The notes under the pieces were generated by a model. It saw only the letters and a program-made list of their open reading frames with translations. It ran no database searches and was not told where the DNA came from. Below, piece after piece: positions 1 through 48,693 of a stretch of 48,693 bases of DNA. Position 1 is the stretch's first letter. Every line of letters starts with the position of its first letter. Position numbers and translations under genes: made by a program. Source of the stretch: an uncultured Clostridium sp. (GTDB taxonomy: Bacteria > Bacillota > Clostridia > TANB77 > CAG-508). Location: the NCBI GenBank assembly GCA_947245515.1, contig CAMXQV010000008.1, positions 1 to 48,693 on the forward strand. The letters run 5' to 3'.

Positions 1-50
1 CGAGTAGATTTTATAAATACAAATAAATAATTAAAATTTTAAGCGATTGC
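1..50. repeat. End of a MITE-like inverted-repeat element (partial copy)
   Basis: These bases match the reverse complement of 18371-18424, one arm of the complete element at 18371-18555. The shared parts are the inner GAGTAGATTTTATAAATA stretch and the terminal AAATTTTAAGCGATTGC. A short indel lies in the A-rich middle. The rest of this copy lies off the left edge. It ends 10 bp before the leuS -35 box. Confidence 0.8.
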
Positions 51-60
51 CTTATATTTC

Positions 61-89
61 TTGAAATGACAATATTTTTGTTATATAAT
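61..89 (+). promoter_or_regulatory. Sigma-A-type promoter of leuS
   Basis: TTGAAA (61-66) and TATAAT (84-89) are separated by 17 bp. The -10 lies 49 bp before the leuS ATG. The short leader has no room for a T-box, so leuS is probably not under T-box control here. Confidence 0.75.
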
Positions 90-138
90 ATCAACAAATT
101 ATAAATTATTTAAAATAACTAAAAAAGGAGAATTTAAT

Positions 139-2535
139 ATGTCATATAATTTTAGAGAAATAGAAAAAAAATGGCAAAACTACTGGGATGAAAATAAAAC
201 GTATTATACAGATGTATGGGATTTTTCAAAGCCAAAATACTATGCCTTAGACATGTTCCCATATCCATCAGGACAAGGATTACATGTTGGTCATCCAGAA
301 GGATATACAGCAACAGATATCATATCAAGAATGAAAAGAATGCAAGGCTACAATGTATTACATCCAATGGGGTGGGATGCCTTTGGATTACCAGCTGAAC
401 AATATGCAATAAAAACAGGAAATCATCCTGCAGGATTTACCAAAGAAAATATAGAAACCTTTAAAAGACAACTAAAAATGCTAGGATTTTCTTTTGACTG
501 GGACAAAGAGATAGCTACATGTGATCCTGATTATTACAAATGGACGCAAAAAATATTTAGCGAATTATATAAAGATGGATTAGCTAAACTAGTAGAAATG
601 CCTGTAAACTGGTGTGAAGAATTAGGATGTGTATTATCTAATGATGAAGTAATAAATGGAAAAAGCGAAAGAGGAGGTTTCCCTGTTATTCGTAAAAATA
701 TGAAGCAATGGGTATTAGACATTCCAAAATATGCTGAAAAATTGCTAGCAGGATTAGAAGAAATTGATTGGCCTGAATCAACCAAAGACATTGAAAGAAA
801 TTGGATTGGTAAATCAGTTGGAGCAGAAATTAGCTTTAAAGTTGCAGATAGCAACAATTTAGAATTTACTGTATTTACCACAAGACCTGATACCTTATTC
901 GGTAGTACCTATTGTGTTTTATCACCTGAACACGAAATAGTTTCACAAATAACTACAAAGGAACAAAAAAGTGTTGTAGAAGATTATATTAGACAAGCAG
1001 CTTCGAAATCTGATTTAGAAAGAACTGAATTAAACAAAGACAAAACTGGCGTATTTACAGGAAGTTATGCCATAAATCCAGTAAATAACGAAAAAATTCC
1101 AATTTGGATTTCTGATTATGTTCTAGTAACCTATGGTACAGGTGCAATTATGGCTGTACCAGCTCATGACCAAAGAGATTATGAATTTGCAACTAAATTT
1201 GGTATAAAAATTATACCTGTTTTAGAAGGTGGTGACATATCTAAAGAAGCTTTTGTAGGTGATGGATTACATATCAATTCAGAATTTTTAAATGGTTTAA
1301 ACAAAGAAGATGCAATAAATAAAATAATATCTTGGTTAGAAGAACAAAAAATAGGATATAAAAAAGTTAATTATAAATTAAGAGAATGGATTTTTGCAAG
1401 ACAACGTTATTGGGGAGAGCCAATTCCTATTGTTTATACAGAAAATGGTGAAACTGAAATTTTACCTGAAAATGAACTACCTTTGGTACTACCTGAATTA
1501 GAAAACTATAGTCCATCAAAATCTGGTGCATCTCCATTAGATAAAGCTACTGATTGGGTTAATACTGTATATAATGGTACAAGTGCCAAAAGAGAAACAA
1601 GTACAATGCCAGGTGCTGCTGGCTCTAGCTGGTATTTTTTAAGATATATTGATTCAAAAAATCCAGAACAATTTGCAAATCAAGAATTGTTAAAACATTG
1701 GATGCCTGTTGATTTATATGTAGGAGGACCTGAACATGCAGTTGGTCATTTATTATATGCAAGATTTTGGAATGAATATTTGTATGATAAGGGTTTATCG
1801 CCTGTTAAAGAACCTTTCGCAAAATTACGTCATCAAGGTATGATTTTAGGACCAAATGGTGAAAAGATGAGTAAATCAAAAGGGAATGTTATTAATCCTG
1901 ATGATATGGTAAAAGAATATGGTGCAGATGCTTTAAGAGTTTATGAAATGTTTATGGGACCATTAGAAAGTGCGAAGCCTTGGGATCCTAATGGAATTGA
2001 TGGTTCTAAAAAGTTCTTAGATAAAGTTTGGAGATTATATGCTGAATCTAATAAAATTCAAAATACAGAAAATAAAAATCTTGAAAGAATATATCATTTT
2101 ACAGTAAAAAAAGTTACTAAGGATTATGAAACAATGAATTTTAACACTGCAATTTCTCAAATGATGATTTTTATAAATTCTGTTAATAAAGAAAACATAT
2201 TTCCAACTGTTTATGCTGAAGGTTTCTTAAAGTTATTAAATCCAATTGCTCCTCATATTACAGAAGAATTGTGGAAGGTTGTTCTTGGATATAATAATAC
2301 TATTAGTTATGAAAAATGGCCTGAATATGATGATTCTAAAACTATTAATGAAGAATTAACTTTACCTATTCAATTTAATGGAAAATTGAAAACAACTATT
2401 CAAATTTCTTTAGATGAAAACGAAAACTCTATAAAAGAAAAAGTTCATATGGCTATTGATTCTAAGTTGGATGGAAAGACTATTGTAAAAGAAATTTATG
2501 TTAAAAATAAGATTTATAATATTGTTGTGAAATAA
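139..2535 (+). CDS. leuS: Leucyl-tRNA synthetase
   Basis: This cytoplasmic class Ia synthetase charges tRNA-Leu with leucine using ATP. The 798-residue product has the usual bacterial length. The HIGH-type motif is HVGH at residues 49-52. The KMSKS loop is at about 576-580, inside [10 protein letters not shown]. The CP1 editing insertion is present: TTRPDTLFG starts at residue 247 and [15 protein letters not shown] carries the editing aspartate region. The C-terminal anticodon-binding domain follows and the protein ends in a short lysine-rich tail. The start is supported by AAAAAAGGAG nine bases upstream. The gene is monocistronic, with its own promoter and a hairpin just after the stop. Confidence 0.98.
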
Positions 2536-2541
2536 TTTTTC

Positions 2542-2584
2542 TATAAGCCTATTTGTATTATTTTTGATACTAAATAGGCTTATA
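2542..2584. terminator. Bidirectional hairpin between leuS and the convergent gene
   Basis: A 13-bp perfect inverted repeat (2542-2554 with 2572-2584, core TATAAGCCTATTT) starts 6 bp after the leuS stop and overlaps the stop of the convergent gene. It lacks a strong T-run on either strand, so it is a weak intrinsic terminator or an mRNA 3'-end stabiliser serving both genes. Confidence 0.6.
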
Positions 2585-3230
2585 TCTTGTTTAAACTGGA
2601 TTTTAAATAGTAGATTTCGCCATCATGTTGTTCAATTTTTTTCTCACATAAATGAATTTTCCTTTTACTTTTTTCTATATTATCTAAGTTAATTGTATAT
2701 GCTTCAAATAGAATATCTAATTTTTTTCCATGTTCTACTTCTATTACTGTGACAGCTCTACTAATACTTCTAATTTCTTTTTGCATACTTGGTATTATCA
2801 TTTCTTTTAATTCTATCATTTCTTGATTAAATTTCTTTACTTCTTGTTTTAAATAATTAATATCTTGTCTTAAAGGTGCAATAGCTTTCTCTATTTTACT
2901 ATCTATTAAATCACCTATTGATTGTGTTAATGTGTTTTTTATCTCTATATTTACTGATTTTGTTATTGTATTTTTTACCACAATATCTATTTCTTTTGCT
3001 ACTGCTTTTTTAACTGCTATATCTACTTCTTTTGCTACTGCTTTCTTTACTGCTATATCTACTTCTTTTGCTACTGCTTTCTTTACTGCTATGTCTACTT
3101 CTTTTGCTACTGCTTTCTTTACTGCTACATCTACTGATTTTGTTACTGCTTTATCTACTGCTACATTTACAGTCTCAACTATTATAATTTTCATTGTTTG
3201 AAAAAATTCTTCCTTTTCTTCCTTAGTCAT
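2580..3230 (-). CDS. Unknown protein made of 12-residue amphipathic helical repeats
   Basis: The product is about 216 residues and matches no family I recognise. After a short acidic N-terminus it runs through seven to eight tandem 12-residue units with consensus VDIAVKKAVAKE; the central ones are identical and the outer ones diverged (for example IDIVVKNTITKS). A second half rich in Lys, Glu and Ile follows and looks like coiled coil. There is no signal peptide or membrane segment, so it is probably cytoplasmic. I chose the internal ATG (MTKEEKEEF) because AGGAGGTGA lies just before it; a longer start seven codons upstream would put the ribosome site inside the gene. It has its own consensus promoter. 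A role in binding DNA, membrane or a partner helix is possible but not shown. Confidence 0.75.
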   Translation of the reverse strand: MTKEEKEEFFQTMKIIIVETVNVAVDKAVTKSVDVAVKKAVAKEVDIAVKKAVAKEVDIAVKKAVAKEVDIAVKKAVAKEIDIVVKNTITKSVNIEIKNTLTQSIGDLIDSKIEKAIAPLRQDINYLKQEVKKFNQEMIELKEMIIPSMQKEIRSISRAVTVIEVEHGKKLDILFEAYTINLDNIEKSKRKIHLCEKKIEQHDGEIYYLKSSLNKI

Positions 3231-3276
3231 ACTGTCACCTCCTTTTTTCAATTTTACTACAATTAATTGTGTTATT

Positions 3277-3305
3277 ATTATAACGAGTTAAGTTGTTAAT
3301 GTCAA
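3277..3305 (-). promoter_or_regulatory. Consensus sigma-A promoter of the helical-repeat gene
   Basis: On the minus strand TTGACA (3300-3305) and TATAAT (3277-3282) are separated by exactly 17 bp. This is a perfect consensus match, 46 bp upstream of the ATG at 3230. It predicts strong constitutive transcription. Confidence 0.8.
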
Positions 3306-3509
3306 GAATTTTTCATCGACAAATTCTTACAAAAATCGATATTTGCTTTAATTCATACTTGATCTAAATTACTTTATTATAATTTAATTATAAATTTATT
3401 TAAATTAATAGGTAATGTAACTAAAATGTAATTAATATTTAATACTGTTGAAATAAATACTATGTATTTTTATAGTATAATAATTATAGTTATTATAAGG
3501 AGAAGGATT

Positions 3510-4622
3510 ATGAGTATTGAATCTAATTTAAAAAAAGAAGGAATTGAAGTAATTGAAAAGATAGATACACTAAAAGTTAATTCAATGGCTATGAGTATAT
3601 CTAAAAAAATATGTAATACCTTTCCTGAATATTGTTTTAATCAAAATGAGCTCTTTATACAATTGTCTAGGTTAAATATGTATAAAGCTAAAATACCTGA
3701 TGGAATGGCAGAAGCAAATTATTTTTATAAAAATTCATCAATCTATTTTAATGAACATATTGATGATAATGATTTAGAAGAATTTGCTATTCATGAGTGT
3801 ATTCATTATATTCAGGAAGTAAAAGATAAAAAAAATTATTTAATAAGAATGGGACTTTGTGATTACACAGAATTTAAAATATATGGTTTAGGCTTAAATG
3901 AAGCTGCTGTTCAGCTTATAGCATCAAAAATTAATGGTATACCAAAAGAATATGTAAAATATTTTGGTATAAGTTTTGAAACAATAAGCCCTTCCTATTA
4001 TCCATTAGAATGTTGCCTAGTTAATCAATTAGCATATTTAGTTGGAGAAAATATCTTATTTGAAAGTACTATAAAAAGTAATGATAACTTTAAAAATACA
4101 CTTTCTAGTCTTATTACACCAAAAACTTTTATGGCAGTTCAAAATGCAATTGACGATATACTTTTTGCGGAGGAAAATATTATTAAATTAAATAATAAAA
4201 TTGCAGAAATTGAAGATGGAAATCGTAAAGTTGATGGTATGCTTAAGAAAATTGAAGAATTAAAAAATGAAATTACCTTAACTTTTATGAGAACCCAAAA
4301 TTTAATTATCTCTAGTTATTTTAATAATGCTTTCAATAACATATCAAATTTAGAGGAATTAGAAAATTACAGAAAAAAACTATATACCTTTAAAGATTAT
4401 CTTGGTTTTGCTGAAGGATATACTTTTTTTAGTGATTACTATGTTAATAAAATGGATGAACTTGAAAACAAATATAATGCTTTAGAAAATGGAATTGAAG
4501 AAATTCCTACTGCTTTAAAAGTTATTTCTAAAAAAGAAAGTAAGATAATAGCTTTCTTTAAAGCTTTAAAAAAATTAGTTTTTGGTTCTTCTTTAAACAA
4601 AGAAACAATTGATAATAAGTAA
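3510..4622 (+). CDS. Putative HExxH zinc metallopeptidase-like protein
   Basis: The product is about 370 residues and the family is not recognised. The first third contains HECIH (His95, Glu96, His99), a zincin-type HExxH motif. NEAAVQ lies about 31 residues later, and its Glu130 could be the third zinc ligand as in gluzincins. The second half is a long Lys/Glu/Asn-rich helical or coiled-coil region. The C-terminus (SKIIAFFKALKKLVFG) is a basic, hydrophobic segment that could lie on a membrane. There is no signal peptide, so the protein is probably intracellular. The start at 3510 follows AAGGAGAAGG; the ATG 48 bp upstream would add an odd isoleucine-rich leader. It is a single-gene unit ending in a hairpin. 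Protease activity is inferred only from the motif. Confidence 0.7.
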   Translation: MSIESNLKKEGIEVIEKIDTLKVNSMAMSISKKICNTFPEYCFNQNELFIQLSRLNMYKAKIPDGMAEANYFYKNSSIYFNEHIDDNDLEEFAIHECIHYIQEVKDKKNYLIRMGLCDYTEFKIYGLGLNEAAVQLIASKINGIPKEYVKYFGISFETISPSYYPLECCLVNQLAYLVGENILFESTIKSNDNFKNTLSSLITPKTFMAVQNAIDDILFAEENIIKLNNKIAEIEDGNRKVDGMLKKIEELKNEITLTFMRTQNLIISSYFNNAFNNISNLEELENYRKKLYTFKDYLGFAEGYTFFSDYYVNKMDELENKYNALENGIEEIPTALKVISKKESKIIAFFKALKKLVFGSSLNKETIDNK

Positions 4623-4647
4623 GGATAAATTTAATTATAATATATTT

Positions 4648-4682
4648 TAAGAGATTGTATAATTTTATAATACAATCTCTTA
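4648..4682. terminator. Hairpin between two convergent genes
   Basis: A 12-bp perfect inverted repeat (TAAGAGATTGTA, 4648-4659, with 4671-4682) has an 11-base loop. It lies 25 bp after the plus-strand stop and 23 bp after the minus-strand stop. It probably ends transcription from both sides. Confidence 0.65.
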
Positions 4683-4705
4683 AAATTTGAAATTATATAT
4701 AATTA

Positions 4706-5977
4706 TTATAAACAATTTAAAATTTGTCTTGCAGTTTCTCTACCAGAAAAAGCAGACCAAGCAACAGTACTTTTAACACCTGCAACATCTCCTCCAGCAA
4801 AAACCTTTGGCATAGAGGTCTCATAATTATCATCAATCTTTATATTTCCCCACTTATTTAAATCTAATCCTAGTTCACTAACAAACTTTTCAGCCTTTGA
4901 GCCTAAAGCCATTACAACATAATCAGCATTTAAAATATAATTACTATTCCTTATATTTACAGGAACTAGCCTAGTATCTTCATCTTTTTGAACTAGCTCA
5001 GTTTTAATTAATTCAATCTTTTCAACTTTTTCCTTACCTATAATTTTTACTATATTGTTTTGAAATAAAAACTCTACCCCTTCTTGGATTGCATCCTTAA
5101 CTTCTTTATCCTCTGCTGGCATTTGTTCTCTTGCTCTTCTATAAATAACTTTTACCTCTTTAGCTCCCAACCTTTTTATAGTTCTAGCACAATCCATTGC
5201 AACATTTCCACCACCAATAATAGCAACTTTCTTTTCTTTATAATTAGGATGTAAATTATACTCTAATAATTCATTTCCTCCAAATACTCCATCTAATTCC
5301 TCGCCTTCAACACCCATTTTTGAAGAAACATTTGCTCCAATTGATAAAAATATTGCATCATATTTTTTTCTTAATTCTTTTAAGCTTATATCTTTTCCTA
5401 ATTCTCTATTATATTCAACTTTTATTCCTAATTCTAAAATATTATTAACAGTTTCTTTTACTATTTCTTTTGATAATCTAAATTCTGGTATACCATGAAC
5501 TAATAAACCACCTAAGTAATCATATTTTTCATAAATAGTTACATCTACTCCATTTTTTGCTAAAAATGCACTACAAGTTAACCCAGCTGGTCCTCCACCA
5601 ATTATAGCAACCTTTTTATTTCCCTTGATTTTCTTTTTCGATTTTATTTCATCTTGCCATACTTTTAATAAACTATTTCCTTCTTGTCTTGCCTTTTCAA
5701 AAATATATGTCTCTAGTTCGCCTATAGAAACTGGCTCACCTTTTATTCCACGTACACAAGAACCTTGGCATTGTTTTTCATGTGGACATATTCTTCCACA
5801 TATTCCTGGTAATACTGTAGTCTCGCATAAAATTTTATATGCATCTTCATATTTTTCTTCTTTTAGTTTTTCTATAAAATGTGGTATATCATTTCCTAAT
5901 GGACATCCTTTTGCAGAACATGGTTTAACTTTGCAATTTAAACAATAATTAGCTTTTTCGTTTATTTCTTCTATCAT
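4706..5977 (-). CDS. GltD-like NAD(P)/FAD oxidoreductase
   Basis: This resembles the small subunit of glutamate synthase (GltD) and the related NfnB and dihydropyrimidine dehydrogenase N-terminal modules, which pass electrons between NAD(P)H, FAD and Fe-S clusters. The N-terminal region has the paired cysteine motifs CLNCKVKPCSAKGCP and CGRICPHEKQCQGSC for two Fe-S clusters. The FAD Rossmann motif is IIGGGPAGLTC, the NADPH motif is IIGGGNVAMDC, and a GDVAG segment near the C-terminus closes the FAD site. The length (about 423 residues) is typical of stand-alone GltD homologues. No large GltB subunit is nearby, so the electron partner is unknown and glutamate synthase activity should not be assumed. 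I prefer the ATG at 5977; a GTG 18 bp upstream overlaps the ribosome site GAGGAAAG. Confidence 0.85.
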   Translation of the reverse strand: MIEEINEKANYCLNCKVKPCSAKGCPLGNDIPHFIEKLKEEKYEDAYKILCETTVLPGICGRICPHEKQCQGSCVRGIKGEPVSIGELETYIFEKARQEGNSLLKVWQDEIKSKKKIKGNKKVAIIGGGPAGLTCSAFLAKNGVDVTIYEKYDYLGGLLVHGIPEFRLSKEIVKETVNNILELGIKVEYNRELGKDISLKELRKKYDAIFLSIGANVSSKMGVEGEELDGVFGGNELLEYNLHPNYKEKKVAIIGGGNVAMDCARTIKRLGAKEVKVIYRRAREQMPAEDKEVKDAIQEGVEFLFQNNIVKIIGKEKVEKIELIKTELVQKDEDTRLVPVNIRNSNYILNADYVVMALGSKAEKFVSELGLDLNKWGNIKIDDNYETSMPKVFAGGDVAGVKSTVAWSAFSGRETARQILNCL

Positions 5978-6017
5978 TTTAATTTCTTTCCTCACTTTTT
6001 TCTTTAATTCCTATAAT

Positions 6018-6567
6018 TTAATTTATCTCATCTAATACTAATTGTAAATCCCTAATAAAGTCAATTTTCTTGGTTTCGTCTCTAAGTAAAGCAGCTGGGT
6101 GCCAAGTTGGCATATATTTAATTCCTTTCTTTTCTACCCAATTGCCCCTAGCTGAAGTTATTCCATACTCTTTTCCTAATATATTTTTAAGTGCAACACT
6201 ACCTAATAAAACAATTATCTTTGGTTTTACAAGCATAACTTGATTTCTTAAATAATTTAGGCATGCTATTGCTTCATCTTCTTCTGGATTTCTATTTGAA
6301 GGAGGTCTACATTTAACAATATTAGCAATATACACATCTTCTCTTTTTAAGCCAATTGCCTGAAAAGCCATATTCATTAGCTTACCAGCTCGTCCAACAA
6401 AAGGTTCTCCGAAGCCTATCTTCGTCTGCTCCTGGTCCTTCTCCTATAAACATTATATCAGCCTCTCTATTTCCTACTCCGAACACTATATTCTGTCTAG
6501 TTTTGCATAATTTACACTTATTACACCCTTTAATTGCTTCTTCTAATTCGTCCCATGTTTCAAACAT
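6018..6567 (-). pseudogene. Family 4 uracil-DNA glycosylase, frameshifted
   Basis: Family 4 glycosylases remove uracil from DNA and carry a 4Fe-4S cluster. The first 55 or so residues include CNKCKLC and FIGEGPGADED. The frame then breaks near 6411, and the next frame resumes with MNMAFQAIGL, KCRPPSNRNPEEDEA and MPTWHPAALLR. One extra C in the sequence coding D-R-L-G-E-P-F-V-G would explain the break, since removing it restores the expected family motif. Everything else looks intact, and AAGGAGC precedes the ATG. This is either a very recent null mutation or a base-calling error; decay elsewhere in the gene is not visible. The downstream half has a possible internal ATG at 6377, but that product would lack the first two cluster cysteines. 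Confidence 0.85.
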
Positions 6568-6594
6568 TTTATAAGCTCCTTTTTTGATTTAATA

Positions 6595-7515
6595 TTATAG
6601 TACACATCTTTCTATTAATTCTATTTTAACCTCTTTATTTGTATCTATCTTTGCCTTTATACCAATTGGAATTACAGTTTTTGTCTCAATATGTCCAAAA
6701 TTATTAGACTTAATAATTGGAAAATTATATTCCTCTTCAATAACATCTAATACAATCTTTTCTAGAGTTATCCCACTTTCATGTTGGTAATTTCCAATCC
6801 ATAATCCTTTAAGCTTATCAAAAACCCCATTTTGCTTCATATAATATAAATAACAACTTATTGCAACAGGATCTGATTCTAACCCAAAGTCTTCTATAAA
6901 TAATATTTTATCCTGAAAATCAACTGAAAACTTACCAGCAACCATATTACTAATTAAATTTAAATTTCCACCTATTAATTCGCCTTGTGCAATTCCTTCT
7001 CTAATTGTCTTATATCCACTCTCTTCTTTGCCTAGTTCTAAACTTTCATGTACAAATCTGTTCAAGACTTCTTTATAACTATAGTCTGTTTCATCTGTTG
7101 CAATAGTTTTAAAATTTGTACTACTAAAGGTAACAAGCCCTGTTTTAGCAGTTATTATATTTAAAAGCGATATACTATCACTGTATCCACAAATAATCTT
7201 GGGATTATTTTTAATTAGATCATAATCTAAAGCTTCAAATACTGAATTAGAGTTATTTCCACCTTTAGCACACCATATCATTTTCACTTTTTTATCTGCA
7301 AACATATCGTTTATATCTTCTGCTTTTTCTTTAGCTGTGCTACTATATCCATTTGTATTAGAAAATACGTTTTTAGCAAACTTAACTTTAAAGCCGTCTT
7401 TTTCTACAATTTCTTTTGCCCTTTGTATTTGCTCAATATTATTACCTATAATTGGATTTGATGGAGCAACTACTCCTATTGTATCACCAATATTTAAATG
7501 TTTTGGAATTATCAT
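6595..7515 (-). CDS. S66-family LD-carboxypeptidase (LdcA/MccF-like)
   Basis: Peptidase S66 enzymes cleave the L,D-bond of muropeptide tetrapeptides during wall recycling, or, in MccF, microcin amide bonds. The product is 306 residues, the usual size. The nucleophile elbow is GYSDS with Ser112 as the predicted nucleophile. The second half has the conserved IGGNLNLI and FIEDFG segments that carry catalytic and structural acidic residues, and NFGHIETK supplies the likely catalytic His. There is no signal peptide, so it acts in the cytoplasm, as expected for recycling. AAGGAGAAG precedes the ATG. It follows pgeF on the same strand, but the 29-bp inverted repeat at 7534-7620 lies between them and probably limits read-through. 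Confidence 0.9.
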   Translation of the reverse strand: MIIPKHLNIGDTIGVVAPSNPIIGNNIEQIQRAKEIVEKDGFKVKFAKNVFSNTNGYSSTAKEKAEDINDMFADKKVKMIWCAKGGNNSNSVFEALDYDLIKNNPKIICGYSDSISLLNIITAKTGLVTFSSTNFKTIATDETDYSYKEVLNRFVHESLELGKEESGYKTIREGIAQGELIGGNLNLISNMVAGKFSVDFQDKILFIEDFGLESDPVAISCYLYYMKQNGVFDKLKGLWIGNYQHESGITLEKIVLDVIEEEYNFPIIKSNNFGHIETKTVIPIGIKAKIDTNKEVKIELIERCVL

Positions 7516-7533
7516 ATTTCTTCTCCTTATTTA

Positions 7534-7620
7534 ATGATTTTGGGGACGGAGGAAAAAATCATTACTTTATTATTATTATTTAAAATTTTTGATGATTTTT
7601 TCCTCCGTCCCCAAAATCAT
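7534..7620. repeat. Perfect 29-bp inverted repeat carrying the GGGGACGGAGG motif
   Basis: The arms at 7534-7562 and 7592-7620 are perfect reverse complements around a 29-bp AT-rich loop. Each arm contains GGGGACGGAGGAAAA. The right arm overlaps the last codon and stop of pgeF, so the element also forms its 3' end. Related GGGACGGAGA sequences occur at 26661-27160. It resembles REP-type palindromes that IS200-like (RAYT) transposases mobilise in clostridia; no such transposase is in the window. Confidence 0.85.
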
Positions 7621-8453
7621 CGTAATTCAATTAGTGCTGTATTTAGTCCATAATCTTGTTTTTCTACTCTATAGGAATGTATTAAATTACTATTACATAC
7701 ACTACAAATTCCACTATCAATTATATTTTCCTCTTTAAGCCCTTCTCTTTTTAATATTATTTTATTAATTAAAACTGTATCAATATTCCATTTTTCCTTT
7801 TCCTTCTGCTTTTCTATTATTTGTTTTAGGTCTAAGTCATCAAATTGTTTTACAAATAAATCTTTTACTTCTTTATCAACTTCAAAATGACATTTTCTGA
7901 TGCTTGGACAAATGCAACAGATAAGGTCTTGTGGATTGCAACCATATTCTTTTACCATTTTTTTTACTGTTTTTACTGATATTCTCTGAAGTGTTCCTTT
8001 CCAGCCAGAGTGTATATTTGCAATTACTTTTTTTACTGGTTCGAAAAATAATAATAGAATACAATCTGCATTTGTTGTACATAATACTAGTCCTTCCTTG
8101 TTTGTTATCAAGCCATCTGTTTTTGAATAATTATCAACATTTATATCAGGTTCCTCATTTTTTAATTTTTGTGTTACTATTTTTACTTCATCTGTATGCT
8201 CTTGATTTGCTTTAACTAAATTAATATAGTCACTTCCTATTGTATTACATAATCTGTGGTAATTTTTTATCGCATCTTGATATTTTTCTTTTGGTAATTC
8301 ATTTTTGTTTGGCATCCCTGTCCTATAGTTTACGTCTGTTCCTATAGAATAGGCATGATTAATTAGCTCCTTATATTCTAATAATTTTCTAAATTGAAGA
8401 TATTGTATGTCCTTATTTTTTATGTGTACAATATTTTTATTTGACAAGTCCAT
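7617..8453 (-). CDS. pgeF: PgeF/YfiH family polyphenol oxidase, peptidoglycan editing factor
   Basis: This family was first described as a laccase or purine-nucleoside-processing enzyme. In Escherichia coli, YfiH removes wrongly incorporated L-serine-type muropeptide precursors and keeps peptidoglycan composition correct. The 278-residue product has the family metal-site motifs in order: CTTNADCILL, then NIHSGWKGTLQ, then a C-terminal CSVCNSNLIHSYRVE that matches the CxxC-x-HSYRR-type signature. There is no export signal. AAAGGAAGTG precedes the ATG. The stop codon lies inside the inverted repeat at 7534-7620. Next to an S66 LD-carboxypeptidase, a wall-maintenance role is plausible, though purine nucleoside phosphorylase activity is also reported for homologues. 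Confidence 0.88.
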   Translation of the reverse strand: MDLSNKNIVHIKNKDIQYLQFRKLLEYKELINHAYSIGTDVNYRTGMPNKNELPKEKYQDAIKNYHRLCNTIGSDYINLVKANQEHTDEVKIVTQKLKNEEPDINVDNYSKTDGLITNKEGLVLCTTNADCILLLFFEPVKKVIANIHSGWKGTLQRISVKTVKKMVKEYGCNPQDLICCICPSIRKCHFEVDKEVKDLFVKQFDDLDLKQIIEKQKEKEKWNIDTVLINKIILKREGLKEENIIDSGICSVCNSNLIHSYRVEKQDYGLNTALIELR

Positions 8454-8527
8454 ATTTATTCACACTTCCTTTCCTTTGAATTATATCTATAAATCTATTG
8501 CTATTACTATATTTTACTTATTTTTTA

Positions 8528-9814
8528 TTATATTAGTTCATCATATTTTCTTTCTTCTTTTGAATATTCTTCAGGTTTTAGCCCTACTCTTGATTTCATA
8601 TATATTCCCATTAAAATATATATAATTGTAAAAGCGATTCCAACAATTATCATACAGTAGGCTGTTTTCATTTTGTCTAATAAAAAAGATGCAAGTATTC
8701 CCATAATTGCTGAAACTATATTTACAAATAAATTTTTAACTGTAAACACTTTCGTATCAATATTTTCATTAGTAAAATTACGTAAATATTTATCCATAAT
8801 AGCAAAAAACATTCCGTGTGCAAACTTGCCAATTAAAAATGCTATTACTATAATAGTTACTAGAAATTTGTATTGTTCTGCTTTAATACCTAATATACCT
8901 GCAAATATCATACTAATAGAAAATATTAGTGCAATTGTTATAATAGATTTATTTCTAAACTTTTCATGAAACTGTTCTTGTCTTTTTGAGCCATATGAAC
9001 TTGCATAACTTGATAAAGCCGATATTATTCCAATAAGGGATGCTGATATATTAATATCCTTTAATAAACTTGTTCTATAACTTGCCATAATTGTTAATAA
9101 GCTAGCTATTAGAGATGCAGATAATATTAAGCCTTTTAATCTTTCTGATTTTAATATAAAACTAAAACCTTCCTTTATATTTTTTATTTGCATTTTTGCA
9201 CTATTTACATTTTTCTTACTTTTTTGTTTCTTTATAGGCTCAATATATCCCATAGACATAATGGTAACAATTATTAATACTATAAGTGAGCATATAAATG
9301 GTATATATCCATTTATATCAAATAAAAATCCAGCTATTACTTTTGAAATAGCACTAAAAAGAAAAAAACCTGATGCGCCTTTAGAATTAATTTTTGCGAA
9401 TATATTACTCTTATATTTTGAAGGTGGAATTGATTCATTTAATAAACTTGGTTCAGAAATATCTTTAATTGAGACTGCTAAGGAACATATAAATTTAGCA
9501 ATAAACAAATCAAATAAACTTCCACTTGCCATAAACATTACCATATATAAACAATTTAAAATATTTCCAAGTATTATACTGTTTTTTCTACCTAAAAACT
9601 CAACAATAACATTTGCTGGTATTTGAATAAAAATTCCAAATAATGATTTAATTGAATTTAAAAGTACTACATCAGCTGCACTAATATTTTTAATTTGTGT
9701 TAAAAACAAAAAATCAATACTATAATAAAATAAATAATCCCATGCCATTTTCTTATAAGTTGGAAATATTCTCATATTTGTTTTTCTCATCTTTTGTGTT
9801 TCTTCTTTATTCAT
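8528..9814 (-). CDS. MFS transporter
   Basis: The 428-residue product has about twelve hydrophobic segments in a major facilitator layout. The motif-A-like loop after helix 2 is visible as VIVEFLGRKNSIILGN. A long central cytoplasmic loop rich in Lys (IEPIKKQKSKKNVNS) separates the two six-helix halves. The N-terminus is basic. No substrate can be assigned; weak similarity in layout to drug-efflux MFS proteins is not enough to name one. AAAGGAA precedes the ATG at 9814 (a GTG codon sits directly before it). It lies 13 bp downstream of addB on the same strand, so the two are probably co-transcribed by position only. Confidence 0.85.
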   Translation of the reverse strand: MNKEETQKMRKTNMRIFPTYKKMAWDYLFYYSIDFLFLTQIKNISAADVVLLNSIKSLFGIFIQIPANVIVEFLGRKNSIILGNILNCLYMVMFMASGSLFDLFIAKFICSLAVSIKDISEPSLLNESIPPSKYKSNIFAKINSKGASGFFLFSAISKVIAGFLFDINGYIPFICSLIVLIIVTIMSMGYIEPIKKQKSKKNVNSAKMQIKNIKEGFSFILKSERLKGLILSASLIASLLTIMASYRTSLLKDINISASLIGIISALSSYASSYGSKRQEQFHEKFRNKSIITIALIFSISMIFAGILGIKAEQYKFLVTIIVIAFLIGKFAHGMFFAIMDKYLRNFTNENIDTKVFTVKNLFVNIVSAIMGILASFLLDKMKTAYCMIIVGIAFTIIYILMGIYMKSRVGLKPEEYSKEERKYDELI

Positions 9815-9827
9815 CACTTTTTTCCTT

Positions 9828-12800
9828 TCATGATTTTTTCATCTTTGATATTATATCATTTTTTGACCTATTATCAATATAATTATATTCATTTCCCTTT
9901 TGTTTTGTATTAAATCCACATATTGGTTTATAAGAACAATATTCACATGGTGTTTTTCCTTTTTTATTGTAAGGTTTCAAATCTATTTTTCCACTTAAGA
10001 TCTCCTTTGATATATCTTTTATTATTTTGTCAATATAATCCTGTAAAATTTTAAATTGTTCTTTGTTTACACCACTTGTCCATTTTTCGTTAACTGTTCC
10101 AGATACTGTAATCGCTGCTGGCACTAGTTTTGAACTTCCTGATTCTAAAGTATTATCATTCATTTTTATTATTTTTACATCTGCTATTATTAAACCTTTC
10201 ATTCTAAAGTTTTTCCTAATCAGTTCTTCTATTTCTTCTTCTGATATTTTTTTGTCGGCCTTTACCATTTGCTCTAATAGAGAAAAGTAAAATACCCCTG
10301 CTGGCATTATGTCTTCTGTTTTGCAAATAGCATCTGTATAGGTTAACAGTTGAATTTGAAGACCTGCATAAACTTCATTTAAATCTATATTTTTACTTGA
10401 AGATTTATAATCTATTATTCTTAGATATTTTCCTTCCTCTGAACTTGCAGTATCTATTCTATCTATCTTTCCTGTTATTTCAACTTTTTTACCATTTTCT
10501 AATTCTAAAACAATTGGAGGATATTCCCCTTTTTTGTTAAATTCAATTTCTGTTCCCTCTATATTAAAATCACTGTGTATTAACGTTTCTATTATATATT
10601 TTAAGGCTTTACTCACTATTCTTTTTAATCTTCTTACTAATACTTTATACTTAGTAGTGGCTATAAATATATAATTTTTGCTTAAGTTTAAATTTCTATC
10701 AATTATCTTGGACACAATTTTTGAAATTTGTTCTTCTTCAATTTCTGTTAATAATATTTTTTCATCTCTTATGTATTCAAAAAATTCATCTATTGTTTCA
10801 TGCATAAACGAACCTGTATTAAAACTTTGTACTCTTAATTCTTCTTTTTCTTTTAGTCGTAATCCATATTGTAAATAATATGAAAATGGGCAACTTCTGT
10901 ATTTCTCCAATTGTGATACACTTGTTTTTAAGGTATTTCCATATAATTTTTCAATATTTTCTTTTTTTATACTGTGTGGCAAGTTGCTATATTTTAATCC
11001 TTCTAAAGCTTGACTCAGTCTCTCTTTCCATTCTTTTTGGCTTTTATAATATTTATATATTTCATACCAAATTTGATTAATTTTTTCTCCACTTTCAAGT
11101 TTATAAATATTTTCAATTAATTGTTCATAGGTAATTTCTTGATTTAATATTTCATACTCCTTTTCTATTACATCACTTTTTTCTACTATCTTAGGAAATA
11201 TTTTTTTTATTTTATTTATATATCTTGATGGTCTTAAGGCTTTTGCTTCACTGTCTGTTGATACATATGACATATATAACTGTTTTTCAGCAGTTGTAAA
11301 GGCTTTATAGATATTGAAATTATCTTCATATAATTGTTCTATTGTTCCTTTTGCCATTTCCAATCCATCTTGCTTTAGCTTTTCTCTATCTGTATCATTA
11401 AAAAATCCCTCATCTTTATTTATACTTGGGAAACTTCCATCATTTAGCCCAATTATGAACACATTCTGTACTTTATGACTTCTTGATCTGTCTACATCTC
11501 CAAAAATAACTTGATCTTGTGTCCCTGGTATTTTTCCTAGTCCACTATTTTTTAAGCCTATTTTTAATATTTTACTGTAATTATCTAAGGTCAATTTCTC
11601 GTTATTAAAAATAAGCACAATTTCATCAAATATATTTATTAAAATTTGATAACTTGATTTATATTCTTTTGCTAAATCTATATTACCTGCTTTTTCTAAT
11701 TCATCAAGTTTTAAAGATATTTTTTCTTCTATTTTCTGTTCTTGTATAAATTGATATAAAGTTTTTGTAATATTTATCGCAGTTTTCTCTTTTACTATAT
11801 TTTCTTTTAATTCTAAAAGTGGATTTATAATCTGTTTTCTTATCTCATTTAACCTTTCTATTTCTTGTGTTTTGTTTTCGTTATCTAGTTCATAAATAAA
11901 ATCCTTTTTCCACTTATTTTGTTTTATTCCCCACTTATTACAATAATTTTCTAATTTAAAGATCTCATCTTGTTCTATTTCACAAAAGCCTATTTTCATA
12001 TAACTGAAAACTGCTTCATGTGAAAAGTTCTTTGTTAAGATTTCTAATATAGATAAAATATACTGAATAAGAATATTCTGATTTAAGTCTCTTTTTTCAT
12101 CAATAAATACAGGTATTTCGTATTTATTAAAAATTGCTCTTACTAGAGAAGAATAGGTTTCAATATTTTTTGTTATAATTGATATATCTTTATATCTTAA
12201 AGCTTTGTCTTTCACTAATTTTTTTATTTCTTTTGCTAGATTTTCTACTTCTGAATATGGATTTTTCGCTAAAAATAAATGTAAGTTATCCACATCTTGT
12301 TCAAAAGTTGTGGATTTTATTTCATTAATATTGTCAGCTAAATGTTTTAATTCTTTGGTTTTAAATCTATACTGGCTATTTAAAAATACTGGTTCTTCTA
12401 ATTTAAATCCATTTTCATTTATCAAATCTATTAATTTATATAAGGTAATTTTATTAGTATAATATATGTCTGTGTCTGGATTTACTCCTGGATTTAAATT
12501 ATCAATACCTATTGTTATATTAACTTGTTTTGCATATTTTATTAATTCTTTTATTACTTCATATTCTTGTTTTGTAAAACCTGCAAACTCATCTATATAT
12601 ATAATGCTATTTTTTATAAAGTTAACTTTGCTTAAATTATTGGCAAGTATTGTTAATAAATCTGTTTCATCTATGTAATTGTTGGCAATTTTATTTTCAA
12701 AGTTTTCGTATATTAAGGTCATATCTGTTAATTTGGTTTTTAGATATATATCATCTGTTTTTTCTATTTCATTTTTTAATGTATCTATTGTTATTCCATG

Positions 12801-13178
12801 TTTCTTGAATTCAGTAATTGTTCTTATTCCTAATTCTATATTTTCATCTGATTTTCCTAAAAATTTTAGTTCTCCTTTATTTTCATTTAGAATAGCATAT
12901 ATTAACATGGCTTTTCCGCATTTTGATAAACTTGTTTTAACTTCTCCTCCTATGTCTTTTAAGACTCTATAAGCCATTCTACTTAGTGTTACTACTTCTG
13001 CATTTATTACTGCTTTTTTATTTATTGCATCCATTAATTTGTTTTCAGCAGTAAAGGAAAACTGCTCTGGTGTTATTATATAAATGTTTTCTTTTTTTGA
13101 TATTAAATTGGCAATTTCAGAAAAGCAAAATTCGCTTTTTCCGCTTCCTGATTTTCCATAAATTATTCTTAATCCCAT
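9828..13178 (-). CDS. addB: AddB helicase-nuclease subunit
   Basis: AddB works with AddA as the AddAB (RexAB) helicase-nuclease, which processes double-strand breaks and recognises Chi for RecA loading. The 1116-residue product starts with Walker A GKSGSGKSE (residues 8-16). The C-terminal RecB-type nuclease domain shows RIIDYKSSSK, then Q-rich LQIQLLTY. Four cysteines, Cys763, Cys1078, Cys1081 and Cys1087, have the AddB 4Fe-4S spacing (three clustered as CEYCSYKPIC plus one about 315 residues earlier), which supports an intact iron-staple nuclease. TAAGGAGAAG precedes the ATG. addA normally follows addB but is absent here: the next gene is an MFS transporter. Confidence 0.93.
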   Translation of the reverse strand: MGLRIIYGKSGSGKSEFCFSEIANLISKKENIYIITPEQFSFTAENKLMDAINKKAVINAEVVTLSRMAYRVLKDIGGEVKTSLSKCGKAMLIYAILNENKGELKFLGKSDENIELGIRTITEFKKHGITIDTLKNEIEKTDDIYLKTKLTDMTLIYENFENKIANNYIDETDLLTILANNLSKVNFIKNSIIYIDEFAGFTKQEYEVIKELIKYAKQVNITIGIDNLNPGVNPDTDIYYTNKITLYKLIDLINENGFKLEEPVFLNSQYRFKTKELKHLADNINEIKSTTFEQDVDNLHLFLAKNPYSEVENLAKEIKKLVKDKALRYKDISIITKNIETYSSLVRAIFNKYEIPVFIDEKRDLNQNILIQYILSILEILTKNFSHEAVFSYMKIGFCEIEQDEIFKLENYCNKWGIKQNKWKKDFIYELDNENKTQEIERLNEIRKQIINPLLELKENIVKEKTAINITKTLYQFIQEQKIEEKISLKLDELEKAGNIDLAKEYKSSYQILINIFDEIVLIFNNEKLTLDNYSKILKIGLKNSGLGKIPGTQDQVIFGDVDRSRSHKVQNVFIIGLNDGSFPSINKDEGFFNDTDREKLKQDGLEMAKGTIEQLYEDNFNIYKAFTTAEKQLYMSYVSTDSEAKALRPSRYINKIKKIFPKIVEKSDVIEKEYEILNQEITYEQLIENIYKLESGEKINQIWYEIYKYYKSQKEWKERLSQALEGLKYSNLPHSIKKENIEKLYGNTLKTSVSQLEKYRSCPFSYYLQYGLRLKEKEELRVQSFNTGSFMHETIDEFFEYIRDEKILLTEIEEEQISKIVSKIIDRNLNLSKNYIFIATTKYKVLVRRLKRIVSKALKYIIETLIHSDFNIEGTEIEFNKKGEYPPIVLELENGKKVEITGKIDRIDTASSEEGKYLRIIDYKSSSKNIDLNEVYAGLQIQLLTYTDAICKTEDIMPAGVFYFSLLEQMVKADKKISEEEIEELIRKNFRMKGLIIADVKIIKMNDNTLESGSSKLVPAAITVSGTVNEKWTSGVNKEQFKILQDYIDKIIKDISKEILSGKIDLKPYNKKGKTPCEYCSYKPICGFNTKQKGNEYNYIDNRSKNDIISKMKKS

Positions 13179-13232
13179 ATACTTCTCCTTAAATATGTCA
13201 ATTATCTTTGACTGTCTCTTTTTCTATTACTT

Positions 13233-14099
13233 TTATGCTTCTCTTCTCCAATAAAATAAATATTGTTGTGCTAGACCTGCTAAATTCCCAAATTTTTCTT
13301 CAGCAATTTCTTCTATTTGCTTTTTGCTTACTTTTGTTTCATCCTTCTGCTTAATGTATAAATCATTCATAACCCTTCTTACCCACACATCTATTGGAAA
13401 AACTTCAAATCTTTTTAAATTGGAAAATAATAGAATACAATCTGCAACTTTTGGTCCTACTCCAGATAATTTTAATAGTTGATTTCTTACTTCCGTTGTA
13501 TTTGGGTTGTTTTCCATTTCTTCTAAATTTATTTCTTTTTGTAATATCATTTTTGTAGTTTCATATAACCTTATATCTCTAAAGCCTAAACCTAATTTTC
13601 TGTATTCTTCTACTGTTACATCTTTTAGTTGCTCTGGTGAAGGAAAGGTATAATATTCTTCACCTCTAAATTTTATTAATTCTCCATAATTTTTGGATAA
13701 TCTTTCAATTATTCCTTTTATTCTAGGAATATTATTGTTAGCAGATATTATAAAGGAAATGACTGTTTCCCATATGTCTTGATTTAAAATTCTAATTCCT
13801 TCTCCATATTTAATACTCGTTTTCATATTGTCATCTATTTTTGATAGTTTTTCTTTTATTTCTTCGTAATCTCTGTTTAAGTCAAAATATTCTCTTACTG
13901 TTTCTTTTATGTCTTTTTCACATATTCCTTGAAAGATTACATTTTTTCCTGTTTTTTTTACGTTTATAATATTTTTTTTAAATATTCCTGTATAACTTCC
14001 ATCTTTTTGCTCCTTCCATCTAAAACATTGACCACATTCAAATATGTCTTTTAATTCAAAGGATTTGATATTTTCTATTTCGTATTTTTGTTCTTTCAT
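13233..14099 (-). CDS. ogg: Ogg-type 8-oxoguanine DNA glycosylase/AP lyase
   Basis: It excises 8-oxoguanine from DNA and nicks the abasic site. The 288-residue product has an OGG N-terminal domain (ECGQCFRWKEQKDGSYTGIF) and a helix-hairpin-helix GPD domain. LSGVGPKVADC holds the expected catalytic Lys217, and PIDVWV supplies Asp237, matching the Lys/Asp pair of human OGG1. The length fits clostridial Ogg. It has a -10-like TTATAATAAA upstream and only a modest ribosome site (AAGGTAAA). It lies 54 bp upstream of addB on the same strand; both are DNA-repair genes and may share a transcript. Confidence 0.92.
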   Translation of the reverse strand: MKEQKYEIENIKSFELKDIFECGQCFRWKEQKDGSYTGIFKKNIINVKKTGKNVIFQGICEKDIKETVREYFDLNRDYEEIKEKLSKIDDNMKTSIKYGEGIRILNQDIWETVISFIISANNNIPRIKGIIERLSKNYGELIKFRGEEYYTFPSPEQLKDVTVEEYRKLGLGFRDIRLYETTKMILQKEINLEEMENNPNTTEVRNQLLKLSGVGPKVADCILLFSNLKRFEVFPIDVWVRRVMNDLYIKQKDETKVSKKQIEEIAEEKFGNLAGLAQQYLFYWRREA

Positions 14100-14425
14100 T
14101 TTTTATTTACCTTATCTATATTTTTTTTATTTTATTATAACATATTTTGTGGCTTTTTTATATTTTTTTAAGGCAATCGCTTAAAATTTTTTTGCTTTTT
14201 TTAGGTTTTTATTGAAATTAATTTTTGAAATTTTATTCTTTTTATATTGCTTGGATATGTTAGGAAGCTTCTGAATTATTTTTCATTTAAGAATTTAATC
14301 AAAATCCTTTGAAGCAATGAAATTTCTAAAGATTTAATATTATTTTCACAAAATTCCATTTTTAATTTTCTTTAAATTATAATTATAAATCATGTTAGTT
14401 ATCTATTTAAAAATGTTTTGATATT
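14100..14425. other. Non-coding stretch with a MITE-end remnant
   Basis: Apart from the ogg promoter region I see no gene. Bases 14169-14190 (TAAGGCAATCGCTTAAAATTTT) repeat the outer end of the element at 18371-18555, but the opposite end and the rest are not recognisable, so this is a degraded or solo terminal repeat. The remainder is AT-rich without clear structure. Confidence 0.6.
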
Positions 14426-14674
14426 CTAAGGGTATTCTATTTCAGTATCTTCATTTATTTTTTCAATATCATCTTCTATATTTAAATTTAAATAATTTTT
14501 CATCAATACTCTAACATTTAAAAATTGCTCAATTATATAATTACACCCCTGATTTAACTGACAATATGGTAAATCTAATTTTAAATGTAAACCATTCTTT
14601 CTTCTTCCTGGTAATAATAAAGCACTATATAGATTTTTATTATTTCCTAATTTACTATTTCCTAATAAAATTGT
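14426..14674 (-). pseudogene. Orphan 3' gene fragment fused to the methyltransferase remnant
   Basis: An open frame of about 82 codons without its own start begins at the broken end of the methyltransferase fragment and ends at TAG 14426. It reads from TILLGNSKLG through LLLPGRRKNGLHLKL to an acidic end DDIEKINEDTEIEYP. It is not the expected target-recognition or motif X end of a C5 methyltransferase. It may be the 3' end of a partner restriction enzyme gene brought next to the methyltransferase by a deletion, but I do not recognise the family. Confidence 0.5.
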
Positions 14675-15237
14675 GTTGGAATTCTATTGTATTTATAGTG
14701 AAAATATGATCTGTGTCCAGTATTTATTGTCAAAGATGGTTTATTACTATTATATCTTGTTAAAGCTTCGTGATATTTATAAAATACTCTATATTCTTCT
14801 GGTAAAGCTCTATAATTCTTCCCCTCAGGTATCATAGATATCATTCTTTGAGTTTTTTCTCATCTTCTTTTGATAATTATTTTGTGGCTTTACTTTATAT
14901 TTTTGAATTTCTTCACCATTGCTAAATACAAACTGTTTCTTTTATCATTCATATTTCTTGGTCCAGCTACTGAAAAGCCTTGACATGGTGGACCACATAC
15001 TAGCACATCAACTTTTTTATTTTTGTCATTTAAATATTCAATTATTTTATCTATATTATCATGATTAAATAAATCTAATTTCATTGCTTTTGCGTCACCA
15101 TGGTTTTCTTCAAATGTTTTTAAAGCTTGGTCATTAAAATCTACTCCAAAAATCACATCATAATTTACATCTATAAATCCTTTAGATAAACCACCAGCTC
15201 CACAAAATAAATCAACTACTGTGAATTTTTCTTTCAC
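14662..15237 (-). pseudogene. C5 cytosine-specific DNA methyltransferase, broken
   Basis: The intact enzyme would transfer a methyl group from SAM to cytosine C5. The first 115 codons keep motif I (DLFCGAGG) and motif IV with the catalytic Cys85 (GPPCQGFSVAG), then stop soon after RNSLYLAMVKKFKNIK. A frameshifted second piece (14662-14844) resumes with MISMIPEGKNYRALPEEYR and NTGHRSYFHYKYNRIPT, which belongs to the late part of the family. The middle (motifs VI to VIII) and the end (motifs IX and X after RIPT) are missing. So at least one internal deletion, a frameshift and a 3' loss have occurred. The original GTG start with AGGAGGAAAAC upstream is still present. It is a restriction-modification remnant. 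Confidence 0.9.
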
Positions 15238-15622
15238 TTGTTTTCCTCCTGATGTTTATTATTTTAATATATATTATCTTTTTTTTATCTTATATCATAA
15301 AATTTATCTTTTTTCCACAAATCGACAGTTATTTGTAAAAAAAATTTATTATTTTGTATATTAAAAATTTGTTTTGTTGTCAATAGTTTTTTCAATTTTT
15401 ATGAAAGAAATTATAACTTTATTATCCTTTAAATATTTATACTTTTTTAAACCACTATCACACATTTTCTTTATTGCTTTTCTAATGGTAATATCTTGTT
15501 TATTGAAATACTGGCATAGTTGTTTAATATCCATATCTTTTAATTGAAGTATTCGTTTTATAAAATGGATAAACTAACTGATTATAAACATTATTTTTCT
15601 TTTCGCAAATTAATCTATACAA
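15238..15622. other. Intergenic stretch between the methyltransferase remnant and yitT
   Basis: No intact gene. It contains the weak minus-strand frame at 15361-15534 described separately. The remainder is A/T homopolymer-rich with no strong hairpin or repeat that I can find. Confidence 0.5.
15361..15534 (-). pseudogene. Possible truncated winged-helix/HTH remnant
   Basis: A 57-codon minus-strand frame runs from MDIKQLCQYFNKQDIT to a TAA. The segment ITIRKAIKKMCDSGLKKY looks like a recognition helix of a winged-helix regulator. There is no ribosome site, and an in-frame stop lies 14 codons upstream, so the start is unsupported. Its place beside a broken methyltransferase suggests the remains of a mobile or restriction-associated gene. 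This is a weak call. Confidence 0.3.
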
Positions 15623-16486
15623 TTATATTTGCTCTTTAAAACCAAGTCCAACAACTTCTCTAGAATTTGTAATAACAATAAAGCTATTAGGATCAATCTT
15701 TTTAGCTATTTCTTTTATTTTTGAAATATCCCTTCTGGTTGCAGCACACATCAATATTAATCTATCTTGATTAGTAAACATCCCTTTACCATAAATTCCT
15801 GTTACACCCCTTCTAATCTTCTGTTCTATACTTTTTGAAATCTCAACATTTTTATCTGAAACAATAAATAAAAGTTTTGTAAACTGAACACCCTCAAACA
15901 AAATATCAATAATCTTACCCATTAAATAAATTGCAATAGCAGAATATAAACCTATTTCTATTTGCTTAAGACAAATCATATTTAAAATGACAATAACAGT
16001 ATCAATCATAATAACTGTATTTCCAAGTTCCATACTTGGTCTATATTTCTTAGCAATAAAACTTATTAAATCACTACCTCCAGTAGAAGAAGACAATTTA
16101 AATAAAATTGCAGTACCTAATCCAATTATAATTCCTCCATATACACAAGCCAAAAACTTATCCTGTGTTAGAGGTTCAAATTTATCTAATAAATCAATAA
16201 AAAAAGATAAACTAATAGTTCCTACAAGAGACTTTATAAAAAACCTTTTACCTATTTTAAATACAGACAATAAAAATAATGGTATATTAATTATTAAAAT
16301 TGAAGTTCCCATTGGTATTTGAAATAAGTAATATAAAATAGTTGCTATACCAGAGATTCCACCTGTTGATAATTGATTTGGCAATAAAAATAGGGAAACA
16401 CCAATAGCCATAACAAAAGCTCCTAGTATCGTTCCCAAAATTTCTTTTAATATCTTTTTTATATTAAATTTTTCATCTACTTGCAT
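15623..16486 (-). CDS. YitT family membrane protein
   Basis: YitT proteins (DUF161 plus DUF2179) are widespread Firmicutes inner-membrane proteins of unknown transport function. The 287-residue product has five or six hydrophobic segments between about residues 10 and 190, including glycine-rich GGISGIATILYYLFQIPMG and the typical SSSTGGSDLIS. A C-terminal cytosolic domain of about 80 residues (DUF2179) follows, with RGVTGIYGKGMFTNQDR, a common feature of the family. AAAGGTGA precedes the ATG. It is separated by 40 bp from the radical SAM gene upstream on the same strand and could be the last gene of the rnc transcript. Confidence 0.9.
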   Translation of the reverse strand: MQVDEKFNIKKILKEILGTILGAFVMAIGVSLFLLPNQLSTGGISGIATILYYLFQIPMGTSILIINIPLFLLSVFKIGKRFFIKSLVGTISLSFFIDLLDKFEPLTQDKFLACVYGGIIIGLGTAILFKLSSSTGGSDLISFIAKKYRPSMELGNTVIMIDTVIVILNMICLKQIEIGLYSAIAIYLMGKIIDILFEGVQFTKLLFIVSDKNVEISKSIEQKIRRGVTGIYGKGMFTNQDRLILMCAATRRDISKIKEIAKKIDPNSFIVITNSREVVGLGFKEQI

Positions 16487-16526
16487 AAAATCACCTTTAT
16501 TACAAGTATTTGTATATTAATAATAT

Positions 16527-17600
16527 TTATACATTAATATTTCTATTTTCTTCAATAAAATCATCATAAGTTTTTAATACTTCTATTTTCGACTTTCCCT
16601 GTTTTATACTTTCATCTTGTTTTAAAACTAAATCAACATCATATGTCTCTTTTAATTTTATAATATTTTCTTTTTTATGACCTATTACATTATTAACATC
16701 TATAGGATTTATTCTTACTTCAACTTCTTTAACTTTTACATTTAATTGCTTTATTTTATAAACAATAGCATCATACCATAATCCAGATTCCACTAATTGC
16801 CTAAAGGCTGGATGATATGGTCCAGCAATTACTTCACTTTTTTCTTTATCTGGATTTGCTATTTCGTCTGTTGTTTGTAAGCCTATTCTAATAATACTAA
16901 TTTTCTTTTTGTTGAACATATTTACTAGTTCTTTACATATTTCGATTGCTTGTATTAAAGGTAATGGCTCATAAGTTCCTTCTTTATATTCTTTCTCAAG
17001 CTTTGTAGCTTTTACAACTAAAACAGGATAAATTCTTACAATTTTTGGTTTTAATTTTATTAAGGCTTTAGCTGTGTTTATTTCGTCTATTCTTGTGCTT
17101 TCAGGAAGCCCTACCATCATTTGATGTCCTAATTCAAAGCCATACCATCTAATTAATTTTGATGCCTTTTTTACGTCCTCAAAACTATGTCCTCTATTTG
17201 ATCTTTGCAATATATAGTTATTAGCCGATTGTACTCCTAATTCTATTGTTTTTACTTTGTATTTTTTCAATCTTTTTAGCGTTTTTTTGTCTATACAATC
17301 TGGTCTTGTTGATATTCGTATACTTGAAACTTTTCCTTCTTTTATGTATTTATATGCAACTTGTAATAGCTCTTCTTGTTGTTTTTCTTCAATTGCTGTA
17401 AAGCTTCCTCCAAAAAAAGCAATTTCTACTTCTGCATCTTCTTTTTCAATACTTTTTAAATATTCTTCTATTATTTCATTTGCTTCTTCTTTTGTCATAT
17501 TCTTTTTTTGACCACTAATTGATTTTTGATTACAAAATATGCAATCCTTTGGACATCCTAAATGTGGTACAAATATTGGTATAATATATTGCTTTTTCAT
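16527..17600 (-). CDS. Radical SAM protein (Elp3/YhcC-like)
   Basis: The 357-residue product has the radical SAM cluster CPKDCIFC (Cys16, Cys20, Cys23) at its N-terminus, followed by IAFFGGSFTAI (the SAM-contacting GGE-like region) and RISTRPDCI, typical of Elp3-like radical SAM proteins. The central part (SANNYILQRSNRGHSFEDV) is also characteristic. It lacks the acetyltransferase domain of true Elp3. The substrate is unknown. Next to rnc, only 12 bp downstream on the same strand, it matches an arrangement common in Clostridia, which suggests co-expression with RNase III and perhaps an RNA-modification role. A ribosome site (GGGGGAAAAC) precedes the ATG. Confidence 0.85.
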   Translation of the reverse strand: MKKQYIIPIFVPHLGCPKDCIFCNQKSISGQKKNMTKEEANEIIEEYLKSIEKEDAEVEIAFFGGSFTAIEEKQQEELLQVAYKYIKEGKVSSIRISTRPDCIDKKTLKRLKKYKVKTIELGVQSANNYILQRSNRGHSFEDVKKASKLIRWYGFELGHQMMVGLPESTRIDEINTAKALIKLKPKIVRIYPVLVVKATKLEKEYKEGTYEPLPLIQAIEICKELVNMFNKKKISIIRIGLQTTDEIANPDKEKSEVIAGPYHPAFRQLVESGLWYDAIVYKIKQLNVKVKEVEVRINPIDVNNVIGHKKENIIKLKETYDVDLVLKQDESIKQGKSKIEVLKTYDDFIEENRNINV

Positions 17601-17612
17601 TTTGTTTTCCCC

Positions 17613-18287
17613 CTATCTTAGTTTCTCTAATGCATTTTTTGCTGCATGCATTTGTGCATCTTTTTTGCTTTTTCCTTCTCCTTTTGCTAATATTTTATTG
17701 TTACATTTTACTTGTGCTTCAAAATGTTTATTGTGATCTGGCCCTGTTTCACTTATTATGTCATATTCTATTTTTACTTCCCCATTTTCTTGTAATTTTT
17801 CTTGTAATACTGTCTTGTAGTCTTTATTTCCTACATTTTTTGTTGCTTGCTTTATTTCGTTTTCTAAATTCTTAACTATGAATTTTTCTGCTTCTTCTAT
17901 TCCTCCATCTAAATATATTGCTGCTATTATTGCTTCTACACTGTCTGCTAATATTGCTGGTCTACTGTTTCCTCCAGTCTTTTTTTCTGATTTTCCAAGA
18001 TATAAGAAATCACCAAAATTATGCATTTTGGCTATTTTATGTAGGCTTTCTTCACATACTACTGTTGCTCTAACTTTGGTCATTTCTCCTTCTTTTAAAT
18101 TTATATATTTTGAATATAAATATTTACTTGATATGAATTCTAATATGCTATCACCTAAAAATTCTAGTTTTTCATTACTTTCTTTGTTATGTTCATATGC
18201 ATAGGATGTGTGTGTTAGTGCATTTTCTAGTAATTCTTTATTTTTGAAGGTATATCCTATATTTTGCTCTAGTTGTTTTAATTCCAT
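17613..18287 (-). CDS. rnc: Ribonuclease III
   Basis: RNase III cuts double-stranded RNA, including rRNA precursors, using two Mg ions. The 224-residue product has the signature LEFLGDSILEF with Glu39, Glu42 and Asp46, and the second acidic patch in ADSVEAIIAAIYLDGG. The C-terminal double-stranded RNA-binding domain (about 150-224) ends in KGEGKSKKDAQMHAAKNAL. The length is typical. GGAAGGAGAT precedes the ATG. It is the first gene of a likely rnc-radical SAM transcript from the promoter at 18333-18360, and the inverted-repeat element lies just upstream of that promoter. Confidence 0.97.
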   Translation of the reverse strand: MELKQLEQNIGYTFKNKELLENALTHTSYAYEHNKESNEKLEFLGDSILEFISSKYLYSKYINLKEGEMTKVRATVVCEESLHKIAKMHNFGDFLYLGKSEKKTGGNSRPAILADSVEAIIAAIYLDGGIEEAEKFIVKNLENEIKQATKNVGNKDYKTVLQEKLQENGEVKIEYDIISETGPDHNKHFEAQVKCNNKILAKGEGKSKKDAQMHAAKNALEKLR

Positions 18288-18332
18288 TTTTAATCTCCTT
18301 CCTCAAAACACAAATACCTCTTTTTTTGTTAT

Positions 18333-18360
18333 ATTATATATCATTTTACAGATTTTGCAA
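18333..18360 (-). promoter_or_regulatory. Promoter of rnc
   Basis: On the minus strand TTGCAA (18355-18360) and TATAAT (18333-18338) are 16 bp apart. The -35 lies only 10 bp from the end of the MITE-like element at 18371, so the element forms the DNA just upstream of the core promoter. Confidence 0.65.
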
Positions 18361-18370
18361 GTAAATTAAG

Positions 18371-18555
18371 GCAATCGCTTAAAATTTTAATTATTTTTTT
18401 GTTCATATTTATAAAATCTACTCGCTCCCAAAGGATTATAATTATTTATTGTTTTCGTTGCCCCATTCTCAAAAATAAATAATTATAATCCTTCTCGCGC
18501 TATTTCTAATTAAATTAATATGAACAAAAAAATAATTAAAATTTTAAGCGATTGC
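18371..18555. mobile_element. 185-bp MITE-like element with 39-bp perfect terminal inverted repeats
   Basis: Arms 18371-18409 and 18517-18555 are perfect 39-bp reverse complements starting GCAATCGCTTAAAATTTTAA. A second perfect 18-bp inverted repeat (AAGGATTATAATTATTTA, 18431-18448 with 18476-18493) sits inside. There is no coding capacity. Partial copies are at 1-50 and 14169-14190. The layout fits a non-autonomous transposable element moved by a transposase elsewhere. No clear target-site duplication was found at the ends. Confidence 0.85.
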
Positions 18556-18621
18556 TATACAAGTATATTGAGAAGAATAACTAGAAATTTCTGCTATATT
18601 GCGATTTTTTGAAAAAAATTA

Positions 18622-18650
18622 TAGACATAAAAACGTTGTTATTGTATAAT
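18622..18650 (+). promoter_or_regulatory. Promoter of the glucosaminidase gene
   Basis: TAGACA (18622-18627) and TATAAT (18645-18650) are separated by 17 bp. The -10 lies 38 bp before the ATG. It fits sigma-A with a mildly imperfect -35. Confidence 0.65.
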
Positions 18651-18688
18651 TAACATGTAATAATATTCAAAAGAAAGGATATAAACAA

Positions 18689-20041
18689 ATGTTAAACAAT
18701 AGAAATTCTTTAAATAACGATAACAGAAATTTATCAGAAGTTTTTAAGGAATTACAAGAAATCCAAAACCATGCAATAAATGCTAATGGAAGAAAATATC
18801 AAAAACAAAAAACAAAATATAAAAAACAAAAAAATAATGAAATATATCAAACAACAGACTTAAAACTATCACACATAATAACAGGATGTACAATACTAAT
18901 TGTTGCAATGGCTATCTTATTTCCCAAAAACCTATCTTTTAAAGAAAGTTATGCAAAAGTAGAAGAACCAGAAAACATGTCTGAATACGAAATAAATAGA
19001 CATAGGCTAAACATGCAAAACATAATATCTGGGAACTCAGATATAGACAAAGTAAAAGAACAAATAACAGATGAAAGAGAAGTAGAATTCGAAACAAATT
19101 ACCAAAGTAATGCAACACTACCAAAAGGAGAAGAAATAGTAATACAAGAAGGAGTTTTAGGTACAGATAGTGTAACAGCAGTAAGAACCTATGAAAATGG
19201 AAACTTAGTAGAAGAAATAATATTAAATAAAGAATGTATAAAAGAGCCAATTCCAAAAATAATAGACAGAGGAACCTCTGAATTCCTAGCAAAACACAAA
19301 ATACATATTGGAGACACCTTATACTTATTAAAAGACACTAAACTAAAAGAAACTACTGAAGATGAAGCTAAAGAAGTAGCAGAAATCAAACAAAGTTTAG
19401 ATGTAAAACTATTAGAACTACCTAGTGAAGAATGGTGCAAAGTTTCTTTTGAAACAATTGAAGGATATGTAAAAACTTCTGAATTAACATCACCTGTAAT
19501 TACACCAAACATAAAAGAAAAAAATAGAATTCAAAAAATACTTCTAAAATTAAATATAGAAATGGAATTAAACAAACCTAGTGGATTAAACTTAAGTGAC
19601 TACAAAAAAATCTTTACTGGATTAACACAAGACAAAAATAATATATTCGAAGAACATTATTCTGTATTTTATAATATGGAGAAAAAATACAAAATAAATG
19701 GTATATTCTTAGCAGCAATGGCTATCCATGAAAGCAATTGGGGAACATCTCAAATTGCTTTAGAAAAGAAAAACCTATTTGGTTATGGATCTTATGATGC
19801 AACACCTTATGAGTCATCTTTTGAGTTTGAAAGTTATTCTGAGGGAATAGAAACAGTTGCAAAATCATTAGTAAAATACTACTTAAATCCATCTGGAGTA
19901 AAAATTTATGATGGAGAAACATCTGCTGGTTGGTATTATAATGGACCTACACTATCAGGTGTAAATACAAGATATGCAAGTGACGAAAATTGGCATACAA
20001 AAGTCTATTCTTACATGCAATTACTATATAATAAACTATAA
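18689..20041 (+). CDS. Membrane-anchored cell-wall hydrolase: G5, SH3-like and glucosaminidase domains
   Basis: The 450-residue product begins with a charged cytoplasmic tail of about 60 residues, Lys/Gln-rich near its end. One transmembrane helix follows (about 61-79, IITGCTILIVAMAILF), so it is a type II membrane protein facing the wall. Outside it has a G5 domain (about 131-195: QEGVLGTDSVTAVRTYENG to DRGT), an SH3-like region (about 200-265, EEWCKVSFETIEGYVKTSEL) and a C-terminal glucosaminidase domain of the GH73 type (about 330-447). The predicted catalytic Glu348 lies in AMAIHESNWGTS, followed by NLFGYGSYD. It should cleave peptidoglycan glycan strands. AGAAAGGATA precedes the ATG. The gene at 20101 follows 59 bp later and is probably co-transcribed. 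Confidence 0.88.
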   Translation: MLNNRNSLNNDNRNLSEVFKELQEIQNHAINANGRKYQKQKTKYKKQKNNEIYQTTDLKLSHIITGCTILIVAMAILFPKNLSFKESYAKVEEPENMSEYEINRHRLNMQNIISGNSDIDKVKEQITDEREVEFETNYQSNATLPKGEEIVIQEGVLGTDSVTAVRTYENGNLVEEIILNKECIKEPIPKIIDRGTSEFLAKHKIHIGDTLYLLKDTKLKETTEDEAKEVAEIKQSLDVKLLELPSEEWCKVSFETIEGYVKTSELTSPVITPNIKEKNRIQKILLKLNIEMELNKPSGLNLSDYKKIFTGLTQDKNNIFEEHYSVFYNMEKKYKINGIFLAAMAIHESNWGTSQIALEKKNLFGYGSYDATPYESSFEFESYSEGIETVAKSLVKYYLNPSGVKIYDGETSAGWYYNGPTLSGVNTRYASDENWHTKVYSYMQLLYNKL

Positions 20042-20100
20042 TATATACACAAAGGATTAAGGTTGATATAATTTGTGCCTTAAGAAAGGAAAATATCAAA

Positions 20101-20940
20101 ATGGAAAACTTCAATTTTAAAATAAAAAACGTAAAACTAGCATTTGTAATACTTATAATCTTGCTATTTGTAATTTTTTTACTATATTATAACTATGTTC
20201 TATTTAAATCCTTTGCCAAAAATCAATTTGCAAAGGAAATGATAGAAATATCAGATGAAAATGAAAATTCTATATTTAATATACAAAAAATATTATTATA
20301 TAGTAATGCAACTGCAAAAGATAATTCTAAAAATCAATCCTTAAGTAATGTTAGTCTTTCACAATATTCTGATATATCAATATATATTGATAATACTAGT
20401 TATATAACAGACCTAACAAGTGAAAATACAGTGAAAGAATTATATATAGATAATATAGTTATGAAATCTAATTCAGATATAGGTACTAAAATACTAAACT
20501 ATAAAAATCCTTTAAACTTTGGGAAATTCAAAGAAGTTGAAACACCTAAAAATAATAGAATTGATTTTAATATTATAAAAAATAATGCTGAAAATGAAAA
20601 TCATGATTATTCTAAACCAACCTTTTATACAGATTGCTCTAATCCAATAACTTTAGGATATTTAAATAAAGACTTATTAACAAATTACTCTATTTCAGAA
20701 AACTCAAAATCAATTTCTTTTAATGGTAAGGTTCTAAAAGAAGCAAACGTCAATTTAAAGGATATCAACTATACTGTTAGCTTTAAGATACATATTGTAA
20801 ATAATTTGAATCAAAAATTTGTATATGATATGTCACTTGATGTTAATTTAGAAGATGATAATGGTGGTATTTATAATGGATATGTTTATAAAGGAAAAAC
20901 CACTTCTGGTAAAGAATATAGGTTCTTTAAAGAAATGTAA
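20101..20940 (+). CDS. Unknown protein with one N-terminal transmembrane helix
   Basis: The 279-residue product has a short basic N-terminus and one strong hydrophobic helix (about 13-35, LAFVILIILLFVIFLLYYNY), then a polar, Asn/Ser-rich extracytoplasmic region with beta-type character and no family I recognise. The end (GGIYNGYVYKGKTTSGKEYRFFKEM) is fairly polar. With the helix uncleaved it would be membrane-tethered outside the cell. AAGAAAGGAAAA precedes the ATG. It is the second gene after the glucosaminidase and ends at a strong terminator, so it may assist the hydrolase or share its regulation. The function is unknown. Confidence 0.75.
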   Translation: MENFNFKIKNVKLAFVILIILLFVIFLLYYNYVLFKSFAKNQFAKEMIEISDENENSIFNIQKILLYSNATAKDNSKNQSLSNVSLSQYSDISIYIDNTSYITDLTSENTVKELYIDNIVMKSNSDIGTKILNYKNPLNFGKFKEVETPKNNRIDFNIIKNNAENENHDYSKPTFYTDCSNPITLGYLNKDLLTNYSISENSKSISFNGKVLKEANVNLKDINYTVSFKIHIVNNLNQKFVYDMSLDVNLEDDNGGIYNGYVYKGKTTSGKEYRFFKEM

Positions 20941-20974
20941 ATATATAAATTAAAAACTGTTTATAATAATTTTC

Positions 20975-21023
20975 AAAGGTGGAAGAAAGTTAAAATATCA
21001 ACTTTCTCCCACCTTTTTATGCT
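20975..21023 (+). terminator. Intrinsic terminator of the glucosaminidase pair
   Basis: Arms AAAGGTGGAAGAAAGTT (20975-20991) and AACTTTCTCCCACCTTTT (21000-21017) pair with one mismatch around a short loop, followed by a T-rich tail. It lies 34 bp after the stop at 20940. Confidence 0.85.
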
Positions 21024-21079
21024 TTTTTCGAATGAATTTGTGTACAAGGTTAGTTTGTCAAGCTGGTTATTTTTGAAAA

Positions 21080-21169
21080 TCATTTGACATCTTCTCTTAA
21101 TTGAAAGTTCTTTTCTTTTTCAGCAAGTAACATCTCAATTAATCGTAAGATAAGGTCGTAACTAGACAT
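21080..21169 (-). CDS. 29-residue micro-protein with a strong ribosome site
   Basis: The small frame codes for MSSYDLILRLIEMLLAEKEK and nine further residues, a single amphipathic, Leu/Glu-rich helix with no membrane segment. AAAGGAGG sits 9 bp before the ATG, much better than chance. It lies downstream of the integrase remnant on the same strand, and a small hairpin separates them. Short helical ORFs of this kind accompany recombinases in some clostridial elements, but no function can be given. Translation is likely from the ribosome site; whether the peptide is stable or useful is unknown. Confidence 0.55.
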   Translation of the reverse strand: MSSYDLILRLIEMLLAEKEKNFQLREDVK

Positions 21170-21222
21170 ATAAGTAACCTCCTTTCCACCCTTTAGTAAA
21201 GGATTACCTTTCTGTCAATGAA

Positions 21223-21247
21223 AAGGTTGTTATTATATTACAACCTT
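21223..21247 (-). terminator. Small hairpin after the integrase remnant
   Basis: AAGGTTGT (21223-21230) and ACAACCTT (21240-21247) form an 8-bp stem with a 9-base loop, followed on the minus strand by TTTTCATT. It is a likely weak terminator 25 bp past the remnant's stop. Confidence 0.5.
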
Positions 21248-21272
21248 CTTTTAGACAATACAAGCAAACAAC

Positions 21273-21410
21273 TTAATAATTCATAATTATTTTTACACTC
21301 ATCAAACTATCATAAAATGTCCTCTCATAACTCCCAATAGTTTTTTTACTTAATCCTTTTGCACTGCACTCAATCATAAAATCATCAATCTGTAAATCAA
21401 TTTCACGCAT
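21273..21410 (-). pseudogene. N-terminal fragment of a tyrosine recombinase/integrase
   Basis: The 45-codon frame starts MREIDLQIDDFMIECSAKGL and continues SKKTIGSYERTF. This matches the SAM-like N-terminal core-binding domain of phage-type integrases (the pattern of an FxxxxxxKGLSKKTIxSYExxL helix pair). It then loses similarity and stops, leaving no catalytic domain. AGGAGG-like GGGAGGTTT precedes the ATG. No att-flanked element is intact nearby, so this is the scar of an integrated element. A functional short protein (a recombination regulator) is less likely. Confidence 0.6.
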
Positions 21411-21515
21411 AAAAATAAACCTCCCATTTACTGAATTTTTTATTTAATAAAAATCCAATAAACAAAAGGTTATATACAAACATATTTTCTTTTATCTTAC
21501 CCAATAAATCTTAAA

Positions 21516-21602
21516 AGTTTGTTGGTATTTTGTAAAACAGTTTGTAGTTTTTTTCCATTTCCACCTTGTTTCAATGCCATAAACTTGTGAGTTTGTTGGT
21601 AT
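21516..21602. repeat. Pair of 13-bp direct repeats near the integrase remnant
   Basis: AGTTTGTTGGTAT occurs at 21516-21528 and again at 21590-21602, 74 bp apart. The second copy runs into an AATGGAAAT that pairs with ATTTCCATT-like sequence near 21552. They lie between the integrase remnant and the 3' end of spo0A and could be core or arm sites for the lost recombinase. Confidence 0.4.
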
Positions 21603-21660
21603 AATGGAAATATCTTACTATTTATGTATTCGTTGTGGCTCTGAGTCTACAAGTTAATTT

Positions 21661-22485
21661 TTACGCACTCTTTAGTTCAAGTCTTAGTTTGTCAGCAATC
21701 ATTGCTATAAACTCACTATTCGTTGGCTTTCCTTTAGCTGCTGAAATAGTATAACCAAAAATATTTTCTACTACTTCTTGTTGTCCTCTACCCCAAGCAA
21801 CTTCAATTGCATGACGTATAGCTCGTTCAACTCTTGAAGGAGTTGTATTGAATTTATACGCAATTTTAGGATATAAGCTCTTAGTAATTTGATTTATTAC
21901 ATCTATATCATTTACAACCATCATTATAGCTTCTCTTAAATATTGATATCCTTTAATATGTGCTGGCACACCAACTTCATGTATAACATTAGTAACTAAA
22001 GCTTCTAAATTCTCCTCTTTTTTGCTATCATCTTCACTTAATTCTATATACTGCTGTTTTGACTCTCTTCCAATAAAATTATTTGAATTCCCCTGTTGTG
22101 TTGGTTTAAAAAATTTAATGTCTCTCATTCTTTTTATTAATAATTCAATATCAAATGGTTTTACAACATAATATTCTGCCCCTAAAGTAATTGCTCTTTG
22201 TGTTATTTTATCTTGACCTACTGCTGAAAGCATTATGCAAATTGGTTTTTTATTACTTTTAATAATATTTATATTTTCTAATACTCCTAACCCATCTAAA
22301 TGTGGCATAATCACATCTAATAAAACAACATCTGGTGTTGTATTTGCAATTATATCAATTGCTTCACGCCCATCCTTTGCCATACCTATAACTTCCATAT
22401 CATTTTGTGAATTTATATATGATGCTAAAGTATGACTAAAATCTTGATTATCATCTGCTATTAAAACAGAAATTTTTTCTTTCAT
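21661..22485 (-). CDS. spo0A: Sporulation master regulator Spo0A
   Basis: Spo0A is the response regulator that, once phosphorylated, commits cells to sporulation. The 274-residue product has a receiver domain (1-125) with Asp11/Asp12, phospho-acceptor Asp57 in [11 protein letters not shown] and the conserved VKPFD. The C-terminal DNA-binding domain (about 165-274) carries the near-invariant [19 protein letters not shown], the recognition helix in [18 protein letters not shown] and [10 protein letters not shown]. The Gln/Asn-rich hinge is typical. AGGAGGG precedes the ATG. Clostridia usually have spoIVB just upstream; here yigZ is upstream instead. A sigma-A-like promoter lies at 22529-22557. 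Confidence 0.97.
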
Positions 22486-22528
22486 TGTTTCCCTCCTAAA
22501 TTTCTACTGTAAATATTTTACAATTGAT

Positions 22529-22557
22529 ATTATAATATTTTATTCGAGGTTTTACAA
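22529..22557 (-). promoter_or_regulatory. Promoter of spo0A
   Basis: TTGTAA (22552-22557) and TATAAT (22529-22534) are 17 bp apart on the minus strand. A CGAAT motif in the spacer resembles part of a sigma-H -10, but no matching sigma-H -35 is seen. An 8-bp palindrome (TATGGAAA, 22564-22582) just upstream may end yigZ transcription. Confidence 0.6.
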
Positions 22558-22602
22558 GGTTTTTATGGAAATTTTTTCCATAATTATATAAAAGGGTATT
22601 TT

Positions 22603-23235
22603 TTATATACATTTCTTTATATATTTTCTTGATAAAGGTCTAATATCTCTTAAAATCACTTTTTTTGTATCAAAATCTTTCATTAATTTTTGTTTAATTT
22701 CTGCTTCTATTTGTATTTGGCAAACAATATTTTTTCCATATTCTGCATTTTTTATATAAATTCTATTATTTTTACAATAATATTTAAAATTTTCAAAATT
22801 ACTATAATCTAATATTACTTCTAATTCTTCTCCCCATGTCATTGTAACTTTTTGGGAATTTTCAATTGCTTTTTGTAAACTTTCAGAATATGCTCTAACT
22901 AACCCTCCTGTCCCTAGCAATATACCTCCAAAATACCTTGTAACTATTACTAATACATTAGCTAAATTATTCTTTTGCAAAAGGTTTAACATTGGTGCTC
23001 CTGCTGTTCCAGAAGGTTCACCATCATCACTAGATTTTTCTATAATATTTTCATTTTCTACAATTCTATAAGCTATGCAATTATGTCTCGCATCAAAATA
23101 CTTCTTTTTTATAGTTTTAATTTTATTTTCTGCATCTTCTACTGTCCTGACATATAACAAATTAGCAATAAATTTAGATTTTTTTTCTACAATTTCTTCT
23201 GTAATATCTCCTTCAATTGTATTAAATTCTTTCAC
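22603..23235 (-). CDS. YigZ/IMPACT family protein
   Basis: The 210-residue product has the conserved IMPACT N-terminal domain: a KSKFIANL start, KKYFDARHNCIAY, DDGEPSGTAGAPML and VIVTRYFGGILLGTGGLVRAY, followed by the C-terminal DUF1949-like ferredoxin fold. Bacterial YigZ proteins are linked by structure to RNA or translation-factor binding, but their biochemical role is uncertain. The start is a GTG with only a weak upstream ribosome site (GAAGTGATAGAG), so expression may be low. It is upstream of spo0A on the same strand with a small palindrome between them. Confidence 0.92.
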   Translation of the reverse strand: MKEFNTIEGDITEEIVEKKSKFIANLLYVRTVEDAENKIKTIKKKYFDARHNCIAYRIVENENIIEKSSDDGEPSGTAGAPMLNLLQKNNLANVLVIVTRYFGGILLGTGGLVRAYSESLQKAIENSQKVTMTWGEELEVILDYSNFENFKYYCKNNRIYIKNAEYGKNIVCQIQIEAEIKQKLMKDFDTKKVILRDIRPLSRKYIKKCI

Positions 23236-23463
23236 TTCTCTATCACTTCTTTCGAATTTTAATTATATAAATTTTATTAATTGTTATGTTCATATCTAGT
23301 ATAATTTTAATCATAAAAATCTAAACAATAAGTATTAAAGCATGTATTGAATTTCTACATTATAAAAACTTAACTGTATCATAGTGTATTAAATTATATA
23401 TAAGCTCAACTAGATTTAAACTTACTTAAAAATTTTTTATATTTTAATAATTTAAAGTAAATA

Positions 23464-24714
23464 TTATTTCAATAAACCAGCTGTATAACCTGTAGAATAA
23501 GCAATCTGTAAATTAAAACCACCTGTATAACTATCAACATCTATAATCTCACCAGCAAAATATAAACCATTAACAATTTTAGATTCCATAGTTTTAGGAT
23601 TTATTTCTTTAACAGAAACTCCTCCACTAGTAATAATAGCTTCTTCAATTGGTCTAAAACCTTTAATATTAATTTCAAAATTCTTTAATAAAAAAGTAAT
23701 TCTATTTCTTTCTGCTTTTGTAATTTCATTAACCTTTTTATCAGCCTTTATATTACTTATATTAATTATTTGTGGAATTAATTTTTGAGGTAACAATTTA
23801 TCTAAGCTATTTTTAAACTTTTTATTTTTTAGTTCTTCAAAATCTCTCAATATTCTTTGTTCTAACTTTTCTTCTGTAAGTGCTGGTTTTAAATCGATAA
23901 TTAATTTTATATTCTTGGCTTTTAGCTTTTCTTCTATGTTTTTATATCTAACTAAATGAGCTGAAGAACTTAGTATAGTTGGTCCAGATACTCCAAAATG
24001 CGTAAATAGCATTTCTCCAAAATCTTCATAAATACTTTTTTTATTTTCAAGGTCAATTATTTTAATTTGAACATTTCTTAAACTTAGTCCTTGTAACTCT
24101 TTATGCATTTCTGTATTATAGGTTTCTAAAGGAACAAGAGATGGTTTTATTTTAACTATTGTATGCCCAATTTCCTTTGCAAGCATATATCCATCCCCTG
24201 TTGAACCTGTTAACGGATAACTCTTTCCTCCTGTTGCAAGAATAACCTTATCTGATTTTAAATTAATATTATTTACTTTTACACCTAAAACTCTATTATC
24301 CTTATCTACTAATATTTTTTCTACTTTTGAATTATATCTTATTTCTATATTAAGTTCTTTTAGTCTTTTTGTAAAACTTTTTAAAACATCTTGAGATTTA
24401 TCTGTTACAGGAAAAATTCTATTTCCTCTTTCTTCTTTTACTTCTAGCCCTTGCTTTTTTAAAAATTGAATTATATCTTTATTTGTATAATTTTGATAAC
24501 AACTATATAAAAATTTTCCATTACCTGGTGTATTTTTTATAAAGTCTTGCATATCTAAAGAAGATGTAATATTACATCTTCCCTTTCCTGTTATTAATAA
24601 TTTTCTTCCTAGAGTTTGCATCTTCTCCAAAAGTATAACTTCATTTCCATTTTCTGCTGAGGTAATTGCTGCCATCATTCCAGCAGGTCCACCACCTATT
24701 ACTATAACTTTCAT
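23464..24714 (-). CDS. BaiN/HI0933-like FAD-dependent oxidoreductase
   Basis: The product (about 416 residues) belongs to the HI0933 family of flavoproteins, which includes the bile-acid enzyme BaiN and proteins annotated as aminoacetone oxidase. It has the FAD motif VIGGGPAGMMAA at the N-terminus, LLITGKGRCNITSS (family signature), ATGGKSYPLTGSTGDGY in the middle and YFAGEIIDVDSYTGGFNLQIAYSTG at the C-terminus. The reaction here is unknown; a reductase of unsaturated substrates is only a possibility. The ATG at 24714 has GTGAGGAA just upstream; the GTG inside that motif is an alternative start four codons earlier. The gene follows the P-loop gene by 21 bp. Confidence 0.9.
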   Translation of the reverse strand: MKVIVIGGGPAGMMAAITSAENGNEVILLEKMQTLGRKLLITGKGRCNITSSLDMQDFIKNTPGNGKFLYSCYQNYTNKDIIQFLKKQGLEVKEERGNRIFPVTDKSQDVLKSFTKRLKELNIEIRYNSKVEKILVDKDNRVLGVKVNNINLKSDKVILATGGKSYPLTGSTGDGYMLAKEIGHTIVKIKPSLVPLETYNTEMHKELQGLSLRNVQIKIIDLENKKSIYEDFGEMLFTHFGVSGPTILSSSAHLVRYKNIEEKLKAKNIKLIIDLKPALTEEKLEQRILRDFEELKNKKFKNSLDKLLPQKLIPQIINISNIKADKKVNEITKAERNRITFLLKNFEINIKGFRPIEEAIITSGGVSVKEINPKTMESKIVNGLYFAGEIIDVDSYTGGFNLQIAYSTGYTAGLLK

Positions 24715-24735
24715 TAAATTCCTCACTAACTGTTT

Positions 24736-25293
24736 TTACATATTTTTTTGTATATCTATCAAAATGTTATTAAATACACTCTCTCGATTAAAGGCTGTAT
24801 CATAATATTTGATATTTAAATTATTGCATTCATCTTTTAATAATTTACTTTTTTTTATTTGCTTCTCACAATAATTATATAATTCCTGTTTTTTCATGTT
24901 ATATGACCAATCAAATTCTGTATCATATTTAATCATAGCTTCTACCATCTCATCAGTTGTATTTTCACATCTTCCTAAAGCATAAATTAAATTATTATCA
25001 TTTTCATAAATCTCTTTACAAGTTTGTAGCGTCATTTCACATCCCTCAATTATAAATCCATATTTATTCCTAGAATGAAATAAATTACTTTCGAAAAATA
25101 TTTTTATAAAAGCTTGAAATCTTTCATCATATATTGCAGTACCTGGTCCTATATTTAATTCTGGAAATACATCTTTAAAAGCTGCACGAACACAATCTGT
25201 TCTAATAATTTGGTAATTATATTTTTCACTTATGATATCTGCTAAAGTTGACTTTCCTGACCTTGGTCTACCTATTATTATTATATTTTTCAT
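24736..25293 (-). CDS. P-loop kinase-like protein
   Basis: The 185-residue product starts with a Walker A motif, GRPRSGKST, as in small nucleotide or metabolite kinases (AAA_33 type), and has acidic FIIEGCEM that could serve as Walker B. A Cys- and Lys-rich second half does not match a named kinase. The phosphate acceptor is unknown; 2-phosphoglycerate kinase-like proteins share the fold. I prefer the ATG at 25293, with GGAATGG upstream; an in-frame ATG at 25305 lies almost inside the ribosome site. It sits between the methionine gamma-lyase-family gene and the flavoprotein on the same strand. Confidence 0.65.
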   Translation of the reverse strand: MKNIIIIGRPRSGKSTLADIISEKYNYQIIRTDCVRAAFKDVFPELNIGPGTAIYDERFQAFIKIFFESNLFHSRNKYGFIIEGCEMTLQTCKEIYENDNNLIYALGRCENTTDEMVEAMIKYDTEFDWSYNMKKQELYNYCEKQIKKSKLLKDECNNLNIKYYDTAFNRESVFNNILIDIQKNM

Positions 25294-25357
25294 AAATAAT
25301 TCCATTCCTTCCTTGCCTTCGCTGACACTATGTCTATAGAAGGCATATATTAAATCT

Positions 25358-26596
25358 CTATTTTTTCATAAATTCTATCGCTTTTAAAATTCCGAATTTC
25401 CCATATTCATAAGTAAGCCCTCCTTGCATATACGCAATATATGGTGGTCTAATTGGACCATCACAACTAAGCTCAATTGTAGACCCTTGTGTAAAAGTTC
25501 CTGCTGCCATAATAACTTTATCATCATATCCACCCATATCACTTGGAAAAGGCATAACCTCTGAATCTATCGGAGAACCTTTTTGAATTCCTTGACAAAA
25601 CTTAACTAAATCTTGCTCTGAACCTAAGCTTATAGTCTGAACTATATCAGCTCTTTCCTCCTTATAATATGGTTCAACCTTATATCCTAACTTTTCTAAG
25701 ATTCGACTTGCAAATATTGCAGTTTTTATACTACTTGCAACTACGCTAGGTGCAAAAAACAAACCTTTTAAAAGCAAGGGGTTTTGATTAAGTGATGGTC
25801 CAATTTCCTTTCCTATTCCAGGAGATGTTAATCTTTCAGCGCATAATTCAATTAAATCTTTTTTACCCACAATATAAGCTCCAGAAGTTGCAATTCCTGC
25901 TCCTAAATTTTTCATTAGCGAACCTACTGCAATATCTGCTCCGACCTCAATTGGTTCTCTCTCTTGAACAAATTCCCCATAACAATTATCTACCATTATT
26001 ATTACATCTTTATTAACATCTCTTATTGCATTAATTGCCTTTTCTATTTTCTCTATTGTTAAACTCTTTCTAGTTGAATATCCCCTTGATCTTTGAATTT
26101 CTACTAATTTTACATCTTTTTTACTTAATCTTTCTTTAATTGTAGCTATATCAAAATTATTTTCAATTAATTCTATTTGTTCATATCTAATTCCAAAGGA
26201 CTTTAAAGAACTTTTACTTTCTTCTTTTCCAATACCAATAACGGTTTGTAAAGTATCATATGGTTCCCCTGTAAGACTTATCATTGTATCACCTGGACGT
26301 AATAATGCAGACAAAGTTACTGACAATGCATGTGTTCCTGATATTAGTTGTGTTCTAACTAAACTATCTTCTGCTTTAAAAATCTTTGCATAAATTTCTT
26401 CTATTTTATTTCTACCTACTTCATCTATTCCATATCCTGTTGAAGAAACTAAATGTAATTCTTGTAAGTTACATTCTTGAAATGCGTCTAATACCTTTTT
26501 GCTATTATTTTCACATATCTTATTAGCTTTATCTAATTGTTCTTTTATTTCTATCTCTGTTTCCTTTGATAATTTTAGTATTTCTTCTTCACTCAT
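25358..26596 (-). CDS. Methionine gamma-lyase family PLP protein (YnbB/aluminium-resistance type)
   Basis: The 412-residue product is a fold-type I PLP enzyme of the family annotated as aluminium resistance protein or methionine gamma-lyase family (Bacillus YnbB). Visible signatures are LVSSTGYGIDEVGR near the N-terminus, RTQLISGTHALSVTL, SLTGEPYDTLQTVIG, MVDNCYGEF with the PLP-ring aspartate, and AVGSLMKNLGAGIA with Lys229 as the predicted Schiff-base lysine. The C-terminus keeps QGSTIELSCDGPIRPPY. It may release a thiol from a sulfur amino acid, but the substrate is not proven for this subfamily. The ATG at 26596 follows AAGGAGAT; an in-frame ATG 30 bp upstream has no ribosome site. Confidence 0.88.
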   Translation of the reverse strand: MSEEEILKLSKETEIEIKEQLDKANKICENNSKKVLDAFQECNLQELHLVSSTGYGIDEVGRNKIEEIYAKIFKAEDSLVRTQLISGTHALSVTLSALLRPGDTMISLTGEPYDTLQTVIGIGKEESKSSLKSFGIRYEQIELIENNFDIATIKERLSKKDVKLVEIQRSRGYSTRKSLTIEKIEKAINAIRDVNKDVIIMVDNCYGEFVQEREPIEVGADIAVGSLMKNLGAGIATSGAYIVGKKDLIELCAERLTSPGIGKEIGPSLNQNPLLLKGLFFAPSVVASSIKTAIFASRILEKLGYKVEPYYKEERADIVQTISLGSEQDLVKFCQGIQKGSPIDSEVMPFPSDMGGYDDKVIMAAGTFTQGSTIELSCDGPIRPPYIAYMQGGLTYEYGKFGILKAIEFMKK

Positions 26597-26660
26597 AATA
26601 TATCTCCTTATTACCTTATTTAACATATTTTACTATAACTTATTCTTTTTTGCAATGTCA

Positions 26661-26692
26661 TTGGTGCCCTTGGGGATGGAGATTTTTGGCAA
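26661..26692 (+). repeat. REP-like element copy 1 (GGGGATGGAGA)
   Basis: TTGGGGATGGAGATTTTTGG followed by CAA matches, with small changes, the reverse complement of 27130-27160. TGCC and GGCA at its edges could close a small hairpin. Confidence 0.65.
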
Positions 26693-27006
26693 TTTTTTTC
26701 TAGCCTACATATATAAAAGAAGTTTTTTATTTCTTATCGAAGACATAAATTCCTTAAAATAATCATTTTTATGTAAAAATATTATTTAATATAGTTAAAA
26801 AATATTTTTAATTCTTTATTTTCAAATAAATCTATTATAACTTTTCAGAATATTTCTTCTTAAAATCTTAATATTCAAAGTTTCCAAAATCTTTCGTTTC
26901 CATCAATATTTGAAATATAATTGTAATAAATATCTAGAAAAATTTAAAATCAAATACAATATTATAAAACTATATTACAAAAGTGCTCTGTTCAAATAAC
27001 AATAGT

Positions 27007-27030
27007 TGCTAAAACTCTCTGTCACCAAAG
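27007..27030 (-). repeat. REP-like element copy 2 (degenerate)
   Basis: The reverse complement reads TTTGGTGACAGAGAGTTTTA then GCA, a diverged version of the GGGACGGAGA-TTTTGGCA core seen on both sides. Confidence 0.5.
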
Positions 27031-27036
27031 ACAAAA

Positions 27037-27077
27037 TGAGATTTGAGTTATAATTTTACCCCAAATCTCACTTTTTT
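27037..27077 (+). terminator. Terminator-like hairpin
   Basis: TGAGATTTG (27037-27045) pairs with CAAATCTCA (27062-27070), followed by CTTTTTTT on the plus strand. No plus-strand gene lies upstream, so it may belong to the repeat element or stop antisense transcription into the surface-protein gene. Confidence 0.55.
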
Positions 27078-27129
27078 TAAAAACTTTTTAATACTTCAAT
27101 ATTATATAAGCCTGTAAATGACATTAACT

Positions 27130-27160
27130 ATTGCCAAAATTCTCCGTCCCTAGTGGCAAT
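27130..27160 (-). repeat. REP-like element copy 3, at the stop of the surface-protein gene
   Basis: The minus strand reads ATTGCCA, then AGGGACGGAGAATTT, then TGGCAAT, so the outer 7 bases pair. It begins at the TAA of the 1791-residue gene and could form the mRNA 3' hairpin. Confidence 0.7.
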
Positions 27161-30100
27161 TATAAAGCATATCTTTTTATTAACATTATTCCTCCACCAA
27201 CTGTTATTAATAGAATAAATAACATTGTAAAGAATATCCTAATTTGCCCTGTACCTATAGATAACATTACTGGTGCATTGTCTATATCATCTTCGCCTTG
27301 TTTCTTATTGTCTGGTGTTGAATCTTTATCTGGTAATCCAAATTTGTTATAATCTTTAGATATTTCTGCTGTATTTACTTTGAGTCCTATATTATTTTCA
27401 CCATTTGTCCAAGTAAGTAACACTTCTATATCAGCGTATTCTCCTGGTTTTAATAATCTGTCTTCTAGTAATTTTGTTGTTATTACATTATTTCCTTCAT
27501 CTTTCCAGCCTGGATTATCTGCTTCTATAAATTTTAATCCTTTTGGGATATGATCTTTTATTTCTTTTGCATAACCTTCAACGTCACCTTCATTTATTAC
27601 TCTAATTGAATATCTAAATTTGACTGTTACTTTGTCTACCTTTTTTCTATGTAATTCTACTTTTACAACTTGTTCTGGATCATCAAAGGGTTGATGTCCT
27701 GTGTTTTTTACATTTTGTTTTCCATCTTCAATTACAATTGCTTGTGTTACCCATTTTCTTAAGGCTAAATCAAAGGTCTTTACTACTAATTTTTCAAAAT
27801 CATCATCATCTTGTTGCCCTGAAATATAACTTCCCTTTTCATTATCTTTATATGTTGGTAAGTCTTTATCTTCTGGTAAGACTACATTATTTATTTGTGA
27901 ATCTCTATCTTTTACATCTTTCTTGTTTTCATCTTTATATTCTGTTATATCCGCTATGTTAGTAATCTTTGTACTTTCTGTTATATCACCTTTTACTTTA
28001 CACATTATTGGTACTTCATTATAATCTAATACTATTTTTCCTTCTTCATTTTTTGTTGCTTTTGTTATTATTTTATCTTCTAAGTATCTTGTTGTAGCCG
28101 TTCTTCCATCTTCTGATAGGTTCCATCCATATTTTTTATTAAAGTCCCCATCTACAAATTCTAAGTATGATGGTAGATGATCTTTTATTTCACTTGCATA
28201 TCCATCTACTTCACCTTCATTGTAAACTCTTAACATATATACTACTATATTGTTTCGTTTTACTAATACTGGTTCTTTTGTATGATTATAGCTTGCTGTT
28301 GTTATAATATCTCCTTTTTCGTCTTTGGTATTTAATTTTGTTGTATCTACTACTGGCTCTCTTTTATATAATCCACTTTCATTTTTTAAATAGTCTTTAT
28401 CATCTATTTTTTTGTCATCACTTACTGCAATAATAAATTTTCTTAAACTTAAATCAAATAATTCTTTTGGTATAATAGGCGTTTCAGGAATTATTAACTT
28501 TTCAAAGTCATCATCATCTTGTTGTCCTGCTATATATTCACCTTTTTCATCATCTTTATAGAATGGTAGTTCTTCATCTTTTGGAAGTTTTACATTATTA
28601 CTTTGAGAATCTCTATCTTTTATGGCTTTTTTGTCTCCATCTTTATATTCTGATATTTCTGCTATATTTGTTATTTTTTCATTTACTTTAGATGTGTCTT
28701 TTACTTTACACATTATTGGTACTTCCTTATAACATAAAGTTATTTTACCATCTTCCTTAATATTTGCCTTATTTATTATACTATCTTCTAAATATCTAGT
28801 TGTAACTGTTCTTCCATCTTCTGATATTTCCCATCCATATTTATTATTGAATTCACCCTTTACAAATTCTAAATATGGTGGTAAATGATCTTTTATTTCA
28901 CTTGCATATCCATCTATACTACCTTCATTATAAACTCTTAACATATATATTACTACATCGTTTTTATTGACTTTTACAGGTTCTTTTGTGTGTTTATATA
29001 TTGCTGTTGTTATTATATTTCCTTTTTCATCTTTTGTATCTAATTTTGATGTATCTACTATTGGTGCTCTTTTATAGGTTCCATCTAACTCTTTTATATA
29101 TTCCTTATCTTCTATTATTTCATCCTCACTTATAGCTATAAGGAATTTTCTTAAGCTTAAGTCAAATACCTTTTCAATTTCAACTGGTCTCTCACGTATA
29201 ATAACTTTTTCAAAATCGTCATCATCTTGTTGTCCAGCTATATATTCACCCTTTTCTTCATCTTTATAGGATGGTAATTTTTCATCCTCTGGAAGTTCTA
29301 CATTATTAATTTGTGAATCTCTATCTGTAATTATCTTTTTGTCCCCATCTCTATATTCTGTTATGTCTGCTATATTTGTTATTTTTTGATTTATTTTTGC
29401 TGTACCTTTTACTTTACACATTATTGGTACTTCTTTATAAGATAGTACTATTTTTCCATCTTCATTTTTTGCAATTTTATTAATTTTATTCTTAGTATCA
29501 TCTAAATATTTTGTTGATACTGTCCTTCCATCCTCTGAAACTTTCCAGTCATACTTATCATTAAAGTCACTTTTTACAAATTCTAAATATGGTGGTAAAT
29601 GATCTTTTATTTCACTTGCATATCCATCTATGTCACCTTCATTATAAACTCTTAACATATATATTACTATGTCATTTTTACTTACTTCTACTGGTTCTTT
29701 TGTATGATTATATATTGCTGTTGTTATTAATCTTCCATATTCATCTTCTGTATTTAATTTCGATGTATCTACTTTTGGTGCTCTTTTATAAGATCCATCA
29801 TTATTTTTTAAGTATTCACTACTTTCTATTGTTTCGTCTTTGCTTACTGCTATAATAAATTTTCTTAAAGCTAAATCAAAGGCTTGTAATATTACCTTAT
29901 CATAATCTTCATCATCTTCATATTTCACCCATTTTTCTGTGTCTGAGTCTCTATCGTCTATTGAATTTCCATTTTCATCTGTGTCCTCTGAAATTTCTGC
30001 TTCATTTCTTATAATTGTACCAGTGATATTATCTGATACTACTTTTAATTTTACTGATATTTCTTTATATGATAAGTCAGCTTCTGTTTTTGTTCCATCA

Positions 30101-32535
30101 TTTCTTCCAAAGGCTTTTATTAGGTTTTCAGTAACAGGAACTCTCATGTCTTCTCCTTCTGATGGTGCTGGCTCTCCTCCATACATATCTAAATAGTTTG
30201 TTGATATTTGAGTAATATTCTCTTTTTTATCATCATATACAAATTTTCCCCATAAGTATTTTTGATTAAATTCAATAGCTGATTTTTCTTCATCAGTAAA
30301 GGTTTTATCTGCTTTTAAGTCTGCTCCTTCTTTTTCTGACCATAGGAATTGTAAGCCCTCTGGTATATCTTCAGTTATTTCTGATGCATATCCATCTATT
30401 GTTCCTTCATTGTATATTCTAAAAGTATATGTAACAATATCTCCTTTTTTTACAGCAACTGGTTCTTTGTTTAGTTTATAATTTGCTGTTGTATTTCCAT
30501 CGATGACATTTAATTTGCTTACATCTACACTTTCTATTCTCTCTGAAATTTTAGTACCATTTACTGCAACAATACGCTTAATTAATTTTAAGTCAAAAGT
30601 TTCTGACATTAGAACTAATTTCTCAAAGTCATCATCATCTTGTTGTCCCTTATAGAAATAATTTGAGTCGTTTAAGGTTTCCTTATTGTCTTTTCCTATA
30701 TAGTCTGACATATTATCTTTATTTACATCTGGTCTTGTACTTGGCTCAGAATCTCTATCTGCTTCTTCTTGGTCTGTTATTTCTACATTTGTTTCACCAT
30801 CTACTTCTTTTGATATCCAAGCAACATTTGTTAATATTGTGTGATTTTTTGAATCTGCTATTGCTTTTACTTCACATTCTATTTCAATTGTTTCTTGACT
30901 TGCACTAGTTTTTGAACTTAAACTTCCTTTAGTATAGGCTTCTAAATTTTTTGTATCTCCATCTTTTCTTACTAATATTAAGGTATTATCTCCACTTTCG
31001 TCATATGACCCTAATTTAAAGTTTCCACTTACAATATTTTTAAATTTTAATCCTGTTGGTAATTGATCAATAATTTCTGTTGCTCTTCCTACTTTTTCTC
31101 CTTCATTATATATTGTAATTTTATATGTAACTTTGTCACCTGTTTTTACTGTTACAGGATCTTTTTTATGCTTATATATTGCTGTTGTTCTATCTTCTAA
31201 AGCTTCTTCTTCAACTTTTGGCTCTCTTGATGCTATTCCTGTTAATTCTACATCATTTATTTTTGTTATATATTTTCTTAAAGCTAAATCAAATTTTCTA
31301 CCTGGTGTAGTTAATTTAACTGGTATTGTTTTTTGCTCTTTTGATGGTATTACTACTGGTTGTGCACTATTATTTTTACTTGATGCACAAATAGTTAATT
31401 CTGTGTTACTATAGCTAATATCTATTCCTATATTTAAATTAGCTATTGTTATGCTTTCTCTTGGAATTGATAAATAAAAATCTTTTCCTATTAATTCTTT
31501 AATTGATTCATCTGTAGGAGACTTATGTTCATCTAACAAAATATATGAAGTAAAATCTGCTTCCCCTTGTTTTACTAAAAATTTAAGTGCATAGGTTATA
31601 CTGTTGTCACTTTCTGTTATATTAATTGGTCCTACAATATAATTTTCACCTTTAGTTTCATAATTTAAGGTTGTCGTATTTACTTTTGCTGGTGCATTTG
31701 AAACTTTAGTAAAGTCATAGTTTTTTGCGTTTTCTTTTGCCTGATTTATTAAATATTTATATAATATTTCTGCTTGGGCTTGTCTTTGATATCCTTCATC
31801 TGTATCACGTATCCTAAAATCACTTAAACTAGTATAGTTTCTACCATCAATTGTATAATTTAGCCAAGCCGTTTTGTCTGTTTTATCATATAAAGGCTCT
31901 CCATAGTTTGTAAAATACCATAAGGCAGATTGTTGCACAGCTTTAACATCATCTTCATTTAGAACCATATCCCATGCTTCACTATTGATTCCTGCTGCTT
32001 GTAATAAGGCATCTTTTTCTTCTGGTGCTGATTTTCCTATAATATAGAAATTATCCAAAATAGCTAAAATAGCATTATATTTACTTATTTTAGTTCCATC
32101 TTCTAACTCTATTTCGCCCTCTACTATTGAGCTTAAAGTTTCATTTTGCTTTCTTATTGCTTCTTTTTCAGTTTTCATGTTATAAAAAATATCATATTCT
32201 TGTCTTTTTTTTGAATCAGAAAAGCCCACTCCAGCCTTTACACAATAAATACTAGCATGTGCTGCGTCTATTGGGGTGTCATCTGTTTCACTAGCATATT
32301 GTACTATATTCCATATTTTTGCTCCCTTAACTGTTGTGTCACTATCATATGGATTTCCTATTCCATATCCAAAGTAGCTTTTTGCCCCTGTTCCAAGATC
32401 TACTTCGTTATTTGACATTAATTCTGTAATTCCTAAATACATGGTTCCTTCTGCATATACTGCACTCTGATAACATGATAATATGCAAAAAATAATTATA
32501 CTTATTGCTATTATTAAAGTTCTTTTTAGCTTCAT
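27160..32535 (-). CDS. Thioester-domain surface adhesin with six DUF11-like stalk modules
   Basis: The 1791-residue product starts with a signal peptide (MKLKRTLIIA to AVYA, cut near residue 28). It continues with a TQXA/TED-type thioester adhesin domain: Cys98 in IYCVKAGVGFS and Gln202 in VQQSALWYFTN are the expected internal thioester pair, which in known proteins binds host amines covalently. Six modules follow, each starting FDLxLRK and containing a VYNEGxxDGYASEI-like DUF11 strand-loop, and most end GQQDDDDFEK. The last module (FDLALRKWVTQ) leads to a transmembrane helix and the basic tail KRYAL; no LPXTG is present. ATG 32535 follows AAGGAGAAAA; 27 bp upstream is an in-frame ATG without support. 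The paralogue upstream on the same strand has the same plan. Ligand unknown. Confidence 0.85.
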   Translation of the reverse strand: MKLKRTLIIAISIIIFCILSCYQSAVYAEGTMYLGITELMSNNEVDLGTGAKSYFGYGIGNPYDSDTTVKGAKIWNIVQYASETDDTPIDAAHASIYCVKAGVGFSDSKKRQEYDIFYNMKTEKEAIRKQNETLSSIVEGEIELEDGTKISKYNAILAILDNFYIIGKSAPEEKDALLQAAGINSEAWDMVLNEDDVKAVQQSALWYFTNYGEPLYDKTDKTAWLNYTIDGRNYTSLSDFRIRDTDEGYQRQAQAEILYKYLINQAKENAKNYDFTKVSNAPAKVNTTTLNYETKGENYIVGPINITESDNSITYALKFLVKQGEADFTSYILLDEHKSPTDESIKELIGKDFYLSIPRESITIANLNIGIDISYSNTELTICASSKNNSAQPVVIPSKEQKTIPVKLTTPGRKFDLALRKYITKINDVELTGIASREPKVEEEALEDRTTAIYKHKKDPVTVKTGDKVTYKITIYNEGEKVGRATEIIDQLPTGLKFKNIVSGNFKLGSYDESGDNTLILVRKDGDTKNLEAYTKGSLSSKTSASQETIEIECEVKAIADSKNHTILTNVAWISKEVDGETNVEITDQEEADRDSEPSTRPDVNKDNMSDYIGKDNKETLNDSNYFYKGQQDDDDFEKLVLMSETFDLKLIKRIVAVNGTKISERIESVDVSKLNVIDGNTTANYKLNKEPVAVKKGDIVTYTFRIYNEGTIDGYASEITEDIPEGLQFLWSEKEGADLKADKTFTDEEKSAIEFNQKYLWGKFVYDDKKENITQISTNYLDMYGGEPAPSEGEDMRVPVTENLIKAFGRNDGTKTEADLSYKEISVKLKVVSDNITGTIIRNEAEISEDTDENGNSIDDRDSDTEKWVKYEDDEDYDKVILQAFDLALRKFIIAVSKDETIESSEYLKNNDGSYKRAPKVDTSKLNTEDEYGRLITTAIYNHTKEPVEVSKNDIVIYMLRVYNEGDIDGYASEIKDHLPPYLEFVKSDFNDKYDWKVSEDGRTVSTKYLDDTKNKINKIAKNEDGKIVLSYKEVPIMCKVKGTAKINQKITNIADITEYRDGDKKIITDRDSQINNVELPEDEKLPSYKDEEKGEYIAGQQDDDDFEKVIIRERPVEIEKVFDLSLRKFLIAISEDEIIEDKEYIKELDGTYKRAPIVDTSKLDTKDEKGNIITTAIYKHTKEPVKVNKNDVVIYMLRVYNEGSIDGYASEIKDHLPPYLEFVKGEFNNKYGWEISEDGRTVTTRYLEDSIINKANIKEDGKITLCYKEVPIMCKVKDTSKVNEKITNIAEISEYKDGDKKAIKDRDSQSNNVKLPKDEELPFYKDDEKGEYIAGQQDDDDFEKLIIPETPIIPKELFDLSLRKFIIAVSDDKKIDDKDYLKNESGLYKREPVVDTTKLNTKDEKGDIITTASYNHTKEPVLVKRNNIVVYMLRVYNEGEVDGYASEIKDHLPSYLEFVDGDFNKKYGWNLSEDGRTATTRYLEDKIITKATKNEEGKIVLDYNEVPIMCKVKGDITESTKITNIADITEYKDENKKDVKDRDSQINNVVLPEDKDLPTYKDNEKGSYISGQQDDDDFEKLVVKTFDLALRKWVTQAIVIEDGKQNVKNTGHQPFDDPEQVVKVELHRKKVDKVTVKFRYSIRVINEGDVEGYAKEIKDHIPKGLKFIEADNPGWKDEGNNVITTKLLEDRLLKPGEYADIEVLLTWTNGENNIGLKVNTAEISKDYNKFGLPDKDSTPDNKKQGEDDIDNAPVMLSIGTGQIRIFFTMLFILLITVGGGIMLIKRYAL

Positions 32536-32579
32536 TTTTTTCTCCTTTTCATCTCTTATCAATAATATCTCTATATATA

Positions 32580-32607
32580 ATTTTACAATATTTTTTTATT
32601 AAGTCAA
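32580..32607 (-). promoter_or_regulatory. Promoter of the 1791-residue surface protein gene
   Basis: TTGACT (32602-32607) and TAAAAT (32580-32585) are 16 bp apart. TACGGAAA lies at 32658-32665, exactly 50 bp upstream of the -35. The same layout precedes the paralogue. Confidence 0.7.
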
Positions 32608-32657
32608 TATTGCTTTTTTTATACTTTTTTTGTATTTTTTTTTGCCTCTTTTCCTTC

Positions 32658-32665
32658 TACGGAAA
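32658..32665 (-). promoter_or_regulatory. TACGGAAA upstream element, copy 1
   Basis: Reads TTTCCGTA towards the gene. It is 50 bp from the -35, the same offset as copy 2 at 39029-39036. It is a candidate operator for an unknown regulator. Confidence 0.4.
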
Positions 32666-32840
32666 TGCTTTTTTGTATTGTTTGCATAAAAAGTTGCCCA
32701 TATTACAATTATATTACATTTTTGTAATATAATCAATATATTACTGCTTTAACTTTATTAATTCCAATTTTCCGCTAAAACTTAATCCTTTTTATTATAA
32801 AATGGTATAAATTTATGAAATACATTTGTATAAAAATTAA

Positions 32841-32869
32841 AAGAAGAAAACTTTAAAAGTCCTCTTCTT
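32841..32869 (-). terminator. Terminator of the 2005-residue surface protein gene
   Basis: On the minus strand AAGAAGAGGACT pairs with AGTTTTCTTCTT through G-U wobbles around a short loop, followed by TTAATTTTT. It lies 24 bp after the stop. Confidence 0.7.
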
Positions 32870-32892
32870 AAAATAATATTAAATTTTGTAAT

Positions 32893-35800
32893 TTATATTA
32901 CATATCTTTTTATTAATGTTACTCCTCCTGCTACTGTAATTAGAACTATAAAACCTATTGTAAAATAAATTCTAACTTGACCTGTACTAACAGATAACAT
33001 TACTGGTGCATCATCTATATCATCTTCTCCTGGCTTTTTATTATCTGGTGTAGAATCTTTGTCTGGTATTCCATATTTATTGTAATCTTTAGATATTTCT
33101 GCTGTATTTACTTTTAGTCCAATATTTTCTTCGCTATTTATCCAAGTAAGAAGTACTTCAACATCAGCAAATTCTCCTGGTTTTAACAATTTATTTTCAA
33201 GTAATTTAGTAGTTATTATATTATTACCTTCATTTTTCCAGCCTGGATTATCTGATGCTACAAATTTTAATCCCTTTGGAATATAATCTTTTACTTCTTT
33301 TGCATAGCCTTCAATTTCGCCTTCATTTGTTACCCTTATAGAATATCTAAATTTTACTGTTACATTATTTAATTTCTTTCTATGTAATTCTACTTTTACA
33401 ATTTGTTCAGGGTCATCATATGGCTTATGTCCAGTATTATTAATTGTTTGTTTGCCATCTTCAATAACTATTGCTTGTGTTACCCATTTTCTTAGACTTA
33501 AATCAAATATCTTTTCTGGTTCTTCTGGGATTATTATTTTTTCAAAGTCATCATCATCTTGTTGTCCTGGGATATAATCTCCCTTTTCTTCATTTTTATA
33601 AGATGGTAAATCTTTATCCTCTGGAAGTTTAACATTATTACTTTCTGAGTCTCTATCATTAACTATATTTTTATCTTCATCTCTATATTCTGTTATATCT
33701 GCTATATTTGTTATTCTTTCATTTGTTTTTGCTATATCTTTTACTTTACACATTATTGGTACTTCTTTATAATCAAGTTCTATTTTTCCTTCCACATTTG
33801 TTGTTGCTTTCTCTATAATTTTGTCTTGTAAGTACCTTGTTGTTACTGTTCTTCCATCTTCTGATACTTCCCAGCCATATTTTGTGTTAAATTCTCCTTT
33901 AACAAATTCTAAATATGGTGGTAGATGGTCTTTTATCTCACTTGCATATCCATCTATTTCTCCTTCGTTATATGCTCTTAGCATATATACTACTATGTCA
34001 TTTTTCTTTACAACTAGTGGCTCTTTTGTGTGTTTATATATTGCTGTTGTTATTTTATTTCCTTCTTCATCTTCTGTATTTAATTTTGAGGTATCTACTA
34101 TTGGTGCTCTTTTATAGGTTCCATCTTCATTTTTTAAGTATTCTTTATCTTCTATTGTTGTGTCTTCACTTGTTGCTATTATGAACTTTCTTAAACTTAA
34201 GTCAAATTCCTTCTCTGGCTCTGGTTCTTCAGGTATTATTACTTTTTCAAAATCGTCATCATCTTGTTGTCCTGGGATATAACTTCCCTTTTCGTCATCT
34301 TTATATGCTGGTAAGTCTTCATCTTTTGGTAAGCTTACATTATTACTTTGTGAATCTCTGTCTGTTGCTATATTTTTGTCTTCGTCTCTATATTCTGTTA
34401 TGTCTGCTATATTTGTTATTTTTGTGTTTTCTTTTGCTATTTCTTTTACCTTACACATTATTGGTACTTCTTTGTAGTCTAGCTCTATTTTTCCTTCTGT
34501 ATTTGTTGTTGCTTTCTCTATAATTTTGTCTTGTAAGTATCTTGTTGTTACTGTTCTTCCATCTTCTGATACTTCCCAGCCATATTTTGTGTTAAATTCT
34601 CCTTTAACAAATTCTAAATATGGTGGTAGATGGTCTTTTATCTCACTTGCATATCCATCTATTTCTCCTTCGTTATATGCTCTTAGCATATATACTACTA
34701 TGTCATTTTTCTTTACAACTAGTGGCTCTTTTGTGTGTTTATATATTGCTGTTGTTATTTTATTTCCTTCTTCATCTTCTGTATTTAATTTTGAGGTATC
34801 TACTATTGGTGCTCTTTTATAGGTTCCATCTTCATTTTTTAAGTATTCTTTATCTTCTATTGTTGTGTCTTCACTTGTTGCTATTATGAACTTTCTTAAA
34901 CTTAAGTCAAATTCCTTCTCTGGCTCTGGTTCTTCAGGTATTATTACTTTTTCAAAATCGTCATCATCTTGTTGTCCTGGGATATAACTTCCCTTTTCGT
35001 CATCTTTATATGCTGGTAAGTCTTCATCTTTTGGTAAGCTTACATTATTACTTTGTGAATCTCTGTCTGTTGCTATATTTTTGTCTTCGTCTCTATATTC
35101 TGTTATGTCTGCTATATTTGTTATTTTTGTGTTTTCTTTTGCTATTTCTTTTACCTTACACATTATTGGTACTTCTTTGTAGTCTAGCTCTATTTTTCCT
35201 TCTGTATTTGTTGTTGCTTTCTCTATAATTTTGTCTTGTAAGTATCTTGTTGTTACTGTTCTTCCATCTTCTGATACTTCCCAGCCATATTTTGTGTTAA
35301 ATTCTCCTTTAACAAATTCTAAATATGGTGGTAGATGGTCTTTTATCTCACTTGCATATCCATCTATTTCTCCTTCGTTGTATACTCTTAGCATATATAC
35401 TACTATGTCATTTCTTTTTACTACTAATGGTTCTTTTGTATGCTCATATACTGCTGTTGTTATTTTATTTCCTTCTTTATCTTCTGTATTTAATTTTGAG
35501 GTATCTACCTTTGGTGCTCTTTTATAGGTTCCATCTTCATTTTTCAAGTATTCTCTATCTTCTATTGTTGTATCTTCACTTGATGCTATTATGAATTTTC
35601 TTAAACTTAAGTCAAATTCCTTCTCTGGCTCTGGTTCTTCAGGTATTATTACTTTTTCAAAATCGTCATCATCTTGTTGTCCTGGGATATAACTTCCCTT
35701 TTCGTCATCTTTATATGCTGGTAAGTCTTCATCTTTTGGTAAGCTTACATTATTACTTTGTGAATCTCTGTCTGTTGCTATATTTTTGTCTTCGTCTCTA

Positions 35801-38800
35801 TATTCTGTTATGTCTGCTATATTTGTTATTTTTGTGTTTTCTTTTGCTATTTCTTTTACCTTACACATTATTGGTACTTCTTTGTAGTCTAGCTCTATTT
35901 TTCCTTCTGTATTTGTTGTTGCTTTCTCTATAATTTTGTCTTGTAAGTATCTTGTTGTTACTGTTCTTCCATCTTCTGATACTTCCCAGCCATATTTTGT
36001 GTTAAATTCTCCTTTAACAAATTCTAAATATGGTGGTAGATGGTCTTTTATCTCACTTGCATATCCATCTATTTCTCCTTCGTTATATGCTCTTAGCATA
36101 TATACTACTATGTCATTTTTCTTTACAACTAGTGGCTCTTTTGTGTGTTTATATATTGCTGTTGTTATTTTATTTCCTTCTTCATCTTCTGTATTTAATT
36201 TTGAGGTATCTACTATTGGTGCTCTTTTATAGGTTCCATCTTCATTTTTTAAGTATTCTTTATCTTCTATTGTTGTGTCTTCACTTGTTGCTATTATGAA
36301 CTTTCTTAAACTTAAGTCAAATTCCTTCTCTGGCTCTGGTTCTTCAGGTATTATTACTTTTTCAAAATCGTCATCATCTTGTTGTCCTGGGATATAACTT
36401 CCCTTTTCGTCATCTTTATATGCTGGTAAGTCTTCATCTTTTGGTAAGCTTACATTATTACTTTGTGAATCTCTGTCTGTTGCTATATTTTTGTCTTCGT
36501 CTCTATATTCTGTTATGTCTGCTATATTTGTTATTTTTGTGTTTTCTTTTGCTATTTCTTTTACCTTACACATTATTGGTACTTCTTTGTAGTCTAGCTC
36601 TATTTTTCCTTCTGTATTTGTTGTTGCTTTCTCTATAATTTTGTCTTGTAAGTATCTTGTTGTTACTGTTCTTCCATCTTCTGATACTTCCCAGCCATAT
36701 TTTGTGTTAAATTCTCCTTTAACAAATTCTAAATATGGTGGTAGATGGTCTTTTATCTCACTTGCATATCCATCTATTTCTCCTTCGTTGTATACTCTTA
36801 GCATATATACTACTATGTCATTTCTTTTTACTACTAATGGTTCTTTTGTATGCTCATATACTGCTGTTGTTATTTTATTTCCTTCTTTATCTTCTGTATT
36901 TAATTTTGAGGTATCTACCTTTGGTGCTCTTTTATAGGTTCCATCTTCATTTTTCAAGTATTCTCTATCTTCTATTGTTGTATCTTCACTTGATGCTATT
37001 ATGAATTTTCTTAGACTTAAATCAAATCCCCTTTTTGGTAAAATTAATTTTTCAAAATCATCATCATCTTGTTGACCTTTATAGTAATATTCGGAATCGT
37101 TTAAGTTTTCTTTATTTCCACTTCCTGTATAATCTGACATATTATCTTTATTTACTTCAGGAATTGTACTTGGTTCAGAGTCTCTATCTGCTTTTACTTG
37201 GTTTGTAATTATTATATTACTTTCACTATCTACTTCTTCATCTATCCAAGCAACATTTGTTAAGATCTGATTTTTTTCTATGCTTACAACTGCTATCACT
37301 TCACATTCAATTTCTATAGTTTCAGAATTTGAACTTAAATGTCCACTACTATAAGCACTTAAGTTACTAGTATTTCCATCTTTTCTAACTAAAGTTAGTC
37401 TATTATCACTTTCATTATATGATCCTAGTTTAAAATTTCCACTTACAATATTTTTGAATTTTACCCCTGTTGGTAATTGATCAATAATTCTTGTAGCTCT
37501 TCCCTCTTTTTCACCTTCATTATATATTGTTATTTTATATGTAACTATATTTCCTGTTTTTACAGGTACAGGTTCTTTTTTATGTTTATATATTGCTGTT
37601 GTTTCACTTGCTAGAGTTCCTTCATCTATTACTGGTACTCTTGAATTAACACCTGTAAGTTCTACACCATTAATTTTGGTTATATATTTTCTCAAAGATA
37701 AATCGAAATTTTTAGTTGGTGTTTTTAATTTATAAGGTATTGAAACTGATCCTTTAGTTGGTTTTACTAAAGGTTGTGCAGAATTATTTTTGCTTGATCC
37801 ATATAAAGTTAAGTTGGTATCACTGTAATTTATATTAATTTCTAAATTTAGGTCAGCTATTGTTACACTACTTTTAGGAATTGATATATAAAAATTGCTT
37901 CCAACTAAATCCTTTACTGTACTTGTTGTAGGTCTTTCATTTTGATCTAATAAACTATATGTTGTAATTGTTTTTGTACCATCTTTTACAAGAAAATCAA
38001 TTGTGTATGGAACTTTATTTGTTCCTTCACTGATATTTATTGGTCCTACTATATAATTTTCACCACTAGCTTTATAATTTAAAGAAGTTGTATTTACTGT
38101 TGCTGGTGCGTTTCCTCCTGTTGAGGTTTCATATTTAGGTGCATTTTCTACTGCTGTTTCTATCAAGTATTGATATAATAATTCAGCTTGTATTTGTCTT
38201 TGTTGTCCTTCACGTGTTTCTAAATTATAATCACTTAAACTAGTATAATTTCTTCCATCTGTTGTATAATTTAACCACCCTGATTTTCCTATTTTATTAA
38301 ATAAACTCTCTTCATAATTTGTAAAATACCACAAAGCAGATTGTTCAACTGCTTTAATATCATCATCGTTTAATATAACATCCCATTCATCTGTCCAATC
38401 TGGCATGTGTATAATGTTTGCTGCACGTAATAGAGCTTCTTTTTCTTTAGCTTCTGATTCGCCTGGTATATAAAAAATATCAAATATAGCCAAAATAGCA
38501 TTATATACCTTTACTGTTTTACCATTATAAGTTACTGTTCCATCTACAATTGATTTTAATATATCGTTTTGATTCCTTATTTGCTCTTTTTCTGTTTTAA
38601 AATTAAAAGCTAAATCATAATCTTCCCCTTTTTTTGTGTCAGAAAATCCTACTCCAGCTTTTACACAAAAAATAGTAGATGGCACTATATGTGACCCGCT
38701 ATCATATTCAACTATATTCCAAATTTTTGCTCCTTTTGCTTTTGTATCACTATCATATGGGTTCCCGATTGCGTATCCCATACCACTTGACATTAATTCA

Positions 38801-38910
38801 GTAACTGAAAAATGTATTATGCTGTCAGCATAAACTATATTTTTAAAACAACTTAGTATGAAAAATATAATTATGCTAATAACTATTATTGGTTTAATCT
38901 TAACTCGCAT
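32893..38910 (-). CDS. Thioester-domain surface adhesin with five near-identical 235-residue repeats
   Basis: The 2005-residue product has a signal peptide (cut near residue 28 after IVYA), then a thioester adhesin domain with Cys82 (IFCVKAGVGFS) and Gln190 (VEQSALWYFTN). A first DUF11-like module starts at about 402 (FDLSLRKYITK). Five tandem 235-residue modules then occupy about 629-1803; each starts FDLSLRKFI, contains VYMLRxYNEGEIDGYASEI and ITNIADITEY, and ends GQQDDDDFEK. A last module (FDLSLRKWVTQ) precedes a transmembrane helix and KRYVI. No LPXTG motif is visible, so anchoring is by the helix or by an unusual sorting signal. AAAAGGAGAGG precedes the ATG. A conserved Lys near each module start and an Asn near its end are possible isopeptide partners. 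The protein should project far from the membrane and bind host or microbial surfaces. Confidence 0.87.
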   Translation of the reverse strand: MRVKIKPIIVISIIIFFILSCFKNIVYADSIIHFSVTELMSSGMGYAIGNPYDSDTKAKGAKIWNIVEYDSGSHIVPSTIFCVKAGVGFSDTKKGEDYDLAFNFKTEKEQIRNQNDILKSIVDGTVTYNGKTVKVYNAILAIFDIFYIPGESEAKEKEALLRAANIIHMPDWTDEWDVILNDDDIKAVEQSALWYFTNYEESLFNKIGKSGWLNYTTDGRNYTSLSDYNLETREGQQRQIQAELLYQYLIETAVENAPKYETSTGGNAPATVNTTSLNYKASGENYIVGPINISEGTNKVPYTIDFLVKDGTKTITTYSLLDQNERPTTSTVKDLVGSNFYISIPKSSVTIADLNLEININYSDTNLTLYGSSKNNSAQPLVKPTKGSVSIPYKLKTPTKNFDLSLRKYITKINGVELTGVNSRVPVIDEGTLASETTAIYKHKKEPVPVKTGNIVTYKITIYNEGEKEGRATRIIDQLPTGVKFKNIVSGNFKLGSYNESDNRLTLVRKDGNTSNLSAYSSGHLSSNSETIEIECEVIAVVSIEKNQILTNVAWIDEEVDSESNIIITNQVKADRDSEPSTIPEVNKDNMSDYTGSGNKENLNDSEYYYKGQQDDDDFEKLILPKRGFDLSLRKFIIASSEDTTIEDREYLKNEDGTYKRAPKVDTSKLNTEDKEGNKITTAVYEHTKEPLVVKRNDIVVYMLRVYNEGEIDGYASEIKDHLPPYLEFVKGEFNTKYGWEVSEDGRTVTTRYLQDKIIEKATTNTEGKIELDYKEVPIMCKVKEIAKENTKITNIADITEYRDEDKNIATDRDSQSNNVSLPKDEDLPAYKDDEKGSYIPGQQDDDDFEKVIIPEEPEPEKEFDLSLRKFIIATSEDTTIEDKEYLKNEDGTYKRAPIVDTSKLNTEDEEGNKITTAIYKHTKEPLVVKKNDIVVYMLRAYNEGEIDGYASEIKDHLPPYLEFVKGEFNTKYGWEVSEDGRTVTTRYLQDKIIEKATTNTEGKIELDYKEVPIMCKVKEIAKENTKITNIADITEYRDEDKNIATDRDSQSNNVSLPKDEDLPAYKDDEKGSYIPGQQDDDDFEKVIIPEEPEPEKEFDLSLRKFIIASSEDTTIEDREYLKNEDGTYKRAPKVDTSKLNTEDKEGNKITTAVYEHTKEPLVVKRNDIVVYMLRVYNEGEIDGYASEIKDHLPPYLEFVKGEFNTKYGWEVSEDGRTVTTRYLQDKIIEKATTNTEGKIELDYKEVPIMCKVKEIAKENTKITNIADITEYRDEDKNIATDRDSQSNNVSLPKDEDLPAYKDDEKGSYIPGQQDDDDFEKVIIPEEPEPEKEFDLSLRKFIIATSEDTTIEDKEYLKNEDGTYKRAPIVDTSKLNTEDEEGNKITTAIYKHTKEPLVVKKNDIVVYMLRAYNEGEIDGYASEIKDHLPPYLEFVKGEFNTKYGWEVSEDGRTVTTRYLQDKIIEKATTNTEGKIELDYKEVPIMCKVKEIAKENTKITNIADITEYRDEDKNIATDRDSQSNNVSLPKDEDLPAYKDDEKGSYIPGQQDDDDFEKVIIPEEPEPEKEFDLSLRKFIIATSEDTTIEDKEYLKNEDGTYKRAPIVDTSKLNTEDEEGNKITTAIYKHTKEPLVVKKNDIVVYMLRAYNEGEIDGYASEIKDHLPPYLEFVKGEFNTKYGWEVSEDGRTVTTRYLQDKIIEKATTNVEGKIELDYKEVPIMCKVKDIAKTNERITNIADITEYRDEDKNIVNDRDSESNNVKLPEDKDLPSYKNEEKGDYIPGQQDDDDFEKIIIPEEPEKIFDLSLRKWVTQAIVIEDGKQTINNTGHKPYDDPEQIVKVELHRKKLNNVTVKFRYSIRVTNEGEIEGYAKEVKDYIPKGLKFVASDNPGWKNEGNNIITTKLLENKLLKPGEFADVEVLLTWINSEENIGLKVNTAEISKDYNKYGIPDKDSTPDNKKPGEDDIDDAPVMLSVSTGQVRIYFTIGFIVLITVAGGVTLIKRYVI
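33502..37026 (-). repeat. Five tandem 705-bp coding repeats (order B-A-B-A-A)
   Basis: The repeats are exactly 705 bp (235 codons) each. Counting from the N-terminus, units 1 and 3 share type B changes (REYL, APKVD, EHTKEP, VKRND) and units 2, 4 and 5 share type A changes (KEYL, APIVD, KHTKEP, VKKND). Copies of the same type are identical over long stretches of DNA, which points to very recent duplication of a 1410-bp BA block. Unit 5 diverges at its C-terminal end. Confidence 0.95.
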
Positions 38911-38950
38911 TTTTCCTCTCCTTTTATTTTAAATTATTATACCTATATAT

Positions 38951-38978
38951 ATTTTACTATGTATTTTGATTATGTCAA
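38951..38978 (-). promoter_or_regulatory. Promoter of the 2005-residue surface protein gene
   Basis: TTGACA (38973-38978) and TAAAAT (38951-38956) are 16 bp apart, nearly the same core as the paralogue's promoter. Confidence 0.72.
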
Positions 38979-39027
38979 TATAGTTTAGTATAATTTTTTA
39001 AAATATGCTATTTTATTGCATTTTTTA

Positions 39028-39136
39028 TTACGGAAAGCTACTTTAAAAAATATATTTTTATAAGTTATTTTTATTACATTTGTATTACTTTTTTGTTATA
39101 AAACTTTCTTTTTATAATTTTCTATTTTTTCCGTAA
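39028..39136. promoter_or_regulatory. Inverted pair of TTACGGAAA elements between divergent genes
   Basis: TTACGGAAA at 39028-39036 and its reverse complement TTTCCGTAA at 39128-39136 are offset by exactly 100 bp. Relative to its nearest gene, each reads TTTCCGTAA towards the start: the left copy towards the surface-protein gene, the right towards the D,D-carboxypeptidase. They are candidate shared operators in this 301-bp divergent region. Confidence 0.45.
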
Positions 39137-39211
39137 GAATTCACCTATTATCATATTATTATAAAATCATATTTTTATTGTATTATTAATATATTTTTAT
39201 AGGTGATTTTA

Positions 39212-40459
39212 GTGAAAAATATATTAAAACTATTATTTATTATTATTTTTATTTTTTCCTTTCTATTTTATAATATAACTGTTTTTGCAGACGATTTGAA
39301 TTTTGAAAATGAACTTGAGACTTCTTCTTTTCAAACTGAACATTCTAGTACAAAAGAAAACCTTAAATTAAATTCTCGTTCTTGTATTGTTTTAGATCGA
39401 ACTAGTAAAAAAATCCTTTATGGTAAAAATGAATTTAATAAAGTAAAAATGGCTTCAACTACTAAAATAATGACTGCAATAGTTGTTATTGAGATGGATG
39501 ATTTAAATAAAACAATTGAAGTTTCTAAAAAAGCTGCTAATACTGGGGGATCAAGATTAGGTTTAAGAACTGGAGATAAAATTACTATTCATGACTTATT
39601 ATATGGATTAATGTTATGTTCTGGAAATGATGCAGCAGTAGCACTTGCAGAGTGTACAGCAGGAAGTATACCTGAATTTTCTAATCTTATGAACGATAAG
39701 GCTACAGAACTTGGATTATTAAATAGCCATTTTGAATCTCCTCATGGATTAGATTCTGACAATCATTATACTACTGCCTATGAGTTAGCAAAATTATCTG
39801 ATTATGCTTTGAAAAATAAAACTTTTTTACAATTAGTTGGTACTAAAAATTATACTGTAACAATTAATGGTAATCCTAAAAATTTATCTAATACAAATGA
39901 GTTACTTGGAAATTTAAATGGTGTATATGGTATAAAAACTGGTTTTACAAATGGTGCGAATCGTTGTCTGGTTACATCTTGTAAAAGAGGTAATATGGAT
40001 ATTATTTCTGTTGTTTTAGGTGCAGATACTAAAAATTTTAGAACTCAAGATAGTGTTAAACTTATTGAATATGCTTTTAGTAATTTTGATTATGTTGATA
40101 TAAAAGATATTGTTAATTCTAAATTTGAAGAATGGAAATCACAGAATATTGAAACTTTTTCTATTAATAAAAAAAGCTTTAATTGTAATCTTGATATTGG
40201 TTTTTCAGATTTAAATAATTCTATTTTTCCAATAAGAAAAGATGAAAAAGATAATATTCAATTTACTATAAATGTTAATAGAGATTTTATTGCTCCTATT
40301 AATAAAGGAACTGTTATTGGAAATATAGATGTTTATACTGATTCTACTGATTTGATTAGTCTACCTATATATATATCAGACGATATTGATAAAAACACTG
40401 TTTTTGATTATTTTTACTATTTTATAAAAAACTTTAATACCATTTGCTCTTTTAGATAA
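39212..40459 (+). CDS. D-alanyl-D-alanine carboxypeptidase (S11 family, DacF-like)
   Basis: This penicillin-binding protein trims the terminal D-Ala of peptidoglycan stems. The product (about 415 residues) has a signal peptide (KNILKLLFIIIFIFSFLFYN, cut after VFA) and the three active-site motifs: SxxK as STTK (Ser82, Lys85), SGN (Ser137) and KTG (Lys242). The long C-terminal region is consistent with the S11 C-terminal beta domain, but no clear amphipathic anchor helix is seen at the very end. I chose the GTG at 39212 because AGGTGA lies 7 bp before it; another in-frame GTG at 39203 overlaps that site. Divergently placed from the large adhesin gene with a shared upstream motif, it may be part of a surface-remodelling group. 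DacF is sporulation-linked in Bacillus, but this gene's role is not known. Confidence 0.93.
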   Translation: MKNILKLLFIIIFIFSFLFYNITVFADDLNFENELETSSFQTEHSSTKENLKLNSRSCIVLDRTSKKILYGKNEFNKVKMASTTKIMTAIVVIEMDDLNKTIEVSKKAANTGGSRLGLRTGDKITIHDLLYGLMLCSGNDAAVALAECTAGSIPEFSNLMNDKATELGLLNSHFESPHGLDSDNHYTTAYELAKLSDYALKNKTFLQLVGTKNYTVTINGNPKNLSNTNELLGNLNGVYGIKTGFTNGANRCLVTSCKRGNMDIISVVLGADTKNFRTQDSVKLIEYAFSNFDYVDIKDIVNSKFEEWKSQNIETFSINKKSFNCNLDIGFSDLNNSIFPIRKDEKDNIQFTINVNRDFIAPINKGTVIGNIDVYTDSTDLISLPIYISDDIDKNTVFDYFYYFIKNFNTICSFR

Positions 40460-40469
40460 GAAAACCTAT

Positions 40470-40512
40470 AAATAAGATATATAGAATAGAAATTATTCTA
40501 TATATTTATTTT
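40470..40512 (+). terminator. Terminator of the D,D-carboxypeptidase gene
   Basis: AAATAAGATATATAGAATA (40470-40488) pairs with the downstream TATTCTATATATTTATTT (40494 onward) with one bulge and runs into a T-tract. It is 10 bp past the stop. Confidence 0.75.
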
Positions 40513-40580
40513 TTGTATTACTATTATCTTTTTAACTGTCATCAAATTTTTATATAAATTATTTTTTGTATAAAAAGAGT

Positions 40581-40685
40581 CTTAAGAATTTATATGCAAT
40601 AGCAATTGCTTATAAATTTTAAGAAACTCAATAATTATCTTGTACAGAAAGTCCTCCTAATAGGCTTCTTTAGCTATTGAGTTTC
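40581..40685. ncRNA. Candidate structured RNA in an intergenic gap
   Basis: Two adjacent hairpins fill this space. The first pairs 40581-40600 with 40605-40623 (about 18 bp, AGCA loop). The second pairs GAAACTCAATA (40623-40633) with TATTGAGTTTC (40675-40685), enclosing a 41-base region with CCTCCT, an anti-Shine-Dalgarno sequence on the plus strand. There is no convincing promoter or ORF. It could be a small RNA or a non-coding repeat; the first arm faintly resembles the MITE ends. Confidence 0.35.
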
Positions 40686-40730
40686 AGCAATTACAGATAA
40701 AGTATGCTGTGTAGAATTTTCCTACAATAT

Positions 40731-40779
40731 AAAAAACTACAGAAAAAATATTACATAATACTTTTCCTGTAGCTTTTTT
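40731..40779. terminator. Bidirectional terminator downstream of acpP
   Basis: AAAAAACTACAGAAAA (40731-40746) pairs with TTTTCCTGTAGCTTTTTT (40762-40779) with slight mismatch. Both strands end in T-runs. It lies 10 bp past the acpP stop. Confidence 0.8.
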
Positions 40780-40789
40780 ATAGACTTTG

Positions 40790-41032
40790 TTATTTTACAT
40801 TTTCTTTTATGTATTCTACTACATCTTCTACTGTTACAACTTTTTCTGCATCACTATCTGGGATTTCTATATCAAATTCTTCTTCAAGAGCCATTACTAA
40901 TTCTACTATATCTAATGAATCTGCTCCTAAATCATCTATAAATGATGCTTCCATTGTTACTGCGTTTTCTGCAACACCTAATTGTTCTACAATAATTCCT
41001 TTTACTTTTTCTAATACTTCTTCTGAACTCAT
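40790..41032 (-). CDS. acpP: Acyl carrier protein
   Basis: This small acidic protein carries growing acyl chains on a phosphopantetheine arm during type II fatty acid synthesis. The 80-residue product has the conserved DSL motif, with Ser39 as the prosthetic group site in [19 protein letters not shown]. The length is usual. AGGAGGTGA precedes the ATG. It follows plsX on the same strand after 142 bp. The rnc gene that often completes a plsX-acpP-rnc cluster is about 23 kb away here. Confidence 0.97.
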
Positions 41033-41174
41033 TATACGAGTTCACCTCCTCTCAAGTTTTATAATGACTTATTCATTAATCTTCTTTTTTATAGTTCATT
41101 TATATTATATGTTCTTATATTTGTCAAGTGAATTATAAAAATATTTTTATTTTATACTATGTAGTCGCTTTTTT

Positions 41175-42197
41175 TTACTGTTTTTTTCCTTCAAATGCTT
41201 CTATCATTTTATCTACTGCTTTGTTTTCAACAAACTTTTCAGCTTGTATTAGTGTATATTCAAATAATATAGCATCACTGCTTCCATGTGCTTTTACAAC
41301 AGGTTTTTTAACTCCTAAAAATAGTGCTCCACCATATGATTTATAATCCATTGATTTAGAAAGTTGTTTTATTGGTTTATGTGCTATTAAATATGAGATT
41401 TTAGATAGTATATTTTGTGTGAAGCTTTCTGTTAGTGTTCTTTTTACAAATTTTCCAAGTCCTTCTGTAGTTTTTAGAAATACATTTCCTGTAAATCCAT
41501 CTGTTACTATTGCATCTATTTTTCCTGTAAATGCATCTCTTCCCTCTACATTTCCAACGAAATTTATATCTAATTCTTCTGATTTTTCCTTTAATAGTTT
41601 ATAGCTTTCTTTAACTAATTCATTTCCTTTTGTTTCTTCTGTTCCTATATTTAATAGTCCGATTGCAGGTTTTTTAATTCCAAAGGTATTTTGTAAGTAT
41701 ATACTTGACATTTGTGCAAATTGTAATAGGTTTATTGGTTTGCAGTTTGTATTTGATCCAGCATCTATTAATAGTAGTTGGCTTTTATAGGCTGGCAATA
41801 TTCCTGCTAGTGCTGGTCTGTCTATTCCTTTTATTCTTCCTACTAATAGTGTTGCTCCTGTAAGTAAGGCTCCTGAGTTTCCTGCTGAAATAAATACGTC
41901 CCCTTCTCCTTCTTTTAGCATTTTAAATCCTACAACCATTGATGAATCTTTTTTGTGTTTGATTGCTATTGTTGGTGTGTCTTCCATTTGTATGGTTTCT
42001 GTTGCATTTTTTATTTTTAATCTTTCTGATACTTGTTCTATTTCTTTTCCTGTAAATTCTTTTATTTTTTCTCGTATCCTTTCTTCTTTTCCTATTAGTA
42101 TTACTTCAGCTTTTATTTTGTTTATTGCATTTATCGCTCCTTGTATATTGGCATCAGGGCTATTGTCTCCTCCCATTGCGTCAAGAAGTATTTTCAT
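41175..42197 (-). CDS. plsX: Phosphate acyltransferase PlsX
   Basis: PlsX converts acyl-ACP and phosphate into acyl-phosphate, the donor for PlsY in phospholipid synthesis; it is a peripheral membrane enzyme. The 340-residue product starts with the family motif DAMGGDNSPD and has VFISAGNSGALL, LIDAGSNTNCKP, IGTEETKGNEL and IVTDGFTGNVFLKTTEG. The length is typical. AGGGAGGAAA precedes the ATG. It leads acpP in a likely two-gene transcript, so acyl donor and acyl carrier are made together. No FapR gene or clear FapR site was recognised. Confidence 0.97.
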   Translation of the reverse strand: MKILLDAMGGDNSPDANIQGAINAINKIKAEVILIGKEERIREKIKEFTGKEIEQVSERLKIKNATETIQMEDTPTIAIKHKKDSSMVVGFKMLKEGEGDVFISAGNSGALLTGATLLVGRIKGIDRPALAGILPAYKSQLLLIDAGSNTNCKPINLLQFAQMSSIYLQNTFGIKKPAIGLLNIGTEETKGNELVKESYKLLKEKSEELDINFVGNVEGRDAFTGKIDAIVTDGFTGNVFLKTTEGLGKFVKRTLTESFTQNILSKISYLIAHKPIKQLSKSMDYKSYGGALFLGVKKPVVKAHGSSDAILFEYTLIQAEKFVENKAVDKMIEAFEGKKQ

Positions 42198-42306
42198 AAT
42201 AAGGTTTCCTCCCTTTGTTTTTATAATTATATTTTGTCTTACCTTATTTTATTATTAAATTATTAAAAAATCAATAAAAAATAGTAAAAAATTTACCTTT
42301 CAGTAT

Positions 42307-42515
42307 TATATATGTTACAGTTCAGTATATAGCTTTTTAAATAAGTTATCTAAGCTTTCAAATCTTGATTTTTAGAGTAGATAATTAAATAAAAGGAAGC
42401 AAAATATTTTAGATATTTTCTTCCCTTATATAAAATAAATACTCACTAAAAAATCAAGATTTGTAGTACTTAGATATTAGGAAAATAGCCATATACTGAA
42501 CTGTAACTTATATAT
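42307..42515. repeat. Long palindromic element between tuf and plsX
   Basis: The outer arms (42314-42334 and 42487-42507, core GTTACAGTTCAGTATAT) match in 20 of 21 positions. Two inner arm pairs follow: TATCTAAG at 42347-42354 with CTTAGATA at 42470-42477, and CAAATCTTGATTTTT near 42359 with its complement near 42450-42463. The whole 200 bp can fold into one long imperfect hairpin. It has no coding capacity and lies upstream of plsX. It is MITE-like but unrelated in sequence to the element at 18371. Confidence 0.75.
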
Positions 42516-42561
42516 ATACTACATAAAAATTTTAATTCTTTATTTTTTAATATTGACAAAT

Positions 42562-42590
42562 AAAAAAACGATTCTTTGAATCGTTTTTTT
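42562..42590 (-). terminator. Terminator of tuf and the str operon
   Basis: AAAAAAACGATTC (42562-42574) pairs perfectly with GAATCGTTTTTTT (42578-42590) around TTT. It starts 11 bp after the tuf stop and ends in a T-tract. Confidence 0.92.
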
Positions 42591-42600
42591 ATAACTAAAA

Positions 42601-43803
42601 TTATTCTATAATGTCTGCAACAACACCTGAACCAACTGTTCTACCACCTTCACGAATAGCGAATCTTAATCCTTTTTCTATAGCGATTGGTGTAATTAAT
42701 TCAATTGTCATTGATACGTTATCTCCAGGCATTACCATTTCTGTTCCAGCTGGTAATTCAATAACTCCTGTAACGTCTGTTGTTCTAAAGTAGAATTGTG
42801 GTCTATATCCATTAAAGAATGGTGTATGTCTTCCACCTTCATCTTTAGTTAATACATAAACTTCTGATGTGAATTTTGTATGTGGATTTATTGTTCCTGG
42901 TTTACATAGTACTTGACCTCTTTCGATGTCTTTTCTATCTATACCTCTTAATAGTACACCTATGTTGTCTCCAGCTTCTGCTTTGTCTAATAATTTTCTG
43001 AACATTTCTACACCTGTTACAACTGTTTTTCTTCTTTCAGCTGTTAAACCGATGATTTCAACTTCGTCTTGTAATTTAACTTCTCCTCTTTCTACTCTTC
43101 CTGTTGCAACTGTTCCACGTCCTGTAATTGTGAATACGTCTTCAACTGGCATTAAGAATGGTTGATCTATTGGTCTTTCTGGTGTTGGAATGTAACTATC
43201 AATTGCTTCCATTAATTCTTTCATTGGTTTGTATACTTCTTCTTCAGGATTTGTTGATGTACTTTCTAGTACTTGTAATGAAGATCCTTTTACGATTGGA
43301 ATATCGTCTCCTGGGAAACTATATTCAGATAATAGGTCTCTAACTTCCATTTCAACTAATTCTAATAGTTCTGGGTCATCAACCATATCACATTTGTTTA
43401 AATATACTACTATATATTTAACTCCAACTTGTCTTGCAAGTAAGATGTGTTCTCTTGTTTGTGGCATTGGTCCATCTGCTGCTGATACTACTAATACTGC
43501 ACCATCCATTTGAGCAGCACCTGTAATCATGTTTTTAACGTAGTCAGCATGACCTGGACAGTCAACGTGTGCATAGTGTCTTGCATCTGTTTCATATTCA
43601 ACGTGTGCTGTGTTAATTGTAATTCCTCTTGCTTTTTCTTCTGGAGCACCATCGATTTGATCATATGCTTCGTATTGTGCTTTTCCTAATAATGATAAAT
43701 ATTTTGTTATTGCTGCTGTTGTTGTTGTTTTTCCGTGGTCTACGTGACCAATTGTACCAATGTTAACATGTGGTTTTGTTCTTTCAAATTTAGCTTTTGC
43801 CAT
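42601..43803 (-). CDS. tuf: Elongation factor Tu
   Basis: EF-Tu brings aminoacyl-tRNA to the ribosome as a GTP complex. The 400-residue product has G1 GHVDHGKT (19-26), the switch I RGITI, switch [10 protein letters not shown], and G4 NKCDM. Domains II and III are complete and the end ([14 protein letters not shown]) is typical. AAGGAGG precedes the ATG. It is the last gene of the rpsL-rpsG-fusA-tuf order, but a 210-bp gap with its own promoter separates it from fusA, allowing extra EF-Tu synthesis. No mutation at kirromycin-type positions was looked for in detail. Confidence 0.98.
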
Positions 43804-43943
43804 TTTTAATCCTCCTTATTTTAAGTTAGTTATTGGTATTGAAGGATTTTTTTTACAATATAGATGCTATATTTCTCACTTTTTTCCTTCAATTATAACT
43901 ACTTTATTTAATTTTAAATTTAATAACTTAATTATATGCCTGT

Positions 43944-43972
43944 ATTCTATAACATTTTTATAAAAAATGCAA
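43944..43972 (-). promoter_or_regulatory. Internal promoter of tuf
   Basis: TTGCAT (43967-43972) and TAGAAT (43944-43949) are 17 bp apart in the fusA-tuf gap. A TTGAAGGA/TCCTTCAA hairpin lies in the leader nearer the gene. Confidence 0.6.
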
Positions 43973-44013
43973 GCCTTTTTTATTTTGTTTTATTAAGTTA
44001 ATAATATTCTTTT

Positions 44014-46098
44014 TTAGTCTTCTTTTTTACTTCTTGATGCAACAATGTTATCATGTACAGATTTTGGAACTTCATCGTAATGGCTTGGTTCCATTGAATA
44101 GGTTCCTCTACCTTGTGTTCTTGAACGTAAGTCTGTTGCATAACCAAACATTTCAGAAAGTGGTATAAAGGCATGAATTTCTTGCATTCCGTCATTTCCG
44201 TCCATTCCTTCCATTCTACCACGTCTTGAGTTTATGTCTCCTATAACATCTCCCATATATTCTTCTGGAACTGTTATTTCAACTTTCATAATTGGTTCTA
44301 GTATAACTGATTTTGCTTGTTTACATCCTTCTTTGAAGGCCATTGATGCTGCAATTTTGAAGGCCATTTCTGATGAGTCAACTTCATGGTATGATCCATC
44401 TACTAAAGCTACTTTAAAGTCGATAACTGGATATCCAGCTAAGATACCACTTTCAGCTGCTTCTCTCATACCTTGTTCAATTGGTTTAATATATTCTTTT
44501 GGAACTGCTCCTCCAACGATTTTGCTTTCAAATTCAATTCCTTTTCCAGCTTCTAATGGTTCCATTTCAAACCAAACATCACCATATTGTCCTTTACCTC
44601 CAGATTGACGAATAAATTTACCTTGAACTCTTACGCTATTTCTAATAGTTTCTTTGTAAGCAACTTGTGGTTTACCTACATTACATTCAACTTTAAATTC
44701 TCTTTTTAATCTATCTACAATAATATCTAGGTGCAATTCACCCATACCAGCTATTATTGTTTGACCTGTTTCATGGTTTGTATATGCTTTAAAGGTTGGA
44801 TCTTCTTCTGCTAGTTTTGATAATGCTATTCCCATTTTTTCTTGTGCTGCTTTATCTTTAGGTTCAATAGCAATGTCTATAACTGGCTCTGGGAATTCCA
44901 TAGATTCTAGTATTATTGGATGATCTGGATCACATAAAGTATTTCCAGTTGTTACTTCTTTTAATCCAACTGCTGCTGCAATATCTCCAGCATATACTTT
45001 GTCTATGTCTTCTCTATGATTTGAGTGCATTTGAAGTATTCTTCCAACTCTTTCTTTTTTGTCTTTACTTGAGTTTAATACTGTTGAACCTGATTCTAAG
45101 GTTCCAGAATATACTCTAAAGAAACATAGTTTTCCAACAAATGGATCTGTAGCTATTTTAAAAGCTAAAGCTGCAAATGGTTCTGAATCTGAAGTTTTTG
45201 CTTCTGTTTCTTCCCCTTCTGATGTTTCACCTTTGATATGTGGTATATCTAATGGTGATGGCATATATTCAACAATTGCATCTAGTAATTCTTGAACTCC
45301 TCTATTTTTATATGATGAACCACATGTTACTGGTACTATTTTGTTTGCTATTGTACCAACTCTTAAACCTTTTTTGATTTCTTCTTCTGTTAGTTCTTCA
45401 CCTTCTAGATATTTCATCATTAATTCTTCATCTTGGTCAGCTACTGATTCGATCATTGAACTTCTGAATTGTTCAGCTTGTTCTTTCATATCTTCTGGTA
45501 TATCTGTTTCTTCAATTTCTTGTCCTAAATCATCTTTATGGATAAAGGCTCTCATTTTAATTAAATCTACTATACCTTTGAAGTTATCTTCGCTTCCTAT
45601 TGGTAATTGGATTGGAACTGCATTTGCTTTTAATCTATTTTTTAATTGATCAACACAAAGCATAAAGTTTGCTCCAACTATGTCCATTTTATTTACATAT
45701 ACCATTCTTGGTACATTGTATTTGTCTGCTTGTCTCCATACAGTTTCTGTTTGTGGTTGAACTCCACCTTTTGCTGCTAATACTGTTACAGCTCCATCAA
45801 GTACTTTTAATGATCTTTGTACTTCTACTGTAAAGTCAACGTGACCTGGTGTATCTATTATATTGATTCTGTTGTTTTTCCAAAAACATGTTGTACATGC
45901 TGATGTAATTGTTATACCTCTTTCTTGTTCTTGTTCCATCCAGTCCATTGTAGCAGCACCTTCATGAACTTCTCCTATTTTATGTGTTTTTCCTGTATAG
46001 AATAAAATTCTCTCTGTTGTTGTTGTTTTTCCGGCATCAATATGTGCCATTATTCCTATATTTCTAGTTTTTTCTAGTGGGTATGCTCTTCCTGCCAT
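44014..46098 (-). CDS. fusA: Elongation factor G
   Basis: EF-G drives ribosomal translocation and, with RRF, recycling. The 694-residue product has G1 [13 protein letters not shown] switch I, DTPGHVDF, and NKMDI. Domains II to V follow, including GMGELHLDI and GAVPKEYI, and the C-terminus SKKED is short and charged. The length is typical of the bacterial housekeeping copy. A G-rich ribosome site (AAAGGGGGAAA) precedes the ATG. It is separated from rpsG by about 300 bp containing two long hairpin repeats, unusual inside a str operon, where gaps are normally short. Confidence 0.98.
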
Positions 46099-46135
46099 TT
46101 TTTATATTTCCCCCTTTCGTTTCTCTCTGTTATAT

Positions 46136-46245
46136 TAATATTTGTAGTAAAATTTCCTAAATCGAACTACTGAATTTGTTTTAAGACGAAGGTGTAATTT
46201 GGTACATCGAGGTTTAAAACAAATAACGAAACTGTACAAATATTA
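46136..46245. repeat. Hairpin repeat copy 1 in the rpsG-fusA gap
   Basis: The end arms TAATATTTGTA (46136-46146) and TACAAATATTA (46235-46245) pair perfectly. The core 46174-46224 begins ATTTGTTTTAAGACGA and ends TTTAAAACAAAT, itself an inverted repeat. The 51-bp core matches copy 2 at 48 positions. Confidence 0.8.
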
Positions 46246-46268
46246 CTTATAATATGATTTTCAAATTC

Positions 46269-46394
46269 AAATTTTCATAAAAAGTGATGAGATGTGCATT
46301 TTTGATATTTGTTTTAAGACGATGGTGTACGTTGGTACATCGAGGTTTAAAACAAATATCGAAAATGTGCAGATTATTGCTTTTTATGAAAATT

Positions 46395-46395
<1 letters not shown>
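46269..46395. repeat. Hairpin repeat copy 2 in the rpsG-fusA gap
   Basis: The outer 16-bp arms (46269-46284 with 46380-46395) are perfect, and the stem continues inward through the 51-bp core (46307-46357), including GATGGTGTAC opposite GTACATC. The right end overlaps the rpsG stop codon by one base. It should fold into a stem of about 60 bp in the operon mRNA. Confidence 0.82.
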
Positions 46396-46940
<545 letters not shown>

Positions 46941-47038
46941 TTACGTATAATGCTTATTTATCTATTCTAAATTTAAGTACCTTAATTTAGACAAAATAAC
47001 AAGCACTACAATATGTCTTCTGAGCTTAATTAACTCTA

Positions 47039-47452
47039 TTATTTTTTAGGTTTTTTAGCTCCATATTTAGAACGCGCTTGCATTCTATCTTTAACACCTG
47101 CTGTATCTAATGTTCCTCTAATGATATGGTATCTAACACCTGGAAGGTCTTTTACCCTACCACCTCTTATTAAAACAACACTGTGTTCTTGTAAGTTATG
47201 TCCTATACCTGGTATATAAGATGTAACTTCATAACCATTAGAAAGTCTTACTCTGGCAACTTTTCTTAAAGCAGAGTTTGGCTTTTTAGGTGTAACTGTT
47301 TTTACAACTGTACATACTCCTCTTTTTTGTGGAGCTCTATTATTTGTTAATTTTTTGTTTTTTGAGTTCCATCCATGTTGAAGAGCTGGCGCTGTTGATT
47401 TTGTTACTCCTGTTTTTCTTCCTTTTCTTACTAATTGATTAATTGTTGGCAC
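47039..47452 (-). CDS. rpsL: Ribosomal protein S12
   Basis: S12 sits at the decoding centre and sets accuracy. The 137-residue product begins [12 protein letters not shown] after a GTG start with AGGAGGTGA 7 bp upstream. The streptomycin-related loops are wild type: [11 protein letters not shown] keeps the lysine at the K42/K43 position, and [12 protein letters not shown] keeps the second lysine, so a streptomycin-sensitive allele is predicted. The C-terminal [10 protein letters not shown] is typical. It is the first gene of the str operon and has a strong promoter at 47565-47593. Confidence 0.97.
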
Positions 47453-47459
47453 TTAAATT

Positions 47460-47516
47460 TCACCTCCTATTTTTATGTTATATTTTATGCATATTTTTTT
47501 CTACATAAAATATGAT
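47460..47516 (-). promoter_or_regulatory. Hairpin in the rpsL leader
   Basis: On the minus strand ATATTTTATG pairs with CATAAAATAT around a 14-base A-rich loop, placed between the promoter and the ribosome site. It could affect leader stability; no ribosomal-protein operator was recognised. Confidence 0.35.
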
Positions 47517-47564
47517 TTTTGTTACGGAATTGCATAGTTCAAGCAATCTACTATAACATTTTAT

Positions 47565-47593
47565 ATTTTACCATGTTTTACCTGTTTAGTCAA
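47565..47593 (-). promoter_or_regulatory. Promoter of the str operon
   Basis: TTGACT (47588-47593) and TAAAAT (47565-47570) are 17 bp apart. It begins immediately beside the terminator of the preceding gene and drives rpsL-rpsG-fusA. Confidence 0.78.
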
Positions 47594-47594
47594 T

Positions 47595-47626
47595 AAAAAA
47601 CTTGGATTTTTGTTTCCAAGTTTTTT
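47595..47626. terminator. Terminator of the edge gene upstream of rpsL
   Basis: AAAAAACTTGGA (47595-47606) pairs perfectly with TCCAAGTTTTTT (47615-47626); the loop is 8 bases and T-runs lie on both strands. It separates the edge gene from the str operon promoter. Confidence 0.88.
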
Positions 47627-47703
47627 ATTCTAATTTATGTTCTTTTAATCTATATATTTTTTATTATTCTATCTAGTTCAAAGAAATAATATAATATGCT
47701 TAG

Positions 47704-48693
47704 CTATTTACCCAATTCTTCTTTTGATCCATTTCCTATATTCTCTTTTTCACTTGCTGATTTAGCAGCTTGCTTTTCAATACTTCCTTCACTATTTTCT
47801 ACATTAAATTGCTCTTTAAATTGTTTTTCGTCCCAACCTTTAAAGAAATTTTCAATATCATATAAATCTTCATCAATATTATTAGATAATTCTTGTAATT
47901 CATGTAATTCTTGTTCATCCTTAGTATTATATTTTCTTCCACTAGTTAAAGCTTTATTTCTATTAAATTTTTTACCTTTTATTAATGCTCCTGATTTTTG
48001 TTCAGCTTTTGTATATTTTCTCAATTTAAGCTTTTCAAATAGGTTCAAGCCTTCTAAATTATGTGTTAATTCAAAAGGTAATTCTTCTTTATTATATATT
48101 GAAGAAATATATCCTTTAATTAAATCTGGATTGTTTTGAATAGCTTGTATTACTGCTGGATTAATTTTTCTATATAAATTTCTTGATGCAATTCCCTTCC
48201 CAGCAATGTCTTTACAAATTCCCTTAATATCTAATCTTTTAAATTTATCCTTTTTCTCTTCTTGTGCACTGAAAATACTAGAACTTTTTGTTTCACCATT
48301 AGTATTTGATATTGTTACAAAACCAATTTTTTCATCTATTATTATTGATGTTTTTTCTATTTGCTCCATTACTTGTGTACCAGTTGAATTTGATGTTGTT
48401 TTATCATTTAAATTTAAATGAATATTTTTGTAATCTTCATTAATTATATCCTTTTGAATCTTTTTACCAAGTTCTTCTATTGGTTCCTTTGATAATACAT
48501 TATGTACTTTATTCTTTTTTTCTGTATTTAATGTTATATTAGCTGTTTCAATTTGATCTGGTTGCAAGTGTATATTTTTATAGTCACTGTTCATATCTTT
48601 TAAAATATTATTGCCTTTTTCTTCTAATTGTTGTTTTACTTTTTCCTCTTCTTGTCTTGCTTTTTCCTCTTCTTGTCTTGCTTTTTCCTCTTC
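47704..48693 (-). CDS. Coiled-coil-rich protein of unknown function (5' end cut by the window edge)
   Basis: The frame stays open to the right edge, so the true start lies beyond it; the visible part is 329 codons. At the edge the protein has repeated EEEKARQ heptads (21-bp DNA repeats), then two copies of a DYKNIHL motif about 50 residues apart, a Ser/Thr-rich middle, a Lys/Arg-rich stretch (LRKYTKAEQKSGALIKGKK) and an acidic end. An in-frame ATG at 48594 is an internal methionine without a ribosome site. No family is recognised, and no membrane segment is seen in the visible part. Confidence 0.7.
   Translation of the reverse strand, partial: EEEKARQEEEKARQEEEKVKQQLEEKGNNILKDMNSDYKNIHLQPDQIETANITLNTEKKNKVHNVLSKEPIEELGKKIQKDIINEDYKNIHLNLNDKTTSNSTGTQVMEQIEKTSIIIDEKIGFVTISNTNGETKSSSIFSAQEEKKDKFKRLDIKGICKDIAGKGIASRNLYRKINPAVIQAIQNNPDLIKGYISSIYNKEELPFELTHNLEGLNLFEKLKLRKYTKAEQKSGALIKGKKFNRNKALTSGRKYNTKDEQELHELQELSNNIDEDLYDIENFFKGWDEKQFKEQFNVENSEGSIEKQAAKSASEKENIGNGSKEELGK

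Follow-up and report, generated by a model that had tools for sequence, protein, structure and literature searches.

A two-type array of 705-bp modules in the stalk region of a predicted thioester-tipped adhesin gene from an uncultured Clostridia genus

Periscope Proteins such as SasG, Rib and Sgo_0707 have recombining stalks of variable length (PMC8201768, PMC9704523). Both the tip and the module families of the adhesin considered here have already been described (PMC6194298, PMC12617251, PMC9210967), and some genera are known to encode only one class of thioester domain (PMC6194298). In the cmbA adhesin gene of Limosilactobacillus reuteri, earlier Sanger and short-read assemblies contained fewer intragenic repeats than later hybrid sequencing did (PMC13339910). 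Here we analyzed a repeat-bearing gene in a 48,693-nt stretch of DNA (the window), which is the entire contig C8; the genome comprises 87 contigs and 1.84 Mb. The gene fits the known class of periscope-type, thioester-tipped fibrillar adhesins and has a C-terminal motif that is conserved and is not LPxTG.

The open reading frame of this gene (gene 1; 32893–38910, minus strand, as are all gene features below) encodes 2005 aa. Pfam DUF11 (PF01345) matched it in seven stretches (E = 9.6e-40) with 135.9 bits against a cut-off of 24.6. From its N-terminus the protein comprises a signal peptide, a class II-like thioester domain, a first DUF11 domain, five tandem modules of DUF11 (CLIPPER) type, one last domain and, at the end, a putative membrane anchor. 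The signal peptide (aa 1–28; 38827–38910), with cleavage after VYA judged by eye, and the C-terminal hydrophobic segment were read by inspection of the sequence. The thioester domain (37717–38826) was recognized from homologues, an AF2 model and PDB fold matches. The first DUF11 domain (FDLSLRKYI; 37027–37707) lies outside the array, and the last domain (FDLSLRKWV; 33007–33507) follows u5. The five modules span aa 629 to 1801 and each starts with FDLSLRKFI. An earlier note on this DNA had assigned them to the stalk of an adhesin, and the analysis supports this reading for a surface protein of adhesin-like build. Pfam hits to AIRS_C, TRI4_N and others with zero passing stretches were discarded as weak matches summed over identical repeats. 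PDB sequence searches with the whole protein and with module and tip profiles returned nothing useful, whereas fold comparison did give matches.

Ungapped comparison placed the units, in transcription order, at 36322–37026 (u1, type B), 35617–36321 (u2, type A), 34912–35616 (u3, type B), 34207–34911 (u4, type A) and 33508–34206 (u5, with an A-type front and a divergent back half). The earlier note had described five 705-bp repeats, equal in length to the base and ordered B-A-B-A-A from position 33502. The analysis did find five in-register copies, spaced 705 bp apart and with the types in this order, but only u1 to u4 are 705 bp long; u5 has 699 bp (233 codons instead of 235) and is bounded at 33508, so the proposed boundary ran 6 bp into the last domain. 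At the DNA level the array units are 91–100% identical, and with their predicted fold this places them among the high-identity tandem folded repeats of more than 50 residues by which Periscope Proteins are defined.

The claimed identity of same-type units over hundreds of bases was borne out: u2 and u4 had 0 differences in 705 nt, and u1 and u3 differed only at nt 5 and 12 (zero-based numbering). Exact repeats comprised one of 1417 bp at a lag of 1410 (34187–35603 and 35597–37013), one of 839 bp at lags of 705 and 2115, and one of 488 bp occurring twice at a lag of 705, all far exceeding chance. The alternation of two sequence types held for the front part of the unit alone, where the 19 differences between A (u2) and B (u3) were all confined to nt 20–236. 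Next comes a stretch of 134 bp without a single difference among the five units (unit nt 237–370; 33836–33969 in u5). From nt 371 on, u1 to u4 share one back half, from which u5 differs at 57 sites; u5 is thus a hybrid of an A front and a third, divergent back half, and the array is best notated by its fronts (B A B A A) and its backs (X X X X Y) separately. The start of u3 is A-like over its first 20 nt (nt 5 and 12) and carries B-like sites through the rest of the front, while the first 21 nt of u1 agree with the beginning of the last domain.

The mosaic reads as the footprint of intragenic recombination, which we take to be recent given the exact repeats. The simplest route would start from two modules, B-X and A-Y, with a crossover within the shared 134-bp tract yielding B-X, A-X, A-Y; a second exchange would then insert another B-X and A-X, with its junction inside a unit, at about nt 13–20, since u3 is A-like at nt 5 and 12 and B-like from nt 20. 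The two-unit block duplication proposed in the earlier note is likely, but gene conversion could have left an indistinguishable trace and explains the junction inside u3 equally well. If an array of A units had been patched by a tract of about nt 20–236 copied from u1 to u3, no block need have been duplicated, and both the A-like first 20 nt of u3 and the match of the u1 start to the last domain suit this course of events. A crossover with its junction in nt 13–20 fits these observations as well and has the further effect of adding units, and we consider the conversion tract a serious possibility but the less probable one. Protein selection without recombination is hardly credible as the cause of the unit identity. 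The 235-codon units are in frame and under real constraint (dN/dS about 0.15), yet silent sites are unchanged over 1417 bp, while dN and dS reach 0.046 and 0.31 between the A and B fronts and 0.10 and 0.62 between the X and Y backs, and the paralogue modules also diverge at silent sites; identity at silent sites already contradicts selection as the cause and points to recombination. A and B could also be alleles of two co-assembled strains merged into one contig, as the metagenome-style short-read assembly and the restriction of A/B differences to one short segment might suggest, but a dS of 0.31 between fronts is large for strains within one species and makes such a merger improbable.

How far the count of five and the order can be trusted depends on the assembly. 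The first 55 nt of the window (1–55) match the end of contig C11 exactly and the last 55 (48639–48693) match contig C45 near its start (18–72); overlaps of exactly 55 nt likewise occur at the C3/C14 and C10/C3 termini, and no overlaps longer than 55 nt were found from contig termini. Such end overlaps are the signature of a k=55 de Bruijn short-read assembly and led us to reject a long-read origin of the contig. A k of 55 is the usual last k of metaSPAdes. From the pieces present in the gene we composed model arrays of between two and eight units and set their substring sets side by side; each substring length admits at least the alternatives given here. At 55–127 bases, three units already reproduced all substrings, and the 55-mer set was common to BAB, BBA and many others. 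Four units sufficed at 150–300 bases, where BABA and BBAA shared the 150-mer set of B-A-B-A-A. BAABA, BABABAA and others still fitted at 500–840 bases, with a shared 840-mer set, and BABABAA still fitted at 1000 bases; BABAA stood alone at 1420 bases. Resolving B-A-B-A-A thus needs contiguity of more than 1 kb, and, given the k=55 assembly and the non-unique substring sets, the five-copy count and the order are the assembler's inferences rather than read-supported facts. The warning in the earlier note that short reads may miscount such copies therefore applies, more strongly than it was put, to this very contig. The chances are about even that assembly accounts for part of the five-unit order; the assembler would then have chosen the number of turns of a repeat-graph loop, and the true array may have three, four or more than five units. 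Besides the 55-nt overlaps and the substring sets, this would fit the absence of any detected 16S gene from the assembly and the length of the next longest exact tandem repeat within a contig, 353 bp in about 400 kb of genome sampled (lag 342, at 11119–11813 of contig C6, locus L139). On the other side, paired reads may have constrained the walk, and all 55-mers, including those of the A-to-B junction, should derive from reads, which, for a contig that is not chimeric, implies three modules or more and a B module in an internal position. Such an artefact bears on how many modules there are and leaves the kind of gene unaffected. Short-read assemblies would be expected to break at identical modules or to collapse them, and arrays of this kind are probably under-reported.

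Other repeats were found on the same contig. A dispersed short inverted-repeat element, MITE/REP-like in appearance, lies at 1–66, 18325–18424 and 18524–18555 of the window and has 49 genome-wide matches, often paired on opposite strands at a distance of about 200 bp; it also forms the end of several contigs. A 36-bp minisatellite of 6.6 copies (2935–3170) falls within an open reading frame at 2580–3251 on the minus strand, and a 21-bp tandem repeat at the contig end (48615–48693), in an open reading frame that runs off the contig, continues into contig C45.

The tip was modelled by AF2 with a pLDDT of 86.9, and its top four PDB fold matches, led by 6fwy and 6fwv at E of about 7e-9, were all class II thioester domains (TEDs; E = 7e-9 to 4e-8) at TM-scores of 0.22–0.38. 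In the homologue alignment, Cys82 (38665–38667), Gln190 (38341–38343) and Gln379 (37774–37776) were invariant in 19 homologues. The FCVK motif at Cys82 fits [YFL]C-hydrophobic-hydrophilic, a motif present in 54 of 56 genes, and Gln379 (AQPLV) follows an insert of about 105 residues that is absent in short forms. In genes of the genus without the class II insert, about 100 residues separate the QxAxW Gln from the QP Gln, as against 190–200. Pfam TED (PF08341) scored 18.0 bits in gene 1 (E = 0.0039) and 21.8 in its paralogue, both below the gathering score of 22, and for this reason the tip is called TED-like by its fold and its residues and not by Pfam score. Thioester domains of both kinds, class I-like and class II-like, occur within this one genus, often in adjacent genes (loci L082–L121).

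The stalk module is likewise predicted to be folded (u2 AF2 model, pLDDT 89.1). The model matched the CLIPPER crystal structure 9ifr (E = 4.7e-5) as well as integrin Ig-like domains and the isopeptide pilins BcpA and RrgB; for module and tip alike, the E-values of fold matches were significant and the TM-scores modest (0.2–0.5). Lys13 and Asn173 were invariant in 36 modules, in keeping with a predicted Lys–Asn isopeptide bond in each module, whereas the expected catalytic acid was not invariant: the obvious Asp position held D in 20, N in 13 and S in 3 of these modules.

At the C-terminus, gene 1 encodes an SVSTG motif, a hydrophobic segment and a KRYVI tail (32896–32994), which together form a putative sorting signal. 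The pattern [STAG][IVM]xTG occurs in 71 of 72 C-termini of the genus, and LPxT[GA] in 0 of the 72; the conserved motif goes with a hydrophobic stretch and a basic tail. With seven sortase matches above the cut-off in the genome, the xxxTG motif is a candidate for an unusual sortase signal. At least three further large proteins from this genome (L183–L185) carry a motif of the same form as that at 32980–32994, and true LPKTG proteins are present beside them.

Adjacent to gene 1 lies a paralogue of 1800 aa (gene 2; 27160–32562, minus strand; open reading frame with a TED PF08341 match at E = 2.5e-4). Its three homologous units (27775–29880) are 80–82% identical to one another and 81–82% identical to the array units, in line with the divergence that the earlier note had seen in the paralogue. 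Of the 195 genomes of the genus searched for the tip domain, 178 had it, and module DNA matched in 208 of 211 genomes, with a best outside identity of 80% and, at the weak end, short matches to single motifs; the named relatives are uncultured Clostridia MAGs. A scan of viral contigs found no relatives of the module. Across 40 stretches of the genus, the 53 complete genes carried one module (25 genes), two (16), three (7), four (1), five (3) or none (1). These counts support variation of stalk length between species of the genus. The earlier note had expected adhesin length to vary among strains; the one to five modules in 52 of the 53 complete genes show variation between species, in a comparison with one genome per species.

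Within-gene module identity was mostly 67–86% and reached 100% only in the array gene, with lineage-specific near-copies of 93–95% in several lineages (L116, 95%; L118, 94%; L120, 93%) and of 91–93% at L099. In a tree of 110 modules, the five array units formed one clade (SH-aLRT 99), which indicates an expansion local to this lineage, and the paralogue units were nearest outside it. L099 (genome G088) is a second candidate higher-order array, with five modules of which three are of one type (91–93%) and two are others. At L089 and L117, the terminal modules of two adjacent paralogues are protein-identical, through either paralogue exchange or an assembly chimera.

The repeats and their mosaic structure, the predicted folds, the lineage-specific expansion and the one to five modules per gene between species are what a functional proposal can build on. 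The array probably forms the stalk of a thioester-tipped fibrillar adhesin in which recombination between modules alters reach. The tip would bind its target covalently through the predicted Cys82–Gln379 thioester, and the stalk would consist of DUF11/CLIPPER beta-sandwich modules in series, with a predicted internal isopeptide bond locking each one. The C-terminus may be held at the membrane, or by sortase via the non-LPxTG signal. With up to about 1.4 kb of DNA identical from module to neighbouring module, homologous recombination among the modules is to be expected, and unequal crossover and conversion would add, remove and homogenize modules in frame; a changed module number would alter how far the tip reaches. 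A wider scheme is more doubtful, namely that a genus-wide pair of covalent-tip adhesins uses non-canonical xxxTG sorting, that fast intragenic recombination in the two-type array sets stalk length, and that cells within a population differ in reach.

As in Periscope Proteins, where recombination has been proposed to set length, the array gene would place an N-terminal functional domain on a stalk of domains that are predicted to fold and are repeated in tandem with very high identity in their DNA. Unlike in those proteins, the length variation seen in its family is between species, its modules are DUF11-type domains of about 235 aa and its count comes from short reads. If the proposal holds, variable-length stalks also occur on adhesins with a thioester tip, in an uncultured genus of Clostridia whose genomes nearly all carry the family. 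With the class II thioester proteins BaTIE and EfmTIE86 (PMC6194298), gene 1 shares the tip fold, the Cys motif FCVK, a TQxxPhiW-like motif (EQSALW) and an insert before the presumed bond-forming Gln, but its stalk is DUF11 (CnaA-like) rather than CnaB, it has no LPxTG, and the identity in the fold matches is only 11–12%. The pLS20 TIE protein (PMC8092201) is likewise a thioester adhesin without LPxTG, but it lacks a C-terminal sorting signal, whereas gene 1 has the conserved xxxTG, hydrophobic stretch and basic tail. The array module resembles CLIPPER (DUF11; 9ifr; PMC12617251) in its Pfam family, its CnaA-like fold and its invariant first-strand Lys and late-strand Asn, but it is longer, with insertions, and its candidate catalytic Asp is not invariant.

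For repeat counting, the contig illustrates a general trap: it seems contiguous across a 1.4-kb exact repeat although it was assembled at k=55, and repeat counts from such genomes are not data. In this respect cmbA seems the closest practical parallel, for its intragenic macrosatellite (PMC13339910) also consists of identical in-frame adhesin repeats with a last repeat a few bp shorter, but in CmbA the repeats are of 288 bp and one type, number 8–11 copies and encode an unrelated domain.
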